Assembly: GCA_944390315.1 (NCBI GenBank)
Contig: CALXPO010000012.1
Coordinates: forward strand, 1 to 64,000
DNA length: 64,000 nucleotides
From: an uncultured Alphaproteobacteria bacterium
GTDB taxonomy: Bacteria; Pseudomonadota; Alphaproteobacteria; RF32; CAG-239
Direction of reading: 5' to 3'
Within the stretch, counting starts at the first letter, position 1. Every line of letters starts with the position of its first letter. Positions 1-64,000 of the stretch are shown piece by piece. The notes below the pieces were generated by a model. That model worked only from the letters and a program-made list of their open reading frames with translations, was not told where the DNA came from and did not search any database. The position numbers and the translations under genes are program-made.

Positions 1-167
1 GTGCCGTAGAATTGCCGGAAGGAACAGAGATGGTAATGCCTGGAGATAATATCCGCATGAAAGCCACTTTGATTCACCCGATTGCAATGGAAGAAGGATT
101 GCGTTTTGCTATTCGTGAAGGCGGTCATACTGTTGGTGCCGGTGTTGTTTCTAAGATTATTAAATAA
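1..167 (+). CDS. tuf: Elongation factor Tu, C-terminal fragment (cut by window edge)
   Basis: The open frame enters from the left edge and ends at TAA 165-167. The visible 54 residues are the end of EF-Tu domain 3, with the MPGDN segment, the [19 protein letters not shown] stretch and the GAGVV(S)KI ending typical of the family. EF-Tu delivers aminoacyl-tRNA to the ribosome as a GTP complex. The GTPase domain lies outside the window. A strong terminator follows at 198, so this is the end of its transcript. Placement next to rpmH is unusual, since tuf normally sits with fusA/rpsJ or secE. It may be one of two tuf copies. Confidence 0.96.
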
Positions 168-197
168 TCTAAAACAATACGGATAGTTTTTCAGAAA

Positions 198-229
198 TGA
201 GCTCTTAAGAAAACTTAAGAGCTCATTTT
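198..229 (+). terminator. Rho-independent terminator after tuf
   Basis: A perfect 12-bp inverted repeat (TGAGCTCTTAAG / CTTAAGAGCTCA) with an AAAA loop is followed by TTTT. It lies 30 bp after the tuf stop codon. Confidence 0.85.
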
Positions 230-236
230 GTATAAG

Positions 237-366
237 TTACTTTACAGAAAACCCGAATTTAACTCTGGATAGAAACGCTAAGGTGTTGGAAACAAAACCG
301 TTCTACGCCAACGTGCGTGGTCAAACTATTAAGGTTTAGACCAATTTAGAATTCTTAGTTTAGTGA
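237..366 (-). repeat. Five-hairpin intergenic repeat, copy D (decayed, inverted)
   Basis: Read on the minus strand, this stretch aligns along its whole length with the repeat at 41030-41165. Shared blocks include TTTGACCACGC, GTTGGCGT, CCAACACCTT and GGGTTTTCTGTAA. Many substitutions have weakened the hairpins: the CCACGC/GCGTAG stem keeps 5 of 6 pairs, and the terminal CCCCGAGT/ACTCGGGG stem is largely lost. It fills the gap between the tuf terminator and the rpmH promoter and contains no gene. This is the oldest-looking of the four copies. Confidence 0.8.
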
Positions 367-459
367 AAATATTTTTAAACCAACGGTAAAAACTAATAAA
401 CAATATTTAATACCTAAAGATATACATAAAGATGAAAAACATAAAAGTTGATTTTTTGT

Positions 460-488
460 TTGACTCTTAAGCCAAAACAAGTTATTAA
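460..488 (+). promoter_or_regulatory. Predicted sigma-70-type promoter for rpmH-rnpA
   Basis: TTGACT (460-465) and TATTAA (483-488) are separated by exactly 17 bp. They lie about 70 bp upstream of rpmH and downstream of the tuf terminator, as expected for the start of the rpmH-rnpA-yidD-yidC transcript. Confidence 0.6.
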
Positions 489-557
489 CAAGGTGAAAAA
501 ACCGAGGACCTTCATTAAAGAAGGCTTTAAATAACTATAATAAACCGGAGAAATAAA

Positions 558-692
558 ATGAAACGTACTTATCAACCTTCAAAATTAGTAAGATCACGCC
601 GTCATGGTTTCCGTACACGTATGGCAACCCAAGGTGGACGTAAAGTTTTGGCTGCTCGCAGAGCAAGAGGACGCGCTAAAATTTGTGCCTAA
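558..692 (+). CDS. rpmH: 50S ribosomal protein L34
   Basis: A 44-residue basic protein starting [19 protein letters not shown], with the (T)RMAT..GR.VL.ARR.(R)GR segment that defines bacterial L34. Length matches the family. L34 is a late-assembly protein of the large ribosomal subunit. CCGGAG at 545-550 is the ribosome binding site. It is the first gene of the conserved rpmH-rnpA-yidD-yidC cluster; rnpA begins 12 bp after its stop. Confidence 0.97.
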
Positions 693-704
693 GGTCTGAG
701 GCAA

Positions 705-1109
705 ATGCCTATTTTTTTCAAATTAAAAAAGCGTAAAGATTTTGTACGCGCATCAAAATCAGGTATTTCTATTGCTACTCGTAATATGGTTATTCAAGCC
801 GTTTTTCAAAAAGAAAATATGGCAGAGAGTGCTCGTATAGGATATACAACAACAAAAAAAATAGGAAAAGCCAATGTAAGAAATCGTTGCCGTCGGCGGC
901 TTCGTGCCGCGGCGGCATTGTTTTTTGCCAACCTGGCTCTGCCAAATGTAGATTATGTTTTTATTGCACGATATAATACAGCCAATAGCAACTGGCAGGA
1001 TTTATGCAAAGATATGCAATATGGTCTGAAAAAAATTAACAAATTATTGAACGGAGAAACAGATTGTGCTGAGCAAAATGATAAAACTTCCGTTTCTGCT
1101 ATTAATTAA
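705..1109 (+). CDS. rnpA: Ribonuclease P protein component
   Basis: 134 residues. The N-terminus ([17 protein letters not shown]) and the RNA-binding segment [14 protein letters not shown], a variant of the RNR motif, identify RnpA, the protein subunit that helps RNase P RNA remove 5' leaders from tRNA precursors. Length is typical. The gene follows rpmH by 12 bp, and its 3' end overlaps the start of yidD by about 40 bp, so the two are probably translationally coupled. Confidence 0.95.
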
Positions 1110-1329
1110 ATTTTATCAGAAAATCATCTCCCCCCTTCTTCCGCATGTTTGCCGCTACCAACCGACATGCTCTCAGTATATGTTGGAAGCTATTCAAATC
1201 CATGGGGTAATAAAAGGTATTTATCTCGGCATCAAACGTTTGCTTCGCTGTCACCCATGGGGAGGTTCAGGTTATGATCCGGTTCCGCCTAAAGACAATA
1301 TTCAAAAACAAGATAAAAACTTGCATTGA
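1066..1329 (+). CDS. yidD: Membrane protein insertion efficiency factor YidD
   Basis: 87 residues from GTG 1066, or 83 from ATG 1078; both overlap the end of rnpA. The protein has the YidD core: an N-terminal hydrophobic helix ([15 protein letters not shown]), then CRYxPTCSxY, an LLRCHPW segment and G(Y)DPVP. It is a small membrane-associated factor thought to assist YidC in inserting inner-membrane proteins. It lies between rnpA and yidC in the usual order. Confidence 0.93.
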
Positions 1330-1385
1330 AAATAAATACTGCTATATTCGTTTAGATATAAAAATTTTACAGGAAAACAAACAAG

Positions 1386-3044
1386 ATGAACGACGATATT
1401 AAAAGTTTTTATATGGCAATAATTCTTTCACTTGCCTTAATATTTGCCACCAACTATTTTTTCAGCAAAAAAGGAATAACTCCGTCAACAGAAACCGTAA
1501 CTGTTGCCGCTCCGGCAGATGAAGAAATTTCTGATGATAAAAATCAGGTTGAAAACGTCGTTCTTTCAGTTGAAGATGCGGTTAAAACAGCTCCTAACGT
1601 AAAGATAGAAACACCTGCATTAATCGGAAGTTTTCGTACCCGCGGCTTTCGTATAGACAATCTTTGGCTCAAAAAATATAAACAAACTTTAGCCGAAGAC
1701 AGTCCCGACGTTGAATTACTCTCCCCCGCCAAAACCGCTAATCCTTACTATGCAGAATTTGGCTGGCTTTCTGCCGACAACTCTGTCAAAGTCCCGACTG
1801 CCGACACTCTGTGGACAGTAAAAGGCAAAGAATTAACACCGCAAACCCCTGTCGTTTTAGAATGGAATAACGGACAAGGTCTAAAATTTGTAACACAGAT
1901 ATCTGTTGATGAAAATTATTTATTTTCCATTACTCAATCCGTTGAAAATAATACCAACAAAAATATTACCTTATACCCTTATGGTCTGATTGCTCGCAGT
2001 CCTGTTTTTACGGGCAAAAACAGTATTGTTCATGAAGGCATGATTGGTGTTCTTGATAACACTTTGGAAGAAATCAGATATGATGACTTGGATGATGAAA
2101 ATCAAGAATTTGAAACCAAAGGCGGTTGGCTCGGTTTTTCGGACCGTTATTGGTTTTCTGCTCTGATTATGAACAAAGATGCCCAGAGCAAAACAAAATT
2201 CAGTAAAAATAAAAATAACATGTACCAAACAGACTTTGTCGGTGCACCCATAACCATTGCTGCCGGTTCGGTTGGAACAGAACAAAATATGCTCTATGCC
2301 GGTGCTAAAGAAATCAAACTTTTGGATCAATATACCGAAGACAAACAAATTTCAAAATTTGATTTGGCTGTTGATTTCGGATGGTACTATTTCTTAACCA
2401 AACCGTTCTTCTATATTCTCGACTTCCTGTATGGGCTTATCGGCAATATGGGTTGGGCAATCTTACTGTTTGCGGCATTACTCAGACTGGTTATGTTTCC
2501 TATTGCCAACAAATCATATGAGAGTATGGCAAAGATGAAAAAAATCCAACCCAAAATAAAAGAATTGCAGGAAAAATACGAAGATAAAGTTAAATTGCAG
2601 CAAGAAACTTTGGAACTTTATAAAAAAGAAAAGATAAATCCGGCCGCAGGTTGTCTGCCGATGTTTATTCAAATTCCGGTATTTTTCTCATTGTATAAAG
2701 TATTAAATATCGCTATTGAAATACGCCACGCGCCGTTTATCGGTTGGATTAAAGACTTGTCCGCCCCAGATCCGCTGACCTTGTCGGTTATAACTCATTT
2801 ACCGATTCCCGGATTTTTGGATATTGGCGTTTGGCCGATTGTTATGGGCTTAACAATGTATATTCAACAAAAGCTCAACCCAACTCCGACCAGTAAAGAT
2901 CAAGCCAGAATGTTTGCTTTACTCCCGCTTATCTTTATGTTTATGATGGGACATTTTGCTTCGGGATTGGTCATCTACTGGACTTTAAGCAATATTCTCT
3001 CAATTATCCAACAACGTGCTATCGTTAAAAAGAATATGGGATAA
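1386..3044 (+). CDS. yidC: Membrane protein insertase YidC
   Basis: 552 residues. An N-terminal transmembrane helix (about residues 8-26) is followed by a large periplasmic beta-domain (about 60-330) as in Gram-negative YidC. The C-terminal insertase domain has five membrane helices, including the LLRLVMFPI segment whose arginine lies in the hydrophilic groove, and the [22 protein letters not shown] segment. It inserts inner-membrane proteins with or without SecYEG. It follows yidD by 56 bp, and engB starts 4 bp after its stop. Confidence 0.97.
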
Positions 3045-3048
3045 TTTT

Positions 3049-3696
3049 ATGGAAAATATCAATCCGAAATTTAGTGAAGAAGAACTGGCTGCCGGCAAAA
3101 AATTACCGACGGTCGGTTGCAATTTTGTCTTGGGCGTAGCCTCGTTAAAACAACTTCCTCCTGATAATGAAATGGAAGAAATCGCTTTTGCCGGCCGTTC
3201 CAATGTCGGCAAATCGAGCTTAATAAACGCTCTGACAGGCAAAAAAAATCTAGCAAAAACTTCAAGTACACCCGGACGCACACAACAACTCAATTACTTT
3301 AATTTGGCTGATAAATTATATCTGGTCGACCTCCCCGGCTATGGTTTTGCTCAAGCTCCTGAAAACATGGTTAAACAGTGGCAAAAAATGATTTTTGCTT
3401 ATTTACAAGGTCGAGTTAATCTCAAACGGGTATTTTTACTTATTGATTCGCGTCATGGCATAAAAAAAGTTGATAAAGAAATTATGGAAATGCTGGATAA
3501 AGCTGCTGTCACTTATCAAATAATACTCACCAAGAGCGATAAAATTTCCGGTAGCACACTCTTAAAAATTTACCAAGAAACAAAAAGCGAAATAGCCAAG
3601 CACGCCGCAGCTTATGTTGATATAATTGCCACCAGCTCCGAAAAAGGATTCGGCATTGATGAATTACGGGCAGAGATAGCCAAATTAACTAAATAA
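3049..3696 (+). CDS. engB: Ribosome biogenesis GTP-binding protein EngB (YsxC/YihA)
   Basis: 215 residues from ATG 3049. An upstream in-frame ATG at 3016 lies inside yidC and is less likely. It shows the TRAFAC GTPase motifs: G1 [11 protein letters not shown]2/G3 [11 protein letters not shown] and DLPGYG, and G4 TKSD. EngB is needed for large-subunit assembly. The yidC-engB order is common in alphaproteobacteria, and the 4-bp spacing indicates one transcript. No clear terminator follows. Confidence 0.95.
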
Positions 3697-3927
3697 TCTT
3701 TCTTAAGCCATAAGTATGGTGCATACATAAGCAAAAATTTTGCTAAAAAATTTTATAAAATATCCAAATAAAATTAGCATATTGATTAAAATAAAAACGA
3801 CATCTTCCAAACATAAAAAGAAACAAGAAAACAAATTGCCTTAAAAATTTTATTTGACATTGAAAAACTTTGGTATACCTTCTTTTCAGACAAAAATTTT
3901 TATATATACATTTTAAAAAAAATATTT
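3697..3927. other. AT-rich intergenic stretch after engB
   Basis: 231 bp without a credible open frame. It contains TTGACA at 3854-3859 and TATACC at 3874-3879, but the 14-bp spacing is short for a standard promoter. I see no repeat or RNA gene here. Confidence 0.5.
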
Positions 3928-4560
3928 ATGGGTACAAAAAATTTTCTGTTTAACCTACAAACATTAAAATCAAATTATTTTAGTTCCAAAAAAGACAACA
4001 AACCTTGCATTATGACTTTAGCACAAACAAGGGGACTGTCTGAAAGTGAAATCATAAAACAGTACAAACCGGCACTAATCCATCCCAAAGTGCATATTCC
4101 TCTTGAAAACCCTGAAGCAATAAAATTTCCATTGTCGACGGAAGAAATTAATACCATCAAAAACAACCTCCGATATGTGTGGTGTGATGGTTACGAGGAT
4201 ACAAAATGGATGCCTCGACAATGCAAATATCTCGGCATACGTCTCTCAAAGAGTTTTATTTTACATGAGACCGTATGCGATTCCACATGGCAATGGGGAG
4301 TTCATCTGCTTACAAAAAAATGTAAAGCAAGAAGAATAAAACTAGACGAATTGCGACTTTTGGATTTAGTTTGGGATGAAGTTTCTAACATGCGTGTAAA
4401 AGCTGAAGATGCACCGCTTCCGACAGAAACAACATTCTGGATTGAAAAGGTAAATATAAAGAATTCTCAATACGATTGGGCAAACCGTAAAGGAGATATT
4501 TATCAACATCCTACGGAAGGAAGAGCCTGTTTATTGCTAGCTGTACAAAATCTTTATTAA
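3928..4560 (+). CDS. Hypothetical protein, orphan next to tRNA-Arg
   Basis: 210 residues that I do not recognise. There is no signal peptide or membrane segment. The centre and C-terminus are rich in Trp, Cys and charged residues (YVWCDGYEDTKWMPRQCKYLG and DSTWQWGVHLL), suggesting a compact soluble domain. The start at ATG 3928 has no good ribosome binding site, and ATG 4012 is an alternative. It stands alone, with its own terminator just downstream, in the only stretch of the first 10 kb that lacks conserved synteny. Beside it is a duplicated tRNA 3' end, so acquisition with a tRNA-targeting element is possible but unproven. Confidence 0.6.
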   Translation: MGTKNFLFNLQTLKSNYFSSKKDNKPCIMTLAQTRGLSESEIIKQYKPALIHPKVHIPLENPEAIKFPLSTEEINTIKNNLRYVWCDGYEDTKWMPRQCKYLGIRLSKSFILHETVCDSTWQWGVHLLTKKCKARRIKLDELRLLDLVWDEVSNMRVKAEDAPLPTETTFWIEKVNIKNSQYDWANRKGDIYQHPTEGRACLLLAVQNLY

Positions 4561-4564
4561 ACTC

Positions 4565-4602
4565 ACAAGAGCGGTCGTTTTAAACGAGCGCTCTTGTTTA
4601 AT
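4565..4602 (+). terminator. Terminator after the orphan gene at 3928
   Basis: CAAGAGCG and CGCTCTTG pair around an inner TCGTTT/AAACGA stem, followed by TTTAAT. It lies directly after the stop codon at 4560. Confidence 0.8.
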
Positions 4603-4659
4603 TTAGAATGTATTTCAGTAATAATAAAAGCGATAAACCAAAATCAATATATTATGACA

Positions 4660-4759
4660 AGACCGCAGCGCGCCGAAAACCATTATCAAAAAAAATACAA
4701 AGATTTTAAAAAAATAAAACTCCGATTCCTCGGAGTTATAAAATGGCGCGCTCGGCGGG
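4660..4759 (-). repeat. Direct repeat DR1: duplicated tRNA-Arg 3' end plus terminator
   Basis: About 100 bp nearly identical to 4952-5051, starting GACCGCAGCGCGCCGAAAA and ending with GGCGCGCTCGGCGGG. On the minus strand the last 16 bp are the 3' terminal 16 nt of the tRNA-Arg gene including CCA. A copy of its terminator (4718-4737) is also inside the repeat. The remainder of the tRNA is absent here. This is what a site-specific integration scar or an unequal duplication leaves behind. Confidence 0.75.
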
Positions 4760-4951
4760 CCGGAGTATAAAGAACAACCGCTGCTCCGGTTGTTTTTTGC
4801 CGACGGGCGAAGTTTGATTGGACTTTTTAGTTTAGGTGCAAACCAAACGCAAAAGTCCTAGCAAACAAGTGACCGCAGACACTTGCCTATTGCCGAGCTT
4901 TTTAAAGCGATGGCAGAGGCTAGTAGCCAAGACCGAACTCACTTGTGAGGA
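4760..4951. other. Spacer between the two tRNA-Arg-associated repeats
   Basis: 192 bp with no open frame. It holds a terminator-like hairpin on the plus strand (AACAACCG / CGGTTGTT followed by T6, about 4773-4800). There is also a GGACTTTT/AAAAGTCC inverted repeat near 4820-4860 and a CAAGTG/CACTTG pair near 4867-4886. The minus strand near 4935 reads GTGAGTTCG, matching the tRNA-Arg T-arm, which may be a remnant of a second tRNA copy. No function is apparent. Confidence 0.45.
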
Positions 4952-5051
4952 GAAGACCGCAGCGCGCCGAAAATTATTATCAAAAAAATACAAAGATTTA
5001 AAAAAATAAAACTCCGATTCCTCGGAGTTATAAAATGGCGCGCTCGGCGGG
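4952..5051 (-). repeat. Direct repeat DR2, overlapping the real tRNA-Arg 3' end
   Basis: Second copy of the repeat at 4660-4759, with a few single-base differences, mostly in A-runs. It contains the tRNA-Arg terminator (AACTCCGA/TCGGAGTT, 5010-5029, T-rich on the minus strand) and the last 16 nt of the intact tRNA gene. Confidence 0.75.
5010..5029 (-). terminator. Terminator of tRNA-Arg
   Basis: On the minus strand an 8-bp stem (AACTCCGA/TCGGAGTT) with a GGAA loop is followed by TTTATTTTTTT. It lies 6 bp beyond the encoded CCA. An identical hairpin is present in the upstream repeat at 4718-4737. Confidence 0.8.
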
Positions 5052-5112
5052 ATTCGAACTCACAACCTTCTGATCCGTAGTCAGATGCTCTATCCAATTG
5101 AGCTACGAGCGC
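5036..5112 (-). tRNA. tRNA-Arg (anticodon ACG)
   Basis: The minus strand gives a full cloverleaf. The acceptor stem is GCGCTCG/CGAGCGC, the D-arm is GCTCAATTGGATAGAGC and the anticodon stem is TCTGA/TCAGA. The 7-nt loop CTACGGA reads anticodon ACG. The T-arm contains GTTCGAATC, and the discriminator G is followed by an encoded CCA. The A34 would be converted to inosine by TadA to read CGU, CGC and CGA. The gene is flanked by a direct duplication of its 3' end. Confidence 0.96.
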
Positions 5113-5256
5113 ATTGCTTTAACACAGCTTTAATAGCGCTTTTTATTTTTTTTTGCAAGTAAAATTTAAACAAATTTAAATTTTTTCTGTTAAAAAAAGG
5201 ATAAAAATTGAATCTACTTGTTTTTTAATAAAAAAATACTTCTAAGGTTTACTAAA

Positions 5257-6066
5257 ATGAAAAATTTTGTTCAACAATTGATTGCTTGTATATCCGTCAT
5301 AACACTTTGTTCATGCAGTACTCCTCGTTTTCCGACTTTATTACAAGAAAACCAACAAACGCAAACTGAGCAAGAAAACGGCATTCAAGGCGCAAAATTT
5401 AACAGTTTTGTTGAACAAAAAACCGTCATATATCGCGAACAATACCAGCAAATTAAATCAAGTTATAAAAAAATAGCCGAAAACAATAGTCTGAAAGAAC
5501 AAGATAATATAAAAAATTTGGAACAAAAAATTTCTGTTTTAACAGATGCCATTAACTATTCTCTGAATGATAAAAGGGCAACAAACAAAGATAAATCGGA
5601 ACTTAAATTATTATCTAAACAGTGTAGCGATTTATTATCAACAATAAGACAAGAAAAAACACCAGACTCAATAACTACCGCACAAACCACTCCCCATACA
5701 ACAACATCGTACGCAGAAAAAGAACCCGCAATTAGCCCAAACACACCTCTTTTTGGCACAAAAGCCAATTTAGAAGGCGAAAAATTGCTAAGCAGCGGCA
5801 AAAAACCGGCCTTGGTCATAAAGGCAGCAACAGAATATGAAACAGCGCTCAACACTATTGTAAAAGCGACAGCCAATTCTCAAAATCAAATGGGTATAGA
5901 CATCATAAACTTGACAACCCCTCAAGAAGCCTCGCAAACCGCACAATTTGCTTATGCCGTTTATAAAGAAATAATCTTGATGGGAATGGACGAAGATAAG
6001 GTTACACTTAGTCAAAAAACAGATGCAACAATAAAAGAATCTGCCATTTTAGTATACACGCGCTAA
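5257..6066 (+). CDS. Hypothetical coiled-coil lipoprotein
   Basis: 269 residues from ATG 5257 (AAGG nearby); an upstream in-frame start at 5218 would bury the signal peptide. A short signal sequence ends in a lipobox with L17-C-S-C20, so Cys20 is probably lipidated. Residues about 50-130 are rich in Gln, Lys, Glu and Leu and look coiled-coil. A Thr/Pro-rich linker and an Ala-rich helical C-terminal part follow. I do not recognise the family. It is convergent with rodA, with 1 bp between stops, and monocistronic. An envelope location is inferred from the signal only. Confidence 0.7.
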   Translation: MKNFVQQLIACISVITLCSCSTPRFPTLLQENQQTQTEQENGIQGAKFNSFVEQKTVIYREQYQQIKSSYKKIAENNSLKEQDNIKNLEQKISVLTDAINYSLNDKRATNKDKSELKLLSKQCSDLLSTIRQEKTPDSITTAQTTPHTTTSYAEKEPAISPNTPLFGTKANLEGEKLLSSGKKPALVIKAATEYETALNTIVKATANSQNQMGIDIINLTTPQEASQTAQFAYAVYKEIILMGMDEDKVTLSQKTDATIKESAILVYTR

Positions 6067-6067
6067 G

Positions 6068-7207
6068 CTAATCTTTTCCCAAATTTGTATCTTTATTAAT
6101 ATAAAAAGCCATAATTATGCCAAAGCTGGTGCAAACCGAAAGCATAACCGTACCGCCGTAAGAAATCAAAGGCAACGGAATTCCTACCACAGGTAAAAGA
6201 CCAAGCACCATAGCCATATTGATAAATATATAGAGAAAATAATTAGTAGCCAATCCGATAATTACCAATTTACCAAAATAGCTGGTTGTACGCATGGCAA
6301 AAGAATAGCTTTTGATTAAAATTATCATATTAATCAAAATCATTATAATTCCCCCAATAAGACCGAATTCTTCCGAAAACATCGTAAAAATAAAATCGGT
6401 ATGTTTTTCAGGTAAGAAATTAAGATGACTTTGTGTCCCATTCAAAAATCCTTTTCCGAATATTCCTCCGGACCCAAGAGCTATTTTAGATTGCATAATA
6501 TGATAACCCGCACCGAGAGGATCTCTCTCCGGATCCAAAAAAGTAAGCACACGCTGCCGTTGATAGTCGTGTAAAAAGTGCCAGGCAATCGGCATAAGTA
6601 TGGCAGCAACACCTCCTAAAGCCAAAAATTTCCATACCTGCACGCCTACAACAAAAAAGATAACCGTTGTTGTAAATAAAAGCATTAAAGCAGTACCTAA
6701 ATCTGGCTGAGCCATAATCAACACGGCCGGGATAAAAGCCATTAAAGCAGGAGTAATAATACCTCTCGTCGTCTCTATATTTTGCAACGTACTGCCGTGA
6801 AAATATTTTGCTAAAGCTAAGACCAAAGCTAATTTCATTAATTCGGACGGCTGAATTTTTATAAATTTCAAATCAATCCAACGAGTGGCGCCCATTCCCG
6901 TATGACCGGCAACTTCTACAACAATAAGCAAAACTAAAGTCACAAAATAAAACGGATAAGCATATCGTAAAAACCACTTAACATTTAGCAAAGCAATAGT
7001 CAGCATAATTACAAAGCCCAATCCGAAGCGAATCATATGATTAATTGCCCAACCGTCCCAACGACCGTTTGCCGCTGAATAAAGCATCATAACACCGATT
7101 GCCGCAAGTAAAATGATTAGGGCAAAATAGCTGAAGTTAAGATTATGCAATTTTTCCTTCAGGGTAAGATTTGGGTTGTGCAAACCGAGTTTATAGTGTT
7201 TATACAT
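6068..7207 (-). CDS. rodA: Peptidoglycan glycosyltransferase RodA (SEDS family)
   Basis: 379 residues with about ten membrane helices. The SEDS signatures are present: WIDLKFIKIQPSELMKL, QPDLGTALML, and the FGLIGG and ISYGG segments near the C-terminus. RodA polymerises glycan strands during cell elongation together with PBP2. Its start codon shares one base with the mrdA stop at 7207, so the two genes are translationally coupled. It is the last gene of the minus-strand cluster mreC-mreD-mrdA-rodA. Confidence 0.95.
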   Translation of the reverse strand: MYKHYKLGLHNPNLTLKEKLHNLNFSYFALIILLAAIGVMMLYSAANGRWDGWAINHMIRFGLGFVIMLTIALLNVKWFLRYAYPFYFVTLVLLIVVEVAGHTGMGATRWIDLKFIKIQPSELMKLALVLALAKYFHGSTLQNIETTRGIITPALMAFIPAVLIMAQPDLGTALMLLFTTTVIFFVVGVQVWKFLALGGVAAILMPIAWHFLHDYQRQRVLTFLDPERDPLGAGYHIMQSKIALGSGGIFGKGFLNGTQSHLNFLPEKHTDFIFTMFSEEFGLIGGIIMILINMIILIKSYSFAMRTTSYFGKLVIIGLATNYFLYIFINMAMVLGLLPVVGIPLPLISYGGTVMLSVCTSFGIIMAFYINKDTNLGKD

Positions 7208-9030
7208 TATTTGCCTTTCTCATAATCAATTTTAAGAGCTTCCAACAGAAGTTTTGAACCTATAGGAGCGGCAACAGCGGAACCGCTTCCACCATGTTCG
7301 ACAGCGACGGCGACGGCATATTTCGGATTATCTTGAGGAGCATATCCGACAAACAAGGCGTGTTCACGATAGCGCCAAGGGATTTCTTGGGATTTTAGCA
7401 CACCTTTTTCCCGTTCTTTTAGAGTTATTCTTCGAACTTGAGAAGTCCCTGTTTTACCGCACATTTTTTGTCCATGGAAATCAAAAAAAGCTCCTCTGGC
7501 CGTTCCCCCCTGACTGTTTACAACCGCACACATGCCTTCTTTAACAAAATCTAAATATGCTTTATTTACGGGAATATATTTTACCGAGCTGATTTTTTCT
7601 GCCGTTACCGGAATAAACGTCGGTTTAACCATTTTGCCGCCGTTAGCAATTCTCGAAGTCATAACGGCTAGTTGTAAAGGAGTTGACATAACATAACTTT
7701 GCCCGATTCCCGCAATTGCGGTTTCCCCAATCTGCCATGGTTCTCCTCTGGTTTCCATTTTCCATTTTTTATCAGGTATCAAACCTCTTTTTTCACCGGC
7801 AAGTTCTATTTCTGTCAGCTCACCTAAGCCAAAACGACGAGCCATGGCCGCTATTTTTTCTATTCCGACTTCTTTAGCTACTTCGTAGAAAAAGATATCG
7901 CAAGAATGCTGTAAAGCCTCAACAACATTCAAATCACCATGTCCGGCTCTTTTCCAGCAGTGAAAATAATGGTTTCCTATTTGCATTCGACCCGAACAAT
8001 ACACTTTGGTATCTTTCGTTATAATTCCTTCTTCCAGCGCTGCTAATGCAACAATCATTTTAAATGTTGATCCCGGTGCATATTGACCGGCAATGGCTTT
8101 ATTAAGAAGAGGCGTTTTTTCGTTATTAAGCAATCCGCTATAAATTTTTGAGCTGACACCGTTTACAAAATCGTTTGAGTCGTAAGACGGAGTAGAAACA
8201 AAAGCCAGAACTTCACCGGTATTAACATTCATTAAAACAGCGGCACCGCTTTCTTCTCCATACAAATCAAAGGCCTTTTGCTGCAATCTGGCATCAATGG
8301 TCAATTGTAGTTTTTCACCGGGCTGTCCTTCGTTGCGGTCAATTTCTTTCATGACTCTACCGAGCGCATTCACTTCCAATTGAAGACTGCCGCTTTTCCC
8401 TCGCAATTGTTTTTCAAATTGCCTTTCAATTCCATCTTTACCAATTTTAAAACCCGGTACTTCAAGCAAAGGATCACTATCTCTTTGCAAATCTTTTTCT
8501 GACACGGCGGCAACATAACCTAGCAAATGAGCTGTTTTTTCACCATAAGGATAATACCGATTTAATCCATCATCAATAATGACTCCCGGAATATCAGGTA
8601 AAGCCAATAGAAGTTTGCTCATTTCTTCCCATCCGAGACGATCTTTAATTTTTATCGGCACAAAACGACGATATTTTTTCAAATCTTCTTTGATTCTTTT
8701 TTCTTCAGCTTCGGTCAAAGGTAAAATTTTTTTCACTTTTGCCAAAGTATCATCAATACTGGCCGTTTGTTCGGCAACAATCATAGCTTGAAAATTTTGT
8801 TCATTTCCGGCCAATATTTCACCGTTTCTATCAAAAATTTCACCCCGAGGCGGAATGAGCAATCGCGTAGAAATTCTATTTTCATCAGCCATATTACTAA
8901 ACTTATCCGCTTGATAAACCTGCAGATAGTATAATCGGATAATAATCAAAAACAGTAAAAACATTTGAACAGCCACCCAAATCAGGGTTCTGTTCATAAG
9001 CATTTTTCCTTTATCGCTGTCTCTGTTCAT
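7207..9030 (-). CDS. mrdA: Penicillin-binding protein 2 (elongation transpeptidase)
   Basis: 607 residues. A short cytoplasmic tail and one N-terminal membrane helix (about residues 13-33) are followed by the PBP dimerisation domain, with the RGEIFDRNG segment, and the transpeptidase domain. Active-site motifs are visible: S-x-x-K in APGSTFK near residue 317, S-x-N-type SCD in the LQHSCD segment, and KTG in CGKTGTSQ near residue 525. PBP2 cross-links peptidoglycan made by RodA. It lies 3 bp downstream of mreD. Confidence 0.96.
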   Translation of the reverse strand: MNRDSDKGKMLMNRTLIWVAVQMFLLFLIIIRLYYLQVYQADKFSNMADENRISTRLLIPPRGEIFDRNGEILAGNEQNFQAMIVAEQTASIDDTLAKVKKILPLTEAEEKRIKEDLKKYRRFVPIKIKDRLGWEEMSKLLLALPDIPGVIIDDGLNRYYPYGEKTAHLLGYVAAVSEKDLQRDSDPLLEVPGFKIGKDGIERQFEKQLRGKSGSLQLEVNALGRVMKEIDRNEGQPGEKLQLTIDARLQQKAFDLYGEESGAAVLMNVNTGEVLAFVSTPSYDSNDFVNGVSSKIYSGLLNNEKTPLLNKAIAGQYAPGSTFKMIVALAALEEGIITKDTKVYCSGRMQIGNHYFHCWKRAGHGDLNVVEALQHSCDIFFYEVAKEVGIEKIAAMARRFGLGELTEIELAGEKRGLIPDKKWKMETRGEPWQIGETAIAGIGQSYVMSTPLQLAVMTSRIANGGKMVKPTFIPVTAEKISSVKYIPVNKAYLDFVKEGMCAVVNSQGGTARGAFFDFHGQKMCGKTGTSQVRRITLKEREKGVLKSQEIPWRYREHALFVGYAPQDNPKYAVAVAVEHGGSGSAVAAPIGSKLLLEALKIDYEKGK

Positions 9031-9033
9031 GGG

Positions 9034-9549
9034 TTAATCATCCTGTAAAAAAACGTTAAGAATTACAGCATTTATACCACCGACAATAGGATAAAAGGCA
9101 AGGCTAACGAGATAAGAAAAAATAAGCGGCAGCACAGGCAGAGGTTCTGCATAATAAACAGACAGCAAAAGCCATTGCACGAAAAAACAAATAGGCATAA
9201 GAACAGCTATACCTACCCATAAAACCACAAAGATGCGTCCATTTAAATATTTTACCAAATTTGTAACCAGTAAACACATAACCAACATTGAAAACAGATA
9301 ATTTCCAAATGGCGTGGAAGAAACAATATCAACAAAGATACCCAAGAAACATACCGAGCAAAGATTAAACAAATCCGGTCTATATATGAGCCAAAAATAA
9401 ACACACATCAAACCTATATCAGGGCGAGCATTGTTTGCCAGAGAAGATTTAAGAGGTAAATAAGAAAGGGCAACCAAAACAACCGAAAACAATAACGGCA
9501 TCAGAGCGTAAAAATGATTGAGCGCATTTTCTTGCCAATTTTCTTTCAT
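9034..9549 (-). CDS. mreD: Rod shape-determining protein MreD
   Basis: 171 residues, nearly all hydrophobic, with five to six predicted membrane helices and the RPDLFNLCSVCFLGIFVDI segment typical of MreD. MreD is part of the elongasome with MreC and PBP2. It overlaps the end of mreC by 4 bp. Identification rests partly on its place between mreC and mrdA, because MreD sequences are poorly conserved. Confidence 0.88.
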   Translation of the reverse strand: MKENWQENALNHFYALMPLLFSVVLVALSYLPLKSSLANNARPDIGLMCVYFWLIYRPDLFNLCSVCFLGIFVDIVSSTPFGNYLFSMLVMCLLVTNLVKYLNGRIFVVLWVGIAVLMPICFFVQWLLLSVYYAEPLPVLPLIFSYLVSLAFYPIVGGINAVILNVFLQDD

Positions 9550-10418
9550 AAAATATTTTCCTCCTCCGCTAACTCTGTTGTCGGATCGGGTAATTGATAA
9601 TCAATAATTTGGACATATTCGAGATTGCTGAGATTATCCCATGGTTTAACAACAATATTTTTCTTATTTACGGCCGTAACCGTTCCGACGGGTATTCCCG
9701 AGGGAAAGACGCCGCCGATGCCGGAAGTAACGATATTATCACCAATATTGACGATTGCATCTTGAGAAACAAAAATCATTTTCGGTAAAATATCGTTTTC
9801 ACCCGAAAGCACGCCGCGCACCCGAGTAGTTTCAACCATAACAGGAATTTTCGAGTTGATATCATTAACCAAAAAAATTTTAGCATAATTATGACTGACT
9901 TTTTCAACTCTGCCAACCACCCCTTTTTGTCCGAGAACGACTTGTCCTTTTCTAACATTAGGATTACCGGCGATATAGACAATGAGAGAATGGGCAAAAG
10001 CACTTCCTTCTTCAGCTACAACTTTTGCCGTAACAAAAGTGGCTTCGGGAGGAACGGCATAATTGAGCAGCTGTGAAAGCATTTTATTTTCAATTTCGAG
10101 AGCTCTGTTTTTAGCATTTGCGACCAAAAGACGTCTGTTTTCTTCTCGTAATTTTTGATTTTCCAAATCAATTTTTTGCAAACTGCGCAGATAATTATAT
10201 CCTTTTAGCATTGTTGAAGCCGGTAAAACCAAAACATCAACGACCGAAGAAACAACTTCATTTGCAACACCTGATGTTTTTTCAATAAGGATATTTTCAC
10301 TTTTACTGAGCAACATAAAGACAAAAGCAACGACAAAAGCCAATATCGGTGCGAATTTTTTGATTGTAAGACGCAGTTGACTAAAATGCAAAAAGTTTTC
10401 TCGTTCTCTTTTGACCAA
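9546..10418 (-). CDS. mreC: Cell shape-determining protein MreC
   Basis: 290 residues. One N-terminal membrane helix (about 22-41) is followed by a coiled coil (about 75-115, LENQKLREENRRLL) and the periplasmic beta-domain with the GVVGRVEKVSHNYAKIFLVND and G(V)LSGE segments of MreC. It scaffolds PBP2-RodA in the periplasm. It is first in its cluster. mreB, usually just upstream, is not here; the next gene upstream is htpG, behind its own terminator. Confidence 0.93.
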   Translation of the reverse strand: MVKRERENFLHFSQLRLTIKKFAPILAFVVAFVFMLLSKSENILIEKTSGVANEVVSSVVDVLVLPASTMLKGYNYLRSLQKIDLENQKLREENRRLLVANAKNRALEIENKMLSQLLNYAVPPEATFVTAKVVAEEGSAFAHSLIVYIAGNPNVRKGQVVLGQKGVVGRVEKVSHNYAKIFLVNDINSKIPVMVETTRVRGVLSGENDILPKMIFVSQDAIVNIGDNIVTSGIGGVFPSGIPVGTVTAVNKKNIVVKPWDNLSNLEYVQIIDYQLPDPTTELAEEENIL

Positions 10419-10523
10419 AATCTTATCCTAAAAAAGCCATTGAAAAATTAAATAATTAACTAGCATATAAAAACGCGGATATCAAACAAAATCAGTTATA
10501 AAAAGTCTGTTTTTCCACATAAA

Positions 10524-10560
10524 AAAAGGACCCCTGTTATTTGCGGAGCCCTTTTTTTCA
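10524..10560 (-). terminator. Terminator between htpG and mreC
   Basis: A GC-containing inverted repeat (GGGCTCCG / CAGGGGTCC on the minus strand, with G-U pairs) is bracketed by A-runs and T-runs on both sides. It sits 12 bp after the htpG stop and could act in either direction. Confidence 0.6.
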
Positions 10561-10572
10561 TTTTTGTGTAAA

Positions 10573-12408
10573 TTAAAAACTCTTCAAAATATAATCACTG
10601 ATTTTAGAAGCATAAAAAGCAGGATCAGAAATCGGCTCACCTTCGGCGATTTTTGCCTGATCAAGCAAGATTTTAGCCACTTCTTCTACTTTAGAACGTT
10701 GTGATTCATCTTGAACAATTTCGCTTAATTTAATAATCAACGGATGATACGGATTAATTTCCAAAATACGGGTTGAAGCAAAGGCCGTTTGCTGTTGATG
10801 ATTACGCATCAAGCGCTCCAGATGAATACTCATCTGTCCGTTTTCAACCGTCAAACTAACCGGACTATTGGTTAACTTTTCGGTCACCACAACTTTACCG
10901 ACTTCATTTTTAAACATATCCGTCATCAACTGGGTCAATTTTTGCAAACTTCCCTCTTCGGCTTTTTCACCGCTTCTCTCAAACATCATATTTTCGGCTT
11001 GAGAAATATGTTTAATGGCTTTGCCTTTATAATTAACCAAAGTTTGAGTCCAAAATTCATCAATCGGGTCGGTCAAGAGCAAGACTTCAATACCTTTTTG
11101 TTTGAATACCTCCAATTGCGGATTGTTAGCCAAAACTTTGACATCGTCACCGGTAATATAATAGATGGCTTTTTGATCTTCTTTCATTCTTTCGACATAT
11201 TGATCGAGTGTTGTCAATTTATCGGCATCATGAGTTGAATAGAACAAGGATAACGAAGCCACTTCTTCGCGGTTAGTAAAATCTTCATAAATTCCTTCTT
11301 TGAAAGCGACCCCGAAAGCCTGCCAGAATTTAAGATAATCCTCATAATTTTCAGATCTCTTTTTAAGTTCTTTGAGCAAACGACTGACCGTTGAACTTCT
11401 GATTTTTGCAACCAAAGCATTTTGCTGCAACATTTCACGTGAAATATTAAGCGGCAAATCCGAAGAATCTATAACACCTTTAACAAAACGCAAATAATTT
11501 GGCATTAACTCCTCGACTTTGTCGGAAATAAACACACGATTGACATAGAGTTTCAATCCGTGTTTGTGATCGGGTTGAAACAAATCGTAGGGGGGATTAG
11601 ACGGAATAAAAAGCAATCCGGTATATTCGATGCTGCCTTCGGCCTTAAAATGAAGGGTCAGCCACGGATCGTCAAAATTGTGAGAAATATGCTGATAAAA
11701 ATCTTTATATTGTTCCTGAGTTATTTCAGCCTTATTTTTGCTCCACAGAGCCGAAGCGGAATTTACTTTTTCCTCACCGGCCTCACCCAAGTTAAGCATA
11801 ATCGGATAGTTGATATGGTCAGAATATGTACGGATAAGGTGGCGCAAATAAATTGTATCAACATAATTTTTTTCGTCATCTTTCAGATAAAGTTTAATTT
11901 CCGTACCAATTGTCGGTTTTTCGGCTTCTTCGATTTCAAAACCGTCCACACCGTCCGATACCCATTTCCAGGCTTTTTCTTCACCGGCTTTTTTAGTTAA
12001 AATTTCGACTTTTTTAGCTACCATAAATGCCGAATAGAAACCGACGCCGAATTGCCCGATAAGCTCTGCCGAACTTCCGTTTTCTTTCATGTTGGCGACA
12101 AAATCTGCCGTACCAGACTTTGCTATTGTTCCCAAATGATTTATCAAATCATCTCTGTTCATACCGATACCGTTATCGGCGATTGTTAAAGTATTTTCTT
12201 TTTCATTGGGAGTAATAACGATTTTTAATTCACCGTTATCTTTGGCAATATCAGGTTTGGTTAAAGAGAGATATCTCAGTTTGTCACAAGCATCGCTTGC
12301 GTTAGAAATAAGTTCACGCAAAAAAATATATTTTTCCGAATACAGCGAATTAATTACAATGCCTAACATTTTATTGATTTCGGCCTGAAATCCAATTTTT
12401 TCACTCAT
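10573..12408 (-). CDS. htpG: Molecular chaperone HtpG (Hsp90)
   Basis: 611 residues, the usual bacterial Hsp90 length. The GHKL ATPase domain shows LISNASDACDKLR, DNGIGM and GQFGVGFYSAFMVA. The middle domain contains the conserved LNISREML segment, and a C-terminal dimerisation domain follows. HtpG is an ATP-driven cytosolic chaperone. It has a heat-shock-type promoter just upstream and its own terminator, so it appears monocistronic. Confidence 0.97.
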   Translation of the reverse strand: MSEKIGFQAEINKMLGIVINSLYSEKYIFLRELISNASDACDKLRYLSLTKPDIAKDNGELKIVITPNEKENTLTIADNGIGMNRDDLINHLGTIAKSGTADFVANMKENGSSAELIGQFGVGFYSAFMVAKKVEILTKKAGEEKAWKWVSDGVDGFEIEEAEKPTIGTEIKLYLKDDEKNYVDTIYLRHLIRTYSDHINYPIMLNLGEAGEEKVNSASALWSKNKAEITQEQYKDFYQHISHNFDDPWLTLHFKAEGSIEYTGLLFIPSNPPYDLFQPDHKHGLKLYVNRVFISDKVEELMPNYLRFVKGVIDSSDLPLNISREMLQQNALVAKIRSSTVSRLLKELKKRSENYEDYLKFWQAFGVAFKEGIYEDFTNREEVASLSLFYSTHDADKLTTLDQYVERMKEDQKAIYYITGDDVKVLANNPQLEVFKQKGIEVLLLTDPIDEFWTQTLVNYKGKAIKHISQAENMMFERSGEKAEEGSLQKLTQLMTDMFKNEVGKVVVTEKLTNSPVSLTVENGQMSIHLERLMRNHQQQTAFASTRILEINPYHPLIIKLSEIVQDESQRSKVEEVAKILLDQAKIAEGEPISDPAFYASKISDYILKSF

Positions 12409-12448
12409 ATTAAAATCTCCGTTTTTTTACAATCTCTTTTACACAATT

Positions 12449-12477
12449 ATATGGGAAGACAATAATCTTTTCGCAAG
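12449..12477 (-). promoter_or_regulatory. Predicted sigma-32 (RpoH) heat-shock promoter of htpG
   Basis: On the minus strand CTTGCG (12472-12477) and TCCCATAT (12449-12456) are 15 bp apart. This is close to the RpoH consensus CTTGAA-N14-CCCCATNT. It lies about 40 bp upstream of the htpG ATG (12408). htpG is an RpoH target in several proteobacteria, so sequence and context agree. Confidence 0.6.
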
Positions 12478-12588
12478 CCATAGAAGGCGAATTTAGAAAA
12501 AAAAGATAAATTTTGCTTGATTTTATTGCAAATATGGATAGATTGAGGGCTGATATATTTATTAGATAACTCTTTTAGGAGATAAACC

Positions 12589-12828
12589 ATGGTTTCTGTC
12601 GTTAATGACAATTGTATTAAATGTAAATCTTGTGCCGATGTATGCCCGGTAGACGCTTTCCATGAAGGTGACACTCAATTGGTTGTTGATCCTGATACAT
12701 GCATCAGCTGCGGTGTTTGCATTTCCGAATGCCCGCAAGAAGCTATTCAAACAGAAGAAGATGCTGATCCGCATTGGGTAGAGTTCAACGCTGAAAAAGC
12801 AAAAGTTTGGCCCAACGCTAACGAATAA
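12589..12828 (+). CDS. Ferredoxin, 2[4Fe-4S] type
   Basis: 79 residues with two complete cluster motifs, [12 protein letters not shown] and [12 protein letters not shown] (each C-x2-C-x2-C-x3-C-P). They predict two [4Fe-4S] clusters rather than the 3Fe/4Fe form of classical FdxA. A C-terminal tail of about 25 residues ([16 protein letters not shown]) resembles the extended ferredoxins of alphaproteobacteria. It is a soluble electron carrier with unknown partner. AGGAGA precedes the ATG and a terminator follows immediately, so it is monocistronic. Confidence 0.92.
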
Positions 12829-12840
12829 TTGATAATAAAA

Positions 12841-12868
12841 AATCTCCGCAAGAAAGCGGAGATTTTTT
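12841..12868 (+). terminator. Terminator after the ferredoxin gene
   Basis: AATCTCCGC and GCGGAGATT form a 9-bp stem around AAGAAA, followed by a run of T. Confidence 0.88.
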
Positions 12869-12905
12869 TACGATAAATTAGAGAAGGCATCATAAAAATT
12901 TTTTC

Positions 12906-12933
12906 TTGAAATCATATCAAGTTGTGCTATTGT
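12906..12933 (+). promoter_or_regulatory. Predicted promoter of typA
   Basis: TTGAAA (12906-12911) and TATTGT (12928-12933) are 16 bp apart, 43 bp upstream of the typA ATG. Confidence 0.5.
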
Positions 12934-12976
12934 GCGCTCAACTCATTGAAAATTTAATTTATAGAAAGACAAAACG

Positions 12977-14797
12977 ATGGAGCTGAGAAATATAGCAATT
13001 ATAGCTCACGTTGACCATGGCAAAACGACTTTGGTCGACGCCTTGTTAAAACAAAGCGGCACTTTCCGCGATAATCAAAAAGTACAAGAATGTGCCATGG
13101 ATTCCAACGAACTTGAAAGAGAACGCGGCATTACGATTTTATCAAAATGCACTTCCGTAGAATGGAACGGCACACGTATAAATATTGTTGACACCCCCGG
13201 ACACGCAGACTTCGGCGGTGAAGTTGAACGCATATTATCAATGGTCGACGGCGTAATTTTGCTGGTTGATAGTTCGGAAGGACCTATGCCGCAAACAAAA
13301 TTTGTTTTGGGCAAAGCCTTAAAGGTCGGTTTAAAACCGATTGTCGTCATCAATAAAGCAGACAAACCGGACGCCCGTGTTGATGAAGTTTTAAATGAAA
13401 TTTTTGACTTGTTTGTCAGCTTGGATGCTACGGATGAACAACTTGATTTTCCCGTACTCTATGCTTCGGGACGTAACGGTTGGGCAGTCAAAGATTTGGC
13501 TCATGACGAAAAGAAAGACTTAAAAGTCTTGTTCGAACTCATTTTATCGCATGTACCGGCACCTGTTTGCTATCCCGACAAACCTTTTACAATGTTGGCA
13601 ACCACATTGGAAGCCGATAAATTTATCGGTCGTCTGCTTACGGGTAAAATCTTGTGCGGCAGCGTCAAACCCGGTGATACCGTAAAAGCTCTTAACGCCG
13701 AAAATAAAGAAATTGAACGTTTCAGAATTACCAAAGTGTTGGCTTATCGAGGCTTAACGCGTCAAGGTCTTGAAGAAGCGCATGCCGGAGATATCGTAGC
13801 CATCGCCGGAGCAACCAAAGCTACCGTTGCCGATACCATTTGTGATTTCAGCGTTACCGAAGCCCTGGAAGCTCAACCGATAGATCCGCCGACTTTGGTC
13901 ATGACGTTTTCGGTTAACGACTCTCCTTTGGCCGGTCGCGAAGGTGATAAAGTTACATCACGCATGATTGCCGAACGTTTACACAAAGAAGCTGAAGGCA
14001 ATATTGCCCTAAAAATTACCACTTCTCCGACCAACGATTCTTTTGAAGTTGCCGGCCGCGGAGAATTGCAATTGGGTGTCTTAATTGAAACAATGCGTCG
14101 TGAAGGTTTTGAATTATCAATTTCTCGTCCGCGTGTTGTCTTCCACAAAGATGAAAACGGTAATGTATTGGAACCGGTTGATGAAGTTGTCATTGATGTT
14201 GATGAAGAATTTTCCGGTACCGTTGTTGAAAAAATGGGTACCAGACGTGCAGAATTAATTGAAATGATACCGTCACAAGCCGGCGGTAAAGTTCGCTTGA
14301 TTTTCCATGCCCCGACCAGAGGCTTAATCGGCTATCATTCCGAATTTTTGACCGACACTCACGGTACCGGCGTTATGAACAGAAGTTTTTATGATTATGA
14401 ACCATATAAAGGCGAAATTGAAAGCCGCCGCAACGGTGTCCTTATTTCCAGCGAAAACGGAACGGCCATCGCTTATTCTTTATGGAAACTGGAAGATCGC
14501 GGTCCGATGTTTATTGATCCGAACGTTCCCGTATATGTCGGTATGATTATCGGTGAACATACCAAACCAAACGACTTGGAAGTTAACCCCTGTCGTTCTA
14601 AACAACTGACAAATATTCGTGCTGCCGGTAAGGATGAAGCCATCTGCTTAACCCCGCCGCGCCGGATCACCTTGGAAGAAGGTTTGTCCTATATTCAAGA
14701 AGACGAATTACTCGAAGTTACACCAAAAACCATACGCTTGCGCAAACGTATTTTGGATCCGATTTTGCGTAAACGTTCGGCTAACAAAATTTCTTAA
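12977..14797 (+). CDS. typA: Ribosome-associated GTPase TypA/BipA
   Basis: 606 residues, full length for BipA. The translational GTPase motifs are AHVDHGKTTL (about residues 10-19), RGITI, DTPGHADFGGEV and NKADKPDAR. EF-G-like domains follow, then a TypA-specific C-terminal domain (FHAPTRGLIGYHSEFLTDTHGTG). TypA binds ribosomes and supports large-subunit assembly and growth in the cold or under stress. It has its own promoter and terminator. Confidence 0.97.
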   Translation: MELRNIAIIAHVDHGKTTLVDALLKQSGTFRDNQKVQECAMDSNELERERGITILSKCTSVEWNGTRINIVDTPGHADFGGEVERILSMVDGVILLVDSSEGPMPQTKFVLGKALKVGLKPIVVINKADKPDARVDEVLNEIFDLFVSLDATDEQLDFPVLYASGRNGWAVKDLAHDEKKDLKVLFELILSHVPAPVCYPDKPFTMLATTLEADKFIGRLLTGKILCGSVKPGDTVKALNAENKEIERFRITKVLAYRGLTRQGLEEAHAGDIVAIAGATKATVADTICDFSVTEALEAQPIDPPTLVMTFSVNDSPLAGREGDKVTSRMIAERLHKEAEGNIALKITTSPTNDSFEVAGRGELQLGVLIETMRREGFELSISRPRVVFHKDENGNVLEPVDEVVIDVDEEFSGTVVEKMGTRRAELIEMIPSQAGGKVRLIFHAPTRGLIGYHSEFLTDTHGTGVMNRSFYDYEPYKGEIESRRNGVLISSENGTAIAYSLWKLEDRGPMFIDPNVPVYVGMIIGEHTKPNDLEVNPCRSKQLTNIRAAGKDEAICLTPPRRITLEEGLSYIQEDELLEVTPKTIRLRKRILDPILRKRSANKIS

Positions 14798-14807
14798 AAA
14801 AACAAAA

Positions 14808-14844
14808 AGATAAACAGCCGGTACTAATCGGCTGTTTATCTTTT
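14808..14844 (+). terminator. Terminator after typA
   Basis: GATAAACAGCCG and CGGCTGTTTATC form a 12-bp stem around an 8-nt loop, followed by TTTT. Confidence 0.88.
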
Positions 14845-14856
14845 GTTGAAAAAAAC

Positions 14857-14885
14857 TTGCACCGCAATATAAATTGACGTATTTA
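14857..14885 (+). promoter_or_regulatory. Predicted promoter of rph-rdgB
   Basis: TTGCAC (14857-14862) and TATTTA (14880-14885) are 17 bp apart, 34 bp upstream of the rph start. Confidence 0.45.
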
Positions 14886-14918
14886 ATAGCTAATTAGATA
14901 AAAACATAGAGATAGATT

Positions 14919-15632
14919 ATGCGTAATACCAACAGAAAAAACAATCAGTTGCGTAATATTGAGCTGATTCCTGATTTTAACCCTTATGCTGAAGGCTCCT
15001 GCCTTGTAAAATTCGGTAATACTCACGTTGTTTGCACCGCCAGTGTTGAAGAAAAAGTTCCGAACTGGCTCAAAGGACAAAACAAGGGATGGATTACCGC
15101 CGAATATGGCATGCTTCCACGTGCAAACAAAGTAAGAGTCCCCAGAGAATTAAAATCACCTTCGGGCCGCACACAAGAAATACAACGCCTTATCGGGCGT
15201 TCTTTACGCGCTGTTGTTGATTTGAGCAAAATGAAAGATATTTCGATTTGCATTGATTGCGATGTTATTCAAGCAGACGGCGGTACCCGTACGGCTTCTA
15301 TCACCGGAGGATTCGTCGCCTTATATTTAGCAATCAACTACTTGATTGAACACAAAAAATTGAGCGAAAATCCAATACGCGAATTTGTTGCCGCCGTATC
15401 TTGCGATATATATGAGGGCGAAAAAATATTAGATGTTGATTATGAAGAAGATTCTCATGCTCAGGTTGATATGAATTTTGTTTTAACCGAGAGCGGAAAA
15501 ATTGTAGAAATTCAAGGAACTGCCGAAGAAAGACCATTTGAAGAAAAAGATTTTGGCGATTTAATGAACCTTGCCAAAGAGGGAATTCGGCAACTGATAG
15601 CAGAACAAAAAAGAGTTTTAGGAGTAAAGTAA
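14919..15632 (+). CDS. rph: Ribonuclease PH
   Basis: 237 residues, standard length. It contains the PH-fold signatures VEEKVPNWLKGQNKGWITAEYGMLPR, SGRTQEIQRLIGRSLRA, DCDVIQADGGTRTASITG and the D-V-DYEEDS-x2-Q-V-D-MN metal/phosphate region. RNase PH trims tRNA 3' extensions phosphorolytically. The stop overlaps the rdgB start by one base (TAATG), so the pair is coupled; rph-rdgB is a conserved pair in alphaproteobacteria. Confidence 0.96.
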   Translation: MRNTNRKNNQLRNIELIPDFNPYAEGSCLVKFGNTHVVCTASVEEKVPNWLKGQNKGWITAEYGMLPRANKVRVPRELKSPSGRTQEIQRLIGRSLRAVVDLSKMKDISICIDCDVIQADGGTRTASITGGFVALYLAINYLIEHKKLSENPIREFVAAVSCDIYEGEKILDVDYEEDSHAQVDMNFVLTESGKIVEIQGTAEERPFEEKDFGDLMNLAKEGIRQLIAEQKRVLGVK

Positions 15633-16225
15633 TGAAAATTACAAAATTGGTTGTTGCCAGCCATAACGACGGTAAAGTGGCAGAGATAAAAACGTTGCTT
15701 GAGCCTTTACATATTGAAGTTTTGTCAGCTAAAGAGCTCCGCTTGGGCGATGTTGAAGAAACAGGCAAAACTTTTGAAGAAAACGCAAAACTTAAAGCAA
15801 ACGCTTTAAGTTTAATGTGTGGTTTACCTTGTTTGGCAGACGATTCCGGCTTATGTGTAGATGCCTTAGACGGGCGTCCCGGCGTTTATTCGGCTCGTTA
15901 TGCTCCCAATCGTGATTTTAAGACAGGAATGGAAATGTTGCTCAAAGAGATGTCCGAGAGCAAATCAAAAGACAGAAAAGCTCATTTTTGTTGTTGCTTA
16001 GCTTTGGCTTGCCCAAATGAAAAGGTTAAAATTTTTGAAGGCAAAGTTGAAGGAAAAATTGCTGAAGAACCTAAAGGAGAAAAAGGTTTCGGTTATGATC
16101 CTATTTTTATTCCCGAAGGCTATGAGCAAACTTTTGCCGAACTCGGCGATGATGTTAAAAACCAAATTTCCCATCGCCGTTTAGCTTTAGAAAAATTAAT
16201 AAAAGAAATTAAAGAAGCAAAATAA
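15632..16225 (+). CDS. rdgB: dITP/XTP pyrophosphatase (RdgB/HAM1)
   Basis: 197 residues. It has the N-terminal SHNDGKVAEI nucleotide-binding motif (S-x-N-x-x-K), FEENAKLKANAL, DDSGLCVDALDGRPGVYSARYA and the C-terminal GFGYDPIF and SHRRLAL segments of the Ham1 family. It hydrolyses non-canonical purine nucleoside triphosphates (dITP, XTP) and keeps them out of DNA. It is coupled to rph; addB begins 14 bp after it. Confidence 0.96.
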   Translation: MKITKLVVASHNDGKVAEIKTLLEPLHIEVLSAKELRLGDVEETGKTFEENAKLKANALSLMCGLPCLADDSGLCVDALDGRPGVYSARYAPNRDFKTGMEMLLKEMSESKSKDRKAHFCCCLALACPNEKVKIFEGKVEGKIAEEPKGEKGFGYDPIFIPEGYEQTFAELGDDVKNQISHRRLALEKLIKEIKEAK

Positions 16226-16239
16226 AAGAAGGATAAGAT

Positions 16240-19113
16240 GTGGTAAAAAACATTTTCAATATTCCCGCAGGTTGCAGCACGGTTGATATTTTAGCTCAAG
16301 AGCTATTGAGCCAAAATACGGATTTTGGTCTTACCGATACCTTGGTTTTATTGCCCAGCCGCCGCGCCTGCCGAGAATTGAGAGATGCTTTTGTGCGCCA
16401 AAATGGTATGAAACCAACCATTTTACCACAGATAATGCCTTTAGGCGAAGTAGACGAAGACGAATTGTTTTTTGCCGACAATTCTGAACAGACGCTTAAT
16501 TTACCGCCGGCAATTTCTCAAACTGAAAGAATGTTGCTTTTTACTCGGCTGATTAATGCCGGTCAAAAGGGCATTAACGGCAGTTATTCTTTGGCACAGG
16601 CCTCATATCTGGCAACAGAGCTGTCTAAATTGTTTGATACGGTTGAAAACGAAGAACTTAATTTTTCAGATTTAGCAGATTTGGTTCCGGCAGAATACGC
16701 CGTTCACTGGCAAAAGACGCTTGATTTCTTAAAAATTGTAACCGAAGTTTTTCCCAAAATTATGGAAGAAAGAGGCGTTATCGGTCCGGCACAAAGAAAA
16801 ATTGCCTTATTACATTTTCAATCGGAATTATGGAAGAAATATCCTCCGAAACAAAAAATTGTCATTGCCGGCACCACCGGTGCTTTTCCTGCAATCAGAG
16901 AGCTTATCAAAACCGTATCAGAACTCCCCTTGGGAACAGTGTATTTAAACGATATTGACCGCTGTTTGGAAGACGATGCCTGGGAGGACATAGACGAATC
17001 TCACCCACAATTTGAAACAAAGCAACTCCTTGATTTTTTGGAAATAAAAAGAAATGAAATTATTGATGTCGACTGCGATTCCAACCACGAACGCGAAAAA
17101 TTGATTTCCGAAGTCATGCGACCGGCAACATCAACCGATAGTTGGCGCAATATTAATATTAATACCTTTTCTCACCAAGTTGTGAACGGTGTTCATTTTA
17201 TCTGTTGCCACGAAATTAAAACCGAAGCCTTAAGTATTGCCGCCCTTATGCGCCGCAATCTTGAAACTCCGGAAAAAACAACGGCTTTGGTCACAACCGA
17301 CCGTAACCTCGCCCGTTATGTTGCCTCGGAACTCAAACGCTGGAATATCAATGTCGACGATTCTGCAGGTCGCCCCTTAACACAAACACCGGTTGGCATC
17401 TTTTTGCGTCTGATTGTTCAATGCTGTGAAAACAATTTCAACAATATTGATTTACTCAGTTTGCTCAAACATCCCCTGTGCCGAGGCGGAAAAGATACCG
17501 GAGATTATCGTCAATTGGTTAGGAAATGCGAACTGGAGCTTATTCGAGCCCAAAAACATAACCCAGAATTAGAAAACTTTTTAACGGCGCAAAAAGAGAT
17601 TTTACAACCCTTGTTTGAGCTATACCAACAACCTCAGGCCGATTTCAAACAACTGCTCACCGCTCATCTTAAAGCCGCGGAAATTCTGGCGGCATCAGCT
17701 CAAAAAGAAGGGGCGGACAATTTATGGCGCGGTGACGACGGTGAAGCCGCAGCCCGTCTGCTTTCCGATCTGCTTGAAAATGCCGATACTTTACCGATAA
17801 TTCCGCAAAATCAATACGGCGATTTTATAACCGCACAAATGAGCGCCGTCACCGTCCGTCCCAAATACGGCACACATCCGCGTCTAAAGATTTTAGGTCC
17901 GATAGAAGCCCGATTAAGCGGCTTCGATACCGTTATTATCGGCGAAGTTAATGAGGGAACATTTCCCAAAATGCCTTCTTCCGATGCATGGATGTCGCGC
18001 CCGATGAAAAAAGATTTTGGCTTTCCGTTACCCGAAAAAAATATCGGTATCACTGCTCATGATTTTGCTCACCTACTCGCTCAAAAAGAGGTTTATTTAA
18101 CCAGAGCCGAACGCGTTGATGGTACGCCGACAACGAAATCTCGTTGGTGGATGCGCTTGGAAACGGTTTTGACCGCAGCCAAAATCAATATAAAAAATCT
18201 CTACGAACAAGATATTGTTAAAGCTGCCGAATATCTCAATCAGGCTCAAAATTACCGGCCGATTTCTCAACCGCGTCCCAAACCGCCGCTTGAGGCCAGA
18301 CCGCGTGAACTATGGGCCAGTGCCATCGAAAATTTGATGCGTGATCCCTATATTATTTACGCCAAATACATCTTAGGACTCAAGCCTCTTGATGACATCG
18401 ACCATCAGCCCGATATTGTTGATTTAGGAAATATCGTCCATAAAATACTCGAAAAATTCAATAAAGATTATCCGCGGCAGTTGCCGGACGATGCTAAAGA
18501 GATTTTACTCCAAATCGGCCAACAACAATTCAGCGAAGCCGGTATTGACATTCAAACTTTGGCTTTTTGGCAACCGAGTTTGGAAAAAATGATAGATTGG
18601 ATTTTGGAACAAGAAAAAAGTTATCGCACTGATATCAACCGAGTTTATTGCGAGGTTGAGGGACAATACAGCTTTGATTCTTTCGGCGGTAAATTTACCA
18701 TCGGCGCCAAAGCCGACCGTGTCGACCTGACCAAAGACGGCAAAATAAATATTATTGATTACAAAACCGGACAAGCCCGTAAAACCAAAGAAGTTTCTTT
18801 AGGCTATGCGCCGCAGTTACCGATAGAAGGCATAATAGCGGCAGCCGGCGGTTTCAAAGGGATTGATGCGGCCGAAGTTCAATCTCTGCGTTATTGGCGA
18901 TTGGGTAAAGAAGAAATTTGCATTGATAAAAATATCAAAGAAATACTGCAGCGCAATCTAAACAACATCAAACAACTGATAGCCATATTTGACAATCCGG
19001 ACAAACCCTACCTAACTCAACCTAATCCCAAATATGCACCGACATATTCGGATTATGAGCATTTGTCGAGAATAAACGAATGGGGGATAAGCGATAAAAA
19101 TGACAACAGCTGA
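16240..19113 (+). CDS. addB: Double-strand break repair protein AddB
   Basis: 957 residues. The N-terminal part (LVLLPSRRACRELRDAF) is the degenerate helicase-like region of alphaproteobacterial AddB. A PD-(D/E)xK nuclease domain is visible near the C-terminus (IIDYKTGQ, about residue 845, then a Q-containing LGYAPQLP helix). AddAB resects double-strand ends for RecA. The start is GTG at 16240 after AAGGAT; the overlapping ATG at 16238 reads only two codons before TAA. The stop overlaps addA by 14 bp. Confidence 0.93.
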   Translation: MVKNIFNIPAGCSTVDILAQELLSQNTDFGLTDTLVLLPSRRACRELRDAFVRQNGMKPTILPQIMPLGEVDEDELFFADNSEQTLNLPPAISQTERMLLFTRLINAGQKGINGSYSLAQASYLATELSKLFDTVENEELNFSDLADLVPAEYAVHWQKTLDFLKIVTEVFPKIMEERGVIGPAQRKIALLHFQSELWKKYPPKQKIVIAGTTGAFPAIRELIKTVSELPLGTVYLNDIDRCLEDDAWEDIDESHPQFETKQLLDFLEIKRNEIIDVDCDSNHEREKLISEVMRPATSTDSWRNININTFSHQVVNGVHFICCHEIKTEALSIAALMRRNLETPEKTTALVTTDRNLARYVASELKRWNINVDDSAGRPLTQTPVGIFLRLIVQCCENNFNNIDLLSLLKHPLCRGGKDTGDYRQLVRKCELELIRAQKHNPELENFLTAQKEILQPLFELYQQPQADFKQLLTAHLKAAEILAASAQKEGADNLWRGDDGEAAARLLSDLLENADTLPIIPQNQYGDFITAQMSAVTVRPKYGTHPRLKILGPIEARLSGFDTVIIGEVNEGTFPKMPSSDAWMSRPMKKDFGFPLPEKNIGITAHDFAHLLAQKEVYLTRAERVDGTPTTKSRWWMRLETVLTAAKINIKNLYEQDIVKAAEYLNQAQNYRPISQPRPKPPLEARPRELWASAIENLMRDPYIIYAKYILGLKPLDDIDHQPDIVDLGNIVHKILEKFNKDYPRQLPDDAKEILLQIGQQQFSEAGIDIQTLAFWQPSLEKMIDWILEQEKSYRTDINRVYCEVEGQYSFDSFGGKFTIGAKADRVDLTKDGKINIIDYKTGQARKTKEVSLGYAPQLPIEGIIAAAGGFKGIDAAEVQSLRYWRLGKEEICIDKNIKEILQRNLNNIKQLIAIFDNPDKPYLTQPNPKYAPTYSDYEHLSRINEWGISDKNDNS

Positions 19114-22100
19114 AGACATTAAACAAAAACGCGACAACCTCAGCCAAAAAGCGACCGCCAACCAAAGAGCCGCGGCTGATCCCAAACTTTCGGTATGGGT
19201 TAATGCCTCCGCCGGAACCGGCAAGACAAAAGTCTTGTCTGACCGAGTCTTAAGATTGTTGCTTTCCGGAATAAAAGCAAGCAAACTGTTATGCCTAACT
19301 TATACAAAAGCGGCAGCGGTTCAAATGAGTGACCGCGTATCCCAAAAACTAAGCAAATGGGCAATTGCATCTGAAGATGTGCTCGAAAAAGAATTAATAG
19401 AACTTTATGGGCATCTCCCAAGCGATTATAACGAAGCCCAAAACCTAAAAGCTCAAGCGCGCCGCCTGTTTGCCATTTTGCTGGATACGCCGGGCGGTAT
19501 CAAAATTCAGACCTTACACAGCTTTTATCAGGAAATATTAAAACGTTTCCCGATAGAAGCCGGCATTTCTCCTAGATTCGAAGTTATGGACCAAAGAGCT
19601 GCCAAAGAAGCCGTTGAACAAATAAAATCAAATCTGATTGCCGAAATTAATATCCATCCCGACAGTCCGGCGGCCGAAGCCATGAATTTTTTAACCACGC
19701 ATATCAGTGAAAAAAAATTCCCCGACATTATCAACGGCATTATTAATGAACGCGGCAAACTTTTCAGAACTTTCAATTATTACCAAAGCAAAGAAAATTT
19801 GCTGAAAGCTCAGGCCGAAAGACTGGGTGTTGACTTAAATACCGATGATAAACAGTTGATTGAAAAATTCTTTGACGATATGCCTCGAGATAATTTAAGA
19901 ATTATGCTCAAAGCATGGTTAATCGGCGGTTCCCGTGTCGCTGACCGTGCGGCAACACTTTGCCGATTTTTGGAAGACGAAAACTTAAAAGATTTTGAGT
20001 TGTACAAAAGCATTTATTTTTCAGGCGACAAACCTTATGAAACCTATGGCAATAAAAATAGTCTCCAAACTTATCCGCAAACCGAAACCATTTTTAAAGA
20101 TGAGTTGGCACGGGTTTTTGAACTAACTGAAAAACAAAAATCCCGCCGTATTTACTTTTCAACCCAAGCTGTTGTAACTCTCGCGGACGAACTTCTTAAA
20201 GGCTATGAAAAATACAAAACCGATCGTTCCCTGATGGATTTTAACGATATGGTTCTCCTGACCTACCGCCTACTGGCTAATCCCGAAGTCGCCAAATGGG
20301 TTTTGTTCAAATTAGACGGAGGCATTGACAGTATTTTAATAGATGAAGCTCAAGACACCTCCCCCGACCAGTGGGACATCATCCGTTTTGTCAGTGATGA
20401 ATTTTTCGGCGACGAGGACAGCTATAAAACAATCTTTGCCGTAGGTGACCGCAAACAATCCATTTACAGTTTTCAGGGCGCAGACCCCGACAAATTTGAT
20501 GAAATGCGGCAATATTTTGAAGCCAAAACTCCAAAATTTAAACAAGTCGACATGCAAGTATCTTTTCGTTCGACCTCTGCCATTTTAGACTCAGTTAACC
20601 AAGTCTTTAGCGATAAAGAAATTCAAACCGGTGTTGTTACTGCAGGTGAAAACATAACGCATATTCCATTCCGTCAAGGTGAAGGCGGACATGTAGAACT
20701 ATGGGAACTGATAGAACCGGAAAAAGATGAAAACAAAGAAGAATGGTTGCCGCCGGTAGAACATGAAACCTCGCCAAGTACCGCAAATCGTATGGCTAAA
20801 ACCATTGCTGCAGAAATCAAAAAAGCCGTAACCGAAAAGAGATTCTTGGATTCCCAAAAGCGTCCCGTTCGTTATGGTGATTTTTTGATTTTGGTACGCA
20901 GCCGCGATGATTTTTGTATTGAATTAATCCGGGAATGTAAAAAAGCCGGCGTCCAAGTGTCTGGCATGGACAGAATTCACCTTTTGGAGCAAATTGCCAT
21001 CCAAGATTTAATCAGCTTGGGCAAATTTTTGTTACTTCCCGAAGATGATTTAAGTTTGGCGGAAGCTCTCAAATCACCTTTATTCGGACTGACAGACGAA
21101 GACTTGTTCACGCTTTGTTATCGGCGCAAGTCAAATTTATGGAAAAGTATTGAACAGTGTTCAAAGTATACCGAAACAACTGAAATATTAAAGCATTTGT
21201 TGAATATGGCCGACTATGTCCGTCCATTTGAATTGTACAGCGAAATCCTAAATGTTGAAAACGGTCGCCGCAAATTTGCCGAACGTATGGGTAGCGAAGC
21301 TGAAGACGGTTTAGATGAATTTCTGAATTTGTGTTTGGCTTTTGAACAAAATCATATTGCCTCTTTGCAAAAATTTATAGAATGGTTTGAGAGCGACGAT
21401 GTTGAAATCAAACGTGAATCAGAAAGTAGCGATAGCAATATGGTCAGGCTGATGACCGTACACGGTTCTAAAGGTCTTCAGGCTCCTATTGTCATTTTGC
21501 CGGACACCACACGCATTCCGCAAAGCAAAAGAGAAGCCAAAATTTTATGGGACAAAGATAACCTCTTTTTCTATCCTTGTGCCGCTGCCGATTATGAAAC
21601 AATTTGCAACCGGCTGATTGAAAAAGACAAACAAAAAACTTTTGAAGAATATAAGCGTTTAATGTATGTCGCTTTAACCCGTGCCGAGGATTCGATGATT
21701 GTATGCGGTTTTCGCAAAAAGAATCAACCGCCCGAAAATTGTTGGTATAATATGTTTCGTCGTCACTTTACCAAAATTTCAACCTTCGACGAGAATAAAA
21801 AAATCTATCACTATGATTCTGCACAAATTGTTGAAGTCAAAGAGAAAGAGAAACAAGAAATCACCGAAACGGCGTTCAGAGTTGAACCATGGCTTATAAA
21901 AGATGCTCAAATAGAAAATCCGCTTACTAAACCGCTTACGCCGTCTAAACCGGAAGAAACGGAACCTGCCGTTATTTCTCCGCTTAAAACCGTAGACAAC
22001 AGCAAACTTTACCAACGTGGAACAATCATTCACCGATTGCTGCAATTTTTGCCCGATACCACAGCATCTAAGCGCGAAGAAAACGCAATTGCTTTTATAG

Positions 22101-22471
22101 AGCACATTGCTCCGCAGACAGACATAAGAGAAAAACAGATTATTATTAAAGAAGTTCTGTCTTTGCTCGACAATCCGCAATTCGGAAGCGTGTTCGGACC
22201 TCAATCCAAAGCCGAAGTTCCGATTATGGGTTTGGTCGGAGAGCAAATTATTTCGGGACAAATCGACCGTTTGATTGTTGAAAAAGACAGAGTATTGATT
22301 GTTGATTTTAAGACCAATCGACCGGCGGCAAAAACGCCTAAAGACGTGCCCGATATATACCGCCGTCAACTTGCGGCTTATCGCGCTTTACTCAAAAAAA
22401 TCTATCCTGATAAAAATATTATTTCTTTGATTTTGTGGACAAATACAGCCAATCTGATGGAGATTGAATAA
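19100..22471 (+). CDS. addA: Double-strand break repair helicase AddA
   Basis: 1123 residues, the usual alphaproteobacterial length. UvrD-type helicase motifs include Walker A NASAGTGKTKVL (about residues 34-45), motif II IDEAQDTSPDQW, GDRKQSIYSFQGADP, VSFRST, MTVHGSKGLQAPIVILPDT and MYVALTRAED. The C-terminal nuclease shows GQIDRLI..IVDFKTNR and a QLAAYR helix. AddA is the motor and one nuclease of AddAB. It overlaps addB, and trxA follows behind its own promoter. Confidence 0.96.
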   Translation: MTTAEDIKQKRDNLSQKATANQRAAADPKLSVWVNASAGTGKTKVLSDRVLRLLLSGIKASKLLCLTYTKAAAVQMSDRVSQKLSKWAIASEDVLEKELIELYGHLPSDYNEAQNLKAQARRLFAILLDTPGGIKIQTLHSFYQEILKRFPIEAGISPRFEVMDQRAAKEAVEQIKSNLIAEINIHPDSPAAEAMNFLTTHISEKKFPDIINGIINERGKLFRTFNYYQSKENLLKAQAERLGVDLNTDDKQLIEKFFDDMPRDNLRIMLKAWLIGGSRVADRAATLCRFLEDENLKDFELYKSIYFSGDKPYETYGNKNSLQTYPQTETIFKDELARVFELTEKQKSRRIYFSTQAVVTLADELLKGYEKYKTDRSLMDFNDMVLLTYRLLANPEVAKWVLFKLDGGIDSILIDEAQDTSPDQWDIIRFVSDEFFGDEDSYKTIFAVGDRKQSIYSFQGADPDKFDEMRQYFEAKTPKFKQVDMQVSFRSTSAILDSVNQVFSDKEIQTGVVTAGENITHIPFRQGEGGHVELWELIEPEKDENKEEWLPPVEHETSPSTANRMAKTIAAEIKKAVTEKRFLDSQKRPVRYGDFLILVRSRDDFCIELIRECKKAGVQVSGMDRIHLLEQIAIQDLISLGKFLLLPEDDLSLAEALKSPLFGLTDEDLFTLCYRRKSNLWKSIEQCSKYTETTEILKHLLNMADYVRPFELYSEILNVENGRRKFAERMGSEAEDGLDEFLNLCLAFEQNHIASLQKFIEWFESDDVEIKRESESSDSNMVRLMTVHGSKGLQAPIVILPDTTRIPQSKREAKILWDKDNLFFYPCAAADYETICNRLIEKDKQKTFEEYKRLMYVALTRAEDSMIVCGFRKKNQPPENCWYNMFRRHFTKISTFDENKKIYHYDSAQIVEVKEKEKQEITETAFRVEPWLIKDAQIENPLTKPLTPSKPEETEPAVISPLKTVDNSKLYQRGTIIHRLLQFLPDTTASKREENAIAFIEHIAPQTDIREKQIIIKEVLSLLDNPQFGSVFGPQSKAEVPIMGLVGEQIISGQIDRLIVEKDRVLIVDFKTNRPAAKTPKDVPDIYRRQLAAYRALLKKIYPDKNIISLILWTNTANLMEIE

Positions 22472-22488
22472 AAATTTTTCGCAAATGT

Positions 22489-22517
22489 TTGACTATATCG
22501 GTTAAGTAAACTATATA
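22489..22517 (+). promoter_or_regulatory. Predicted promoter of trxA
   Basis: TTGACT (22489-22494) and TATATA (22512-22517) are separated by exactly 17 bp, 35 bp before the trxA ATG. The -35 hexamer lies just after the addA stop. Confidence 0.65.
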
Positions 22518-22551
22518 TACAAAAAAGACAACATCAGAGAAAGGATATAAA

Positions 22552-22866
22552 ATGCAATCTATAAACGATTCTCAATTTGAAAGCGAAGTTTTAAACAGCA
22601 AAGGCTTAGTATTAGTAGATTTTTGGGCAGAATGGTGTGGTCCCTGCCGTCAACTTGGTCCGATTTTGGAAGAAGTTTCCAAAAATATGGGCAACAAAGT
22701 CAAAATCGTTAAAATGAACGTAGATGAAGCTCCAAATACGGCAGCCAGCTATGGAATCCGCAGTATTCCAACCATGTTTTTGTTCAAAGACGGTAAGCAA
22801 ATTGATACCAAAATAGGTCTTAATCCGCAATCGGCCATCACGGCTTGGATTGAAGCTAACTTATAA
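22552..22866 (+). CDS. trxA: Thioredoxin
   Basis: 104 residues with the active site FWAEWCGPCRQL and the cis-proline segment IRSIPTMFLFKDG. It reduces disulfides in ribonucleotide reductase and other cytosolic proteins. It follows addA as in many alphaproteobacteria, but has its own strong promoter, ribosome binding site (AAAGGA) and terminator. Confidence 0.97.
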   Translation: MQSINDSQFESEVLNSKGLVLVDFWAEWCGPCRQLGPILEEVSKNMGNKVKIVKMNVDEAPNTAASYGIRSIPTMFLFKDGKQIDTKIGLNPQSAITAWIEANL

Positions 22867-22896
22867 AAGTTTGCTCTAAAATAAAAAATAACCGTT

Positions 22897-22930
22897 AAAA
22901 AAAAGAGTCTTAAAGACTCTTTTTTTTTTA
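22897..22930 (+). terminator. Terminator after trxA
   Basis: AAGAGTCTTTAAGACTCTT-type inverted repeat preceded by an A-run and followed by ten T; could act in both directions. Confidence 0.85.
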
Positions 22931-22950
22931 ATGAAAATTTTCACATATTT

Positions 22951-22959
22951 TGTTATACT
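22951..22959 (+). promoter_or_regulatory. Extended -10 promoter element before the gene at 22982
   Basis: TGTTATACT is a TG-N extended -10 (TATACT at 22954-22959) 23 bp upstream of ATG 22982. No good -35 is visible. It argues against the longer reading frame from 22931, which would start upstream of the transcript. Confidence 0.45.
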
Positions 22960-22981
22960 TGCTTCCGCAAGTGAGGAAAAA

Positions 22982-23950
22982 ATGAATACAACAAATGAAA
23001 AACAAAAGCAAGAAGTCCAAGCAGCAACCGATATTACTTACTTTTCGGTATCCTGTCTACGCTTGCTCGCATTCACCATTTTAAGCCTAAACCTATATCC
23101 CATATATCTGGAATACAAAAACTGGCAAGCTGTAAAAAAATATGGCAATCAGCCCAAAATTATGCCTTTTTTCCGTAGCTGGATCTTTGGAATCTTATTC
23201 ATTATTCCCTTGTTTTGGCAAATGAGAAAAAGTTTCAAGCACAAGCTGAGCAATTTGCTTGCTTTTGACATATCATCCATACTCTATTTAGTTACGATGT
23301 TTGCAGCCATCATCATACACTACCTGATGATAAGAGAGTTTGATTTTGGACTATTTAAAATTTTTATGCTGCTGCAACTGGCAAAAACATTTCTATTACT
23401 CCCGATACAATATACGATAAACAAATATGATAAAAAAATCAATCCGGAACATCAGCCGCACAAATCCTTTCTTACGGGAGAAGTCATAACCCTGTTAATG
23501 GCTATAACTTTATTTGGCTATTCCTACACCATCACCAGTAAATTTGCGATACGCAATTTTTATCGTAATTTTGACCGTCCGACCCGTAATATCATTATCA
23601 ACAAATATATTTTTGAATACGGATATCCGGAAATCTGTAAAGAATACGGCTACGAAATGAAAAATTATCAATCTTCTTTCAAACAAATATATAAGACTGA
23701 GCTTAAAATTCTTGATAATAAATTAAAAGAAAAAAATATGACTTTTAATCAGGCTCTTGAAATAGGAGGAAAGCATTTTTCTCTCATTATCAATAGACAA
23801 TTAAGAAAAGATTTGCTGGCCCTAAGTCAGGAAATGTTTGCTGACACAAAATCTACGAAAGCACAAAATATGAATAAATTCTGTTCTTTTATGGATATGA
23901 GTGCTGATATTGTTATAAAAACACAACTTCAAAGTAAAGGATTTAAGTAA
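22982..23950 (+). CDS. Membrane protein with YWxYKNW-type domain, paralogue 1
   Basis: 322 residues from ATG 22982 (GAGGAAAA ribosome binding site). Four to six membrane helices. It shares with the next gene the block TYFSVSCLRLLAFTILSL..YPIYLEYKNW, PFFRSWIFGILFIIPLFWQM, LLLPIQYTINKYDK and the C-terminal (E)YGYPEICKEYGYEMK.YQ segment. The function is unknown. The stop shares one base with the start of the next gene, so the two are co-translated. It lacks the N-terminal DUF2628-like part of its partner. Confidence 0.75.
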   Translation: MNTTNEKQKQEVQAATDITYFSVSCLRLLAFTILSLNLYPIYLEYKNWQAVKKYGNQPKIMPFFRSWIFGILFIIPLFWQMRKSFKHKLSNLLAFDISSILYLVTMFAAIIIHYLMIREFDFGLFKIFMLLQLAKTFLLLPIQYTINKYDKKINPEHQPHKSFLTGEVITLLMAITLFGYSYTITSKFAIRNFYRNFDRPTRNIIINKYIFEYGYPEICKEYGYEMKNYQSSFKQIYKTELKILDNKLKEKNMTFNQALEIGGKHFSLIINRQLRKDLLALSQEMFADTKSTKAQNMNKFCSFMDMSADIVIKTQLQSKGFK

Positions 23951-25140
23951 TGACTAACCAACAAAAACTTGAAGAATATAAAAAAATTTTACAAAAAGAT
24001 GAGCCCTTAGATACTTTTAATTGGGGAGCCTTTATTTTTAATTCTTTTTATTACCTATGGAAAGATATCAGTATTTGGAAATTTTTCATATATTTTCTGG
24101 CAACTCCTTTCTTAATTTTTTTATTTAGTCAGACCCAAATAAATCCTTATTTTAGTATTTTTATGTCTGTCTTTAGTGTCAGAATTGTTGCGGGTTTTAG
24201 AGCTAATCATGATCTAAAAATACATATGCAAAAATTTGTAGATTATTATCAAAAGAATGGAACGGATATACAACCTACGGTATATTTTTCAATTTCTTTA
24301 ACCAGACTATTCTTCTTATCTATTTTCACTTTTGGCATTTACGATATTTACTGGGCATACAAAAACTGGGTATGTGTCAAAAAATATGAAAAAGACAATA
24401 GCATAGTACCTTTCTTTCGCAGTTGGGTATTTGGCGTCTTATTTATTTATCCTCTTTTCTTAAGAATGAAAACAAGTTTTTCAAAAGCAAATTGTATAAA
24501 TAAATTCTTCACATTGTATGCCGTACTATACACTGTATTATACCTTATCGACATATATATTACCACTCACGCCGACCCAAACAACATACTCATGGAATAT
24601 TTATCTTATGTTATACTATTTGTAACAACACTACTACTTTTACCCATACAAAAAAATATTAATAAATATAACAAAACTCTTGATTCAGAAAGCAAACCTC
24701 TGACAAAGTTTTTACCTGGCGAAATTATTGTCATTGCGCTTTCTTGGTTAATATTAGTTATTGGTATATATGCAGGTTACACCTCAGAAAAAAACAATTT
24801 AGAACAAAAACAATTTGTAACTTATATTTATATCAACGAAAAAGTTTATCCCGAAATGTGTAAAAAATATGGCTACGAATTGAAAAGATATCAACAGGTT
24901 TTTCGTAAATTGTCAGCTGAAAAAATAAAAGAAATTAAAAATATAGATATCCAAAAAGAACTACAAGAGTTAGACAACGCTTATGGAAAAGATGCGATAC
25001 AAAGTTTAGAAAAAATTATAATAGGCAATAACAACAGTACCGCAGAATATAATCAAGCAATTATAAAACAAACTTGTATGGAAATAGATACTAATGCTGA
25101 GGAATTTATTACAAACCAGCTAAAAGATATTTTGCAATAA
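23950..25140 (+). CDS. Membrane protein, DUF2628-like N-terminus plus YWAYKNW domain, paralogue 2
   Basis: 396 residues. The N-terminal third (FNWGAFIFNSFYYLWKD..., then a helix pair and RIVAGFRANHDLKIH) resembles DUF2628 membrane proteins. The rest repeats the domain of the preceding gene: YDIYWAYKNWVCVKKYEKD, VPFFRSWVFGVLFIYPLF, LLLPIQKNINKYNK, YPEMCKKYGYELKRYQQ. About seven membrane segments. The gene is more AT-rich than its conserved neighbours. The five-hairpin repeat copy A follows 150 bp downstream. Function unknown. Confidence 0.75.
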   Translation: MTNQQKLEEYKKILQKDEPLDTFNWGAFIFNSFYYLWKDISIWKFFIYFLATPFLIFLFSQTQINPYFSIFMSVFSVRIVAGFRANHDLKIHMQKFVDYYQKNGTDIQPTVYFSISLTRLFFLSIFTFGIYDIYWAYKNWVCVKKYEKDNSIVPFFRSWVFGVLFIYPLFLRMKTSFSKANCINKFFTLYAVLYTVLYLIDIYITTHADPNNILMEYLSYVILFVTTLLLLPIQKNINKYNKTLDSESKPLTKFLPGEIIVIALSWLILVIGIYAGYTSEKNNLEQKQFVTYIYINEKVYPEMCKKYGYELKRYQQVFRKLSAEKIKEIKNIDIQKELQELDNAYGKDAIQSLEKIIIGNNNSTAEYNQAIIKQTCMEIDTNAEEFITNQLKDILQ

Positions 25141-25286
25141 TAATTCCAAGCCCAAAATAAGCTCTAAATTTACTGCAAATCTTGTAGATTAAAAGTACTC
25201 AATTGATTCTCAACAATATTGTTTGAAAGTTTTGGGCTCTTTTTTCCATGGCAATTTTTTATTTTTCTATATACAAACTCTTAAAA
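25141..25286. other. Intergenic stretch before repeat copy A
   Basis: 146 bp without an open frame; together with copy A and the palindrome after it this fills the gap of 349 bp. CCAAGCCCAAAATAAGCTC (25146-25164) and AAAGTTTTGGGCTCTTTTTT (near 25226-25246) contain a widely spaced AGCCC/GGGCT pair. The latter, ending in a T-run, may be a weak terminator. Confidence 0.4.
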
Positions 25287-25419
25287 TAGATATCCCCCAC
25301 TGGGGGTTCTATAACAGCTAAAAACCTTACGGTTTGACCACACTCATTGGCGTGGAGCGACATTGTTCCAACACCTTGGCATTCAACCACGAGTAAACTC
25401 GGGGTTTTCTGTAAGGCAA
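25287..25419 (+). repeat. Five-hairpin intergenic repeat, copy A
   Basis: Matches copy B at 41028 along about 135 bp. Hairpin 1 is CCCCC-ACT-GGGGG (25294-25306), differing in loop from copy B but perfectly paired. Hairpin 2 is AAACC-TTAC-GGTTT, hairpin 3 CCACAC/GCGTGG with one mismatch, hairpin 4 is partly decayed, and hairpin 5 is CCACGAGT/ACTCGGGG. It ends TTTTCTGTAAGGCAAC. It lies in the same orientation as the flanking genes, after the membrane protein pair and before the transporter gene at 25490. Confidence 0.88.
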
Positions 25420-25421
25420 CC

Positions 25422-25449
25422 AATAAAAGAGGCAATTGCCTCTTTTATT
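25422..25449 (+). terminator. Palindrome/terminator after repeat copy A
   Basis: A perfect 28-bp palindrome (AATAAAAGAGGCAA / TTGCCTCTTTTATT) followed by TTTTATT. It directly follows the TAATAAAA-like end of the repeat. Confidence 0.7.
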
Positions 25450-25489
25450 TTTATTCTCAGCCCTTATATAGCAAAAAAAGGAAATAAAT

Positions 25490-26392
25490 ATGCTTTGGAT
25501 TGTTGATGGACTGATTTACGGATTTTTAACGGCGGTTTATACAATGTTTAATCAACATTATAAACTTGATGGTTATCTGCTTGGACTATGGCGAGGATGG
25601 GGAATATCTTTTATTTTTATTCCTTTTTTATTTATTTTTGGCTTACCGGATTCTTCGTATCATTGGTTATTACTTATATTACAGGGAATTTTGATTGCCA
25701 TTTATGATTCCCGCCTGTTTTTTGCCTCTGCCAAATACGGCGCCGGAGCCACTTCAAGAGTGATGGCACTGACGGCTTTGTTCACAACCATGTTATGGTG
25801 GATTTTAACTCCTCAACGCTTTAATTCAATGTTAAATAATACAGTACTGGTCATAATCATTTTGCTACTGCTCATTGGCTTCAGCATCTGCTACTGGCTG
25901 ATGATAAAATCACCGGTTTCAAAAGAATTGGTAAAATATATGTTTCCGGCCATATTATCTCTTTCGGGAATGAGCATTGTAACCAAAGAAATAGCCTTAT
26001 TTCGACCAGATGTCTGGAACGGTGTTGTTTATTATCTTGCCATTTCGACCTTTGTCAGTGGCTGCCTCAATGCCCGATGGTATAAAACGAACCAAAAAAT
26101 AAAATACGGCACTCTGTTTAAGCAAATATTTTCACCTATAACCGTCAAAATAGGACTATATGTTATCTTATTCAGTACACCTCTGATTACAGCAAAAAAC
26201 TTAGCTTTACGAAGTGCCCCCAACCCGGGTTATGTTATTGCTCTTTTGCTGACGGCACCTCTGTTTGTCTTTGCTATTAACAAATACAAAAAAGTTGTTG
26301 ATAATCTTTCGGTCAAAGAAGGATTTTTGATGCTTTTTTTCTTAAGCGCTTTGATGATTGTGGTTGCCGGAAATTTTGGTGTCAGCGACTGA
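25490..26392 (+). CDS. Putative DMT/EamA-like transporter
   Basis: 300 residues with about ten membrane helices and a short N-terminus starting directly in the membrane, the layout of drug/metabolite transporter (EamA) proteins. GAGATSRVMALTALFTTMLWW fits the conserved end of the first EamA-type repeat, but I cannot name a substrate. AAAGGAAATAA precedes the ATG. It stands alone, convergent with ftsK (3 bp apart), and is flanked upstream by the five-hairpin repeat. Confidence 0.65.
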   Translation: MLWIVDGLIYGFLTAVYTMFNQHYKLDGYLLGLWRGWGISFIFIPFLFIFGLPDSSYHWLLLILQGILIAIYDSRLFFASAKYGAGATSRVMALTALFTTMLWWILTPQRFNSMLNNTVLVIIILLLLIGFSICYWLMIKSPVSKELVKYMFPAILSLSGMSIVTKEIALFRPDVWNGVVYYLAISTFVSGCLNARWYKTNQKIKYGTLFKQIFSPITVKIGLYVILFSTPLITAKNLALRSAPNPGYVIALLLTAPLFVFAINKYKKVVDNLSVKEGFLMLFFLSALMIVVAGNFGVSD

Positions 26393-26395
26393 TAA

Positions 26396-28711
26396 CTACA
26401 AAATTTCTCTTTTACCGGTATGATCGGGAGCCGATAAAACACCTTCTGCTTCCATTCGCTCAATCAACACTGCCGCGCGATTGTAACCTATACGCAGACG
26501 ACGTTGAACATAGCTGATAGAAGTTTTTTTATCATTGCGAACAATAGCTACCGCCTGATTATACAAATCATCATCACTGTTGCCGCCGCCCATAGCCGTT
26601 TTATCAAATACAGAACCGCTGTCTTTGATATTGAGTTCACCTTCGGTAACACCTTCGACATATTCAGGCTCTTTTTGTGCTTTCAGAAATTCGACAATAG
26701 CCTCAACTTCCTGATCTTTCACAAACGAACCGTGAACACGAATAGGTCTCTGTCCAGCCGGCATATAAAGCATATCACCCATACCGAGCAACTGCTCCGC
26801 TCCCTGCTCACCCAAAATGGTACGGCTGTCGATTTTGGAAGTAACCTGAAAACTGATACGGGTCGGGAAGTTTGCTTTAATCACGCCGGTAATAACATCG
26901 ACCGACGGTCTTTGAGTTGAAAGGATAAGGTGAATGCCGGCAGCACGAGCCATTTGCGCCAAACGCTGAATGGCGGCTTCAACTTCCTTACCGGCCACAA
27001 GCATCAAATCAGCCATTTCATCGACCACAATGACGATATAAGGCAACGGTGTTAAATCGATTTCCTGTTCTTCAAAAATCGGTGCTCCCGTATCAGGATC
27101 AAATCCCGTCTGTACGGTACGAACACATCTTTCGCCGCTTTCGCGTAATTCTTCCAGTTTTTTATTATAGCCGGAGATATTGCGAACATTAAGCTGAGCC
27201 ATGGCGCGATATCTGTCTTCCATTTCCTTAACCGCCCATTTTAAGCCCAAGACGGCTTTGGCTGGATCGGTAATAACCGGCGTCAACAAATGCGGTATTC
27301 CGTTATAAACCGAAAATTCGAGCATTTTTGGATCAATCATTATCAGTTTACATTCATCGGGGCGCATTTTAAACAAAAGGGAAAGTATCATCGAGTTCAT
27401 ACCCACCGATTTACCGGAACCGGTCGTACCTGCGACCAAGAGGTGCGGCATTTTTGCCAAATCGGCATAAACATTTTCACCGCCTATATCCTTACCCAAA
27501 ACGATATTAAGAGCATTTTTGGTATTTTGGAACCCCTCCCCTTCAAACAATTCTCTGAGCCAAACGATTTCTCTGACCTTATTCGGCAATTCAATACCGA
27601 TGGTATTTGACCCGGAAACGACGGCAATACGTACGGAAACAGCCGACATTGAGCGTGCAATATCATCAGCCAAACCGATAACTCGAGCAGTTTTGGTGCC
27701 CGGGGCCGGTTCCAATTCATATAAAGTTACCACCGGACCGGGGCGAATTTTTACGATTTTTCCGTTAATACCGAACTCCTGTAAAACTTTTTCCAAATCC
27801 TGGGCCGTCTTTTGCAACTCGCTTTCACTCATAGCCGTTGCACTTGATTTTGCTTTCGGTGCTGTTAATAAAGAAACATCGGGATACTGATAACCGTCAT
27901 CTTGTTTTGGCTTAGGCTTGCTGACTTTAGCTGCGGCAGGTTTTGTCACCGCAGCTTTTTCGACCTTCAAAACAGGTTTTTCTTCATACACATCCTCGTT
28001 GTCTTCTTCGTTACTTTCCTCTTCTCTTTCAGCTTTCAGTTTAGGTTCTTTTTTGACTTTGATTTTTTGAGTTTTTTCGGAAGGCAAAGCAAATTTAATT
28101 TTACCCAAAGCCATAAAGATTTTTTTCAAAGAAGAAGTTGTTTTTTTGAGAACCTTGAATAAAAATAAAAGTAAATTTTTGATTCCCGTGTACCATTGAT
28201 GCGCACTGATATCGACGGTATAACTGAAAGCGGCAATTGTTACGACAAACATAATAACGCAAAGAACTTGTACTTTATATGCAAAAGCGGGGACAATTTC
28301 AAATAAATGTTGATTAAGCATTTCGCCGAGAACACCGCCGAGAGGAAAACTAAAATCAATGAAAGACAAACTGATCATAGCAGTCACAATTCCTGCCAGC
28401 CATACAACAAAATGCAACCAAAACCATTTTATATCTTCCATTTTGCACAAGCGATAGCCCCATACCATTAATGGAACGGTAAACAAAGGCAAAGACAGTC
28501 CGAAAAACGTTAAAATAGTATCGGCAGTACTTGCACCGACATAACCGAATAAATTTTTGGTATTATCGGTTGCCAAATTAAAAGAGCTGTCACTCGGCGA
28601 GTAAAAACATACTGCTGCCAAAACCATCCAACTCAGAATAATCATTAACATGCCGTATATTCTTCGACTGATTTTATCATAAACGGTTATTTTCTTTTTT
28701 TTCTTTGCCAT
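26396..28711 (-). CDS. ftsK: DNA translocase FtsK
   Basis: 771 residues from ATG 28711 (GGAAAT upstream); an in-frame ATG at 28750 falls inside the preceding gene. Four N-terminal membrane helices anchor it at the septum, and a charged linker (about 215-300) follows. The motor domain has Walker A VAGTTGSGKSVGMNSM (near residue 430), Walker B IVIVVDEMADLM and the STQRPSVDVITG segment. The C-terminal winged-helix gamma domain (YVQRRLRIGYNRAAVLIERME) reads polar KOPS sequences. FtsK clears and aligns chromosome termini during division. Confidence 0.97.
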   Translation of the reverse strand: MAKKKKKITVYDKISRRIYGMLMIILSWMVLAAVCFYSPSDSSFNLATDNTKNLFGYVGASTADTILTFFGLSLPLFTVPLMVWGYRLCKMEDIKWFWLHFVVWLAGIVTAMISLSFIDFSFPLGGVLGEMLNQHLFEIVPAFAYKVQVLCVIMFVVTIAAFSYTVDISAHQWYTGIKNLLLFLFKVLKKTTSSLKKIFMALGKIKFALPSEKTQKIKVKKEPKLKAEREEESNEEDNEDVYEEKPVLKVEKAAVTKPAAAKVSKPKPKQDDGYQYPDVSLLTAPKAKSSATAMSESELQKTAQDLEKVLQEFGINGKIVKIRPGPVVTLYELEPAPGTKTARVIGLADDIARSMSAVSVRIAVVSGSNTIGIELPNKVREIVWLRELFEGEGFQNTKNALNIVLGKDIGGENVYADLAKMPHLLVAGTTGSGKSVGMNSMILSLLFKMRPDECKLIMIDPKMLEFSVYNGIPHLLTPVITDPAKAVLGLKWAVKEMEDRYRAMAQLNVRNISGYNKKLEELRESGERCVRTVQTGFDPDTGAPIFEEQEIDLTPLPYIVIVVDEMADLMLVAGKEVEAAIQRLAQMARAAGIHLILSTQRPSVDVITGVIKANFPTRISFQVTSKIDSRTILGEQGAEQLLGMGDMLYMPAGQRPIRVHGSFVKDQEVEAIVEFLKAQKEPEYVEGVTEGELNIKDSGSVFDKTAMGGGNSDDDLYNQAVAIVRNDKKTSISYVQRRLRIGYNRAAVLIERMEAEGVLSAPDHTGKREIL

Positions 28712-28737
28712 ATTATTATTTCCTGTCACGATATATT

Positions 28738-29166
28738 TCAGTGTTGACAAAAACGATTATCTGTCATTTTTATCATAATTGCTCGTTTTATTTCAAATAT
28801 TATTCTTTTTTTATCCGTTTCACTATAATTATCTTCAACCTGATTTTTGCAATCCTTTTCCCAACAAATTTCTTCATCTGTCAAAGCAATCATATGAGCT
28901 TGGAGTTGATTAACTTTTCCTTCGAGAATTGAAATAATTATTTTTTCAGGCTTAAACAATTCGCGAAACACTTCATTACATAAAGAAATTTCGCGCATAA
29001 ACTGCAATTTTTCTTCCATGGTTAAATTTTCCAAATACTCACTATTTAAATTTCTTGGAGTTAAAATAATCCACGGATAATTTTTATTATCTTGCAGCGA
29101 AACTTTGCAAAATTTCATATCAACGACTAAATCTTTATTCGTTGAGACAGAACTAATATTAACCAA
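28738..29166 (-). CDS. HIT-family protein with degenerate active site
   Basis: 142 residues. The fold is recognisable: FCKVSLQDNKNYPWIILTPR early, then an (F)KPEKIIISILEG strand and the HIT motif region VNQLQAHMIA. In active members the motif is H/Q-x-H-x-H. Here it reads Q87-L-Q89-A-H91, so the middle, nucleophilic histidine is glutamine. It probably binds rather than hydrolyses nucleotides, unless it is decaying. It lies 26 bp upstream of ftsK on the same strand; co-transcription is likely. Confidence 0.75.
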   Translation of the reverse strand: MVNISSVSTNKDLVVDMKFCKVSLQDNKNYPWIILTPRNLNSEYLENLTMEEKLQFMREISLCNEVFRELFKPEKIIISILEGKVNQLQAHMIALTDEEICWEKDCKNQVEDNYSETDKKRIIFEIKRAIMIKMTDNRFCQH

Positions 29167-29315
29167 CTTTATTTTCCCCTTATACCCTTTTTCTTGCGCG
29201 CAATTATAAACGTTTAAATATTTCTCTTAGGTTAACAAAATGTTTTTAAACTTGACTTTTTGGCATTTATACGATTAAAAAACGAAAGAACAATAATTAA
29301 AGAAAGGTTTTTTTA

Positions 29316-30260
29316 ATGAAAAACGCTTTTGTTTTTCCCGGCCAAGGCTCTCAATTTGTCGGTATGGGCAAAGATTTGGCCGAGAACTTTGCTTCCGCTC
29401 GCGAAGTATTTCAAGAAGTAGACGATACACTTAATCAAAAATTGTTTGAATTGATGGTAAACGGTCCGGAACACGAATTGACCTTAACGGCCAATACCCA
29501 ACCGGCCTTAATGGCGGTATCTATGGCCGTTGTCAGAGTTCTGGAAAAAGAATTCGGCCTTGCCTTAAAAGACAAAGCCGCTTTTGTTGCCGGACATTCT
29601 TTGGGTGAATATTCCGCTGCCTGCGCTGCCGGAGTTTTTTCTTTAGCCGATACAACTCGTTTACTTCGCGCCCGCGGTGACGCCATGCAAAAAGCCGTTC
29701 CTTTTGGTGTCGGCGGTATGGCAGCCGTAATCGGTGTTTCTTTCAAGGATATCAATGCTTTGGTTGAAGCTTGTTGTGAAGGCGATTCAATTTGTGTTGC
29801 CGCCAATGATAATTCCGACGGACAAGTTGTTTTGTCCGGTCATATGGCAGCAATTGACAAAGCCGTTGAAATTGCATCCGAATTTGGTGCCAAACGCTGC
29901 ATAAAATTACCGGTTTCCGCGCCTTTTCATAGTCCGTTAATGCAACCTGCAGCCGAAACCATGGCACGAGTTTTAATGGAAGTAGAAGCACATCCGGCGC
30001 AAATTCCGCTTATTTCTAATGTTTTGGCCACGCCAGTCACCAGCGAAAAAGAAATCATAAAACGCTTGGTTGAACAAGTCACCGGAACCGTCCGTTGGCG
30101 TGAAACCATGAATTACTTAAATGACCAATCCGTAACCGATATCTACGAATTAGGTGCCGGCAAAGTTCTTTCCGGTTTGGTAAGAAGAAGTTTCAAAGAA
30201 ATAAATACGGCTTCTGTTTGCACTCCTGCAGATATTGAAGAATTGGCTAAAAATCTTTAA
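29316..30260 (+). CDS. fabD: Malonyl-CoA:ACP transacylase FabD
   Basis: 314 residues. It has the N-terminal FPGQGSQ motif, the catalytic serine in GHSLGEYSA (near residue 94), the second catalytic His in SAPFHSPLM and the C-terminal GAGKVLSGL segment. FabD loads malonate onto acyl carrier protein for fatty-acid synthesis. AAAGG lies upstream. fabG follows after 31 bp, forming the usual fabD-fabG pair. Confidence 0.97.
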   Translation: MKNAFVFPGQGSQFVGMGKDLAENFASAREVFQEVDDTLNQKLFELMVNGPEHELTLTANTQPALMAVSMAVVRVLEKEFGLALKDKAAFVAGHSLGEYSAACAAGVFSLADTTRLLRARGDAMQKAVPFGVGGMAAVIGVSFKDINALVEACCEGDSICVAANDNSDGQVVLSGHMAAIDKAVEIASEFGAKRCIKLPVSAPFHSPLMQPAAETMARVLMEVEAHPAQIPLISNVLATPVTSEKEIIKRLVEQVTGTVRWRETMNYLNDQSVTDIYELGAGKVLSGLVRRSFKEINTASVCTPADIEELAKNL

Positions 30261-30291
30261 AAACAATCTCAAATAAAAAAGGAAATTGAAC

Positions 30292-31029
30292 ATGTTCGAA
30301 TTAAAAGACAAAGTTGCTCTCATCACCGGTGCCAACGGCGGTTTGGGTGATAAGATTGCTCGTACTTTACACGCTCAAGGCGCAACTCTTGCTTTGACCG
30401 ATGTCAGATCTGACAGAATGGAAAAACTCAAAGCAGAATTGGGTGATAATGTTGAATGCTTTATTGCCGACTTAGGTGATTCCGAAGCCATCAAACAATT
30501 GGTTAAAGATGTAGAAGAAAAATTCGGTCGTATTGATATTTTGGTAAACAATGCCGGTTTAACCAGAGATAATTTGTTTATCCGTATGAGCGACGAAGAT
30601 TGGCAATTGGTTCTCAATGTTAACCTCACAGCCGGTTTCAAATTGGCAAAGGCTGCCGTCCGCGGTATGATGAAACGTCGTTTCGGCCGCATCATCGGTA
30701 TTGCTTCGGTTGTCGGTGTTACCGGTAACGCCGGACAAGCTAACTATGCCGCTTCCAAAGCCGGTATGATTGCCATGAACAAATGCTTGGCACAAGAAGT
30801 CGGTTCTCGCGGCATTACCGTAAACTCTATTGCTCCGGGCTTTATCCGCACCCCGATGACAGACGTTTTGCCTGATGATGTTAAAGCAGCTTTGCTTGCA
30901 AAAATTCCCGAAGGCAAACTCGGCGAAGCTCAAGATATTGCCAACGTTGTTGCTTTCTTGGCTTCTGACGAAGCTCAATACATCACCGGTCAAACCATCA
31001 ACATCAATGGCGGTATGGCTATGATCTAA
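30292..31029 (+). CDS. fabG: 3-oxoacyl-ACP reductase FabG
   Basis: 245 residues from ATG 30292; a TTG two codons upstream is also open. It is a short-chain dehydrogenase with NADP-binding TGANGGLG, the NNAG segment and the S-Y-K triad in the ASVVGVTGNAGQANYAASKAG region (Tyr near 152). The C-terminus ITGQTININGGM is typical of FabG. It reduces 3-oxoacyl-ACP. acpP and fabF, which often follow, are absent; a terminator closes the unit. Confidence 0.96.
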   Translation: MFELKDKVALITGANGGLGDKIARTLHAQGATLALTDVRSDRMEKLKAELGDNVECFIADLGDSEAIKQLVKDVEEKFGRIDILVNNAGLTRDNLFIRMSDEDWQLVLNVNLTAGFKLAKAAVRGMMKRRFGRIIGIASVVGVTGNAGQANYAASKAGMIAMNKCLAQEVGSRGITVNSIAPGFIRTPMTDVLPDDVKAALLAKIPEGKLGEAQDIANVVAFLASDEAQYITGQTININGGMAMI

Positions 31030-31057
31030 TCGCAAAAGCGATAAAAATAACAAAAAG

Positions 31058-31086
31058 ACCCTACGCATAAAACGTAGGGTTTTTTG
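31058..31086 (+). terminator. Terminator after fabG
   Basis: ACCCTACG and CGTAGGGT pair around a short A-rich loop, followed by six T. Confidence 0.88.
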
Positions 31087-31104
31087 TTATTTAAGAAAGG
31101 AAAC

Positions 31105-31491
31105 TTATTTCATTTTTTTGAATTTTTTCTTCAAAAATGCCACAATCGGAGATACGATAAAAGCAGCTTCCGCAAAAAGACCGAGTATCAAAAGACCTAT
31201 TGCGAACAACCTTTGCTCATAGCCCAAAAGAATGTATGTAGAAACCAAAATCAGAAACACCACCGCCATAAAATAAGGCACCCAACCAAAACTGCACAGG
31301 TAATAAGACCAAGTTTCGTGCTTGTTCTTAATATTATCTATAAACTTAAGTTTTACATTAAAAAAGAGCAGTATCGCCAATATAATAAAAACGGTAAAAA
31401 GAATATCGGATATTGCCGAAAGCCCTAAAAGGGAAAAAGGTGTAGACAACAGCATATATGCCCCACCAAAATCAGCGCTTCTTTTGAACAT
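31105..31491 (-). CDS. Small membrane protein, duplicate copy with altered N-terminus
   Basis: 128 residues, three to four hydrophobic helices, function unknown. It is nearly identical to the gene at 32446-32835. Relative to that copy, one base is missing at the TTTTGG run (near 31466-31470). The ATG behind the good ribosome binding site (AAAGGAGT, ATG at 31499) is therefore out of frame. The open frame begins only at ATG 31491, which has no Shine-Dalgarno sequence. This copy may be poorly expressed or on its way to a pseudogene. Confidence 0.6.
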   Translation of the reverse strand: MFKRSADFGGAYMLLSTPFSLLGLSAISDILFTVFIILAILLFFNVKLKFIDNIKNKHETWSYYLCSFGWVPYFMAVVFLILVSTYILLGYEQRLFAIGLLILGLFAEAAFIVSPIVAFLKKKFKKMK

Positions 31492-31515
31492 AGTTTCATT
31501 ATTTAAACTCCTTTT
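31109..31515 (-). repeat. Gene-sized direct repeat, copy 1
   Basis: About 407 bp nearly identical to 32445-32851, covering a whole small membrane-protein gene and its ribosome binding site. Differences are scattered single bases and one or two one-base indels, indicating a recent duplication. The two copies flank the genes at 31518 and 31897. Confidence 0.85.
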
Positions 31516-31517
31516 TA

Positions 31518-31892
31518 TTATTCAAAACAAGAGGTTTCACCTTGTTTATATAAATCACTTGAAAATAAAATATCTAAACCATACGGAATGACGGTTAAAA
31601 AGACAAAAACTAAAAAAAGATTAAGAAAAAAATCCTTCCAAGTAAACGGTCTAAAATAAGATTTATATAAAAAATATCCCCAAACACACAAGACAACAAT
31701 CATCATCAGATAAAAAAACATATCTAGCATATAGTTACTGTCTTCACTTTTAAAATAACAAAATTCAGAAGGAAAAAATGTTTGAGTAACCGATTGAAAT
31801 ATATAAGCCGATAACAACCCCAATACAGCAAAACTCAAAAAAATCTGAAACAGCTTTCGAACAGCAAAACCTATACTTCTTTTTTTAAACAT
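31518..31892 (-). CDS. Hypothetical membrane protein
   Basis: 124 residues from ATG 31892, 4 bp after the stop of the preceding gene; a longer frame from 31943 would overlap that gene by 47 bp. Three hydrophobic segments separated by basic stretches (MFKKRSIGFAVRKLF at the start). No recognised family. It lies between the two copies of a duplicated small membrane-protein gene in a minus-strand run of five genes. Confidence 0.55.
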   Translation of the reverse strand: MFKKRSIGFAVRKLFQIFLSFAVLGLLSAYIFQSVTQTFFPSEFCYFKSEDSNYMLDMFFYLMMIVVLCVWGYFLYKSYFRPFTWKDFFLNLFLVFVFLTVIPYGLDILFSSDLYKQGETSCFE

Positions 31893-31896
31893 ATTT

Positions 31897-32409
31897 CTAT
31901 AACCCCGTCCCGCAAGTTTGGATAATAAAATTTTTACCGACAATATAGGCTATAAAGCATACAGCCAAATAGACTTTAGGATATTTCAACAAAGGATTAA
32001 GCGGAGTTTTTTTCTCATCATTTTTACCGGGCAGAGAAGCCATAAAAATGACAAGGGCTATATATACATAAAATATAACATCCGAAAACAGAGGAAAGCA
32101 GTCCGGCACGGTTTTATCAACCCACGGAATAAGTGATGCATTAAAAGCGGTAACAATTAACGTTATCCCAAAGCCTTGTATACGCAAATCTCTGCATCTT
32201 TTTTCAAATGATATTAACACCAAATAAAGATATAAAAACCAGCCGATAGGTTCATAAACACCTAATGTCAGTAACTTTGATAAAGAACATACAAAACTGG
32301 CAAAAAAAAGTCCGGCGACAAATGACGAACGAGAAAAACGCCCCTCAAACGAAAAAAAATAAACAAAAATTTTCTTAAATTCCGCCAACTCCGCTAAGAT
32401 ATTTTTCAT
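31897..32409 (-). CDS. DUF805-like membrane protein
   Basis: 170 residues with four to five membrane helices. The N-terminal FEGRFSRSSFVAGLFFAS and the internal EKRCRDLRIQGFGI match the G-R-x-S-R and (R)xxDxGxxG(W) hallmarks of DUF805 inner-membrane proteins, in a diverged form. Function unknown. It lies between duplicated genes and is probably co-transcribed with them. Confidence 0.65.
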   Translation of the reverse strand: MKNILAELAEFKKIFVYFFSFEGRFSRSSFVAGLFFASFVCSLSKLLTLGVYEPIGWFLYLYLVLISFEKRCRDLRIQGFGITLIVTAFNASLIPWVDKTVPDCFPLFSDVIFYVYIALVIFMASLPGKNDEKKTPLNPLLKYPKVYLAVCFIAYIVGKNFIIQTCGTGL

Positions 32410-32444
32410 TTTACACCCGTACCGCTCAATTTACCAAAACAGCT

Positions 32445-32851
32445 TTCATTTTTTGAATTTTTTCTTCAAAAATGCCACAATCGGAGATACGATAAAAGCA
32501 GCTTCCGCAAAAAGACCGAGTATCAGAATACCTATTGCGAACAACTTTTGCTCATAGCCCAAAAAAGTGTATGTAGAAACCAAAATCAGAAACGCCAACG
32601 CCATAAAATAAGGCACCCAACCAAAACTGCACAGATAATAAGACCAAGTTTCGTGCTTGTTCTTAATATTATCTATAAACTTAAGTTTTACGTTAAAAAA
32701 GAGCAGCATCGCCAATATAATAAAAACGGTAAAAAGAATATCGGATATTGCCGAAAGCCCTAAAAGGGAAAAAGGTGTGGACAACAGCATATATGCCCCA
32801 CCTAAAATCAGCGCTTCTTTTGAACATGGTTTCATTATTTAAACTCCTTTT
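32445..32851 (-). repeat. Gene-sized direct repeat, copy 2
   Basis: Partner of the repeat at 31109-31515. The T at 32803 is the base missing from copy 1. Confidence 0.85.
32446..32835 (-). CDS. Small membrane protein, intact duplicate copy
   Basis: 129 residues starting MKPCSKEALILGGAYMLL, with four hydrophobic helices and a basic C-terminus (FLKKKFKK). AAAGGAGT lies 7 bp upstream of ATG 32835, so this copy has the proper start that the paralogue at 31105 has lost. Function unknown; no family recognised. Confidence 0.65.
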   Translation of the reverse strand: MKPCSKEALILGGAYMLLSTPFSLLGLSAISDILFTVFIILAMLLFFNVKLKFIDNIKNKHETWSYYLCSFGWVPYFMALAFLILVSTYTFLGYEQKLFAIGILILGLFAEAAFIVSPIVAFLKKKFKK

Positions 32852-32861
32852 CTCAATAAAA

Positions 32862-33488
32862 TTACTTACTATTTTTACAACTTTCATCGTAAGCAGCAAT
32901 TCCATGAGCTATTGCCGCACCTGCTAAAGTTGCATTATTATAATAATTGATATAAGGACCAACTTTGGGAATCCTTTGCAACAAGTAATCTCCCACAATA
33001 TTTCCCGTCGTAATGGGCTTTGTAACCTCAGCATCTTTTCTGATCTTTATAAAATTATTAAAAATTCCTTTCAATGTACAATCCTCATTATAACGTGTTT
33101 TTAGCATTTTTTTATTAATATCTGGTTGATTAACAATTTCATTGTTAACATTATCCATCATTGTTTTATTTTGTCCGTTATTATGAACAGTTGTATCAGG
33201 AATAGGGGTAAATTGTCTTTTTTCGATATTGTTTTCTATATTTGATACACCAAAACCATAGTTATTGGCTGAATTTCCCCAAAAATTTGTTCCAAACTGC
33301 GGATAATTCTCATTAATACCTTGCTGATTGTAATTTTTTATAAGCTCTTGCTCTCTTTCGTTTCTTGCCGTCTGATACATCAATTCGTCACGCGTGCTGA
33401 AACCGCTGTGATCGACACCGTAACTGTCGATTTGATTATCGCCGTTACTATAGCCGAGCGGTGATTTGTATTTTGTATAAAAAACCAT
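32862..33488 (-). CDS. Hypothetical protein with glycine-zipper-like C-terminus
   Basis: 208 residues. The first two thirds are hydrophilic, rich in Asn, Gln and Tyr and low in hydrophobic residues, so probably disordered. The C-terminal 45 residues (VGDYLLQRIPKVGPYINYY, then LAGAAIAHGIAAY) contain a small-residue helix that could insert into a membrane. No family recognised. AGGAGG lies 7 bp upstream of the ATG. It is the first gene of the minus-strand run that ends at 31105. Confidence 0.6.
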   Translation of the reverse strand: MVFYTKYKSPLGYSNGDNQIDSYGVDHSGFSTRDELMYQTARNEREQELIKNYNQQGINENYPQFGTNFWGNSANNYGFGVSNIENNIEKRQFTPIPDTTVHNNGQNKTMMDNVNNEIVNQPDINKKMLKTRYNEDCTLKGIFNNFIKIRKDAEVTKPITTGNIVGDYLLQRIPKVGPYINYYNNATLAGAAIAHGIAAYDESCKNSK

Positions 33489-33663
33489 ATTTTTCTCCTC
33501 CTGCTAAAACAAATAATACAATAAATGTATCACACTTTTGATAAATTTTCAATCATTATTTGTTCTATTGTGGATAACCTCCTTAAAATAACATATTTTT
33601 CAATCTGTAATCAACTGTTTTTTAACAAAACAACTCAATTGTCGGTTCTAATACAAAACAAAA

Positions 33664-33693
33664 ATACCTCGTACTAAATACGAGGTATTTTCT
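33664..33693 (-). terminator. Terminator after nth
   Basis: AATACCTCGT and ACGAGGTATT form a 10-bp stem; on the minus strand T5 follows. It touches the nth stop codon and lies about 175 bp upstream of the hypothetical gene ending at 33488. Confidence 0.85.
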
Positions 33694-34328
33694 CAAATAT
33701 TTTTATCTTCCGACCGACAAAGCTGAGCCAAAGGACATTCGGCGCATTTTGGTTTTTGCGCCTTGCAAATATACCGCCCGTGCAAAACCAACCAATGATT
33801 GGCATACATCAAATATTTTTCGGGCAATTGTTTTAGCAAGTCTTTTTCTACCGCTTCAACCGTCTTGCCGTTACTCAGACCCAAACGATGAGCCAAACGA
33901 AAAACATGGGTATCTACTGCCATTGTCGGCTTACCGAACCACACGTTTCGCAAAACATTTGCGGTTTTATGACCCACTCCGGGCAAACTTTCCAAAGCCT
34001 CCTGACTTTCGGGAACTTCTCCGCCGAAATCATTAACCAACTTTTCGCTCATGGCTATCACGTTTTTGGCTTTGTTATTAAACAAACCGATGGTTTTGAT
34101 ATATTCTTTCAGCCCCTCTACTCCCAAATCAAGCATCTTTTGCGGCGTGTCGGCAACCTTAAACAAAGCCTCGGTGGCCTTGTTTACGCCTTTGTCGGTA
34201 CTTTGCGCCGAAAGAACAATAGCCACCAACAAAGTAAAGGCATTGGTATAGTTAAGCTCACTTTTGGGTTCGGGATTGTCCCGCGCCAAAATTTCAAACA
34301 TCTTTAATACGTCTTTTTGCTCTCTCAT
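33693..34328 (-). CDS. nth: Endonuclease III
   Basis: 211 residues, standard length. It has the helix-hairpin-helix LPGVGHKTANVL with the catalytic lysine, the catalytic aspartate in VDTHVFRLAHRLGL, and the C-terminal [4Fe-4S] loop C-x6-C-x2-C-x5-C (CKAQKPKCAECPLAQLC). It is a DNA glycosylase/AP lyase that removes oxidised pyrimidines. It overlaps the end of tsaD by 4 bp and is coupled to it. Confidence 0.97.
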   Translation of the reverse strand: MREQKDVLKMFEILARDNPEPKSELNYTNAFTLLVAIVLSAQSTDKGVNKATEALFKVADTPQKMLDLGVEGLKEYIKTIGLFNNKAKNVIAMSEKLVNDFGGEVPESQEALESLPGVGHKTANVLRNVWFGKPTMAVDTHVFRLAHRLGLSNGKTVEAVEKDLLKQLPEKYLMYANHWLVLHGRYICKAQKPKCAECPLAQLCRSEDKNI

Positions 34329-35401
34329 GCCTTAACCCCTCCGGCACCGGCGGCTTTGGGCGCATCTTCGTCCAACGGCCAACGCGGACGAGGCTTAAAA
34401 TCCAAATCATTGGTATAACCTTTGGCAAAACGCTCCAAACCGGCCCAAGCAATCATAACACCGTTATCGGTACACCATTTGAGCGGCGGAGCGGCAAAAG
34501 TAAGACCTTTTTTATTTGCCAATTCTTCCAAATGCGCACGCAGATACTTATTTGCGGCCACACCGCCGGCAACAACCAAATATTTGCCTTCAGGATATTT
34601 TTGTTTGAAATAATCGGCAGCCTTGTCAAGTTTGTCACACAAACATTCGGTTGCCGTTTTTTGAAAACTGGCACAAATATCGGCCGTATCTTGCTTAGAC
34701 AAGATAACATGCTCAATGTTACCGTCTTCTTCATAAGACTCTATAATTTTTCTGACAGCGGTTTTTAAGCCCGAAAAAGACAAATTAAAATCTCCGGAAC
34801 CACGCAAAGGATGAGGAAGCGCAAACCTATTTTCATTACCGATTTCGGCCATTTTTTCAATCATCGGACCGCCGGGATAACCGAGTTTGAGCATTTTGGC
34901 CACCTTATCAAAAGCCTCACCTGCGGCATCGTCAATGGTTGTACCCAAGCGTTCATAATCACCGACGCCTTTTACAACCAAAATCTGGCAATGTCCGCCC
35001 GAAACCAACAACAAAAGATAAGGATATTCGACATCATTTGTCAATCGCGATACCAAAGAATGTCCTTCTAAGTGATTGACAGCCACAAACGGTTTGTTAA
35101 GAGCAAAAGCCAAGGCTTTTGCCGCCATCACGCCGACCACAACGCCGCCGATAAGTCCCGGACCGGAAGTTGCCGCCACGGCATCGATATCCTCGGGTTT
35201 TATGCCTGCTTTTTGGAAAGTATGTTCGATAATATCTTCGATATGATCCAAATGCGAGCGCGCGGCAATTTCGGGAACGACGCCGCCGTAAATTTTATGT
35301 TCTTCCTGCGAAAGCACCGTTTCGGCAAGAATTTCTTTTTTATCATTTACCAAAGCTGCGGCGGTTTCGTCGCAACTGCTTTCAATTCCTAAAACTATCA
35401 T
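34325..35401 (-). CDS. tsaD: tRNA N6-threonylcarbamoyltransferase TsaD
   Basis: 358 residues. ASKHA-fold motifs include N-terminal GIESSCDETAAA, the metal-binding VNHLEGHSL (H-x-E-G-H), VSGGHCQIL, DDAAGEAFDK and GGVAANKYLR. With TsaB, TsaE and TsaC it makes t6A37 in ANN-decoding tRNAs. tsaE is also in this window (53698), but not adjacent. It is divergent from the mitofilin-like gene, as in many alphaproteobacteria, although hemC and hemD, which often lie between, are missing. Confidence 0.97.
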   Translation of the reverse strand: MIVLGIESSCDETAAALVNDKKEILAETVLSQEEHKIYGGVVPEIAARSHLDHIEDIIEHTFQKAGIKPEDIDAVAATSGPGLIGGVVVGVMAAKALAFALNKPFVAVNHLEGHSLVSRLTNDVEYPYLLLLVSGGHCQILVVKGVGDYERLGTTIDDAAGEAFDKVAKMLKLGYPGGPMIEKMAEIGNENRFALPHPLRGSGDFNLSFSGLKTAVRKIIESYEEDGNIEHVILSKQDTADICASFQKTATECLCDKLDKAADYFKQKYPEGKYLVVAGGVAANKYLRAHLEELANKKGLTFAAPPLKWCTDNGVMIAWAGLERFAKGYTNDLDFKPRPRWPLDEDAPKAAGAGGVKA

Positions 35402-35480
35402 TATATTTATCTTTGACCAATTTTTAACTTTTGACAGTTACTATAAACCAATTGAAGCAATATTACAAAGGAAATAAGCG

Positions 35481-36524
35481 ATGGTAAAAGAGAAATCTGA
35501 CGCAACCGACAAAAAAGAAACGGAAATAACCGAAAACAAAGAAAATAAAACCGAAAAGAAAGAGTCATCTTCTTTTGAAAAGGCCATAGCAAAATTTCTC
35601 GGTTTTATATTTACTTTGATTATCATTGGCTCAGCTTTCGCGGCAGCTTTGGTTTATTATCGTGATGTCATATTACCGGCTCAAATGAACGCCGCTGCAT
35701 CTCAGCCGATTGTAAACACTCCGCAAATTCCTGCTGCCGAACCGGCACCGACGGCAACTCCGACACCACCCGAAAAAATAACCGAAATCAAATATGTTAT
35801 TCCCGAGAGCGTGAGCAATGCCGTCAACGAATTGCGCGACAAGGTCGGAAAAATAGAAAATCTGACCCATCAATATATGAATATCAAAGCAGATTCTTCA
35901 GCTCTTATCAGCCTCGGCGAGAGAGTGGACACCATTGACAAACGCACACAAAGACTTAATCAGCTTTCAAATGACGGTGCTTTGATTTTGACCGCCGCCC
36001 TGATGATAAAAGAAAATGCGGCGGCAGGACTTCCCGTTCGTTTTGAAGCCGAAATTTTAAAACAACTGGCCGCATCACAACCTGATATCGCCACCTCTAT
36101 CGAGTATATATACAACAATTCGGCTCGACAATATCCGTCTGACAAAAATCTGGTTAAAAAATTTAACCAAATCACTCAAACCGCTATCTACAACGCTAAA
36201 CATCAGGGCACATGGAAAGACCGTCTGCTAAGAAAAATAAACGAATATATACAAATTTCGGGACCGGACATGAATAATCCCGTTAATCGCGAAATTTTAA
36301 CCTTGACCGAAATTCAAGGCTATGTCGATGACAATCAATCGGCTTTAGCTGTTGAAATGCTGTCCAAACCCGAAAACAGCTATCTGCTTAATAACAAAGA
36401 ACTTGAAGATTGGTATGCCATTACCGATTCCAAGCTCAAATTTAACCGCGCCCTGTCAGAAATCTGCGCTTATTCTTTGGCTTTGATGAAAACCGAAAGT
36501 TTACAAAATGTCACTCTCCCCTGA
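35481..36524 (+). CDS. Mitofilin/HemX-like inner-membrane protein
   Basis: 347 residues. A charged Lys/Glu-rich N-terminus (1-38) precedes one membrane helix (about 39-62), a Pro/Ala-rich linker, a coiled coil (about 110-160) and a C-terminal helical region. GLPVRFEAEILKQLAASQPDIATSI resembles the (P)F..EL..L motif of alphaproteobacterial mitofilin-like proteins (COG4223). These proteins shape the inner membrane. Family assignment is from motif and context (divergent from tsaD). It overlaps the next gene by 17 bp. Confidence 0.65.
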   Translation: MVKEKSDATDKKETEITENKENKTEKKESSSFEKAIAKFLGFIFTLIIIGSAFAAALVYYRDVILPAQMNAAASQPIVNTPQIPAAEPAPTATPTPPEKITEIKYVIPESVSNAVNELRDKVGKIENLTHQYMNIKADSSALISLGERVDTIDKRTQRLNQLSNDGALILTAALMIKENAAAGLPVRFEAEILKQLAASQPDIATSIEYIYNNSARQYPSDKNLVKKFNQITQTAIYNAKHQGTWKDRLLRKINEYIQISGPDMNNPVNREILTLTEIQGYVDDNQSALAVEMLSKPENSYLLNNKELEDWYAITDSKLKFNRALSEICAYSLALMKTESLQNVTLP

Positions 36525-37917
36525 TAACATTAAAAAAAACTGGCGTTTAAAATACGATAAGGCTTCTGAAACTCTCGCTCAAATGAGCAAAATCAAAACG
36601 CTTGCGGCGGCCTTTAACGTCAATGTTGATTCGATTATTAAAATTTCGGGTAAAGATTTGACCGAAAAAATCAAAGAATACGGCTTGAGTTTAACCGAAC
36701 TTCAAAAAGCCGATAATAAAAAAATCTCTACCCCAAAAGACATTTATCGCGGCATTTTCCGTTGCTTTAGCCTCGGGATTGCCGAAGAATGGATTGCCGA
36801 AGACAAAGCGGTCTATGACTGGATGAAGCAACATCTCGGTACCAAAAAGCTGCAGATGGGCGCACAGGCAGGTATTATTGCCAACACCTTATCTTTAAGC
36901 GGCATTCAAAAAGTGGTTACCCATACCGCCTCTTTGCCCGAACTTCAGGCCGAACAATTCTTCAAACGTGAAAATTTATTGTCTTTTGATGAAAACGGAA
37001 ATCTAAAACCGGCATACCGCATCAATCGTCCGCAAGACGAAGCATCCATTCACTGGATTATCGAATTTGACAAAGATGATAAAGCGGAAGTCGACGGAAC
37101 AGAAATCATCTGTCCGAAATCCAACCGTTTTATTGCCACCTACGACCCGATGCTGTTCAATTTGGTTATTGACGACAACTTTGTCAAATATACCAATGAA
37201 AATCCCGTAAACTGCATCATATTATCGGGTTATCAGGCTCTAGATTCCGCAAACAACGGCGTTGCTTTGGTTGAAAAAACAATCCCCATTATCAAGAAAT
37301 GGAAACAAAACTCCGAACATCCGCTGATACATTTGGAAATAGCCTCCACTCAGGATAAAGAAGTCAGAAAGGCCATTGTAAAAAAAATCATGCCTATTTG
37401 TGATTCCTGCGGCTTAAACGAACGCGAAACCATAGATATGCTCGAAGTTTTGGGCTATGAAGCCTTAGCCGAGAAATGCAATCGGGAAACAACCCCGAGC
37501 AATCTCTGGCAAGCCTTAAAAATATTAAAAAAAGAAACAGCTTGTCCGCGGATTCAGCTACATATGTTCGGACTTTATATGACGGCCGCAGACAAAGATT
37601 TTTGCCTGTCTCCTCAAGACAATCTCAAAGGAATGATTCTTGCCGCCACCGCCGCCGCTTCCAAAGCCTCAATCGGAAAATTGTCCGAACCTTCGGATAT
37701 TTTGGTTTCTGTCGGACAAGATATCAATCAAATCGGCATCAATGCTTTAAGCGAACTGGCACAAGCCGTCGGCAATCAACAATTATTAACCGATGGTTTT
37801 TGCAAAACCGAAGATTTTAATCTTATTGCCGTACCGACAATTATCATTGACAAACCCAAAACTTTAGTCGGCATGGGAGATACAATTTCTGCCTTTTCGT
37901 TGCTCGGTGCTTTGTAA
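36508..37917 (+). CDS. ADP-dependent sugar kinase (ADP-PFK/glucokinase family)
   Basis: 469 residues. The motifs of the ADP-dependent kinase family (ribokinase superfamily, otherwise mostly archaeal and eukaryotic) are all present. They are the N-terminal N38-V-N-V-D42 substrate motif, G118-A-QAGIIAN, H271-P-x2-HLEIAS with the metal-linked Glu277, and C-terminal K-T-L-V-G-M-G-D458-T-I-S with the catalytic Asp458. The expected reaction is ADP-driven phosphorylation of glucose or fructose 6-phosphate; the substrate cannot be read from sequence. It overlaps the mitofilin-like gene by 17 bp and has a terminator. Confidence 0.85.
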   Translation: MSLSPDNIKKNWRLKYDKASETLAQMSKIKTLAAAFNVNVDSIIKISGKDLTEKIKEYGLSLTELQKADNKKISTPKDIYRGIFRCFSLGIAEEWIAEDKAVYDWMKQHLGTKKLQMGAQAGIIANTLSLSGIQKVVTHTASLPELQAEQFFKRENLLSFDENGNLKPAYRINRPQDEASIHWIIEFDKDDKAEVDGTEIICPKSNRFIATYDPMLFNLVIDDNFVKYTNENPVNCIILSGYQALDSANNGVALVEKTIPIIKKWKQNSEHPLIHLEIASTQDKEVRKAIVKKIMPICDSCGLNERETIDMLEVLGYEALAEKCNRETTPSNLWQALKILKKETACPRIQLHMFGLYMTAADKDFCLSPQDNLKGMILAATAAASKASIGKLSEPSDILVSVGQDINQIGINALSELAQAVGNQQLLTDGFCKTEDFNLIAVPTIIIDKPKTLVGMGDTISAFSLLGAL

Positions 37918-37918
37918 A

Positions 37919-37952
37919 AAAATCCCCGATTTTTCGGGGATTTTTTTTTATT
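37919..37952 (+). terminator. Bidirectional terminator between the ADP-kinase gene and dnaQ
   Basis: AATCCCCGA and TCGGGGATT form a 9-bp stem with a TTTT loop, A-run before and T-run after, between two convergent genes. Confidence 0.88.
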
Positions 37953-38688
37953 GCTTTTGCGTATTTTCACCTTCTGCCGACGGCTCGGCCAACCACAAAG
38001 CATTCTTTATTTTACTCTGCAAAAAAGCCAAATGCTCAGCCTCTTCTTCGGCAGAAATATTAAACACCCTCTGTTCACGCATTTTACGCTCAGCGGCAAA
38101 AACAGCTCCGTCCGCATTGTGAACAGCTTTATTATTTTCGGCACCAAGCTGCATACTCGGTTCGGCTCCGCCCAAGAGTTCAAGATAAACATCAGCCAAC
38201 AACTCGGCATCGAGCAAAGCCCCGTGTTTGGTACGGTGGCTGTTGTCTATATTAAATCTTTTGCACAAAGCATCGAGGTTGTTTTTACTCCCCGGAAACT
38301 TTTGACGGGCAATTTCCAAAGTATCAACCACCCTGTCCCATTCATATTCAGGTTTTCCTAATTTTTTGAGTTCAAAGTTAACAAACTTGATATCAAAAGA
38401 AGCGTTGTGAGCGACCAAAATTCCGTCATCACCGACAAAATCCACAAAATCCTGCGCTACATCGGCAAACACCGGAAAATCTTTCAAAAACTCTTCGGTC
38501 AAACCGTGCACGGCAACAACTTCTTCGGGCACACTGCGCTCCGGATTAATATATTGATGATAAGTTTTTCCGGTCGGAATATGGTTAATAAGTTCGACCG
38601 CACCGATTTCAACCAATCTGTCTCCGTTTTCGGGCGAAAGACCGGTGGTTTCGGTATCAAACACAATTTCACGTAAAACGTTTTTCAT
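37948..38688 (-). CDS. dnaQ: DNA polymerase III epsilon subunit (proofreading exonuclease)
   Basis: 246 residues. The DEDDh exonuclease motifs are ExoI DTETTGLSPENGDR, ExoII HNASFDIKFVN and ExoIII HGALLDAELLADVYLEL. The C-terminal tail is where the polymerase alpha subunit binds. It proofreads replication errors. coaE lies 3 bp upstream, forming the coaE-dnaQ pair that flanks the origin in many alphaproteobacteria. Confidence 0.96.
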   Translation of the reverse strand: MKNVLREIVFDTETTGLSPENGDRLVEIGAVELINHIPTGKTYHQYINPERSVPEEVVAVHGLTEEFLKDFPVFADVAQDFVDFVGDDGILVAHNASFDIKFVNFELKKLGKPEYEWDRVVDTLEIARQKFPGSKNNLDALCKRFNIDNSHRTKHGALLDAELLADVYLELLGGAEPSMQLGAENNKAVHNADGAVFAAERKMREQRVFNISAEEEAEHLAFLQSKIKNALWLAEPSAEGENTQKQ

Positions 38689-38691
38689 CTT

Positions 38692-39276
38692 TTATAGATT
38701 CTCCAATTCCTGCAACAAGGTTATAACTTCGAGTTTGAGCACATTTTTGGGCTTATCGGTATCAATCACGACATCAGCCAATTCCTTTTTCTTCTCATTA
38801 CTCATTTGCACGTTGTTAATTTTTTCAAAATCCTCGGCCTCTACTTTATCTCTTATCATAACCCGTTGTTTCTGAATTTCGTAATCAACGTCGGCAACGA
38901 TAACTTTATCACAAAATCTGTCCCAACCCATTTCAAACAACAGAGCAACATCAACAAAAAACAAATCATCGACACGACTGTTACGGTGAATAATTTGCTT
39001 AAAATACCGAAGCAAAAACGGATGCGTCATTTTTTCCAGAATTTTAAGCTGATTTCTGTCACCAAAAACAATATTTCTTAATTTTCTTTTATTAACCCCT
39101 TCCCCTTCGGCGACCGCCGGAAAGGTTTCTCTTATTTTTGCTAAAAATTTTTTATTAAAATACAAGCGTCTGACCCAAGCATCCACATCAAAAACAACAT
39201 ATCCCTGTTGTCTTATCATTTTGGCAATGGTTGTTTTACCGCAACCGATAGAGCCTGTAATTGCAATCATTCTCAT
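38692..39276 (-). CDS. coaE: Dephospho-CoA kinase
   Basis: 194 residues. The P-loop is ITGSIGCGKTTIAKMI at the N-terminus. DVDAWVRRLY, the HP(F)LLRYF segment, DVALLFEMGWDRFCDKVIVAD and the C-terminal DVVIDTD segment follow. It catalyses the last step of coenzyme A synthesis. It is transcribed away from the putative origin at 39277. Confidence 0.95.
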   Translation of the reverse strand: MRMIAITGSIGCGKTTIAKMIRQQGYVVFDVDAWVRRLYFNKKFLAKIRETFPAVAEGEGVNKRKLRNIVFGDRNQLKILEKMTHPFLLRYFKQIIHRNSRVDDLFFVDVALLFEMGWDRFCDKVIVADVDYEIQKQRVMIRDKVEAEDFEKINNVQMSNEKKKELADVVIDTDKPKNVLKLEVITLLQELENL

Positions 39277-39772
39277 TATTATTAATCCAAGTTATCAACA
39301 GCCCCTGTGTACAAATAAGGGCTTTGTGAGTATTTATACAAAATAATACTCTAAATTCAAAAATAATATGACAAGATACTCACAAGTGGATAACTTTTAT
39401 CAACTAATCGACATAAAGTGGACAATAAAAATTATTAACAAAGAGTAAATTTTTTTATTTACAAGGATGACTCGTTAGTTAACAAGAAGTTAATGTTTGC
39501 TTAAAAAATTCTTAACAAATTTATTAACAATCCGTTAACTTTTGGATAACTTTGTTAATAAAAATTAATCCCCAACTCAAACAATGATATACAACTTACA
39601 AAAACATTTTAAATATAATATATTTGCAAGGTCAGCTTGTTAAAAACTTTTTTTTTCATAACAAACATTTGTTTGACAAATGATATCTATTATCTTATAA
39701 AATAATCATTCAGGCACTTGGATTTAACAAGTTTTCTGTTTTTCTATTCCAACATTATATCACGGAAAATTA
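39277..39772. other. Putative chromosomal replication origin (oriC)
   Basis: 496 bp without genes, very AT-rich, between divergent coaE and rho. It holds seven DnaA-box-like 9-mers one or two bases from TTATNCACA. They are TTATCAACA 39292-39300, TTATCCACT 39385-39393 (minus), TTATCAACT 39397-39405, TTATTAACA 39432-39440 and 39521-39529, TTATCCAAA 39541-39549 (minus) and TTATTAACA 39553-39561 (minus). Three TTAA-N7-TTAA sites lie among them, with one GANTC (39469-39473). The TAAATATAATATATT stretch near 39610 is a candidate unwinding region. parAB and parS lie 8-13 kb away, as expected near an alphaproteobacterial origin. Confidence 0.75.
39479..39538. promoter_or_regulatory. Three CtrA-type boxes in the putative origin
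   Basis: Three exact TTAA-N7-TTAA matches lie at 39479-39493, 39501-39515 and 39524-39538, i.e. at 22- and 23-bp steps, about two helical turns. CtrA represses initiation by binding such sites in the Caulobacter origin. Interleaving with DnaA-like boxes supports a regulatory array. ctrA itself is not in the window. Confidence 0.6.
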
Positions 39773-41026
39773 ATGCATTTAAATGATTTAAAACAAAAAT
39801 CCCCTAAGGATTTATTGACCGAAGCGGAGGAGCTCGGTATTGAAGACGCTTCTTCGATGCGCAAACAAGATTTAATGTTTGCTATTCTAAAAAAAGTAGC
39901 CTCAGATGACAATGTTATCTACGGCGAGGGTACCATAGAAGTTTTGCAAGACGGTTTTGGATTTTTACGTTCGGCACAATCAAACTATTTGGCAGGTCCC
40001 GATGATATTTATGTTTCGCCGGCGCAAGTTAAGAAATTTGGATTAAGAACGGGTGATACGATAGAAGGCGAAATCAGAGCTCCAAAAGATAATGAACGTT
40101 ATTTTGCCTTAACCAAAATTAACAGAATCAACTTTGATGATCCTGAAAAATCCAAGTTAAGAATTAACTTTGACAATTTAACTCCATTATATCCGACAGA
40201 AAAACTCGATTTTGACATTATCTGCGGTGACAAAGATTATACAACGCGTATTATTGATTTAATAGCTCCACAGGGTAAAGGACAACGCGGTTTGATTGTA
40301 GCTCCGCCCAGAACAGGTAAAACCGTTATGTTGCAAAATATAGCTCATGCTATTTCTACCAATCATCCGGAAATATATTTAATGGTACTTTTGATTGACG
40401 AGCGTCCGGAAGAAGTAACAGATATGACGCGTTCGGTTAAAGGCGAAGTGATATCTTCAACTTTTGATGAGCCGGCAACACGTCATGTTCAGGTTGCGGA
40501 AATGGTAATTGAAAAGGCTAAGCGTTTGGTAGAAAACAAAAAAGACGTAGTTATTTTGCTCGATTCCATTACGCGTTTGGGACGTGCTTATAATACGGTT
40601 GTTCCTTCTTCGGGTAAAGTTTTGACGGGCGGTGTTGATGCCAATGCTTTGCAAAGACCAAAGCGCTTGCTCGGTGCAGCTCGTAATGTTGAAGAAGGCG
40701 GTTCTTTAACCATTATTGCAACAGCTTTGATTGATACGGGCTCGCGAATGGATGAGGTTATTTTTGAAGAATTCAAGGGAACGGGTAACTCCGAAATTAT
40801 TCTTGACCGCAAGTTGACCGATAAACGTTTATTCCCGACCATTGACATTACTCGTTCGGGCACACGTAAGGAAGAATTGTTGGTTGACAAAGCAACTTTG
40901 ACTAAGATGTGGGTATTGCGCCGTGTTTTGATGCAGATGGGTATGACCGACGGTATGGAATTTTTGCTTGATAAGCTCAAACAAAGCAAAGACAACCAAG
41001 ATTTCTTTAATAATATGAATTCTTAA
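39773..41026 (+). CDS. rho: Transcription termination factor Rho
   Basis: 417 residues. The N-terminal Rho domain has [15 protein letters not shown] and the cold-shock-like RNA-binding [19 protein letters not shown]. The ATPase part has Walker [13 protein letters not shown] (near 177-185), Walker [15 protein letters not shown], a Q-loop ([18 protein letters not shown]) and an R-loop. Rho is the RNA-dependent helicase that ends transcription. It is the first gene right of the putative origin. Repeat copy B begins within 2 bp of its stop codon. Confidence 0.97.
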
Positions 41027-41027
41027 A

Positions 41028-41170
41028 TAGATATCCCCCAGTAAACTGGAGGTTCTATAACAGCTACAAACCTTACGGTTTGACCACGCTCGTTGGCGTG
41101 GAGCGGTGTTGTTCCAACACCTTGGCATTTAGCCCCGAGTAAACTCGGGGTTTTCTGTAAGGCACTAATA
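41028..41170 (+). repeat. Five-hairpin intergenic repeat, copy B (best preserved)
   Basis: Five stems follow each other in about 120 nt. They are 41035-41052 (CCCCCAGT/ACTGGAGG, one mismatch), 41067-41082 (CAAACC/GGTTTG), 41084-41101 (CCACGC/GCGTGG), 41105-41121 (GGTGTTG/CAACACC) and 41133-41150 (CCCCGAGT/ACTCGGGG, perfect). TTTTCTGTAAGGCA and CTAATAAAA follow. The last stem plus TTTT would also terminate transcription. The repeat starts directly after the rho stop; copies A, C and D share it at 25287, 49922 and 237. There is no open reading frame. Confidence 0.92.
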
Positions 41171-41223
41171 AAAAAAACTCTCTAAAAAGGGAGGTTTTTT
41201 CATTTTAGTAAAAAAGATGAAAA

Positions 41224-41958
41224 TTAATTTTTCATTTCAAATCTAATGACATTGTGGTAGACATCTTCATAATCTGAAATCAAGTATTTTATTTTTGTAT
41301 TAGGAGTAATTTTTCTTATTTCAGGATACTTATCAAGAGGAACGCCTATCATATCACCTCTTGTTGTTATAATAACATAATAAGTATTTCCTTTATAAAT
41401 TTCTTTATCCCATTTTTCTATCCCAACAAATTGGCATTTTGAAAATTTAAAATCATCCACTTTTTGATATTCACGAATAGAATAAATAGAAAAAAAGATA
41501 AGATAGAAATATAACCAACCTAATACACCGTTTAACCCGATATTTTTATGAAAGTTGCTTTTAAGTTTTAATAAATAGCTCAGATAAGTGCAAAAACTGA
41601 ACAAAGCGCTACAAACGAAGGCAGCGAGGATCAGACCGAATATGTTTGTTCTTATCCCGTTTATGTCAAAAACGACAACATTTGAGATAAGAATGAACAG
41701 AGCAAAAATTATCAGAGCCCAACCTAAGCGTACAAAAAAATCATTTATTTCTTGATGAGACATAAGCAAAGAAATAAAGGTAATAACGCCAATAATGACG
41801 GCAACCCACATAACATAGGAATATTCGAATATCAATATTACGTATACGGCCATCACAAGTGCTAACAATGCAAATAGGTATTTTCCGTAAGCGATCCAAA
41901 ACTGGAGAGCTTTTTTCTTGAACGACTGGAATAGTCGATTAAAAAAATGAGTATTCAT
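41224..41958 (-). CDS. Membrane protein, paralogue of the gene at 42080
   Basis: 244 residues with about five membrane helices in the first 160 residues and a soluble C-terminal domain. That domain (KWDKEIYKGNTYYVIITTRGDMIGVPLDKYPEIRKI) closely parallels the C-terminus of the next gene upstream (KETYGGNTYFMVTTEKGEIIGVDARKYPEIRHA). Function unknown; no family recognised. It has inserted, with its paralogue and a HAD gene, between rho and mnmE, which are often close in alphaproteobacteria. Confidence 0.65.
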   Translation of the reverse strand: MNTHFFNRLFQSFKKKALQFWIAYGKYLFALLALVMAVYVILIFEYSYVMWVAVIIGVITFISLLMSHQEINDFFVRLGWALIIFALFILISNVVVFDINGIRTNIFGLILAAFVCSALFSFCTYLSYLLKLKSNFHKNIGLNGVLGWLYFYLIFFSIYSIREYQKVDDFKFSKCQFVGIEKWDKEIYKGNTYYVIITTRGDMIGVPLDKYPEIRKITPNTKIKYLISDYEDVYHNVIRFEMKN

Positions 41959-42029
41959 AATAAAAGTATTAAAAATTTTAAAGTAAAGTCATAGTAATCA
42001 AATTTTTTATTTTTGTCAATTTTTAAAAA

Positions 42030-42060
42030 AAACTCCGCATTGTTTAACAATGCAGAGTTT
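42030..42060 (-). terminator. Terminator between the two paralogous membrane genes
   Basis: AAACTCcGCATTGTTtaacAATGCaGAGTTT-type imperfect stem with T-rich flank on the minus strand, after the stop of the gene at 42080. The two paralogues are therefore separate transcripts. Confidence 0.75.
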
Positions 42061-42079
42061 CTTTATTTTTAGCTAATGA

Positions 42080-42745
42080 CTATCTAATCATCAGCTTATA
42101 TACCTTATTTAAACCGTTTTTTTGGGTTCTATCTAAGGTATATTTAATTTCATCTCCTTTTGCAGCGTGTCTGATTTCCGGATACTTTCGCGCGTCCACC
42201 CCGATAATTTCGCCTTTTTCGGTGGTTACCATAAAATAGGTATTTCCGCCGTAGGTTTCTTTTTCGATTTTTCCGATTTTTTCGAATTCGGATCTGGCAT
42301 ATTCTGCCTCCATTTGCTCACTATATTCTTCATATTTTGGAGTCGTATAATTAAAGACTACAAAAAAGATAAAGAATAAAGTTAAAAATGAGACATTATT
42401 TGTGCCATTATCGGCAAAATCTTCCAGACCAAACTTTTCTGTCAGCAAAGAACTGAACATATATATAATTATACATGCCAGTGATGCCGCAATTAAGGCC
42501 CAAAGATTATGAGACACTGACATAATGCCCATAAAGACCGAAAATATGATAAGTGCCCAACCCGCTCTCACTGCTGGTGAGAATACAGAGTTGTCTTCGT
42601 GATATAATTTGAAGAAGACCATAATACCAATAGCCGATGCTGTTAGCACCATTCCCTTATTAATATTAACAAAGAACAATATAACAGCGGCAAGAGCCGG
42701 AATAGCTACAAAAAGAATTTTTTTTAATAATATAACATTTTTCAT
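42080..42745 (-). CDS. Membrane protein, paralogue of the gene at 41224
   Basis: 221 residues, about four to five membrane helices, then a C-terminal soluble domain shared with the gene at 41224 (K-E-x-Y-x-GNTY, G-(D/E)-x-IGV, KYPEIR). The conserved patches at equal distances show a duplicated family rather than chance similarity. No function can be assigned. Confidence 0.65.
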   Translation of the reverse strand: MKNVILLKKILFVAIPALAAVILFFVNINKGMVLTASAIGIMVFFKLYHEDNSVFSPAVRAGWALIIFSVFMGIMSVSHNLWALIAASLACIIIYMFSSLLTEKFGLEDFADNGTNNVSFLTLFFIFFVVFNYTTPKYEEYSEQMEAEYARSEFEKIGKIEKETYGGNTYFMVTTEKGEIIGVDARKYPEIRHAAKGDEIKYTLDRTQKNGLNKVYKLMIR

Positions 42746-42791
42746 ATCTAAAAAAATTAAGAATTAGAACTATATTCTAACCATTTTTCGT

Positions 42792-43457
42792 CTATTTGTC
42801 AAGCACAAAATTTCTAACTTCGGTCATGTTATAAAAGATATGCTTTATTCCGAGTTCTTTGATTTTTTGCAAATTAGCTTCCGACTGATTCATTTCGCAA
42901 CCGACAAAAGCGATGACCTCCATTCCCGCTCTTAGTCCTGCGGTCATTCCGGCTAAAGAATCTTCAATCACAATACAATCTTTGGGCTTATATCCCATTG
43001 TTTTGGCTGCAAGTAAAAAAATATCCGGTTCGGGTTTGCCGTGCTCGACCTGATCGGCGGTAAATATTTTGTTGTCAGGGAAATATTTTTCAATTCCGAC
43101 CGATTTTATTTTAACCGCTGTTTTATCTCTGGTGCCGCCGGTGGCAATACATTGCTCAATACCTTTTTCGGCAAAAATTTTTTCAATGTCTGGCATCAGC
43201 TCTATACCTTGTCGCATAAGAGCATAATCCATATCCAAAGATTGTTTCCAAAAAGCCTCGTCGGTGACAATTCCCAATTTTTTCAAATCGAGTTTTTTGG
43301 TTTTGTCGCTCTTGCCACCGATGTAGTGGTTGGCGGTTTCAAAATCCCAATTCAGTCCGAATTTTTGATTAAGTAAAATTCGGCGATTTTCAACCCACAG
43401 TTTTTCGGTGTCGGAGATAACGCCGTCAAAATCCCAGATAATAAGTTTTTTACTCAT
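42792..43457 (-). CDS. HAD-superfamily phosphatase (beta-phosphoglucomutase-like)
   Basis: 221 residues. Motif I is IWDFDGVISDTE with the nucleophilic and acid/base aspartates. The motif II region is CIATGGTRDKT, and motifs III/IV read HGKPEPDIFLLAAKTMG and CIVIEDSLAGMTAGLRAGM. The cap sits between motifs I and II, as in subfamily I phosphatases such as phosphoglycolate phosphatase or beta-phosphoglucomutase. Substrate unknown. It stands alone between the membrane gene pair and mnmE. Confidence 0.88.
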   Translation of the reverse strand: MSKKLIIWDFDGVISDTEKLWVENRRILLNQKFGLNWDFETANHYIGGKSDKTKKLDLKKLGIVTDEAFWKQSLDMDYALMRQGIELMPDIEKIFAEKGIEQCIATGGTRDKTAVKIKSVGIEKYFPDNKIFTADQVEHGKPEPDIFLLAAKTMGYKPKDCIVIEDSLAGMTAGLRAGMEVIAFVGCEMNQSEANLQKIKELGIKHIFYNMTEVRNFVLDK

Positions 43458-43587
43458 TTTGCCAAATCCTTTAAAAAATCGAGTCTCTCAGAAGCTCGTA
43501 CAAGCGAATTTTGTCTAGTTTATGATACAAATGTTAAGATAAAATAAAAAACCGCTCAGAGGGCAAAAAACAGCCCTTTTTAAAAAC

Positions 43588-43616
43588 TTGCAAGATTAAA
43601 CGATTGTGTTTATACC
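43588..43616 (+). promoter_or_regulatory. Predicted promoter of mnmE
   Basis: TTGCAA (43588-43593) and TATACC (43611-43616) are 17 bp apart, 26 bp before the mnmE ATG; AAAGGAG is the ribosome binding site. Confidence 0.55.
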
Positions 43617-43641
43617 ATAAAAAAGTAACAAAGGAGCTTTT

Positions 43642-44982
43642 ATGAATAATCAGACCATTTATGCCTTATCGACCGTTGCCGGAAAATCCGGAGTGGCCGT
43701 TTTTCGTATTTCGGGTGAGCATGCGCTCAATGCCGTCAAAAATCTGACAAAGATAGATTGCGAAACGATTAAACCCCGTCATGCTTATTTTACGACCTTG
43801 CGCGATTTAAGCGGCGAAGAACTTGATCATCCGTTGGTGATGTACTTTAAGGCGCCTAATTCGTTTACCGGCGAAGATACGGTCGAAATTCATACCCACG
43901 GGTCTAAAGCGGTCATCTCTGCTCTGCTCGAAAATTTAGGAAACCTTGAAGATTTTCGCTTGGCCGAACCTGGAGAATTTTCCAAACGCGCTTTCTATAA
44001 CGGCAAAATGGATTTGACTGAGGCCGAAGGTTTGGCCGACTTGATAGATGCCGAAACCAGAGAACAACAAAAATACGCTTTGCGTCAAATGGACGGCGGG
44101 CTCAAAAATTTGTACGACGGTTGGCGCGAACAGTTGGTTAATATTATGGCATATCTTGAGGCTTATATCGATTTCCCGGACGAAGAATTGCCTGACGATT
44201 TGGTCGAAAAACTTGAGAACACCGTATTTAAAGTCTCTGATGATATCAAAGCTCACTTGAGCCAAAGCAATTGCGGCGAAAGATTGCGTGAGGGATTTCG
44301 CGTGGTTATCGTCGGCGAACCCAATGCCGGCAAATCGAGCTTATTGAATGCTCTGGCCAAGCGCGAGGCAGTAATTGTGTCCGATATTGCCGGAACAACC
44401 CGCGACGCGATAGATGTTTATATGGATGTCAACGGTTATCCGGTTATCTTTACCGATACGGCAGGCTTGAGAGAAACAGAAGAGCAAATTGAGCAAAAAG
44501 GTATAGAAATTGCCTATGACAAGGCCGAAAAAGCCGACTTGATTATTTGCCTGATAAACGGTCAAAATGTTAATCTATCACTTTTTGATGAACTTGAAAA
44601 AACAAGTAAAAACAAAATGATGTACGTTGTTAATAAGCAAGATAAAATTTCTGATGAACAGCGTTCTCAGCTTGCCGACAAAGGTTACATTTTTATCTCT
44701 GCCAAATTTCAACAAGGTTTGGAAGGATTGCTTGAGGAAATTAACAAACGTATTGCCGAAGGTTTTACCGCATCATCGGGAGCCTTGATTACCCGTCAGC
44801 GCTATCGTGAAGTTTTGAACAATGTATTTAAACATCTGCAAAGATTTAATCTGCACAAATCAATCGAATTGGCCGCCGAAGATATCCGTCTGGCCGCACG
44901 TGAAATCGGTAAAATTACCGGCCGTATTGAGGTTGACGAGATATTGGATAAGATTTTCGGAAGTTTCTGTATCGGCAAATAA
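43642..44982 (+). CDS. mnmE: tRNA modification GTPase MnmE
   Basis: 446 residues. The N-terminal tetrahydrofolate-binding domain (TIYALSTVAGKSGVAVFRISG) and the FTGEDTVEIHTHG segment are followed by the G domain. There, GEPNAGKSSLLNAL (near 225-238), the DIAGTTRDAI K-loop region, DTAGLRETE and NKQD are seen. It ends with the catalytic C-terminus CIGK. With MnmG it installs 5-aminomethyl groups on wobble U34. mnmG follows after a small minus-strand gene. Confidence 0.97.
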   Translation: MNNQTIYALSTVAGKSGVAVFRISGEHALNAVKNLTKIDCETIKPRHAYFTTLRDLSGEELDHPLVMYFKAPNSFTGEDTVEIHTHGSKAVISALLENLGNLEDFRLAEPGEFSKRAFYNGKMDLTEAEGLADLIDAETREQQKYALRQMDGGLKNLYDGWREQLVNIMAYLEAYIDFPDEELPDDLVEKLENTVFKVSDDIKAHLSQSNCGERLREGFRVVIVGEPNAGKSSLLNALAKREAVIVSDIAGTTRDAIDVYMDVNGYPVIFTDTAGLRETEEQIEQKGIEIAYDKAEKADLIICLINGQNVNLSLFDELEKTSKNKMMYVVNKQDKISDEQRSQLADKGYIFISAKFQQGLEGLLEEINKRIAEGFTASSGALITRQRYREVLNNVFKHLQRFNLHKSIELAAEDIRLAAREIGKITGRIEVDEILDKIFGSFCIGK

Positions 44983-44984
44983 AC

Positions 44985-45554
44985 TTAAAATTTATAAACA
45001 AAAATATCGTTAAATTTATATAAGCCTTTGATTTTTATAATTTCAGAGGCTTTTATTTGCGGTATGTAAAAACTGTTTGAGAAAACGATAGTTCCTTTTT
45101 GACATTCTTTTTTTAATTTTTCGCCAAAACGTTCCATCAGCGGCTGCATCAAAAAGCAACCGATAACTTCAAATTCAGCAAAAGGATAGTCAAACATATC
45201 CTGACAGATAATTTCTACGTTTTTGAGCTTGCGTGTCCTGAAGCGAGCAATTTTGGCGGTGGCTTTTTTCCATTCAATACCGACAAAACGGCACTCGGGA
45301 TATTTTTGGGCTAAGGTAATCAGCAAAGTTCCTGTTCCGCAACCGGGGTCGAGAACGGATATTTTAGAGCCTCTTTTTTCAATTTCGGCAGAAATTTTTT
45401 CAATCATAACTTTTTTTTGACGACCGAAAGAAGGAACCATCGGCGGACATTCTCTGAATTTGCGGTCGATAAAAAGACGAATAATGTCTACCCAGATGTA
45501 AATTAATCCGATAAGTAAAAGTGCATATAAAAAGATAGCAAACCAAATAATCAT
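44985..45554 (-). CDS. Membrane-anchored class I SAM methyltransferase-like protein
   Basis: 189 residues. An N-terminal membrane helix (about 1-26) precedes a Rossmann-like domain with motif I VLDPGCGTGTLLITLA, the acidic loop GIEW and a later CQDMFDY segment. The helix would hold the domain at the inner membrane facing the cytosol. The substrate is unknown. It is convergent with mnmE (2 bp apart) and interrupts the mnmE-mnmG order. Confidence 0.7.
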   Translation of the reverse strand: MIIWFAIFLYALLLIGLIYIWVDIIRLFIDRKFRECPPMVPSFGRQKKVMIEKISAEIEKRGSKISVLDPGCGTGTLLITLAQKYPECRFVGIEWKKATAKIARFRTRKLKNVEIICQDMFDYPFAEFEVIGCFLMQPLMERFGEKLKKECQKGTIVFSNSFYIPQIKASEIIKIKGLYKFNDIFVYKF

Positions 45555-45693
45555 AATATTCTCCGATAATCTAACTAAAAGTATAAATATTTAATCCTAA
45601 CTATTGGTTAATTTGGATTTTTTAAATGATAAAAAAAACTTGAAAAATGGGCAAAAAAAAGCTAAACCCCAAAGAGATAAAAATGAGGAAAAA

Positions 45694-47547
<1,854 letters not shown>

Positions 47548-47554
47548 GTGCAAA

Positions 47555-48169
47555 ATGACTTGTCCCGACCGTAAAACAGCCGAAAAAATCTGGCAACAAG
47601 GTATAAAATATCGTCTTTCGCGCCCATATCCTTTTCCCGTTTTTGAAGAGTATAAATTTCATACCCGAGGTGTTGCTAAAACTGCCGAAAAAATAGCTAG
47701 CAACTTACCAGAAATGGATAGTGAAAAAGCCTATGTTTTCGGACTTTTGCACGATTACGGAAAAAGAATTGGAGAAAAAGAAGAACATAAGTTTCATGGT
47801 CAGGAAGGTTATGAACAAATGATGATGATGGGTTACGACGAAGTTGCCCAAATTTGTCTGACTCATACTTTTGCCGATAAAAATTTTTTATATGAAGATT
47901 ACAGCTATCCTCTTGAATGGTTACAATGGGCAAAAAATAAGTTAAAAAATATTTTTTATACAGATTATGACTACCTTATTTGCCTTTGCGATAAATTTTT
48001 TGAAGGTATGTCAATGGTCACCATTGAACAAAGAGTAGATGGTATAAGCAAAAGATACCAGCTTGATGAAAATAAAAAAAATATGCTGTTGCATGAATCT
48101 TTAGAGCTAAAACATTATTTCGATGTAAAAACAGGAAAAAATATTTATAAATTGCTAGAACTGGAATAA
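47555..48169 (+). CDS. HD-domain protein (putative phosphohydrolase)
   Basis: 204 residues. HD-domain ligands are visible in order: His in KFHTRGVAKTA, the HD pair in FGLLHDYGKRIGE, His in CLTHTFAD and Asp in ICLCDKF. Members hydrolyse phosphoester bonds in nucleotides; the substrate here is unknown. It begins 7 bp after mnmG, so it is probably co-transcribed. It starts a three-gene accessory insertion with two PHP proteins. Confidence 0.8.
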   Translation: MTCPDRKTAEKIWQQGIKYRLSRPYPFPVFEEYKFHTRGVAKTAEKIASNLPEMDSEKAYVFGLLHDYGKRIGEKEEHKFHGQEGYEQMMMMGYDEVAQICLTHTFADKNFLYEDYSYPLEWLQWAKNKLKNIFYTDYDYLICLCDKFFEGMSMVTIEQRVDGISKRYQLDENKKNMLLHESLELKHYFDVKTGKNIYKLLELE

Positions 48170-48173
48170 TAAA

Positions 48174-48992
48174 ATGCAAAAATTTACTTATCATTGTCAT
48201 ACAAACGGGTTAGGAATTTTTGACGGACAAAATACCGCGTCCGAAATGATAACAAAGGCTGAGGAAATAGGTTTTGAAGAAATAGGAATTTCTAATCATT
48301 TTGTTTTTCATCCCAATATCATACTCACCTCCTCTATGTCTTTTAACGACAGTCAAATTTTTATAGATAAAATGAAGCAGAATGTTGAAGATATACGCAG
48401 AGCCGCAGAAAAAGCCTCCATAAAAGTTTATGTTGGTTTCGAAGTAGATTTTTTTCAGTGTGCAGCTTGGAGAAATTGTTTTGAACAAGCCCTAAAAGAG
48501 CTGGATGCTGATTATTATATAGGTTCGACGCACTATCTTCGTAATGATGACGAAAGCAAAATTTATAATTTCTATCAATATAAAATGCAAGGCGGCAACT
48601 TAAGTGAAGAAGAAATAAAACACCAAATATCAAACTATTGGCAAAATATTTGTGTAGCGGCCGAAAGCGGATATTTTGATTTTATAGCACATTTAGACGT
48701 TTACAAAATATTTCCGGAATTTGCAAAATACGGCGAAGACGAAGATAAAATAAAGGTCATAGAAACTTTGGCTCGTTTGCATCACCCTGTTGAACTCAAT
48801 ACCAGCGGGTGGCGCAAATGCGGAGAACAACATCCCGACAGTAACATACTAAAAGCTCTTTGTATACTTAATGTTCCAATAGTTATAAGCGATGATGCTC
48901 ATAATACAGATCAGCTTGGTGGCTTTTTTATCAGAGCAGAATCTCTTTTAACATCACTTGGTTGCAAAAACAGATGGAGATTAAATAAATAA
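48174..48992 (+). CDS. PHP-domain phosphoesterase, histidinol-phosphatase-like, paralogue 1
   Basis: 272 residues. PHP metal-binding motifs are visible: YHCHTNG near the N-terminus, EEIGISNHFVFH, the Glu in VGFEVDFF, YIGSTHYL, FDFIAHLDVYK and VISDDAHNTDQLG. HisK-type PHP proteins dephosphorylate histidinol phosphate, but this family also includes other phosphatases. No his genes are nearby. It is coupled to its paralogue by a one-base stop/start overlap. Confidence 0.8.
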   Translation: MQKFTYHCHTNGLGIFDGQNTASEMITKAEEIGFEEIGISNHFVFHPNIILTSSMSFNDSQIFIDKMKQNVEDIRRAAEKASIKVYVGFEVDFFQCAAWRNCFEQALKELDADYYIGSTHYLRNDDESKIYNFYQYKMQGGNLSEEEIKHQISNYWQNICVAAESGYFDFIAHLDVYKIFPEFAKYGEDEDKIKVIETLARLHHPVELNTSGWRKCGEQHPDSNILKALCILNVPIVISDDAHNTDQLGGFFIRAESLLTSLGCKNRWRLNK

Positions 48993-49819
48993 TGCAAAAA
49001 TTCAGCTACCATTGCCATACCGATTTTTCTGACGGACATAATACGATAGATGAAATGCTCAATCGTGCCGAACAACTCGGATGGGAGGAAATCGGTATCA
49101 GTGACCACTTGATTGTCCATAAAAATGTCAAGCAAAGTTTGTCTTGGCCGCGTTGGGAAAAATCTCCGAACAATCACGTTTATTATTCCGACTTCAAAAA
49201 AGCGACCGATGATTTTTGTCGTCACAAAGAAGATGTTTTGAAAGCTGCAAAAGGCAGAAACATAAAAGTGCGTACCGGCGCCGAAGTTGATTATTTTGTG
49301 TATGATGGATGGAAAGAAGAATTTCAGGAATTTTGCCGGCAAACGGAACTTGATTATTATATTTCCGGCAACCATTTTTTACAACCAGACCACGGCAACA
49401 ATATTTTAGATATGAAAGAAAGGGAGCTATTACCGGGGGAAGAAATTAAGAAATTGTTAAGTTTTCACTTTGATTGTATATGTCAAGCTATTGAAAGTAA
49501 AATGTTTTGCTTTATAGCGCATATTGACTATGCTCGCAAAAATCCCCTATGCGGAAATAATGATTTTGCCTTAGAAAAGAAAAAGGTAATCGCTTGCCTA
49601 AAGCATAACAAAATAGCAACAGAGCTTAGCACGAAAGGATTGCGCAAAACGGGGGAATATTACCCAACGGAATGGATGTTAAGTGAAATCATTTCCCGGG
49701 ATATACCCTTGGTAATCAGCGACGATGCGCATAAAATTGAAGAGCTTGGATTTGACTTTACTGAAGCTGAGCAATGTTTGCAGGCACATGGTTGCCAAAA
49801 CCGATGGTATTATAAGTAG
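48992..49819 (+). CDS. PHP-domain phosphoesterase, histidinol-phosphatase-like, paralogue 2
   Basis: 275 residues, tandem duplicate of the previous gene. It has the more canonical motif set: HCHTDFSDGHNTIDEML, EIGISDHLIVH, GAEVDYFVYD, YISGNHFLQPDHG, FCFIAHIDYARK, ELSTKGLRKTGEYYP and LVISDDAHKIEELG. The second-sphere Asp-Gly of D-F-S-D-G, altered to G-L-G-I-F-D-G in paralogue 1, is intact here. Substrate unknown. It ends the mnmG-linked accessory insertion; repeat copy C follows. Confidence 0.82.
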   Translation: MQKFSYHCHTDFSDGHNTIDEMLNRAEQLGWEEIGISDHLIVHKNVKQSLSWPRWEKSPNNHVYYSDFKKATDDFCRHKEDVLKAAKGRNIKVRTGAEVDYFVYDGWKEEFQEFCRQTELDYYISGNHFLQPDHGNNILDMKERELLPGEEIKKLLSFHFDCICQAIESKMFCFIAHIDYARKNPLCGNNDFALEKKKVIACLKHNKIATELSTKGLRKTGEYYPTEWMLSEIISRDIPLVISDDAHKIEELGFDFTEAEQCLQAHGCQNRWYYK

Positions 49820-49921
49820 AGATTGCAAAGAGCAAAAATTTTATATTATCTAAAAGTCTTACGATTATTGCGAGCTTAGAGTCAAATTATTTTATGTCAT
49901 AGATTTAGGAAATGACTGTAA
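49820..49921. other. Intergenic stretch before repeat copy C
   Basis: 102 bp after the second PHP gene. No open frame, terminator or promoter stands out. The full gap to rsmG is 388 bp and contains repeat copy C at 49922-50060; 50061-50207 is AT-rich with T-runs and likely carries the rsmG-parAB promoter, which I cannot place. Confidence 0.4.
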
Positions 49922-50060
49922 ATATATTCCAGTAAACTGTGAATTATAAATCAGCTACAAACCTTGCGGTTTGCCACGCTTGTTTGAGTGGAGCTGTGTT
50001 GTTCCAACAGCTTGGCATTCAGCCCAGAGTAACTCGGGATCGAATGCTTAGGCAACTAAT
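49922..50060 (+). repeat. Five-hairpin intergenic repeat, copy C (partly decayed)
   Basis: Aligns with copy B throughout: CCAGTAAACTG, CAGCTACAAACC-TTGC-GGTTTG, CCACGC, GTTGTTCCAACA, CTTGGCATT, AGAGT..ACTCGGG and GGCAACTAATAAAA. Hairpin 4 has changed on both arms and re-pairs as AGCTGT/ACAGCT (49992-49997 with 50007-50012). Hairpins 1 and 5 are shortened. It lies upstream of rsmG on the same strand as its neighbours. Confidence 0.85.
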
Positions 50061-50207
50061 AAAAGGTTACATATTTTGATAAAAAACTTTGTGTAAAGAT
50101 TCTCTTTGTTGGTACAACATAATGAAAAACAGTGTTATTTTTATTTATATGTTTATAACTTTTTTTTTGTATTTTAAAAAGAATATAAAAAATATATAAA
50201 TACGTTT

Positions 50208-50831
50208 ATGGAAAATTTTATGACAACATATAATGTTTCACGTGAAACATATGACAAATTAAAGCTCTACCAGCAAGCTCTATGCGAATGGCAGAATAAG
50301 TTTAATTTGGTTAGTAAAAATTCGATGGAAGACGCGTGGAACCGCCATTTTATTGATTCTGCTCAACTGTTTTCTCTACTGCCGCCGACTGCAAAAAGTT
50401 TGGTTGATTTAGGAAGCGGAGCCGGCTTTCCGGGGATGGTTTTAGCTATAATGGCAGAAGAAAAAACACCGTATTTAAAATTGATGCTTGTTGAAAGCAT
50501 TAATAAAAAAACAGTGTTTTTAAATTATGTAAAACAAGTATGCAATTGCTCAAATGTCGAAATCGTTAACGACAGAATAGAAAAAGTAACAAATAAAAAA
50601 TTTGACGTGGTCACGGCCAGAGCTCTGACCGCACTTGCAGATTTATTGACTTATGCCTATCCGCTTTTGAAAAAAAATGGTATTTGCATTTTTCCAAAAG
50701 GCAGAAGTTTTGCCGAAGAAATTAAAAAAGCACAAAATAATTGGACTTTTGAATATCAGACAATACCAAGTCGGACCAGTCCCGACAGTGTCATTTTGAT
50801 TATCAAAAAACTTAAAAACAAAGGGAGATAA
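50208..50831 (+). CDS. rsmG: 16S rRNA (guanine-527-N7)-methyltransferase RsmG
   Basis: 207 residues. It has NVSRETYDKLKLYQ at the N-terminus, FNLVSKNS...WNRHFIDSAQL, SAM-binding VDLGSGAGFPGMVLAI and the VTARAL segment. It methylates G527 of 16S rRNA. Start ATG 50208 or 50220; neither has a clear ribosome binding site. The second parS site overlaps codons 9-13. It is directly followed by parA, 2 bp away. Confidence 0.95.
   Translation: MENFMTTYNVSRETYDKLKLYQQALCEWQNKFNLVSKNSMEDAWNRHFIDSAQLFSLLPPTAKSLVDLGSGAGFPGMVLAIMAEEKTPYLKLMLVESINKKTVFLNYVKQVCNCSNVEIVNDRIEKVTNKKFDVVTARALTALADLLTYAYPLLKKNGICIFPKGRSFAEEIKKAQNNWTFEYQTIPSRTSPDSVILIIKKLKNKGR
50234..50249. promoter_or_regulatory. parS: parS site 2, inside rsmG
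   Basis: TGTTTCACGTGAAACA, identical to the site in mnmG, lying in the rsmG N-terminal NVSRET codons, 585 bp upstream of parA. ParB bound here would nucleate the origin-segregation complex. Confidence 0.92.
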
Positions 50832-50833
50832 AA

Positions 50834-51613
50834 ATGCCTCGTATTATTGCTGTGGCAAACCGCAAAGGCGGCGTGGGAAAAACCACAACGACCGTGAATG
50901 TGGCAACGGCTATGGCCGCTGCCGGTAAAAAAGTCTTGGTTATTGACTTAGATCCCCAATCCAATGCTTCAACATCGCTTGGAGTAGATAAACACGGCGG
51001 CATGACTTCTTCATACGAAGTTATTATAGGTGAAAAAAATCTTGATGAAGCAACTGTGTTGACCGAAATTCCAAATTTTTCACTCGTTCCAGCAACTCCC
51101 GATTTGGCCGGAGCGGAAATAGAACTCATTGATAAACCAAGGAGAGAATTTGCGCTCAAAGACGCCTTACACAAACAATCCCTAAATTATGATTATATCT
51201 TAATTGATTGCCCACCGTCTTTAAGTCTTGTAACCATTAACGCCCTGGTTGCCGCCGACGCGGTAATCGTTCCTCTGCAATGCGAATATTTGGCTTTGGA
51301 AGGAATTACCGACCTGATAAGTAATATCAACCAAATCAAAAGACATTTTAACCCTAAATTGGAATTGCAAGGCGTAGTTTTAACAATGTATGACGGGCGC
51401 AACAATTTAACTCAAATGGTGGAAGAAGACGTACGCAGCTTCTTCGGAGACAAAGTTTATCAAACGGTAATTCCGCGGAATGTACGTGTCTCGGAAGCAC
51501 CGTCACACGGCAAACCTGTCATACTTTACGATTTTAAATGTACAGGTTCGCAAGCCTATATAAGTCTTACCGGAGAGGTCTTAAAAAGAGAAAAGGAATT
51601 AATTGCATGTTAG
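50834..51613 (+). CDS. parA: Chromosome partitioning ATPase ParA (Soj)
   Basis: 259 residues. Deviant Walker A KGGVGKTTTTVN with the signature lysine, Walker A' DLDPQSNAS and Walker B IDCPPSLSLVTINAL are present. It is the short chromosomal type without an N-terminal DNA-binding domain. ParA moves ParB-parS complexes apart. AGGGAG precedes the ATG, and its end overlaps parB by 7 bp. Confidence 0.97.
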   Translation: MPRIIAVANRKGGVGKTTTTVNVATAMAAAGKKVLVIDLDPQSNASTSLGVDKHGGMTSSYEVIIGEKNLDEATVLTEIPNFSLVPATPDLAGAEIELIDKPRREFALKDALHKQSLNYDYILIDCPPSLSLVTINALVAADAVIVPLQCEYLALEGITDLISNINQIKRHFNPKLELQGVVLTMYDGRNNLTQMVEEDVRSFFGDKVYQTVIPRNVRVSEAPSHGKPVILYDFKCTGSQAYISLTGEVLKREKELIAC

Positions 51614-52488
51614 AAGATTCTCATAAAAGAAAAAGTTTGGGGCGCGGTCTTGGCGCTCTGCTTGGGGATGATATTGATTTTTTGGGAAAAGAAAGCGGCG
51701 TTTCTAATTCTGCCGATAGAACGGTAAAATTAAGTAGTTTGTCGCCAAGCCCCTTTCAACCGCGTTTGGATTTTGACGAAGAAGCTCTGAAATCTTTGGC
51801 ACAATCAATCAGTGAAAAAGGCATATTACAACCTCTTTTGGTCAGAGAAATAAAGAACGGCACATATGAAATTATCGCAGGTGAACGCCGTTTCAGAGCT
51901 GCTAAAATGGCAGGATTAAAAGAAGTTCCGGTCATTGTCAAAAATATGGATGATAAAGAAACGCTTGAGGTGGCTTTAGTTGAAAATCTTTTGCGTGAAA
52001 ATCTGTCTGCTATTGAAGAAGCCGAAGGTTTGCAAAGACTGATTAATGAATTTTCTCATACCCAAGAGGCATTAGCTCAAGTTACCGGAAAGTCGAGAAG
52101 CCACATAGCAAATACATTACGCTTGCTGAGCCTACCTTTGTCTGTACAACAAATGGTTCGCGAAGGCGTGTTGAGTGCCGGACAAGTCCGCCCCTTGATA
52201 GGACTTGATAATGCCGAAGAATTAGCAAGAAAAATAGCCGAAAAAGGTTTGAATGCCCGTCAGGCCGAAGAATTGGCAGCAAAAGCCAAAAAACCGCAAG
52301 TCAATAAAAAGGCCAAGATAAAAGACGAAGATTTGGAAGAAATATCCTCATTTTTAACTAAAAATACGGGCATAAAAGTGAAAATATCTGCTAACGCCAA
52401 AGGCGGCGGAAAGTTGGTATTAGAATACAACAATCCTGCGGAATTGGATAAGATAGTTGACATTTTACAGCAAAAGTCTACATTGTGA
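51607..52488 (+). CDS. parB: Chromosome partitioning protein ParB (Spo0J)
   Basis: 293 residues from ATG 51607; a longer frame from 51538 lies inside parA. The N-terminus KSLGRGLGALLGDD interacts with ParA. The ParB/Srx CTPase domain shows LSPSPFQPR, GILQPLLVR, GERRFRAAKMAG and ENLLRENLSAIEEAEG. The helix-turn-helix SRSHIANTLRLLSLP and a C-terminal dimerisation region follow. ParB loads at parS as a CTP-dependent clamp. Confidence 0.97.
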   Translation: MLEDSHKRKSLGRGLGALLGDDIDFLGKESGVSNSADRTVKLSSLSPSPFQPRLDFDEEALKSLAQSISEKGILQPLLVREIKNGTYEIIAGERRFRAAKMAGLKEVPVIVKNMDDKETLEVALVENLLRENLSAIEEAEGLQRLINEFSHTQEALAQVTGKSRSHIANTLRLLSLPLSVQQMVREGVLSAGQVRPLIGLDNAEELARKIAEKGLNARQAEELAAKAKKPQVNKKAKIKDEDLEEISSFLTKNTGIKVKISANAKGGGKLVLEYNNPAELDKIVDILQQKSTL

Positions 52489-52579
52489 TAAAGGCAGTTA
52501 TATATCAAATAAAAATAACCATATATTTACTGATAGCGCCTAAAATTTAAGTAACTCTCAATTTTTAAGGATACAAACC

Positions 52580-53689
52580 ATGTTTTTCATCAAAAAACTG
52601 ATACTCGGATTGGCGGCGGTTATTCTCATCTATATAGGAGGAAGCGGAACCCAAAGCTCTAATCTGTTGCTTCAGGGCGGAGGTTTTATAGGTATTATTG
52701 TTGGTTTCGTGGTTTTGTATCTATTTGGCAAAATGGTGTGGCGGGCCATGGGGTGTTTACCTGTTTTGCTGATAATCTGTTTAATCGTCGGTTTTATCCT
52801 TTATGCCATCGGTGCTTTTAATGGCGGCATCAACCAAGTCATACCAAATGTACTGAATTTTATGGGAGCCGGACACAACACCATAGGTATGAGTGAACGT
52901 CAGGCTGCGGCATCGGCACAAGTTCCCGCAACCGAAAACAAACAGCAAGAACAACCTGCCTTGCAGCCATCATCACCCGATCCTTCTCAGCCAAATAATA
53001 TTCCTTCTCCGACGGCTCCGTTGCTTAGCGAAAATTTTGATGATGTAGAAATGGCCATGCAAGGATCGGCAGCACCACAGCCAAATATACCGAATGAAGC
53101 CGTTTCAGCATCACAGCAAACGGAAGAAAGCGGTTTCAGCAAATTGCTAAACAGCTTGACGGGCGGTGCGGCAAGCGAGCCGGCACAAGCCGTAGCTTTT
53201 AATCCGAACAATTATCCGGCTATCAGCGGAGTAGCTCGCGTTATAAATGGAGATACTTTAGAATTAAGAGGTCGTTACTTTAAGCTCTACGGCGTAGATG
53301 CGCCCGAGTCAAATCAAACTTGTGCCGATGGTCGCGGCAGAGCTTATCGTTGTGGTCAAGAAGCTGCCCGTTGGCTCAAAAGTTGGATATCCGGACATGA
53401 ACTTAATTGTCATGTTATTCAGCAAGATTCAAAAGGCAACATGGTCGGCACCTGTTCACTTGGGCAATATGATATCGGTGCTGCGTTGGTTAATGCGGGC
53501 TGGGCTGTTGCAAATACGAAGCAAATAGACATTTATGTGCCTTATGAAAGGCAAGCGCAAAAAAATGGTTACGGTTTGTGGCAGGGGCAATTCTATAAAC
53601 CTTGGGATTGGCGGGAAATACAATCAAAAAAACCTAAAATCAAGGTTATAAAACCTAAAACGTCCAAAAAAAGCATTCTTGATTTTTAA
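52580..53689 (+). CDS. Membrane-anchored thermonuclease-like (SNase-fold) protein
   Basis: 369 residues. Two to three N-terminal membrane helices (about 4-80) precede a Pro/Gln-rich linker (110-210) and a C-terminal SNase domain from about V218. INGDTLELRG and LYGVDAPES carry the metal-binding D225, D240 and E243. Two catalytic arginines of the family are replaced: K235 before LYGVDAPE, and N287 in D-S-K-G-N where D-x-x-G-R is usual. Activity is doubtful. It has its own ribosome binding site and lies between parB and tsaE. Confidence 0.8.
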   Translation: MFFIKKLILGLAAVILIYIGGSGTQSSNLLLQGGGFIGIIVGFVVLYLFGKMVWRAMGCLPVLLIICLIVGFILYAIGAFNGGINQVIPNVLNFMGAGHNTIGMSERQAAASAQVPATENKQQEQPALQPSSPDPSQPNNIPSPTAPLLSENFDDVEMAMQGSAAPQPNIPNEAVSASQQTEESGFSKLLNSLTGGAASEPAQAVAFNPNNYPAISGVARVINGDTLELRGRYFKLYGVDAPESNQTCADGRGRAYRCGQEAARWLKSWISGHELNCHVIQQDSKGNMVGTCSLGQYDIGAALVNAGWAVANTKQIDIYVPYERQAQKNGYGLWQGQFYKPWDWREIQSKKPKIKVIKPKTSKKSILDF

Positions 53690-53697
53690 GGAAAGAG

Positions 53698-54141
53698 ATG
53701 ACAATAACCAAAACTTGGATAAGTCGAGACGAAAAAGATACAATTGCTCTTGGTCAAAAGCTGGCACATATAGCTCAAAAAGGAGATTGCTTTGCTTTGT
53801 TCGGAACATTGGGAATGGGTAAAAGTGTTTTGAGTCGAGCTTTTATTCAGGCTTTGACGTCGGCAGAAGAAGTTCCGAGCCCGACCTTTACTTTGGTTCA
53901 AAGTTATGAAACGCCCAAATTTGAAATTTATCATTTTGATTTATACCGTCTAAAATCTCCCGAAGAAATTTTTGAATTGGGAATGGAGGAAGCTCTGTAC
54001 GAAGGGGTTTGCCTGATTGAATGGCCGGAACGAATGGGCGGGTATCTGCCGCGTAAAATATTTAGAGTCGAATTTCTCAGTTCGGACGAAGGTCGAAAGA
54101 TAACTGTCAGCGGCGATGAAAGGTTAAATCAGGTTGAATAA
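53698..54141 (+). CDS. tsaE: tRNA threonylcarbamoyladenosine biosynthesis ATPase TsaE
   Basis: 147 residues. The P-loop is ALFGTLGMGKSVLSRAFI; PSPTFTLVQSYE, IYHFDLYRLKSPEEIFELGMEE and CLIEWPER follow, the full signature of TsaE. It drives turnover of the TsaB-TsaD complex in t6A synthesis. In E. coli-type P-loops GDLGAGKT is usual; here it is GTLGMGKS. It overlaps hprK by 8 bp. Confidence 0.95.
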   Translation: MTITKTWISRDEKDTIALGQKLAHIAQKGDCFALFGTLGMGKSVLSRAFIQALTSAEEVPSPTFTLVQSYETPKFEIYHFDLYRLKSPEEIFELGMEEALYEGVCLIEWPERMGGYLPRKIFRVEFLSSDEGRKITVSGDERLNQVE

Positions 54142-54559
54142 AGACATTATACACGCAACTTGCATTGATTATCAAGGAACGGGAATTCTAATCATGGGAC
54201 CGTCGGGAAGCGGCAAATCGGATTTGGCCTTGCGGCTGATAATGAATAAAAATGCAAAACTTGTTGCCGATGACCGCACCGATATATGTAATCAAAACGG
54301 AAAATTGACGGCCACCTGCCCGAGCACGATTTTGGGAAAAATGGAAGTTCGAGGAATAGGAATTTGCAACTTTTCACCCTGCCCGCAAACCGAGATAAAA
54401 CTGGTTGTAAATCTGCTTTTAGATAGCCAAAATGTAGAACGTTTACCTGAAAAGCAAACCATTTGCTTTTGCGGCATAAATATTCCGCAAATCAGTCTTC
54501 ACGGGTTGGAAGCCTCGGCACCTGATAAAGTGATACTTGCTTGTTATCAAAGCAAATAG
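54134..54559 (+). CDS. hprK: HPr kinase/phosphorylase, short alphaproteobacterial form
   Basis: 141 residues containing only the catalytic domain: Walker A IMGPSGSGKSDLALRLI (G22-S29), LVADDRTDI with the catalytic Asp, and KMEVRGIGI, the family signature. The N-terminal domain of Firmicutes HprK is missing, as in other alphaproteobacteria, where HprK phosphorylates HPr of the nitrogen-type PTS. The start is TTG 54134, because no in-frame ATG precedes the P-loop. PTS genes are not in the window. Confidence 0.88.
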   Translation: MNKDIIHATCIDYQGTGILIMGPSGSGKSDLALRLIMNKNAKLVADDRTDICNQNGKLTATCPSTILGKMEVRGIGICNFSPCPQTEIKLVVNLLLDSQNVERLPEKQTICFCGINIPQISLHGLEASAPDKVILACYQSK

Positions 54560-54584
54560 CCCTTGCTTTCTTAGCAAGGCTATT
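54554..54584 (+). terminator. Terminator after hprK
   Basis: AAATAGCC(C)TTGCT and AGCAA-GGCTATTT pair with one bulge, then T4. It includes the hprK stop codon and separates the tsaE-hprK unit from mlaE. Confidence 0.78.
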
Positions 54585-54624
54585 TTAATATATGAACACT
54601 AAAAAACATAATCAGGAAAATATA

Positions 54625-55419
54625 ATGTTTCAGTTCAAGTATCCCGAAAATTTTTTAAGAGCTCTGGGCAAGCCATTGGTCGTTTTTATTTCTCGCGTCG
54701 GCGAATTGTCCGAATTTATAGCCAGAGCATTGTACAGCTGCGTCACCCCGCCCTTTTATCCGCGTTTGCTGCTTAAACAAATCATAAACATAGGCTTTTA
54801 TTCTCTGCCGGTTGTTGCCTTAACAACGTTATTTGCCGGTATGGTTATAGCTTTGCAAACTCATGCCGGATTTTCAAGCTATGGCGCCGAAAGTGCAATC
54901 GCAACCGTTGTTTTGATTTCCGTTACCCGTGAATTGGCTCCGGCTTTTGCCGGATTGATGGTTGCCGGTAGAATTGGTGCGGCTATGGCGGCGGAAATAG
55001 GAACTATGCGTGTGACGGAACAAATAGATGCTCTGTCAACCTTATCGACAGATCCCTATAAATATCTGGTTGCGCCGCGTTTGTTAGCCGGAGTTATTGT
55101 TTTGCCGCTTTTAGTCGTTATCGGTGATATTATCGGTATTTTCGGCGGTTATTTGGTTGCGGTTTATCAACTTGATTTTAATCCGGCAAACTACATAAAT
55201 GCCACCGTGAACGAATTGCAGTTGATTGATATTACCACCGGCGTAATTAAAGCGGCTGTTTTCGGATTTGTTATTGCTTTGATGGGATGCTATAACGGAT
55301 ATAAATCCAAAGGCGGTGCGCAAGGTGTGGGTGAAGCGACGACCAATGCCGTGGTTACTTCTTCAATTCTCATTTTAATTCTGAACTATGTTATCACCGG
55401 CCTTATTTTTACCGAATAA
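54625..55419 (+). CDS. mlaE: ABC transporter permease MlaE (lipid asymmetry)
   Basis: 264 residues from ATG 54625, preceded by AGGAAA at a good distance; ATG 54592 is also open. About five to six membrane helices with the MlaE signatures ALQTHAGFSSYGAES, V(T)RELAPAFAGLMVAGRIGAAMAAEIGTM and TEQIDAL. The C-terminal GC(Y)NGYKSKGGAQGVGEATTNAVV is typical. It is the permease of the phospholipid transport complex between inner and outer membrane. mlaF follows after 15 bp. Confidence 0.95.
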   Translation: MFQFKYPENFLRALGKPLVVFISRVGELSEFIARALYSCVTPPFYPRLLLKQIINIGFYSLPVVALTTLFAGMVIALQTHAGFSSYGAESAIATVVLISVTRELAPAFAGLMVAGRIGAAMAAEIGTMRVTEQIDALSTLSTDPYKYLVAPRLLAGVIVLPLLVVIGDIIGIFGGYLVAVYQLDFNPANYINATVNELQLIDITTGVIKAAVFGFVIALMGCYNGYKSKGGAQGVGEATTNAVVTSSILILILNYVITGLIFTE

Positions 55420-55434
55420 CAACGGAGAAAATTT

Positions 55435-56205
55435 ATGAACCAGGAAAACAATAAAATAGAAGTATCCGAATTATATAAAGCCTTTGGTCGTAAAAGAGTG
55501 CTGAACGGTGTCAATTTAAGCCTTAAAAAAGGAGAATCTTTGGTTGTTATCGGAGGTTCGGGAACGGGAAAATCTGTTTTAATCAAATGTATCCAAGGAC
55601 TTATAGAACCGGATAAAGGATCCATAAAGATAGACGGATTTGAAACGGTAGGAACCCCGCGCAAAGACTGCGAAAAATATTATGCCACAATGGGCATGTT
55701 GTTTCAGGGCGGAGCATTGTTTGATAGTTTGAGTGTTTGGGAAAATGTTGCTTTCGGTCTGATAGAAAATCAAAAAATGCCCAAAAAACAAGCCAAAGAA
55801 AAAGCCATCGAAGTTTTGCGTCAAGTCGGTTTAGGTGCCGATGTTGCCGATTTGTCACCGTCCGAAATCTCGGGAGGTATGCAAAAACGTGTCGGCTTGG
55901 CTCGAGCAATTGCAACCAAACCCGAAGTTATCTTTTTTGATGAGCCGACGACGGGACTTGATCCGATTATGGCCGACGTTATTAACGATTTGATTATATC
56001 TTCGGTTAAAAAGTTAGGTGCCGCTGCTTTGACAATTACGCATGATATGGCCTCGGCTCGCAAAATTGCCGATAAAATTGCTATGCTTTATCAAGGCAAA
56101 ATTATTTGGCAAGGCACGGTAGAAGAAATGGATAAAAGCGATAATCCTTATGTCCGCCAATTTATCAGCGGCAGTGCCAAAGGACCGATAAAGGTGGAGA
56201 TTTAG
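55435..56205 (+). CDS. mlaF: ABC transporter ATPase MlaF
   Basis: 256 residues. Walker A is GGSGTGKSVLIKCI. The Q-loop sits in LFQGGALFDSLSVWENV, the signature is LSPSEISGGMQKRVGLARAIA, Walker B is VIFFDEPTTGLDPIM and the switch His is in ITHDM. The FQGGALFDS loop is specific to MlaF-type ATPases. It powers MlaE. The MCE-domain partner mlaD, usually next, is missing; radA follows 2 bp later. Confidence 0.95.
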   Translation: MNQENNKIEVSELYKAFGRKRVLNGVNLSLKKGESLVVIGGSGTGKSVLIKCIQGLIEPDKGSIKIDGFETVGTPRKDCEKYYATMGMLFQGGALFDSLSVWENVAFGLIENQKMPKKQAKEKAIEVLRQVGLGADVADLSPSEISGGMQKRVGLARAIATKPEVIFFDEPTTGLDPIMADVINDLIISSVKKLGAAALTITHDMASARKIADKIAMLYQGKIIWQGTVEEMDKSDNPYVRQFISGSAKGPIKVEI

Positions 56206-56207
56206 CA

Positions 56208-57581
56208 ATGAGTAAAAAAGGGGGAATAGAGTACGTTTGCCAAAATTGCGGTTCGGTATATCCTAAATGGCAGGGAAAATGTGACGCTTGCGGCGAATGG
56301 AACACCATTGTCGAAGAAAAAGTCGGCGGCGAAGGTTTCTCCAACCTTAACCCCAAGAAAAAAGGCAGTATGCTCGAATTTGTTTCTTTAAGCGGATCTA
56401 CTCAAGACTTGGAAAGAATTCGCACCAATAATCGTGAACTTGACCGTGTCTGCGGCGGCGGTTTAGTTCCGGGATCGGTTATTTTGGTCGGCGGAGACCC
56501 CGGCATCGGCAAATCAACTTTATTATTGCAAGCCTGTGCCAGTGTTGCCAACTTACCCTCTCACCCCGAATGTTATTACATTTCGGGCGAAGAAGCGGCT
56601 GATCAGGTGAAAATGCGCGCTCGCAGACTTGGTTTGGAACAATCTCCGGTTAATTTGGCTTCGGCAACCGAAGTCAAAGACATTGTTACCACTTTGGAAA
56701 AGACAAATGCCGCGGTGGTTGTCATAGATTCTATTCAAACAATGTATCTTGAAGAAGCGGAATCAACACCTGGGAGTGTCTCTCAAGTTCGCGCTTGCGC
56801 ATATGAATTGATAAAATTAGCCAAGAAAAAAGGATTTGTTTTGTTTTTGGTCGGACATGTCACCAAACAAGGCTCTATTGCCGGTCCGAGGGTTTTGGAA
56901 CATATGGTGGATACGGTTTTGTATTTTGAAGGCGAAAGAGGACATCAATTCCGTATTTTGCGCGCCGTAAAAAATCGTTACGGAGCAACGGACGAAATCG
57001 GTGTTTTTGAAATGCAGGATAAAGGATTGGTTGAGGTTGAAAATCCTTCGGCTTTATTTTTGGCGGAAAGACAGGGTAATATTTCCGGTTCCTGTGTTTT
57101 TGCCGGTATTGAAGGTTCAAGACCTGTTCTGGTCGAAATTCAGGCTTTGGTCAGCCAAAGCAGCTATGCCAGTCCCAAAAGAGCGGTAGTCGGTTGGGAT
57201 TCGGGAAGATTAGCCATGGTTTTGGCCGTTTTGGAAGCCAGAGGTGGGCTCAATTTAAGCTCACAGGATGTTTATTTGAACATTGCCGGCGGTTTAAAAA
57301 TTTCCGAGCCGGCGGCGGATTTGGCGGTGGCAATGGCTATTGTTTCTTCTTTGACCAACCGTCCGCTGCCTGCGGATATGGTTATTTTCGGAGAAATAGG
57401 GCTTTCGGGTGAAATCAGGGCTGTCAGCCAGCCGAATTTGCGCTTAAAAGAAGCCTATAAACTCGGTTTCAGAAGTGCAATTGTGCCGTCGCAATACAGT
57501 AAAGATAAAAAGAAAAGTAATCTGGATATCAATATTCATGAAATCGGCAATGTGCAAAAGCTGATAAATTGGTTTAATTAG
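56208..57581 (+). CDS. radA: DNA repair protein RadA (Sms)
   Basis: 457 residues. The N-terminal zinc finger is CQNCGSVYPKWQGKCDACGEW. The RecA-like core has Walker A GGDPGIGKSTLLLQ and the RadA-specific KNRYGATDEIG. A Lon-protease-like C-terminal domain (ISEPAADLAVAMAI, GEIGLSGEIRAV) completes it. RadA is a branch-migration helicase in recombinational repair. It starts 2 bp after mlaF, and cvpA follows. Confidence 0.97.
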   Translation: MSKKGGIEYVCQNCGSVYPKWQGKCDACGEWNTIVEEKVGGEGFSNLNPKKKGSMLEFVSLSGSTQDLERIRTNNRELDRVCGGGLVPGSVILVGGDPGIGKSTLLLQACASVANLPSHPECYYISGEEAADQVKMRARRLGLEQSPVNLASATEVKDIVTTLEKTNAAVVVIDSIQTMYLEEAESTPGSVSQVRACAYELIKLAKKKGFVLFLVGHVTKQGSIAGPRVLEHMVDTVLYFEGERGHQFRILRAVKNRYGATDEIGVFEMQDKGLVEVENPSALFLAERQGNISGSCVFAGIEGSRPVLVEIQALVSQSSYASPKRAVVGWDSGRLAMVLAVLEARGGLNLSSQDVYLNIAGGLKISEPAADLAVAMAIVSSLTNRPLPADMVIFGEIGLSGEIRAVSQPNLRLKEAYKLGFRSAIVPSQYSKDKKKSNLDINIHEIGNVQKLINWFN

Positions 57582-57587
57582 GATAAA

Positions 57588-58277
57588 ATGATGAACGGTT
57601 TGGACATTTTTATTATAATCGTGGTACTTATTTCAGCTTTAATCGCCTTAAACAGGGGATTAATAAAAGAAGTTTTATCGATTATCGGTTGGTTTTTCGG
57701 TGTGGTAGCGGTTATTTACTTATTGCCTTATGTTCAGCCGTTGATGGAAAATCATATTGAAAGCGAATTGATGGCAATTATCGCATCAGTTTTCACGATA
57801 TTGATTTTGTTTTTTGTGATTTGGATTTATCTGACTTCATTTGTCATCGGCAAGGTCAGAGAAAGCAAACTTAGTGGAATGGATAGGGTTTTAGGGCTGT
57901 TTTTTGGTGTTCTGAGAGCTTTTTTGCTGATTATACTGTTCAATATACTTATCGGTTGGATTATGCCCAAAGAGAGCCAGCCGGAGCTGTTTAAACAATC
58001 TAAATATTTTCAATTGGCAGGATCTTTTGCCGAACCGATAGAGAAACTTATTCCGCGTTCGGCAAAAGAAAAAGTTAACAGCCAGGTTAATCCGAATAAA
58101 GAAGTTGCGCCGGGGGTAGAGTTGGATAGTGATTTGGATGATTTGTTTGAAAAATTGACTCAGCCTCAGGTTGCCAAGAAAAAAGTCGTTGAAGTAAAAG
58201 AAGACAAAGCCGTCGGTTATGATAAATCGGAGCAAAAAAGTTTAGACAGACTGATAGAAATGACGGTTGACGAATAA
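57588..58277 (+). CDS. cvpA: CvpA family protein
   Basis: 229 residues; the start is ATG 57588 or 57591. Four N-terminal membrane helices with NGLDIFIIIVVLISALIALNRGLIKEVLSIIGW, the hallmark start of CvpA, and SGMDRVLGLFFGVLRAFLLI. The C-terminal 90 residues are polar and acidic. CvpA proteins help envelope homeostasis and are named for colicin V production. It follows radA by 6 bp and is convergent with the gene at 58278. Confidence 0.92.
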   Translation: MMNGLDIFIIIVVLISALIALNRGLIKEVLSIIGWFFGVVAVIYLLPYVQPLMENHIESELMAIIASVFTILILFFVIWIYLTSFVIGKVRESKLSGMDRVLGLFFGVLRAFLLIILFNILIGWIMPKESQPELFKQSKYFQLAGSFAEPIEKLIPRSAKEKVNSQVNPNKEVAPGVELDSDLDDLFEKLTQPQVAKKKVVEVKEDKAVGYDKSEQKSLDRLIEMTVDE

Positions 58278-58805
58278 CTAACGAATAAAAGAAAATAAAA
58301 GCGAGGCCGGCAGATACATTAAATTATAAGCATTACCGGTTTGGGCAGTATATTCCAATTCACGCTGAATAATTGCCATTTGCGGATCGCTGATATAGGG
58401 GCGTCCGTTGTTTGCACGGGAATTTGAACTTCTGACGGGTGGTGAATAGCGATTTCTACCTATTCTTATAACTTTTCCGGAATTGATAAATTTATCATAG
58501 ACCGAGCGGGTTATCCTGCCCAGACAGGTTGGATTTGTGCGTGCGCCGACTGAAATAAACGAATTATAGGCGGTATAATCCGAATTTTTAATGGCAACAC
58601 AAACTCCGGTATCACCCTTTGAATTGAGAGAATCAATTTTAAGTCCGCGGTGAATGGCAGTACGCAATCCCTCAATATTACCGTTTGCGGCAGCGGCATA
58701 CATGGCGTTGAAAGATTGCTCCGACAAGGCCGCCGCCGAAGAGGCATAAACGACTGCCAAAGCCAAAATTAAAGAATGACAAGTTGATTTAAGAGAAAAA
58801 ATCAT
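58278..58805 (-). CDS. Secreted ankyrin-repeat-like hypothetical protein
   Basis: 175 residues. A signal peptide (about 1-27, ending SSAAALS) is followed by two ankyrin-like units (FNAMYAAAANGNIEGLRTAIHRGLKID and GDTGVCVAIKNSDYTAYNSFISVGA). A basic, Arg/Ser/Asn-rich C-terminal part comes next. A periplasmic location is predicted. The function is unknown. Its start overlaps the recR stop by 4 bp, so it is co-translated with recR. Confidence 0.65.
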   Translation of the reverse strand: MIFSLKSTCHSLILALAVVYASSAAALSEQSFNAMYAAAANGNIEGLRTAIHRGLKIDSLNSKGDTGVCVAIKNSDYTAYNSFISVGARTNPTCLGRITRSVYDKFINSGKVIRIGRNRYSPPVRSSNSRANNGRPYISDPQMAIIQRELEYTAQTGNAYNLMYLPASLLFSFIR

Positions 58806-59398
58806 TTCATTTCTCTGCGTGAATTAAGAGCAAGTTGAATTGTGCCTTCGTCCATATAATCAAGTTCGGCGCCGACGGGAATCCCTTGAGCCAGTGTTGT
58901 AACTTTCACATCAAAATTTTTTAATCTGTTTATCAAATAATGAGAGGTAATTTGACCATCAACCGTTGCCGGCAAAGCTAAAATAATCTCATTAACATGA
59001 CCTTTTTCAATCCGCTCAATTAATTTATCTATGTTCAAATCTTCAGGAGAAATTCCGTCCAAGGCCGAAAGAACACCGCCTAAAACATGATAAACGCCGT
59101 GATAAAAGCCAACTCTTTCCATAGCCCAAAGATCACCGACATCTTGAACAACACAGACGGTTGAATGATCTCTTTTTTCAGAAGAACAAACAGAACAAGG
59201 AGATAAGGTGTCGAAATTGCCGCAAATTTCACAAGTTTTGATATGAGAAGCAACATCTTGCAGAGCTTCTATGAACGGTAAAAAGACGGTATCGCGTTTT
59301 TTGAGCAAATGCAAAACAATTCGGCGTGCAGATCTTGTTCCGAGCGCCGGAAGTTTAGCAATAATTTTTACCAGTTTTTCTATTTCCTGACCGGCCAC
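58802..59398 (-). CDS. recR: Recombination protein RecR
   Basis: 198 residues. A helix-hairpin-helix region (LPALGTRSARRIVLHLL), the zinc finger C-E-I-C...C-S-V-C, the Toprim domain (TVCVVQDVGDLWAMER) and a C-terminal ALPATVDGQITSHYL..LAQGIPVGAELDYMDEGTI segment match RecR. It acts with RecO/RecF in gap repair. It is third in the conserved dnaX-ybaB-recR cluster, 12 bp after ybaB. Confidence 0.96.
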   Translation of the reverse strand: MAGQEIEKLVKIIAKLPALGTRSARRIVLHLLKKRDTVFLPFIEALQDVASHIKTCEICGNFDTLSPCSVCSSEKRDHSTVCVVQDVGDLWAMERVGFYHGVYHVLGGVLSALDGISPEDLNIDKLIERIEKGHVNEIILALPATVDGQITSHYLINRLKNFDVKVTTLAQGIPVGAELDYMDEGTIQLALNSRREMK

Positions 59399-59410
59399 GG
59401 TTTTCTCCCA

Positions 59411-59731
59411 TTAAAAAGGCAATTTCAAGCCACCGAGATTCAGACCGCCGGTAATATCTTTCATACCGTCGTTCATCATCGTATCAACTTTAGCCTGAGC
59501 ATCGTTGATGGCGGTCAGTAGCAAATCTTCCAAAATATCTGTTTCTTCGGGATTAACCAAACTTTTGTCAATTTCGACTTTTTTAGCTTCAAATTTACCG
59601 TTGAGGGTAACTTTAACCATTCCGCCGCCGCTTGTGCCGACAACTTCGGATTCGGCCAGCTTTTTTTGTGCTTCCTCCATTTTTTTCTGCATCATTTGCG
59701 CTTGTTTCATAAGTCCTTGCATATTCATCAT
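59411..59731 (-). CDS. Nucleoid-associated protein YbaB/EbfC
   Basis: 106 residues. MQGLMKQAQMMQKKMEEAQKKL is the N-terminal helix, and the GGGMVKVTLNG core and DLLLTAINDAQAKV are typical of the YbaB/EbfC family. It is a small dimeric DNA-binding protein encoded between dnaX and recR in most proteobacteria. It starts 6 bp after dnaX. Confidence 0.95.
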   Translation of the reverse strand: MMNMQGLMKQAQMMQKKMEEAQKKLAESEVVGTSGGGMVKVTLNGKFEAKKVEIDKSLVNPEETDILEDLLLTAINDAQAKVDTMMNDGMKDITGGLNLGGLKLPF

Positions 59732-59737
59732 GATTGT

Positions 59738-61450
59738 TTAATCCTCATTATTAAAATCATCATCATTATTTGAGTTAAAAATAGTTCCTTCCTCGACATC
59801 ATTGTCTTCGTCGGTGGATGGTTTACGGGTCAGAGTGCTGATTTTGGCACCTCTAAATTCTTCTAAAATAGCCTTAACCAAAGGTGTTTCGGCAATATTT
59901 TTCTTATCGTTTTCTTTTTGCTCGTTTTCAATATCGGCAATGGTTCGACCGACTTTTCCGGCAACGACGTCCAAAGCCCATTTGGCTCCGGTTGTTTTTT
60001 CCAAAAAGGCATTCAGGGCCGATAATTCTTCGTTGCCGATACGTTCTTCGATTTTAAATTTAATTTGCCCTATATTGAATTCACAAATTTCGACATCGTG
60101 ACGGAGCATATAAGCCAAACGAGGCTGTTTGTTGGCTTCCAAAAATTTTATCAGTCCGTCGGCATCATTAAAAGGTGCGTTTATTGCGGGAGAGGCGGTA
60201 ACAGAAGTTTCCGTTTTTTGTGGCGTTGATATTTTTGGAACAATAGAAGAATTAGTAACAGAAACGTTTTTTATCAGTTCAGATTTTTTTTTTATGCTTT
60301 CCAGCAGTTCTGCGGGAGAGGGTAGGTTGGCAGAATAAGCAACACGCACAAGCACCATTTCCAAAGCATCTATGGGAACGGGAGCCGTTTGAATTTCACT
60401 CATGCCTTTAATCAGCATTTGCCAAAGACGAGAGAGCAAAGCAACATTCATTTTAGCCGAAGTTTCTTTCAAGAAAGTTTTTTCGTTTTCCGAAAGGGAT
60501 GGATCTTCAACAAAAGAAGGTAGCAGCAAGGTTTTAGTCAGGTTGTGTGTGATGTTGATTAAATCATTAATAATGACGGTTGGATTTGCACCGTTTTGAT
60601 ACATTTCTTTGAGTTTTAGCAACAAAGTTTGCATATTGCCGTTTGTTATCAAGTTAAACAATTCAAACGTTTGTCCGCGGTCAGCCAGTCCGAGCATTTC
60701 TTTGACGACATCAATACGCACTTTTCCGGCGCCCAAAGAGATGGCTTGGTCGAGCAAAGACAAACCGTCACGAGCAGAACCGTCGGCGGCGGTTGCGATC
60801 ATATGCAAAGCCTCTTCGTCGGCTTTAAGTTCTTCGGCAGCAACGATTTTGTGAAAAAGTTTCAACAAATCATCAATTGACAAGCGTTGCAGGTCAAAAC
60901 GCTGGCAACGGGAAAGTACGGTTACCGGAACTTTGCGGATTTCGGTTGTTGCAAAAATAAATTTGACATGTGCCGGAGGTTCTTCCAAAGTCTTGAGCAA
61001 GGCGTTGAAAGCATTTTTAGAGAGCATATGCACTTCGTCGATGATATAAATTTTATAACGGCAATTTGTCGGTTTATAACGAACGCCGTCCAAAATATCG
61101 CGAATATCGTCAACGCCTGTTCTGGAAGCGGCATCGAGTTCCAAAACATCGATATTGCGTCCGGCGGCAATGGATTTACAATTTTCGCATTGTCCGCAGG
61201 GATGAGTTGTCGGACCGCCTTTGCCGTCAATACCGGTACAATTGAGTGCTTTGGCAATCAAGCGAGCCGTGGTTGTTTTACCGACCCCGCGGATACCGGT
61301 CAAAATATAAGCATGATGCAAGCGATTGTTGTTAATGGCATTGGTCAGAGTTTGCACTAAAGCATCTTGCCCGAGCAAATCTTCAAAATTTTGCGGACGA
61401 TACTTGCGTGCCAAAACTACATATTGTTCTTGTTTTTCTGTTTCTGCCAT
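59738..61450 (-). CDS. dnaX: DNA polymerase III subunits gamma and tau
   Basis: 570 residues. ATPase motifs are GIRGVGKTTTARLIAKALNC, the zinc-binding C..CGQCENCKSI, the DEVHMLSKNAFNALLKTLEEPP Walker B region and sensor 1 ATTEIRKVPVTVLSRCQRF. The tau-specific C-terminal half carries a diverged delta/DnaB-binding region. It loads the sliding clamp and couples the polymerase cores. It is preceded by the SRP RNA gene, as in many alphaproteobacteria. Confidence 0.96.
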   Translation of the reverse strand: MAETEKQEQYVVLARKYRPQNFEDLLGQDALVQTLTNAINNNRLHHAYILTGIRGVGKTTTARLIAKALNCTGIDGKGGPTTHPCGQCENCKSIAAGRNIDVLELDAASRTGVDDIRDILDGVRYKPTNCRYKIYIIDEVHMLSKNAFNALLKTLEEPPAHVKFIFATTEIRKVPVTVLSRCQRFDLQRLSIDDLLKLFHKIVAAEELKADEEALHMIATAADGSARDGLSLLDQAISLGAGKVRIDVVKEMLGLADRGQTFELFNLITNGNMQTLLLKLKEMYQNGANPTVIINDLINITHNLTKTLLLPSFVEDPSLSENEKTFLKETSAKMNVALLSRLWQMLIKGMSEIQTAPVPIDALEMVLVRVAYSANLPSPAELLESIKKKSELIKNVSVTNSSIVPKISTPQKTETSVTASPAINAPFNDADGLIKFLEANKQPRLAYMLRHDVEICEFNIGQIKFKIEERIGNEELSALNAFLEKTTGAKWALDVVAGKVGRTIADIENEQKENDKKNIAETPLVKAILEEFRGAKISTLTRKPSTDEDNDVEEGTIFNSNNDDDFNNED

Positions 61451-61473
61451 CTGTAAAAAATTCTTTTCAAAAA

Positions 61474-61565
61474 AGGCGGAGAGCCATCGACCTCAAGCGG
61501 TTTCGTTACGGCTGCTTCCTTCCGAACCTGACCGGATTGGCGAATGCCTGACCCGATGCTCTCCA
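61474..61565 (-). ncRNA. ffs: 4.5S RNA (bacterial signal recognition particle RNA, small form)
   Basis: On the minus strand GGAGAGC and GCTCTCC close a long hairpin. Its apex holds GGTCAGGTTCGGAAGGAAGCAGCC (61507-61532), the invariant SRP domain IV with its GGAA-type tetraloop and the Ffh-binding symmetric loop. A T-run ends the transcript near 61470. Length about 92 nt matches the proteobacterial 4.5S RNA. It lies just upstream of dnaX on the same strand. Confidence 0.95.
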
Positions 61566-61575
61566 TAACACTTGC

Positions 61576-61603
61576 AGTATGTCAAATTCTATTTAACTTG
61601 CAA
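61576..61603 (-). promoter_or_regulatory. Predicted promoter of the SRP RNA
   Basis: On the minus strand TTGCAA (61598-61603) and CATACT (61576-61581) are 16 bp apart, ending 12 bp before the RNA 5' end. Confidence 0.45.
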
Positions 61604-61627
61604 GTAAAAAATGGTTGATTATCACTT

Positions 61628-63064
61628 TTAAAAAGAGAAATCAAAGTCAGTATTTGTTTCTTGAGCATCATAAGGCGGGGTATAGCGGAGAGTTCTGCCG
61701 AAGATAATTTGCTCGCCTTCGGCTTGATTTTTGCCGAAGATAAGCGGTGGGTTAGAATCATAGACCAAGGCAGCGCTTTCAATGGATCCCTCGGGTAAAG
61801 CCGTGGCAAATTTTTTGGATGCCATATCGACAACGACATCTCCGTTTGTCGTAATTTCCATGATATCTAAGCTATGTTCATTCTTACCGTCGGGCAAAAT
61901 ACGAAACATTCCGCTGATACCGAAGAAGCCGTCTTCGGTGGTAATGGCGGCGTCTATATTTTTAGGATTTGCTTTGGCAAGGGCCGAAGCTAAAGCTACG
62001 GCATCATAAGCAAAAGCGTATAAAGTTTGCGGATATTCATTGAACAAAGAATAATATCTTTGGTTAAAATAAGCCTTGTGAGTTCGGCTCATTGAGGGAT
62101 ACCAGCTGCCGATAAGGGTAGATTCTTTGTTCAAACGTGTATTTTCCCAAACGGAGGTTCCCAAAAACTTGACTTGCGGAGCAAAAACGTCGTAGTAACC
62201 AAACATAGCTACGGCGGATTTTAATTTTGCACCTGATTCCGGAATTAAAACGGCATCAAAATCGACTTCACCGTCAGTATCTTTAACGCTAAGTCTTTTG
62301 AGTTGTTGAGCAGCGTTAATATCGCCTTTGGCAGCCAGTGCTTTTAAGCGATTTTTTTCTTTTGTAACGGATTGACTTCTTTTTTCATAGTCGCTGAGTT
62401 GGCTGATAATTTCCGAAAAGTCAGTTGTTTGCGGTGAATAAAAAGCGATTCTTACAACTTTTGCATTACTGCCGGCGGTACGTTTGACGGCGGCGCGAGC
62501 AACAGCCAGACCGGTTGCGTTATCAGGAACAAGTAAAGCAAAATTGCGTCGACCTTTGGCAACGGCATAGCCGATAATACGATTAACTTGTTCTTCGACC
62601 AACAATCCCAAAGTATAAACCTGACTTTGCAGGACGCTTGCATCGGAAGAAAAAGCAACAACGGGAATACCGTAAGATTTTGTAATCGGAGAAATTGCTT
62701 TGACCGAAGAACTGGTTAGGGGACCGATAATCAATTGTGCTTTTTGTTCAATAGCGTTATCAACGGCAGCCTCGGCACCTTCGGGAGAACTTTGGGTATC
62801 ATAGAACTGTAAAATTAAATTGTCATTGTTCATATCTTCAAGAGCCATCAAAGCAGCTCGTTTTAAGCCTTGACCGTAGCGAGAGGCGCTGCCGCTCAAA
62901 GGCAACAACACACCGACTCTGAAACTTCCTTGAGTTTCAAAGGCTTCATCTTCCAAGTTCATGGTGTTACTTTTATTATCGCTGCCCGAAATGATTGATA
63001 CCGAACGACAACTCATAAGCAATATGAGCATTGTCAAAGCACAAAACTTTTTAAACACTTGCAA
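61628..63064 (-). CDS. LppC-like penicillin-binding protein activator, lipoprotein
   Basis: 478 residues. A signal peptide ends with the lipobox LLMSC (Cys near 19). The rest is a periplasmic-binding-protein fold of the LppC/Leu-Ile-Val-binding type: FRVGVLLPLSGSASRYGQGLKRAALMA, LIIGPLTSSSVKAI, LLVPDNATGLAVARA, DAVLIPESG and ALYAFAYDAVALASALAK. LpoA-type proteins activate class A PBPs from the outer membrane. The divergent pairing with rsmI is the standard context. Confidence 0.88.
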   Translation of the reverse strand: MQVFKKFCALTMLILLMSCRSVSIISGSDNKSNTMNLEDEAFETQGSFRVGVLLPLSGSASRYGQGLKRAALMALEDMNNDNLILQFYDTQSSPEGAEAAVDNAIEQKAQLIIGPLTSSSVKAISPITKSYGIPVVAFSSDASVLQSQVYTLGLLVEEQVNRIIGYAVAKGRRNFALLVPDNATGLAVARAAVKRTAGSNAKVVRIAFYSPQTTDFSEIISQLSDYEKRSQSVTKEKNRLKALAAKGDINAAQQLKRLSVKDTDGEVDFDAVLIPESGAKLKSAVAMFGYYDVFAPQVKFLGTSVWENTRLNKESTLIGSWYPSMSRTHKAYFNQRYYSLFNEYPQTLYAFAYDAVALASALAKANPKNIDAAITTEDGFFGISGMFRILPDGKNEHSLDIMEITTNGDVVVDMASKKFATALPEGSIESAALVYDSNPPLIFGKNQAEGEQIIFGRTLRYTPPYDAQETNTDFDFSF

Positions 63065-63145
63065 TTTTCCCCAAAATATAAAACAATTATAACCGCAATT
63101 TAATAGAAAAATACAGTCTTGTAAAGGGGCAGAAACGGAATAAAA

Positions 63146-63988
63146 ATGAAAAAAGGTTTATATGTGGTTGCAACACCGATAGGCAATTTGGGAGATATTT
63201 CCGAAAGAGCAAAAGAAGTGTTGTCTGAGGCCAAATATGTTGCTTGCGAAGATACCCGCGTCAGCAAAAAACTTTTTTCTTTACTGGGAATAAGTTTGGA
63301 TAAAAATTTTATGACTTACGAAGACCACAGTGAAGAAGAACGTGCGCAAGGAATAATAGACATTATAACGACAAAAGACGAAGCGGTTGCTCTGATAAGC
63401 GATGCCGGTTCTCCGCTTATTTCCGACCCCGGATACAAACTGGTCAGAAAATGTCGGGAGCAGGGTGTTGCGGTTTATACCGTTCCCGGTTGTTGCGCCG
63501 TTGTTTCGGCTCTGCAACTTTCGGGTTTACCGACCAATCGTTTTATGTTTGCCGGCTTTATTCCCAACAAAGATAAAGCTCGTTTGGATTTGTTCAAAGA
63601 ACTGGCCTCAATAGATACGACTTTGGTTTTTTACGAAACTGCGCCGCGCTTGCAAAAGACATTAACGGCGGCAGCCGAAATTTTTGGCAACAGAGAGATG
63701 GCGGTTGCGCGCGAAATAACCAAAATGTACGAAGAATGTGTTAACGGTACGGCATCGGAATTAGCGGATCATTTTGAGCAAAATCCGCCCAAAGGCGAAA
63801 TTGTTTTAATGGTTGCACCGCCGGAAGAAAATGAAAATAATCAAGTCGATTTGGAAGAATTACTGCGTGAAAAATTAAGATTGATGCCGTTAAAGACCGC
63901 CGTTAAAGAAATTGTTTCCGCATACGGACTAAACAAAAACGAAGTCTATCGACAGGCGGTGGAAATCAAAAATGAAAGCGAGAACTAA
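63146..63988 (+). CDS. rsmI: 16S rRNA (cytidine-1402-2'-O)-methyltransferase RsmI
   Basis: 280 residues. The tetrapyrrole methylase fold shows LYVVATPIGNLGDISERAKEVL, CEDTRVSKKL, ALISDAGSPLISDPGYKLVR, LSGLPTNRFMFAGFIP and FYETAPRLQKTL. It adds the 2'-O-methyl group on C1402 of 16S rRNA. It is divergent from the lppC-like gene, and the sequence runs on to the window edge, where yraN would be expected but is not seen. Confidence 0.96.
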   Translation: MKKGLYVVATPIGNLGDISERAKEVLSEAKYVACEDTRVSKKLFSLLGISLDKNFMTYEDHSEEERAQGIIDIITTKDEAVALISDAGSPLISDPGYKLVRKCREQGVAVYTVPGCCAVVSALQLSGLPTNRFMFAGFIPNKDKARLDLFKELASIDTTLVFYETAPRLQKTLTAAAEIFGNREMAVAREITKMYEECVNGTASELADHFEQNPPKGEIVLMVAPPEENENNQVDLEELLREKLRLMPLKTAVKEIVSAYGLNKNEVYRQAVEIKNESEN

Positions 63989-64000
63989 GGGAAAACTGGC

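Follow-up and report, generated by a model that had tools for sequence, protein, structure and literature searches.

A new IS200-type PATE lying beside intrinsic terminator hairpins in uncultured Alphaproteobacteria

Introduction

PATEs were defined in Haloquadratum walsbyi as elements with palindromes near their ends, no terminal inverted repeats and ends related to those of IS605-type elements (PMC3119063), and are also known from Halanaerobium (PMC7290912). The established model for IS608 has TnpA bound to hairpins near the ends of the element, with a guide at the base of the hairpin that pairs to the site of cleavage; insertion takes place as single-stranded DNA, on the 3' side of a short motif (PMC5934647). 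Here, we analyse a repeat from the genome of an uncultured alphaproteobacterium. Four of its copies lie in the window, that is, the 64,000 nucleotides of contig CALXPO010000012.1 (assembly GCA_944390315.1, positions 1 to 64,000) in which it was noticed.

The repeat is a new PATE. It resembles those of Haloquadratum and Halanaerobium in having subterminal palindromes without terminal inverted repeats or a transposase gene, in sharing its ends with IS200/IS605-type transposons and in giving rise to core-deletion forms (here L082 and L083); the lack of target duplication in those PATEs may also hold for the repeat, as it apparently does at related IS200C sites. It differs from them in being alphaproteobacterial, in its tnpA-only IS200-type parent, in three extra conserved core hairpins (a 75-bp core) and in its insertion at terminator hairpins. 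A Y1 transposase and subterminal hairpins are also features of IS608 and ISDra2, and for IS608 a further hairpin has been described on the 3' side of the left-end palindrome (PMC5934647). However, the IS608 target is a tetranucleotide base-paired by the guide, the word terminator is absent from that paper, and no need for a hairpin in the target was seen (PMC5934647). We regard it as very probable that the repeat is a non-autonomous IS200/IS605 PATE, moved in trans by a Y1 TnpA and aimed at the A-tract at the foot of terminators.

A repeat of five conserved hairpins, shared within one bacterial family

The copy beside rho (copy B, Table 1) folds into five adjacent hairpins, as a sequence-only reading of the window had proposed, with z-scores of -5.3 under RNA parameters and -5.2 under DNA parameters; none of 200 shuffled sequences equalled it. 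Its forward reading frames are interrupted by stops, in agreement with the earlier statement that it has no open frame, and at ~140 bp it is too short for a transposase gene. The end of the repeat, previously placed at TTTTCTGTAAGGCA, lies near that point, but the true terminus, GGCAACTAATA (GGCACTAATA in copy B), is a few bases further.

Table 1. Coordinates of the repeat copies and neighbouring features in the window
Feature	Position	Strand	Basis or remark
Copy B of the PATE	41028..41170	+	(TA)GATATCCCCC...GGCACTAATA; end positions +/- 2-4 nt
Hairpin 1, left-end subterminal, loop TAAA	41035..41052	+	Sequence family is that of the parent IS200-type left end
Hairpin 2, core	41067..41082	+	Fold and alignment
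Hairpin 3, core	41084..41101	+	Fold and alignment
Hairpin 4, core	41105..41121	+	Fold and alignment
Hairpin 5, right-end subterminal	41133..41150	+	CATTYA before, TTTTCTGTAAGGCA after
Target, intrinsic terminator 3' of rho (A-tract, GC stem, T-tract)	41171..41200	+	z = -4.3; copy B at its 5' foot
rho (transcription termination factor)	39773..41026	+	TIGR00767, E = 1e-206; stop codon adjoins copy B
Copy A	25287..25419	+	BLAST (25287-25418); loop of hairpin 1 deleted
Terminator hairpin AAAAGAGGCAATTGCCTCTTTT directly adjoining copy A	25425..25446	+	Sequence
Copy C, decayed	49922..50060	+	BLAST (49929-50038); right side without clear terminator
Copy D, decayed, inverted	237..366	-	Alignment; right end faces the terminator hairpin at 196-228
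Terminator hairpin AAATGAGCTCTTAAG-AAAA-CTTAAGAGCTCATTT beside copy D	196..228	.	Sequence

A BLAST search of the ~1.56-Mb genome (1,556,089 bases in 27 contigs) retrieved 48 matches at E<=0.01, most of them with 75-99% identity and several arranged as head-to-tail pairs. The four copies listed earlier for the window were all recovered, A and C by BLAST and the inverted, decayed D by alignment, and are a small sample of these matches. Matches were present in 13 of the 57 genomes searched, including sister genera, and every one fell within the same bacterial family. Those carriers of the left end that bear names are uncultured Alphaproteobacteria, several of them from the gut or rumen of deer or reindeer. 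One sequence, identical over 144/144 bases, occupies 15 distinct sites across several genera, indicating that the repeat has moved recently and between genera. Such identical copies lie in G017, G018, G019 and G020 (L049, L059, L066, L073, L089 and L090), assemblies in which many contigs terminate within a copy. Left-end-only matches in G018, considered as a candidate autonomous copy, proved to be contig ends.

The sequence-only reading had suggested that the genome and its relatives be searched for pairing support, which was found. In an alignment of 28 distinct copies, 93% of the helix cells are paired, falling to 45-47% when the partner is shifted by one column, and changes on both sides were seen in 14 of the 33 pairs, compared with 6.1 in shuffles (0/500). 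Hairpin 2 is conserved without compensatory change, while all other helices have compensatory support, including changes of this kind in four of the seven pairs of hairpin 4.

Compensatory changes and a very stable fold, in copies that often lie downstream of genes, where transcription would include them in the UTR, are what a functional structured RNA multiplied by copying would display, whether a 3'-UTR element, an sRNA or an omega-RNA relic. Nevertheless, we consider this highly improbable. G-T and A-C mismatches are about equally frequent over the five helices (62 vs 85 cells), G-T not being in excess, which is the pattern expected of a decaying DNA hairpin and carries no RNA wobble signature. 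Constraint, thus, acts on the structure of the repeat, but there is no visible sign that it acts on an RNA. An Rfam search, at gathering and permissive thresholds, gave no family at cut-off and weak sub-threshold matches, so that no known RNA family could be named now either. Furthermore, the ends of the repeat are also borne by a transposase element, and copies occur in both orientations with respect to the gene that is terminated. The omega-RNA relic proposed earlier finds no support in the decay of pairing, in parents that carry tnpA only or in a PF07282 search of the window's own genome, which found no TnpB gene. As for the proposed 3'-UTR RNA, the position of copies 3' of genes is explained by insertion beside terminators, including ones that serve an opposite-strand gene.

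Terminal-only forms, which lack the core and have the left and right hairpins fused to each other, occur at L082:1135-1180 and L083:3965-4009, one of them directly 5' of a terminator. The perfect palindrome AATAGATATCCCCCAGTAAACTGGGGGATATCTATT (L080:2697-2732 and L081:3338-3373) is also coreless and consists of the left end followed by its inverted copy.

Parent elements of the IS200 type carry the same ends

Parents were traced by a Y1 transposase search of relatives, the host genomes being metagenome assemblies. The first complete element, in G015, starts with AATAGATATCCCCCAGTAAACTGGGGGTTCTAT, carries an antisense tnpA and ends with CATTCA, a hairpin and TAGTCTGAATAGCCCTAATA. A family-wide search yielded TnpA matches in 48 of 152 genomes, including two clades (87-100% and about 70% identity) that span several genera and have the anatomy of the G015 element in common. 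Each parent has a single, intact Y1 tnpA gene encoding 142 aa. The protein sequence shows HVH and YxxxQ motifs, matches Y1_Tnp (PF01797, 2.4e-31) and transpos_IS200 (NF033573, 4.6e-34) and is related to structurally solved TnpA proteins, including that of IS608. A REP/RAYT element was considered and rejected, given that this TnpA scores 30.5 against the RAYT model NF047646 (cut-off 80) and 117 against the IS200 model (cut-off 55).

The left end AATAGATATCCCCCAGTAAACTGGGGGTTCTAT is common to the parents and the repeat consensus. At the right end, the parents have GCATTCA, a hairpin and ..TCTGTAAGGCATTAATA (typically GCATTCAACCCCCATTAAAATGGGGGTAGTCTGTAAGGCATTAATA), and the repeat has GCATTCA, a hairpin and ..TCTGTAAGGCAACTAATA, the shared parts being GCATTCA 5' of the hairpin and TCTGTAAGGCA..TAATA 3' of it. 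Since its ends match those of intact tnpA elements, the repeat is a transposase-less IS200 derivative, that is, a PATE. This bears out the suggestion that it was IS200/IS605-related and PATE-like, and, of the tnpA/tnpB-flanked relatives that it proposed to look for, intact elements carrying tnpA alone were found in sister genomes. No source was found for the core (hairpins 2-4).

The matching ends suggest that the parent TnpA moved the repeat copies in trans. The window's own genome contains no close relative of this protein, only a type with 31% identity and fragments. These own-genome tnpA genes were rejected as the mobiliser because the ends of their elements differ (AAACCACGCG.../...CCCCGCGTTTTACGCGGGG). 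G017 and G018 contain repeat copies, yet no Y1 gene was found there, although the movement between genera is recent. The mobilising enzyme may, therefore, have been lost, transient or unassembled.

TA is present at both junctions of the repeat, and tandem junctions suggest one shared TA. A classical DDE-transposase MITE with TA target duplication (IS630/Tc1-like) would leave such junctions, but we give this origin almost no credence: the two ends do not form an inverted repeat, hairpins 1 and 5 being in direct orientation at unequal distances; the tnpA parents with the same ends are of the Y1 type; and the empty sites of IS200C in Escherichia coli show no duplication beyond a one-base ambiguity in tract length. 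The left-flank logo reads AA-TA (84%, 98%), and AATA is possibly part of the element, the E. coli empty sites being A-runs without AATA.

Most copies lie at the 5' foot of strong hairpins, usually terminators

The right flanks of the copies begin with a run of A (97, 90, 79, 81, 76 and 63% at successive positions), followed by a GC-rich stem. A strong hairpin was located within 12 nt to the right of the element in 74% of 87 distinct copies, against 3% for left flanks, 2% for random sites and 14% for element-free A-run sites. It is always the same (right) end of the element that faces the hairpin, which is usually an intrinsic terminator, and many target hairpins carry both an A-tract and a T-tract. 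About a quarter of the copies are without a strong hairpin, some through decay. The parents behave alike: by inspection of both clades, a hairpin adjoins 12 of the 16 with a readable right flank. A set mixing parent and PATE right ends ('REA') was left out of these results. The sequence-only reading had overlooked the terminator to the right of the copies.

Empty sites in sister genomes, a comparison proposed along with the original description, were available at the rho locus. In eight sister species without the element, the stop codon is followed by a short A-rich spacer and then directly by the terminator hairpin; in the window genome, copy B sits between the rho stop codon and that hairpin. 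Where repeat copies are in tandem, the new element adjoins the left-end hairpin of the resident copy. Group IIC introns likewise insert beside intrinsic terminators; however, they are ribozyme/reverse-transcriptase elements, and the Rfam search of the repeat gave no group II intron match. In the segment from 100 to 366 of the window, the gene before copy D ends like elongation factor Tu (last codons), and a terminator lies between this gene and the copy.

An association of this kind could also arise if the PATE inserted almost at random into A-rich single strands and the harmless copies between stop codon and terminator were those that remained. The genomes are compact, and divergent regions, which make up 25% of intergenic DNA, contain just 1 of 69 insertions, as such survivorship would predict; convergent regions, with 13% of intergenic DNA, hold 37 of the 69. 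As a control for targeting versus survival, the comparison was limited to convergent intergenic DNA, where the weakest selection is expected. Even there, a hairpin adjoins 31 of 37 insertions (84%), against a share of 32% among the 126 A-run sites (p = 3e-8). The orientation toward the hairpin is one-sided whichever gene the hairpin serves, and very recent copies, identical in sequence at many sites, show the same pattern. We, thus, consider survivorship an unlikely account of the association. Selective loss elsewhere could be responsible for part of the terminator preference, but the convergent-gene control argues against its being all.

Some insertions are found at terminators that serve only an opposite-strand gene, which argues for the DNA hairpin, and not the transcript, being read. 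In our literature search, terminators were nowhere described as targets of IS200; most subscription journals were outside its coverage, and priority is accordingly uncertain.

IS200C of Escherichia coli occupies the same kind of site

A search of E. coli DNA with the parent tnpA gave no match, and the IS200C copies of this species were reached by protein similarity via plasmids. They occupy 16 distinct sites, including those after pheP, typA, guaA, clpA, yfeX, wzzB, emrB, carB and plaP. A strong hairpin follows in 14 of the 15 readable right flanks, the fifteenth being weaker, compared with 2 of 16 on the left side. In one of the 14 cases, the hairpin belongs to the left end of another IS200C copy, an arrangement also seen in the PATE tandems. 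Searching E. coli with the joined flanks retrieved the empty allele from thousands of genomes, and the four alleles examined in detail consist of a plain A-run and a terminator (e.g. GTAATTAAAAAAAACCGCTCTC). IS200C, thus, lies within the A-tract that borders the base of the terminator stem, apparently without duplication, with a variation in tract length of +/- one A.

Besides this target, IS200C shares with the repeat and its parents a left end of the form AATAAATAT-hairpin (here AATAGATAT-hairpin), a right-end hairpin followed by TTTTCTGT and the antisense layout of tnpA. It differs in being autonomous, with a length of about 707 bp, in its right terminus, GTGCACA, and in its TnpA, whose identity to the parent protein is only about 31%.

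A proposed targeting rule and its implications

In the mechanism that we propose, a Y1 (HUH) TnpA would recognise the subterminal hairpins of the repeat as single-stranded DNA, excise the repeat strand and insert it without target duplication, a single-strand chemistry presumed by analogy with IS608. The repeat would go into the A-tract found 5' at the foot of an intrinsic-terminator hairpin, its right end toward that hairpin, which TnpA would accept as a substitute for the hairpin of its own left end. Indeed, the left end (AATA-RATAT-hairpin) and the favoured target (A-tract-hairpin) resemble each other, and TnpA may read the A-tract and hairpin as if they were its left end. We lean slightly towards a general form of this proposal, in which IS200-group Y1 transposases of Alpha- and Gammaproteobacteria choose their targets by DNA structure, namely the 5' foot of a hairpin after an A-tract (in practice an intrinsic transcription terminator), as a mimic of their own left end.

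A structured repeat that had been unexplained thus turns out to be a mobile element whose parent is known, and its insertion at terminator hairpins suggests that IS200, an insertion sequence widespread among bacteria, may follow a targeting rule so far undescribed. If true, the rule would help to explain why IS200 is rarely mutagenic and has a low mutational cost, and how transposase-free derivatives can accumulate in 3' intergenic DNA, the terminator foot being a natural low-damage insertion site. It also calls for caution: transposon ends should be excluded before repeated hairpins beside terminators are named new RNA families.

Related Y1 elements

An IS200/IS605 element of a Vibrio plasmid (NZ_CP133896; L247) has a TnpA with 62% identity and a right end, CATTCATCCACGGGTAAACCCGTGGTTTTCTGT, close to the alphaproteobacterial one, a similarity that hints at transfer between classes. 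However, it shows no clear terminator at the one site seen.

A second Y1 family, whose TnpA is 35-39% identical to that of the parents, and its short derivatives (ATGAAACTCCACCGGC...CTACCTGC..GCAGGTAG-TGTTACGTTCGAATCAT) were found at terminator A-tracts and beside PATE copies (flanks of L008, L017, L027, L033 and L083; L117-L123). A third family, with about 31% identity to the parent TnpA and ends GTAACCCACCGG... and ...TTCTTGTTAC, is represented by L074 (C27:209704-210006 in the window's own genome) and L127-L131. Under the strict hairpin rule, the right end adjoins a hairpin in 3 of 6 cases for the second family and, at terminators, in 4 of 5 for the third, both being small numbers.
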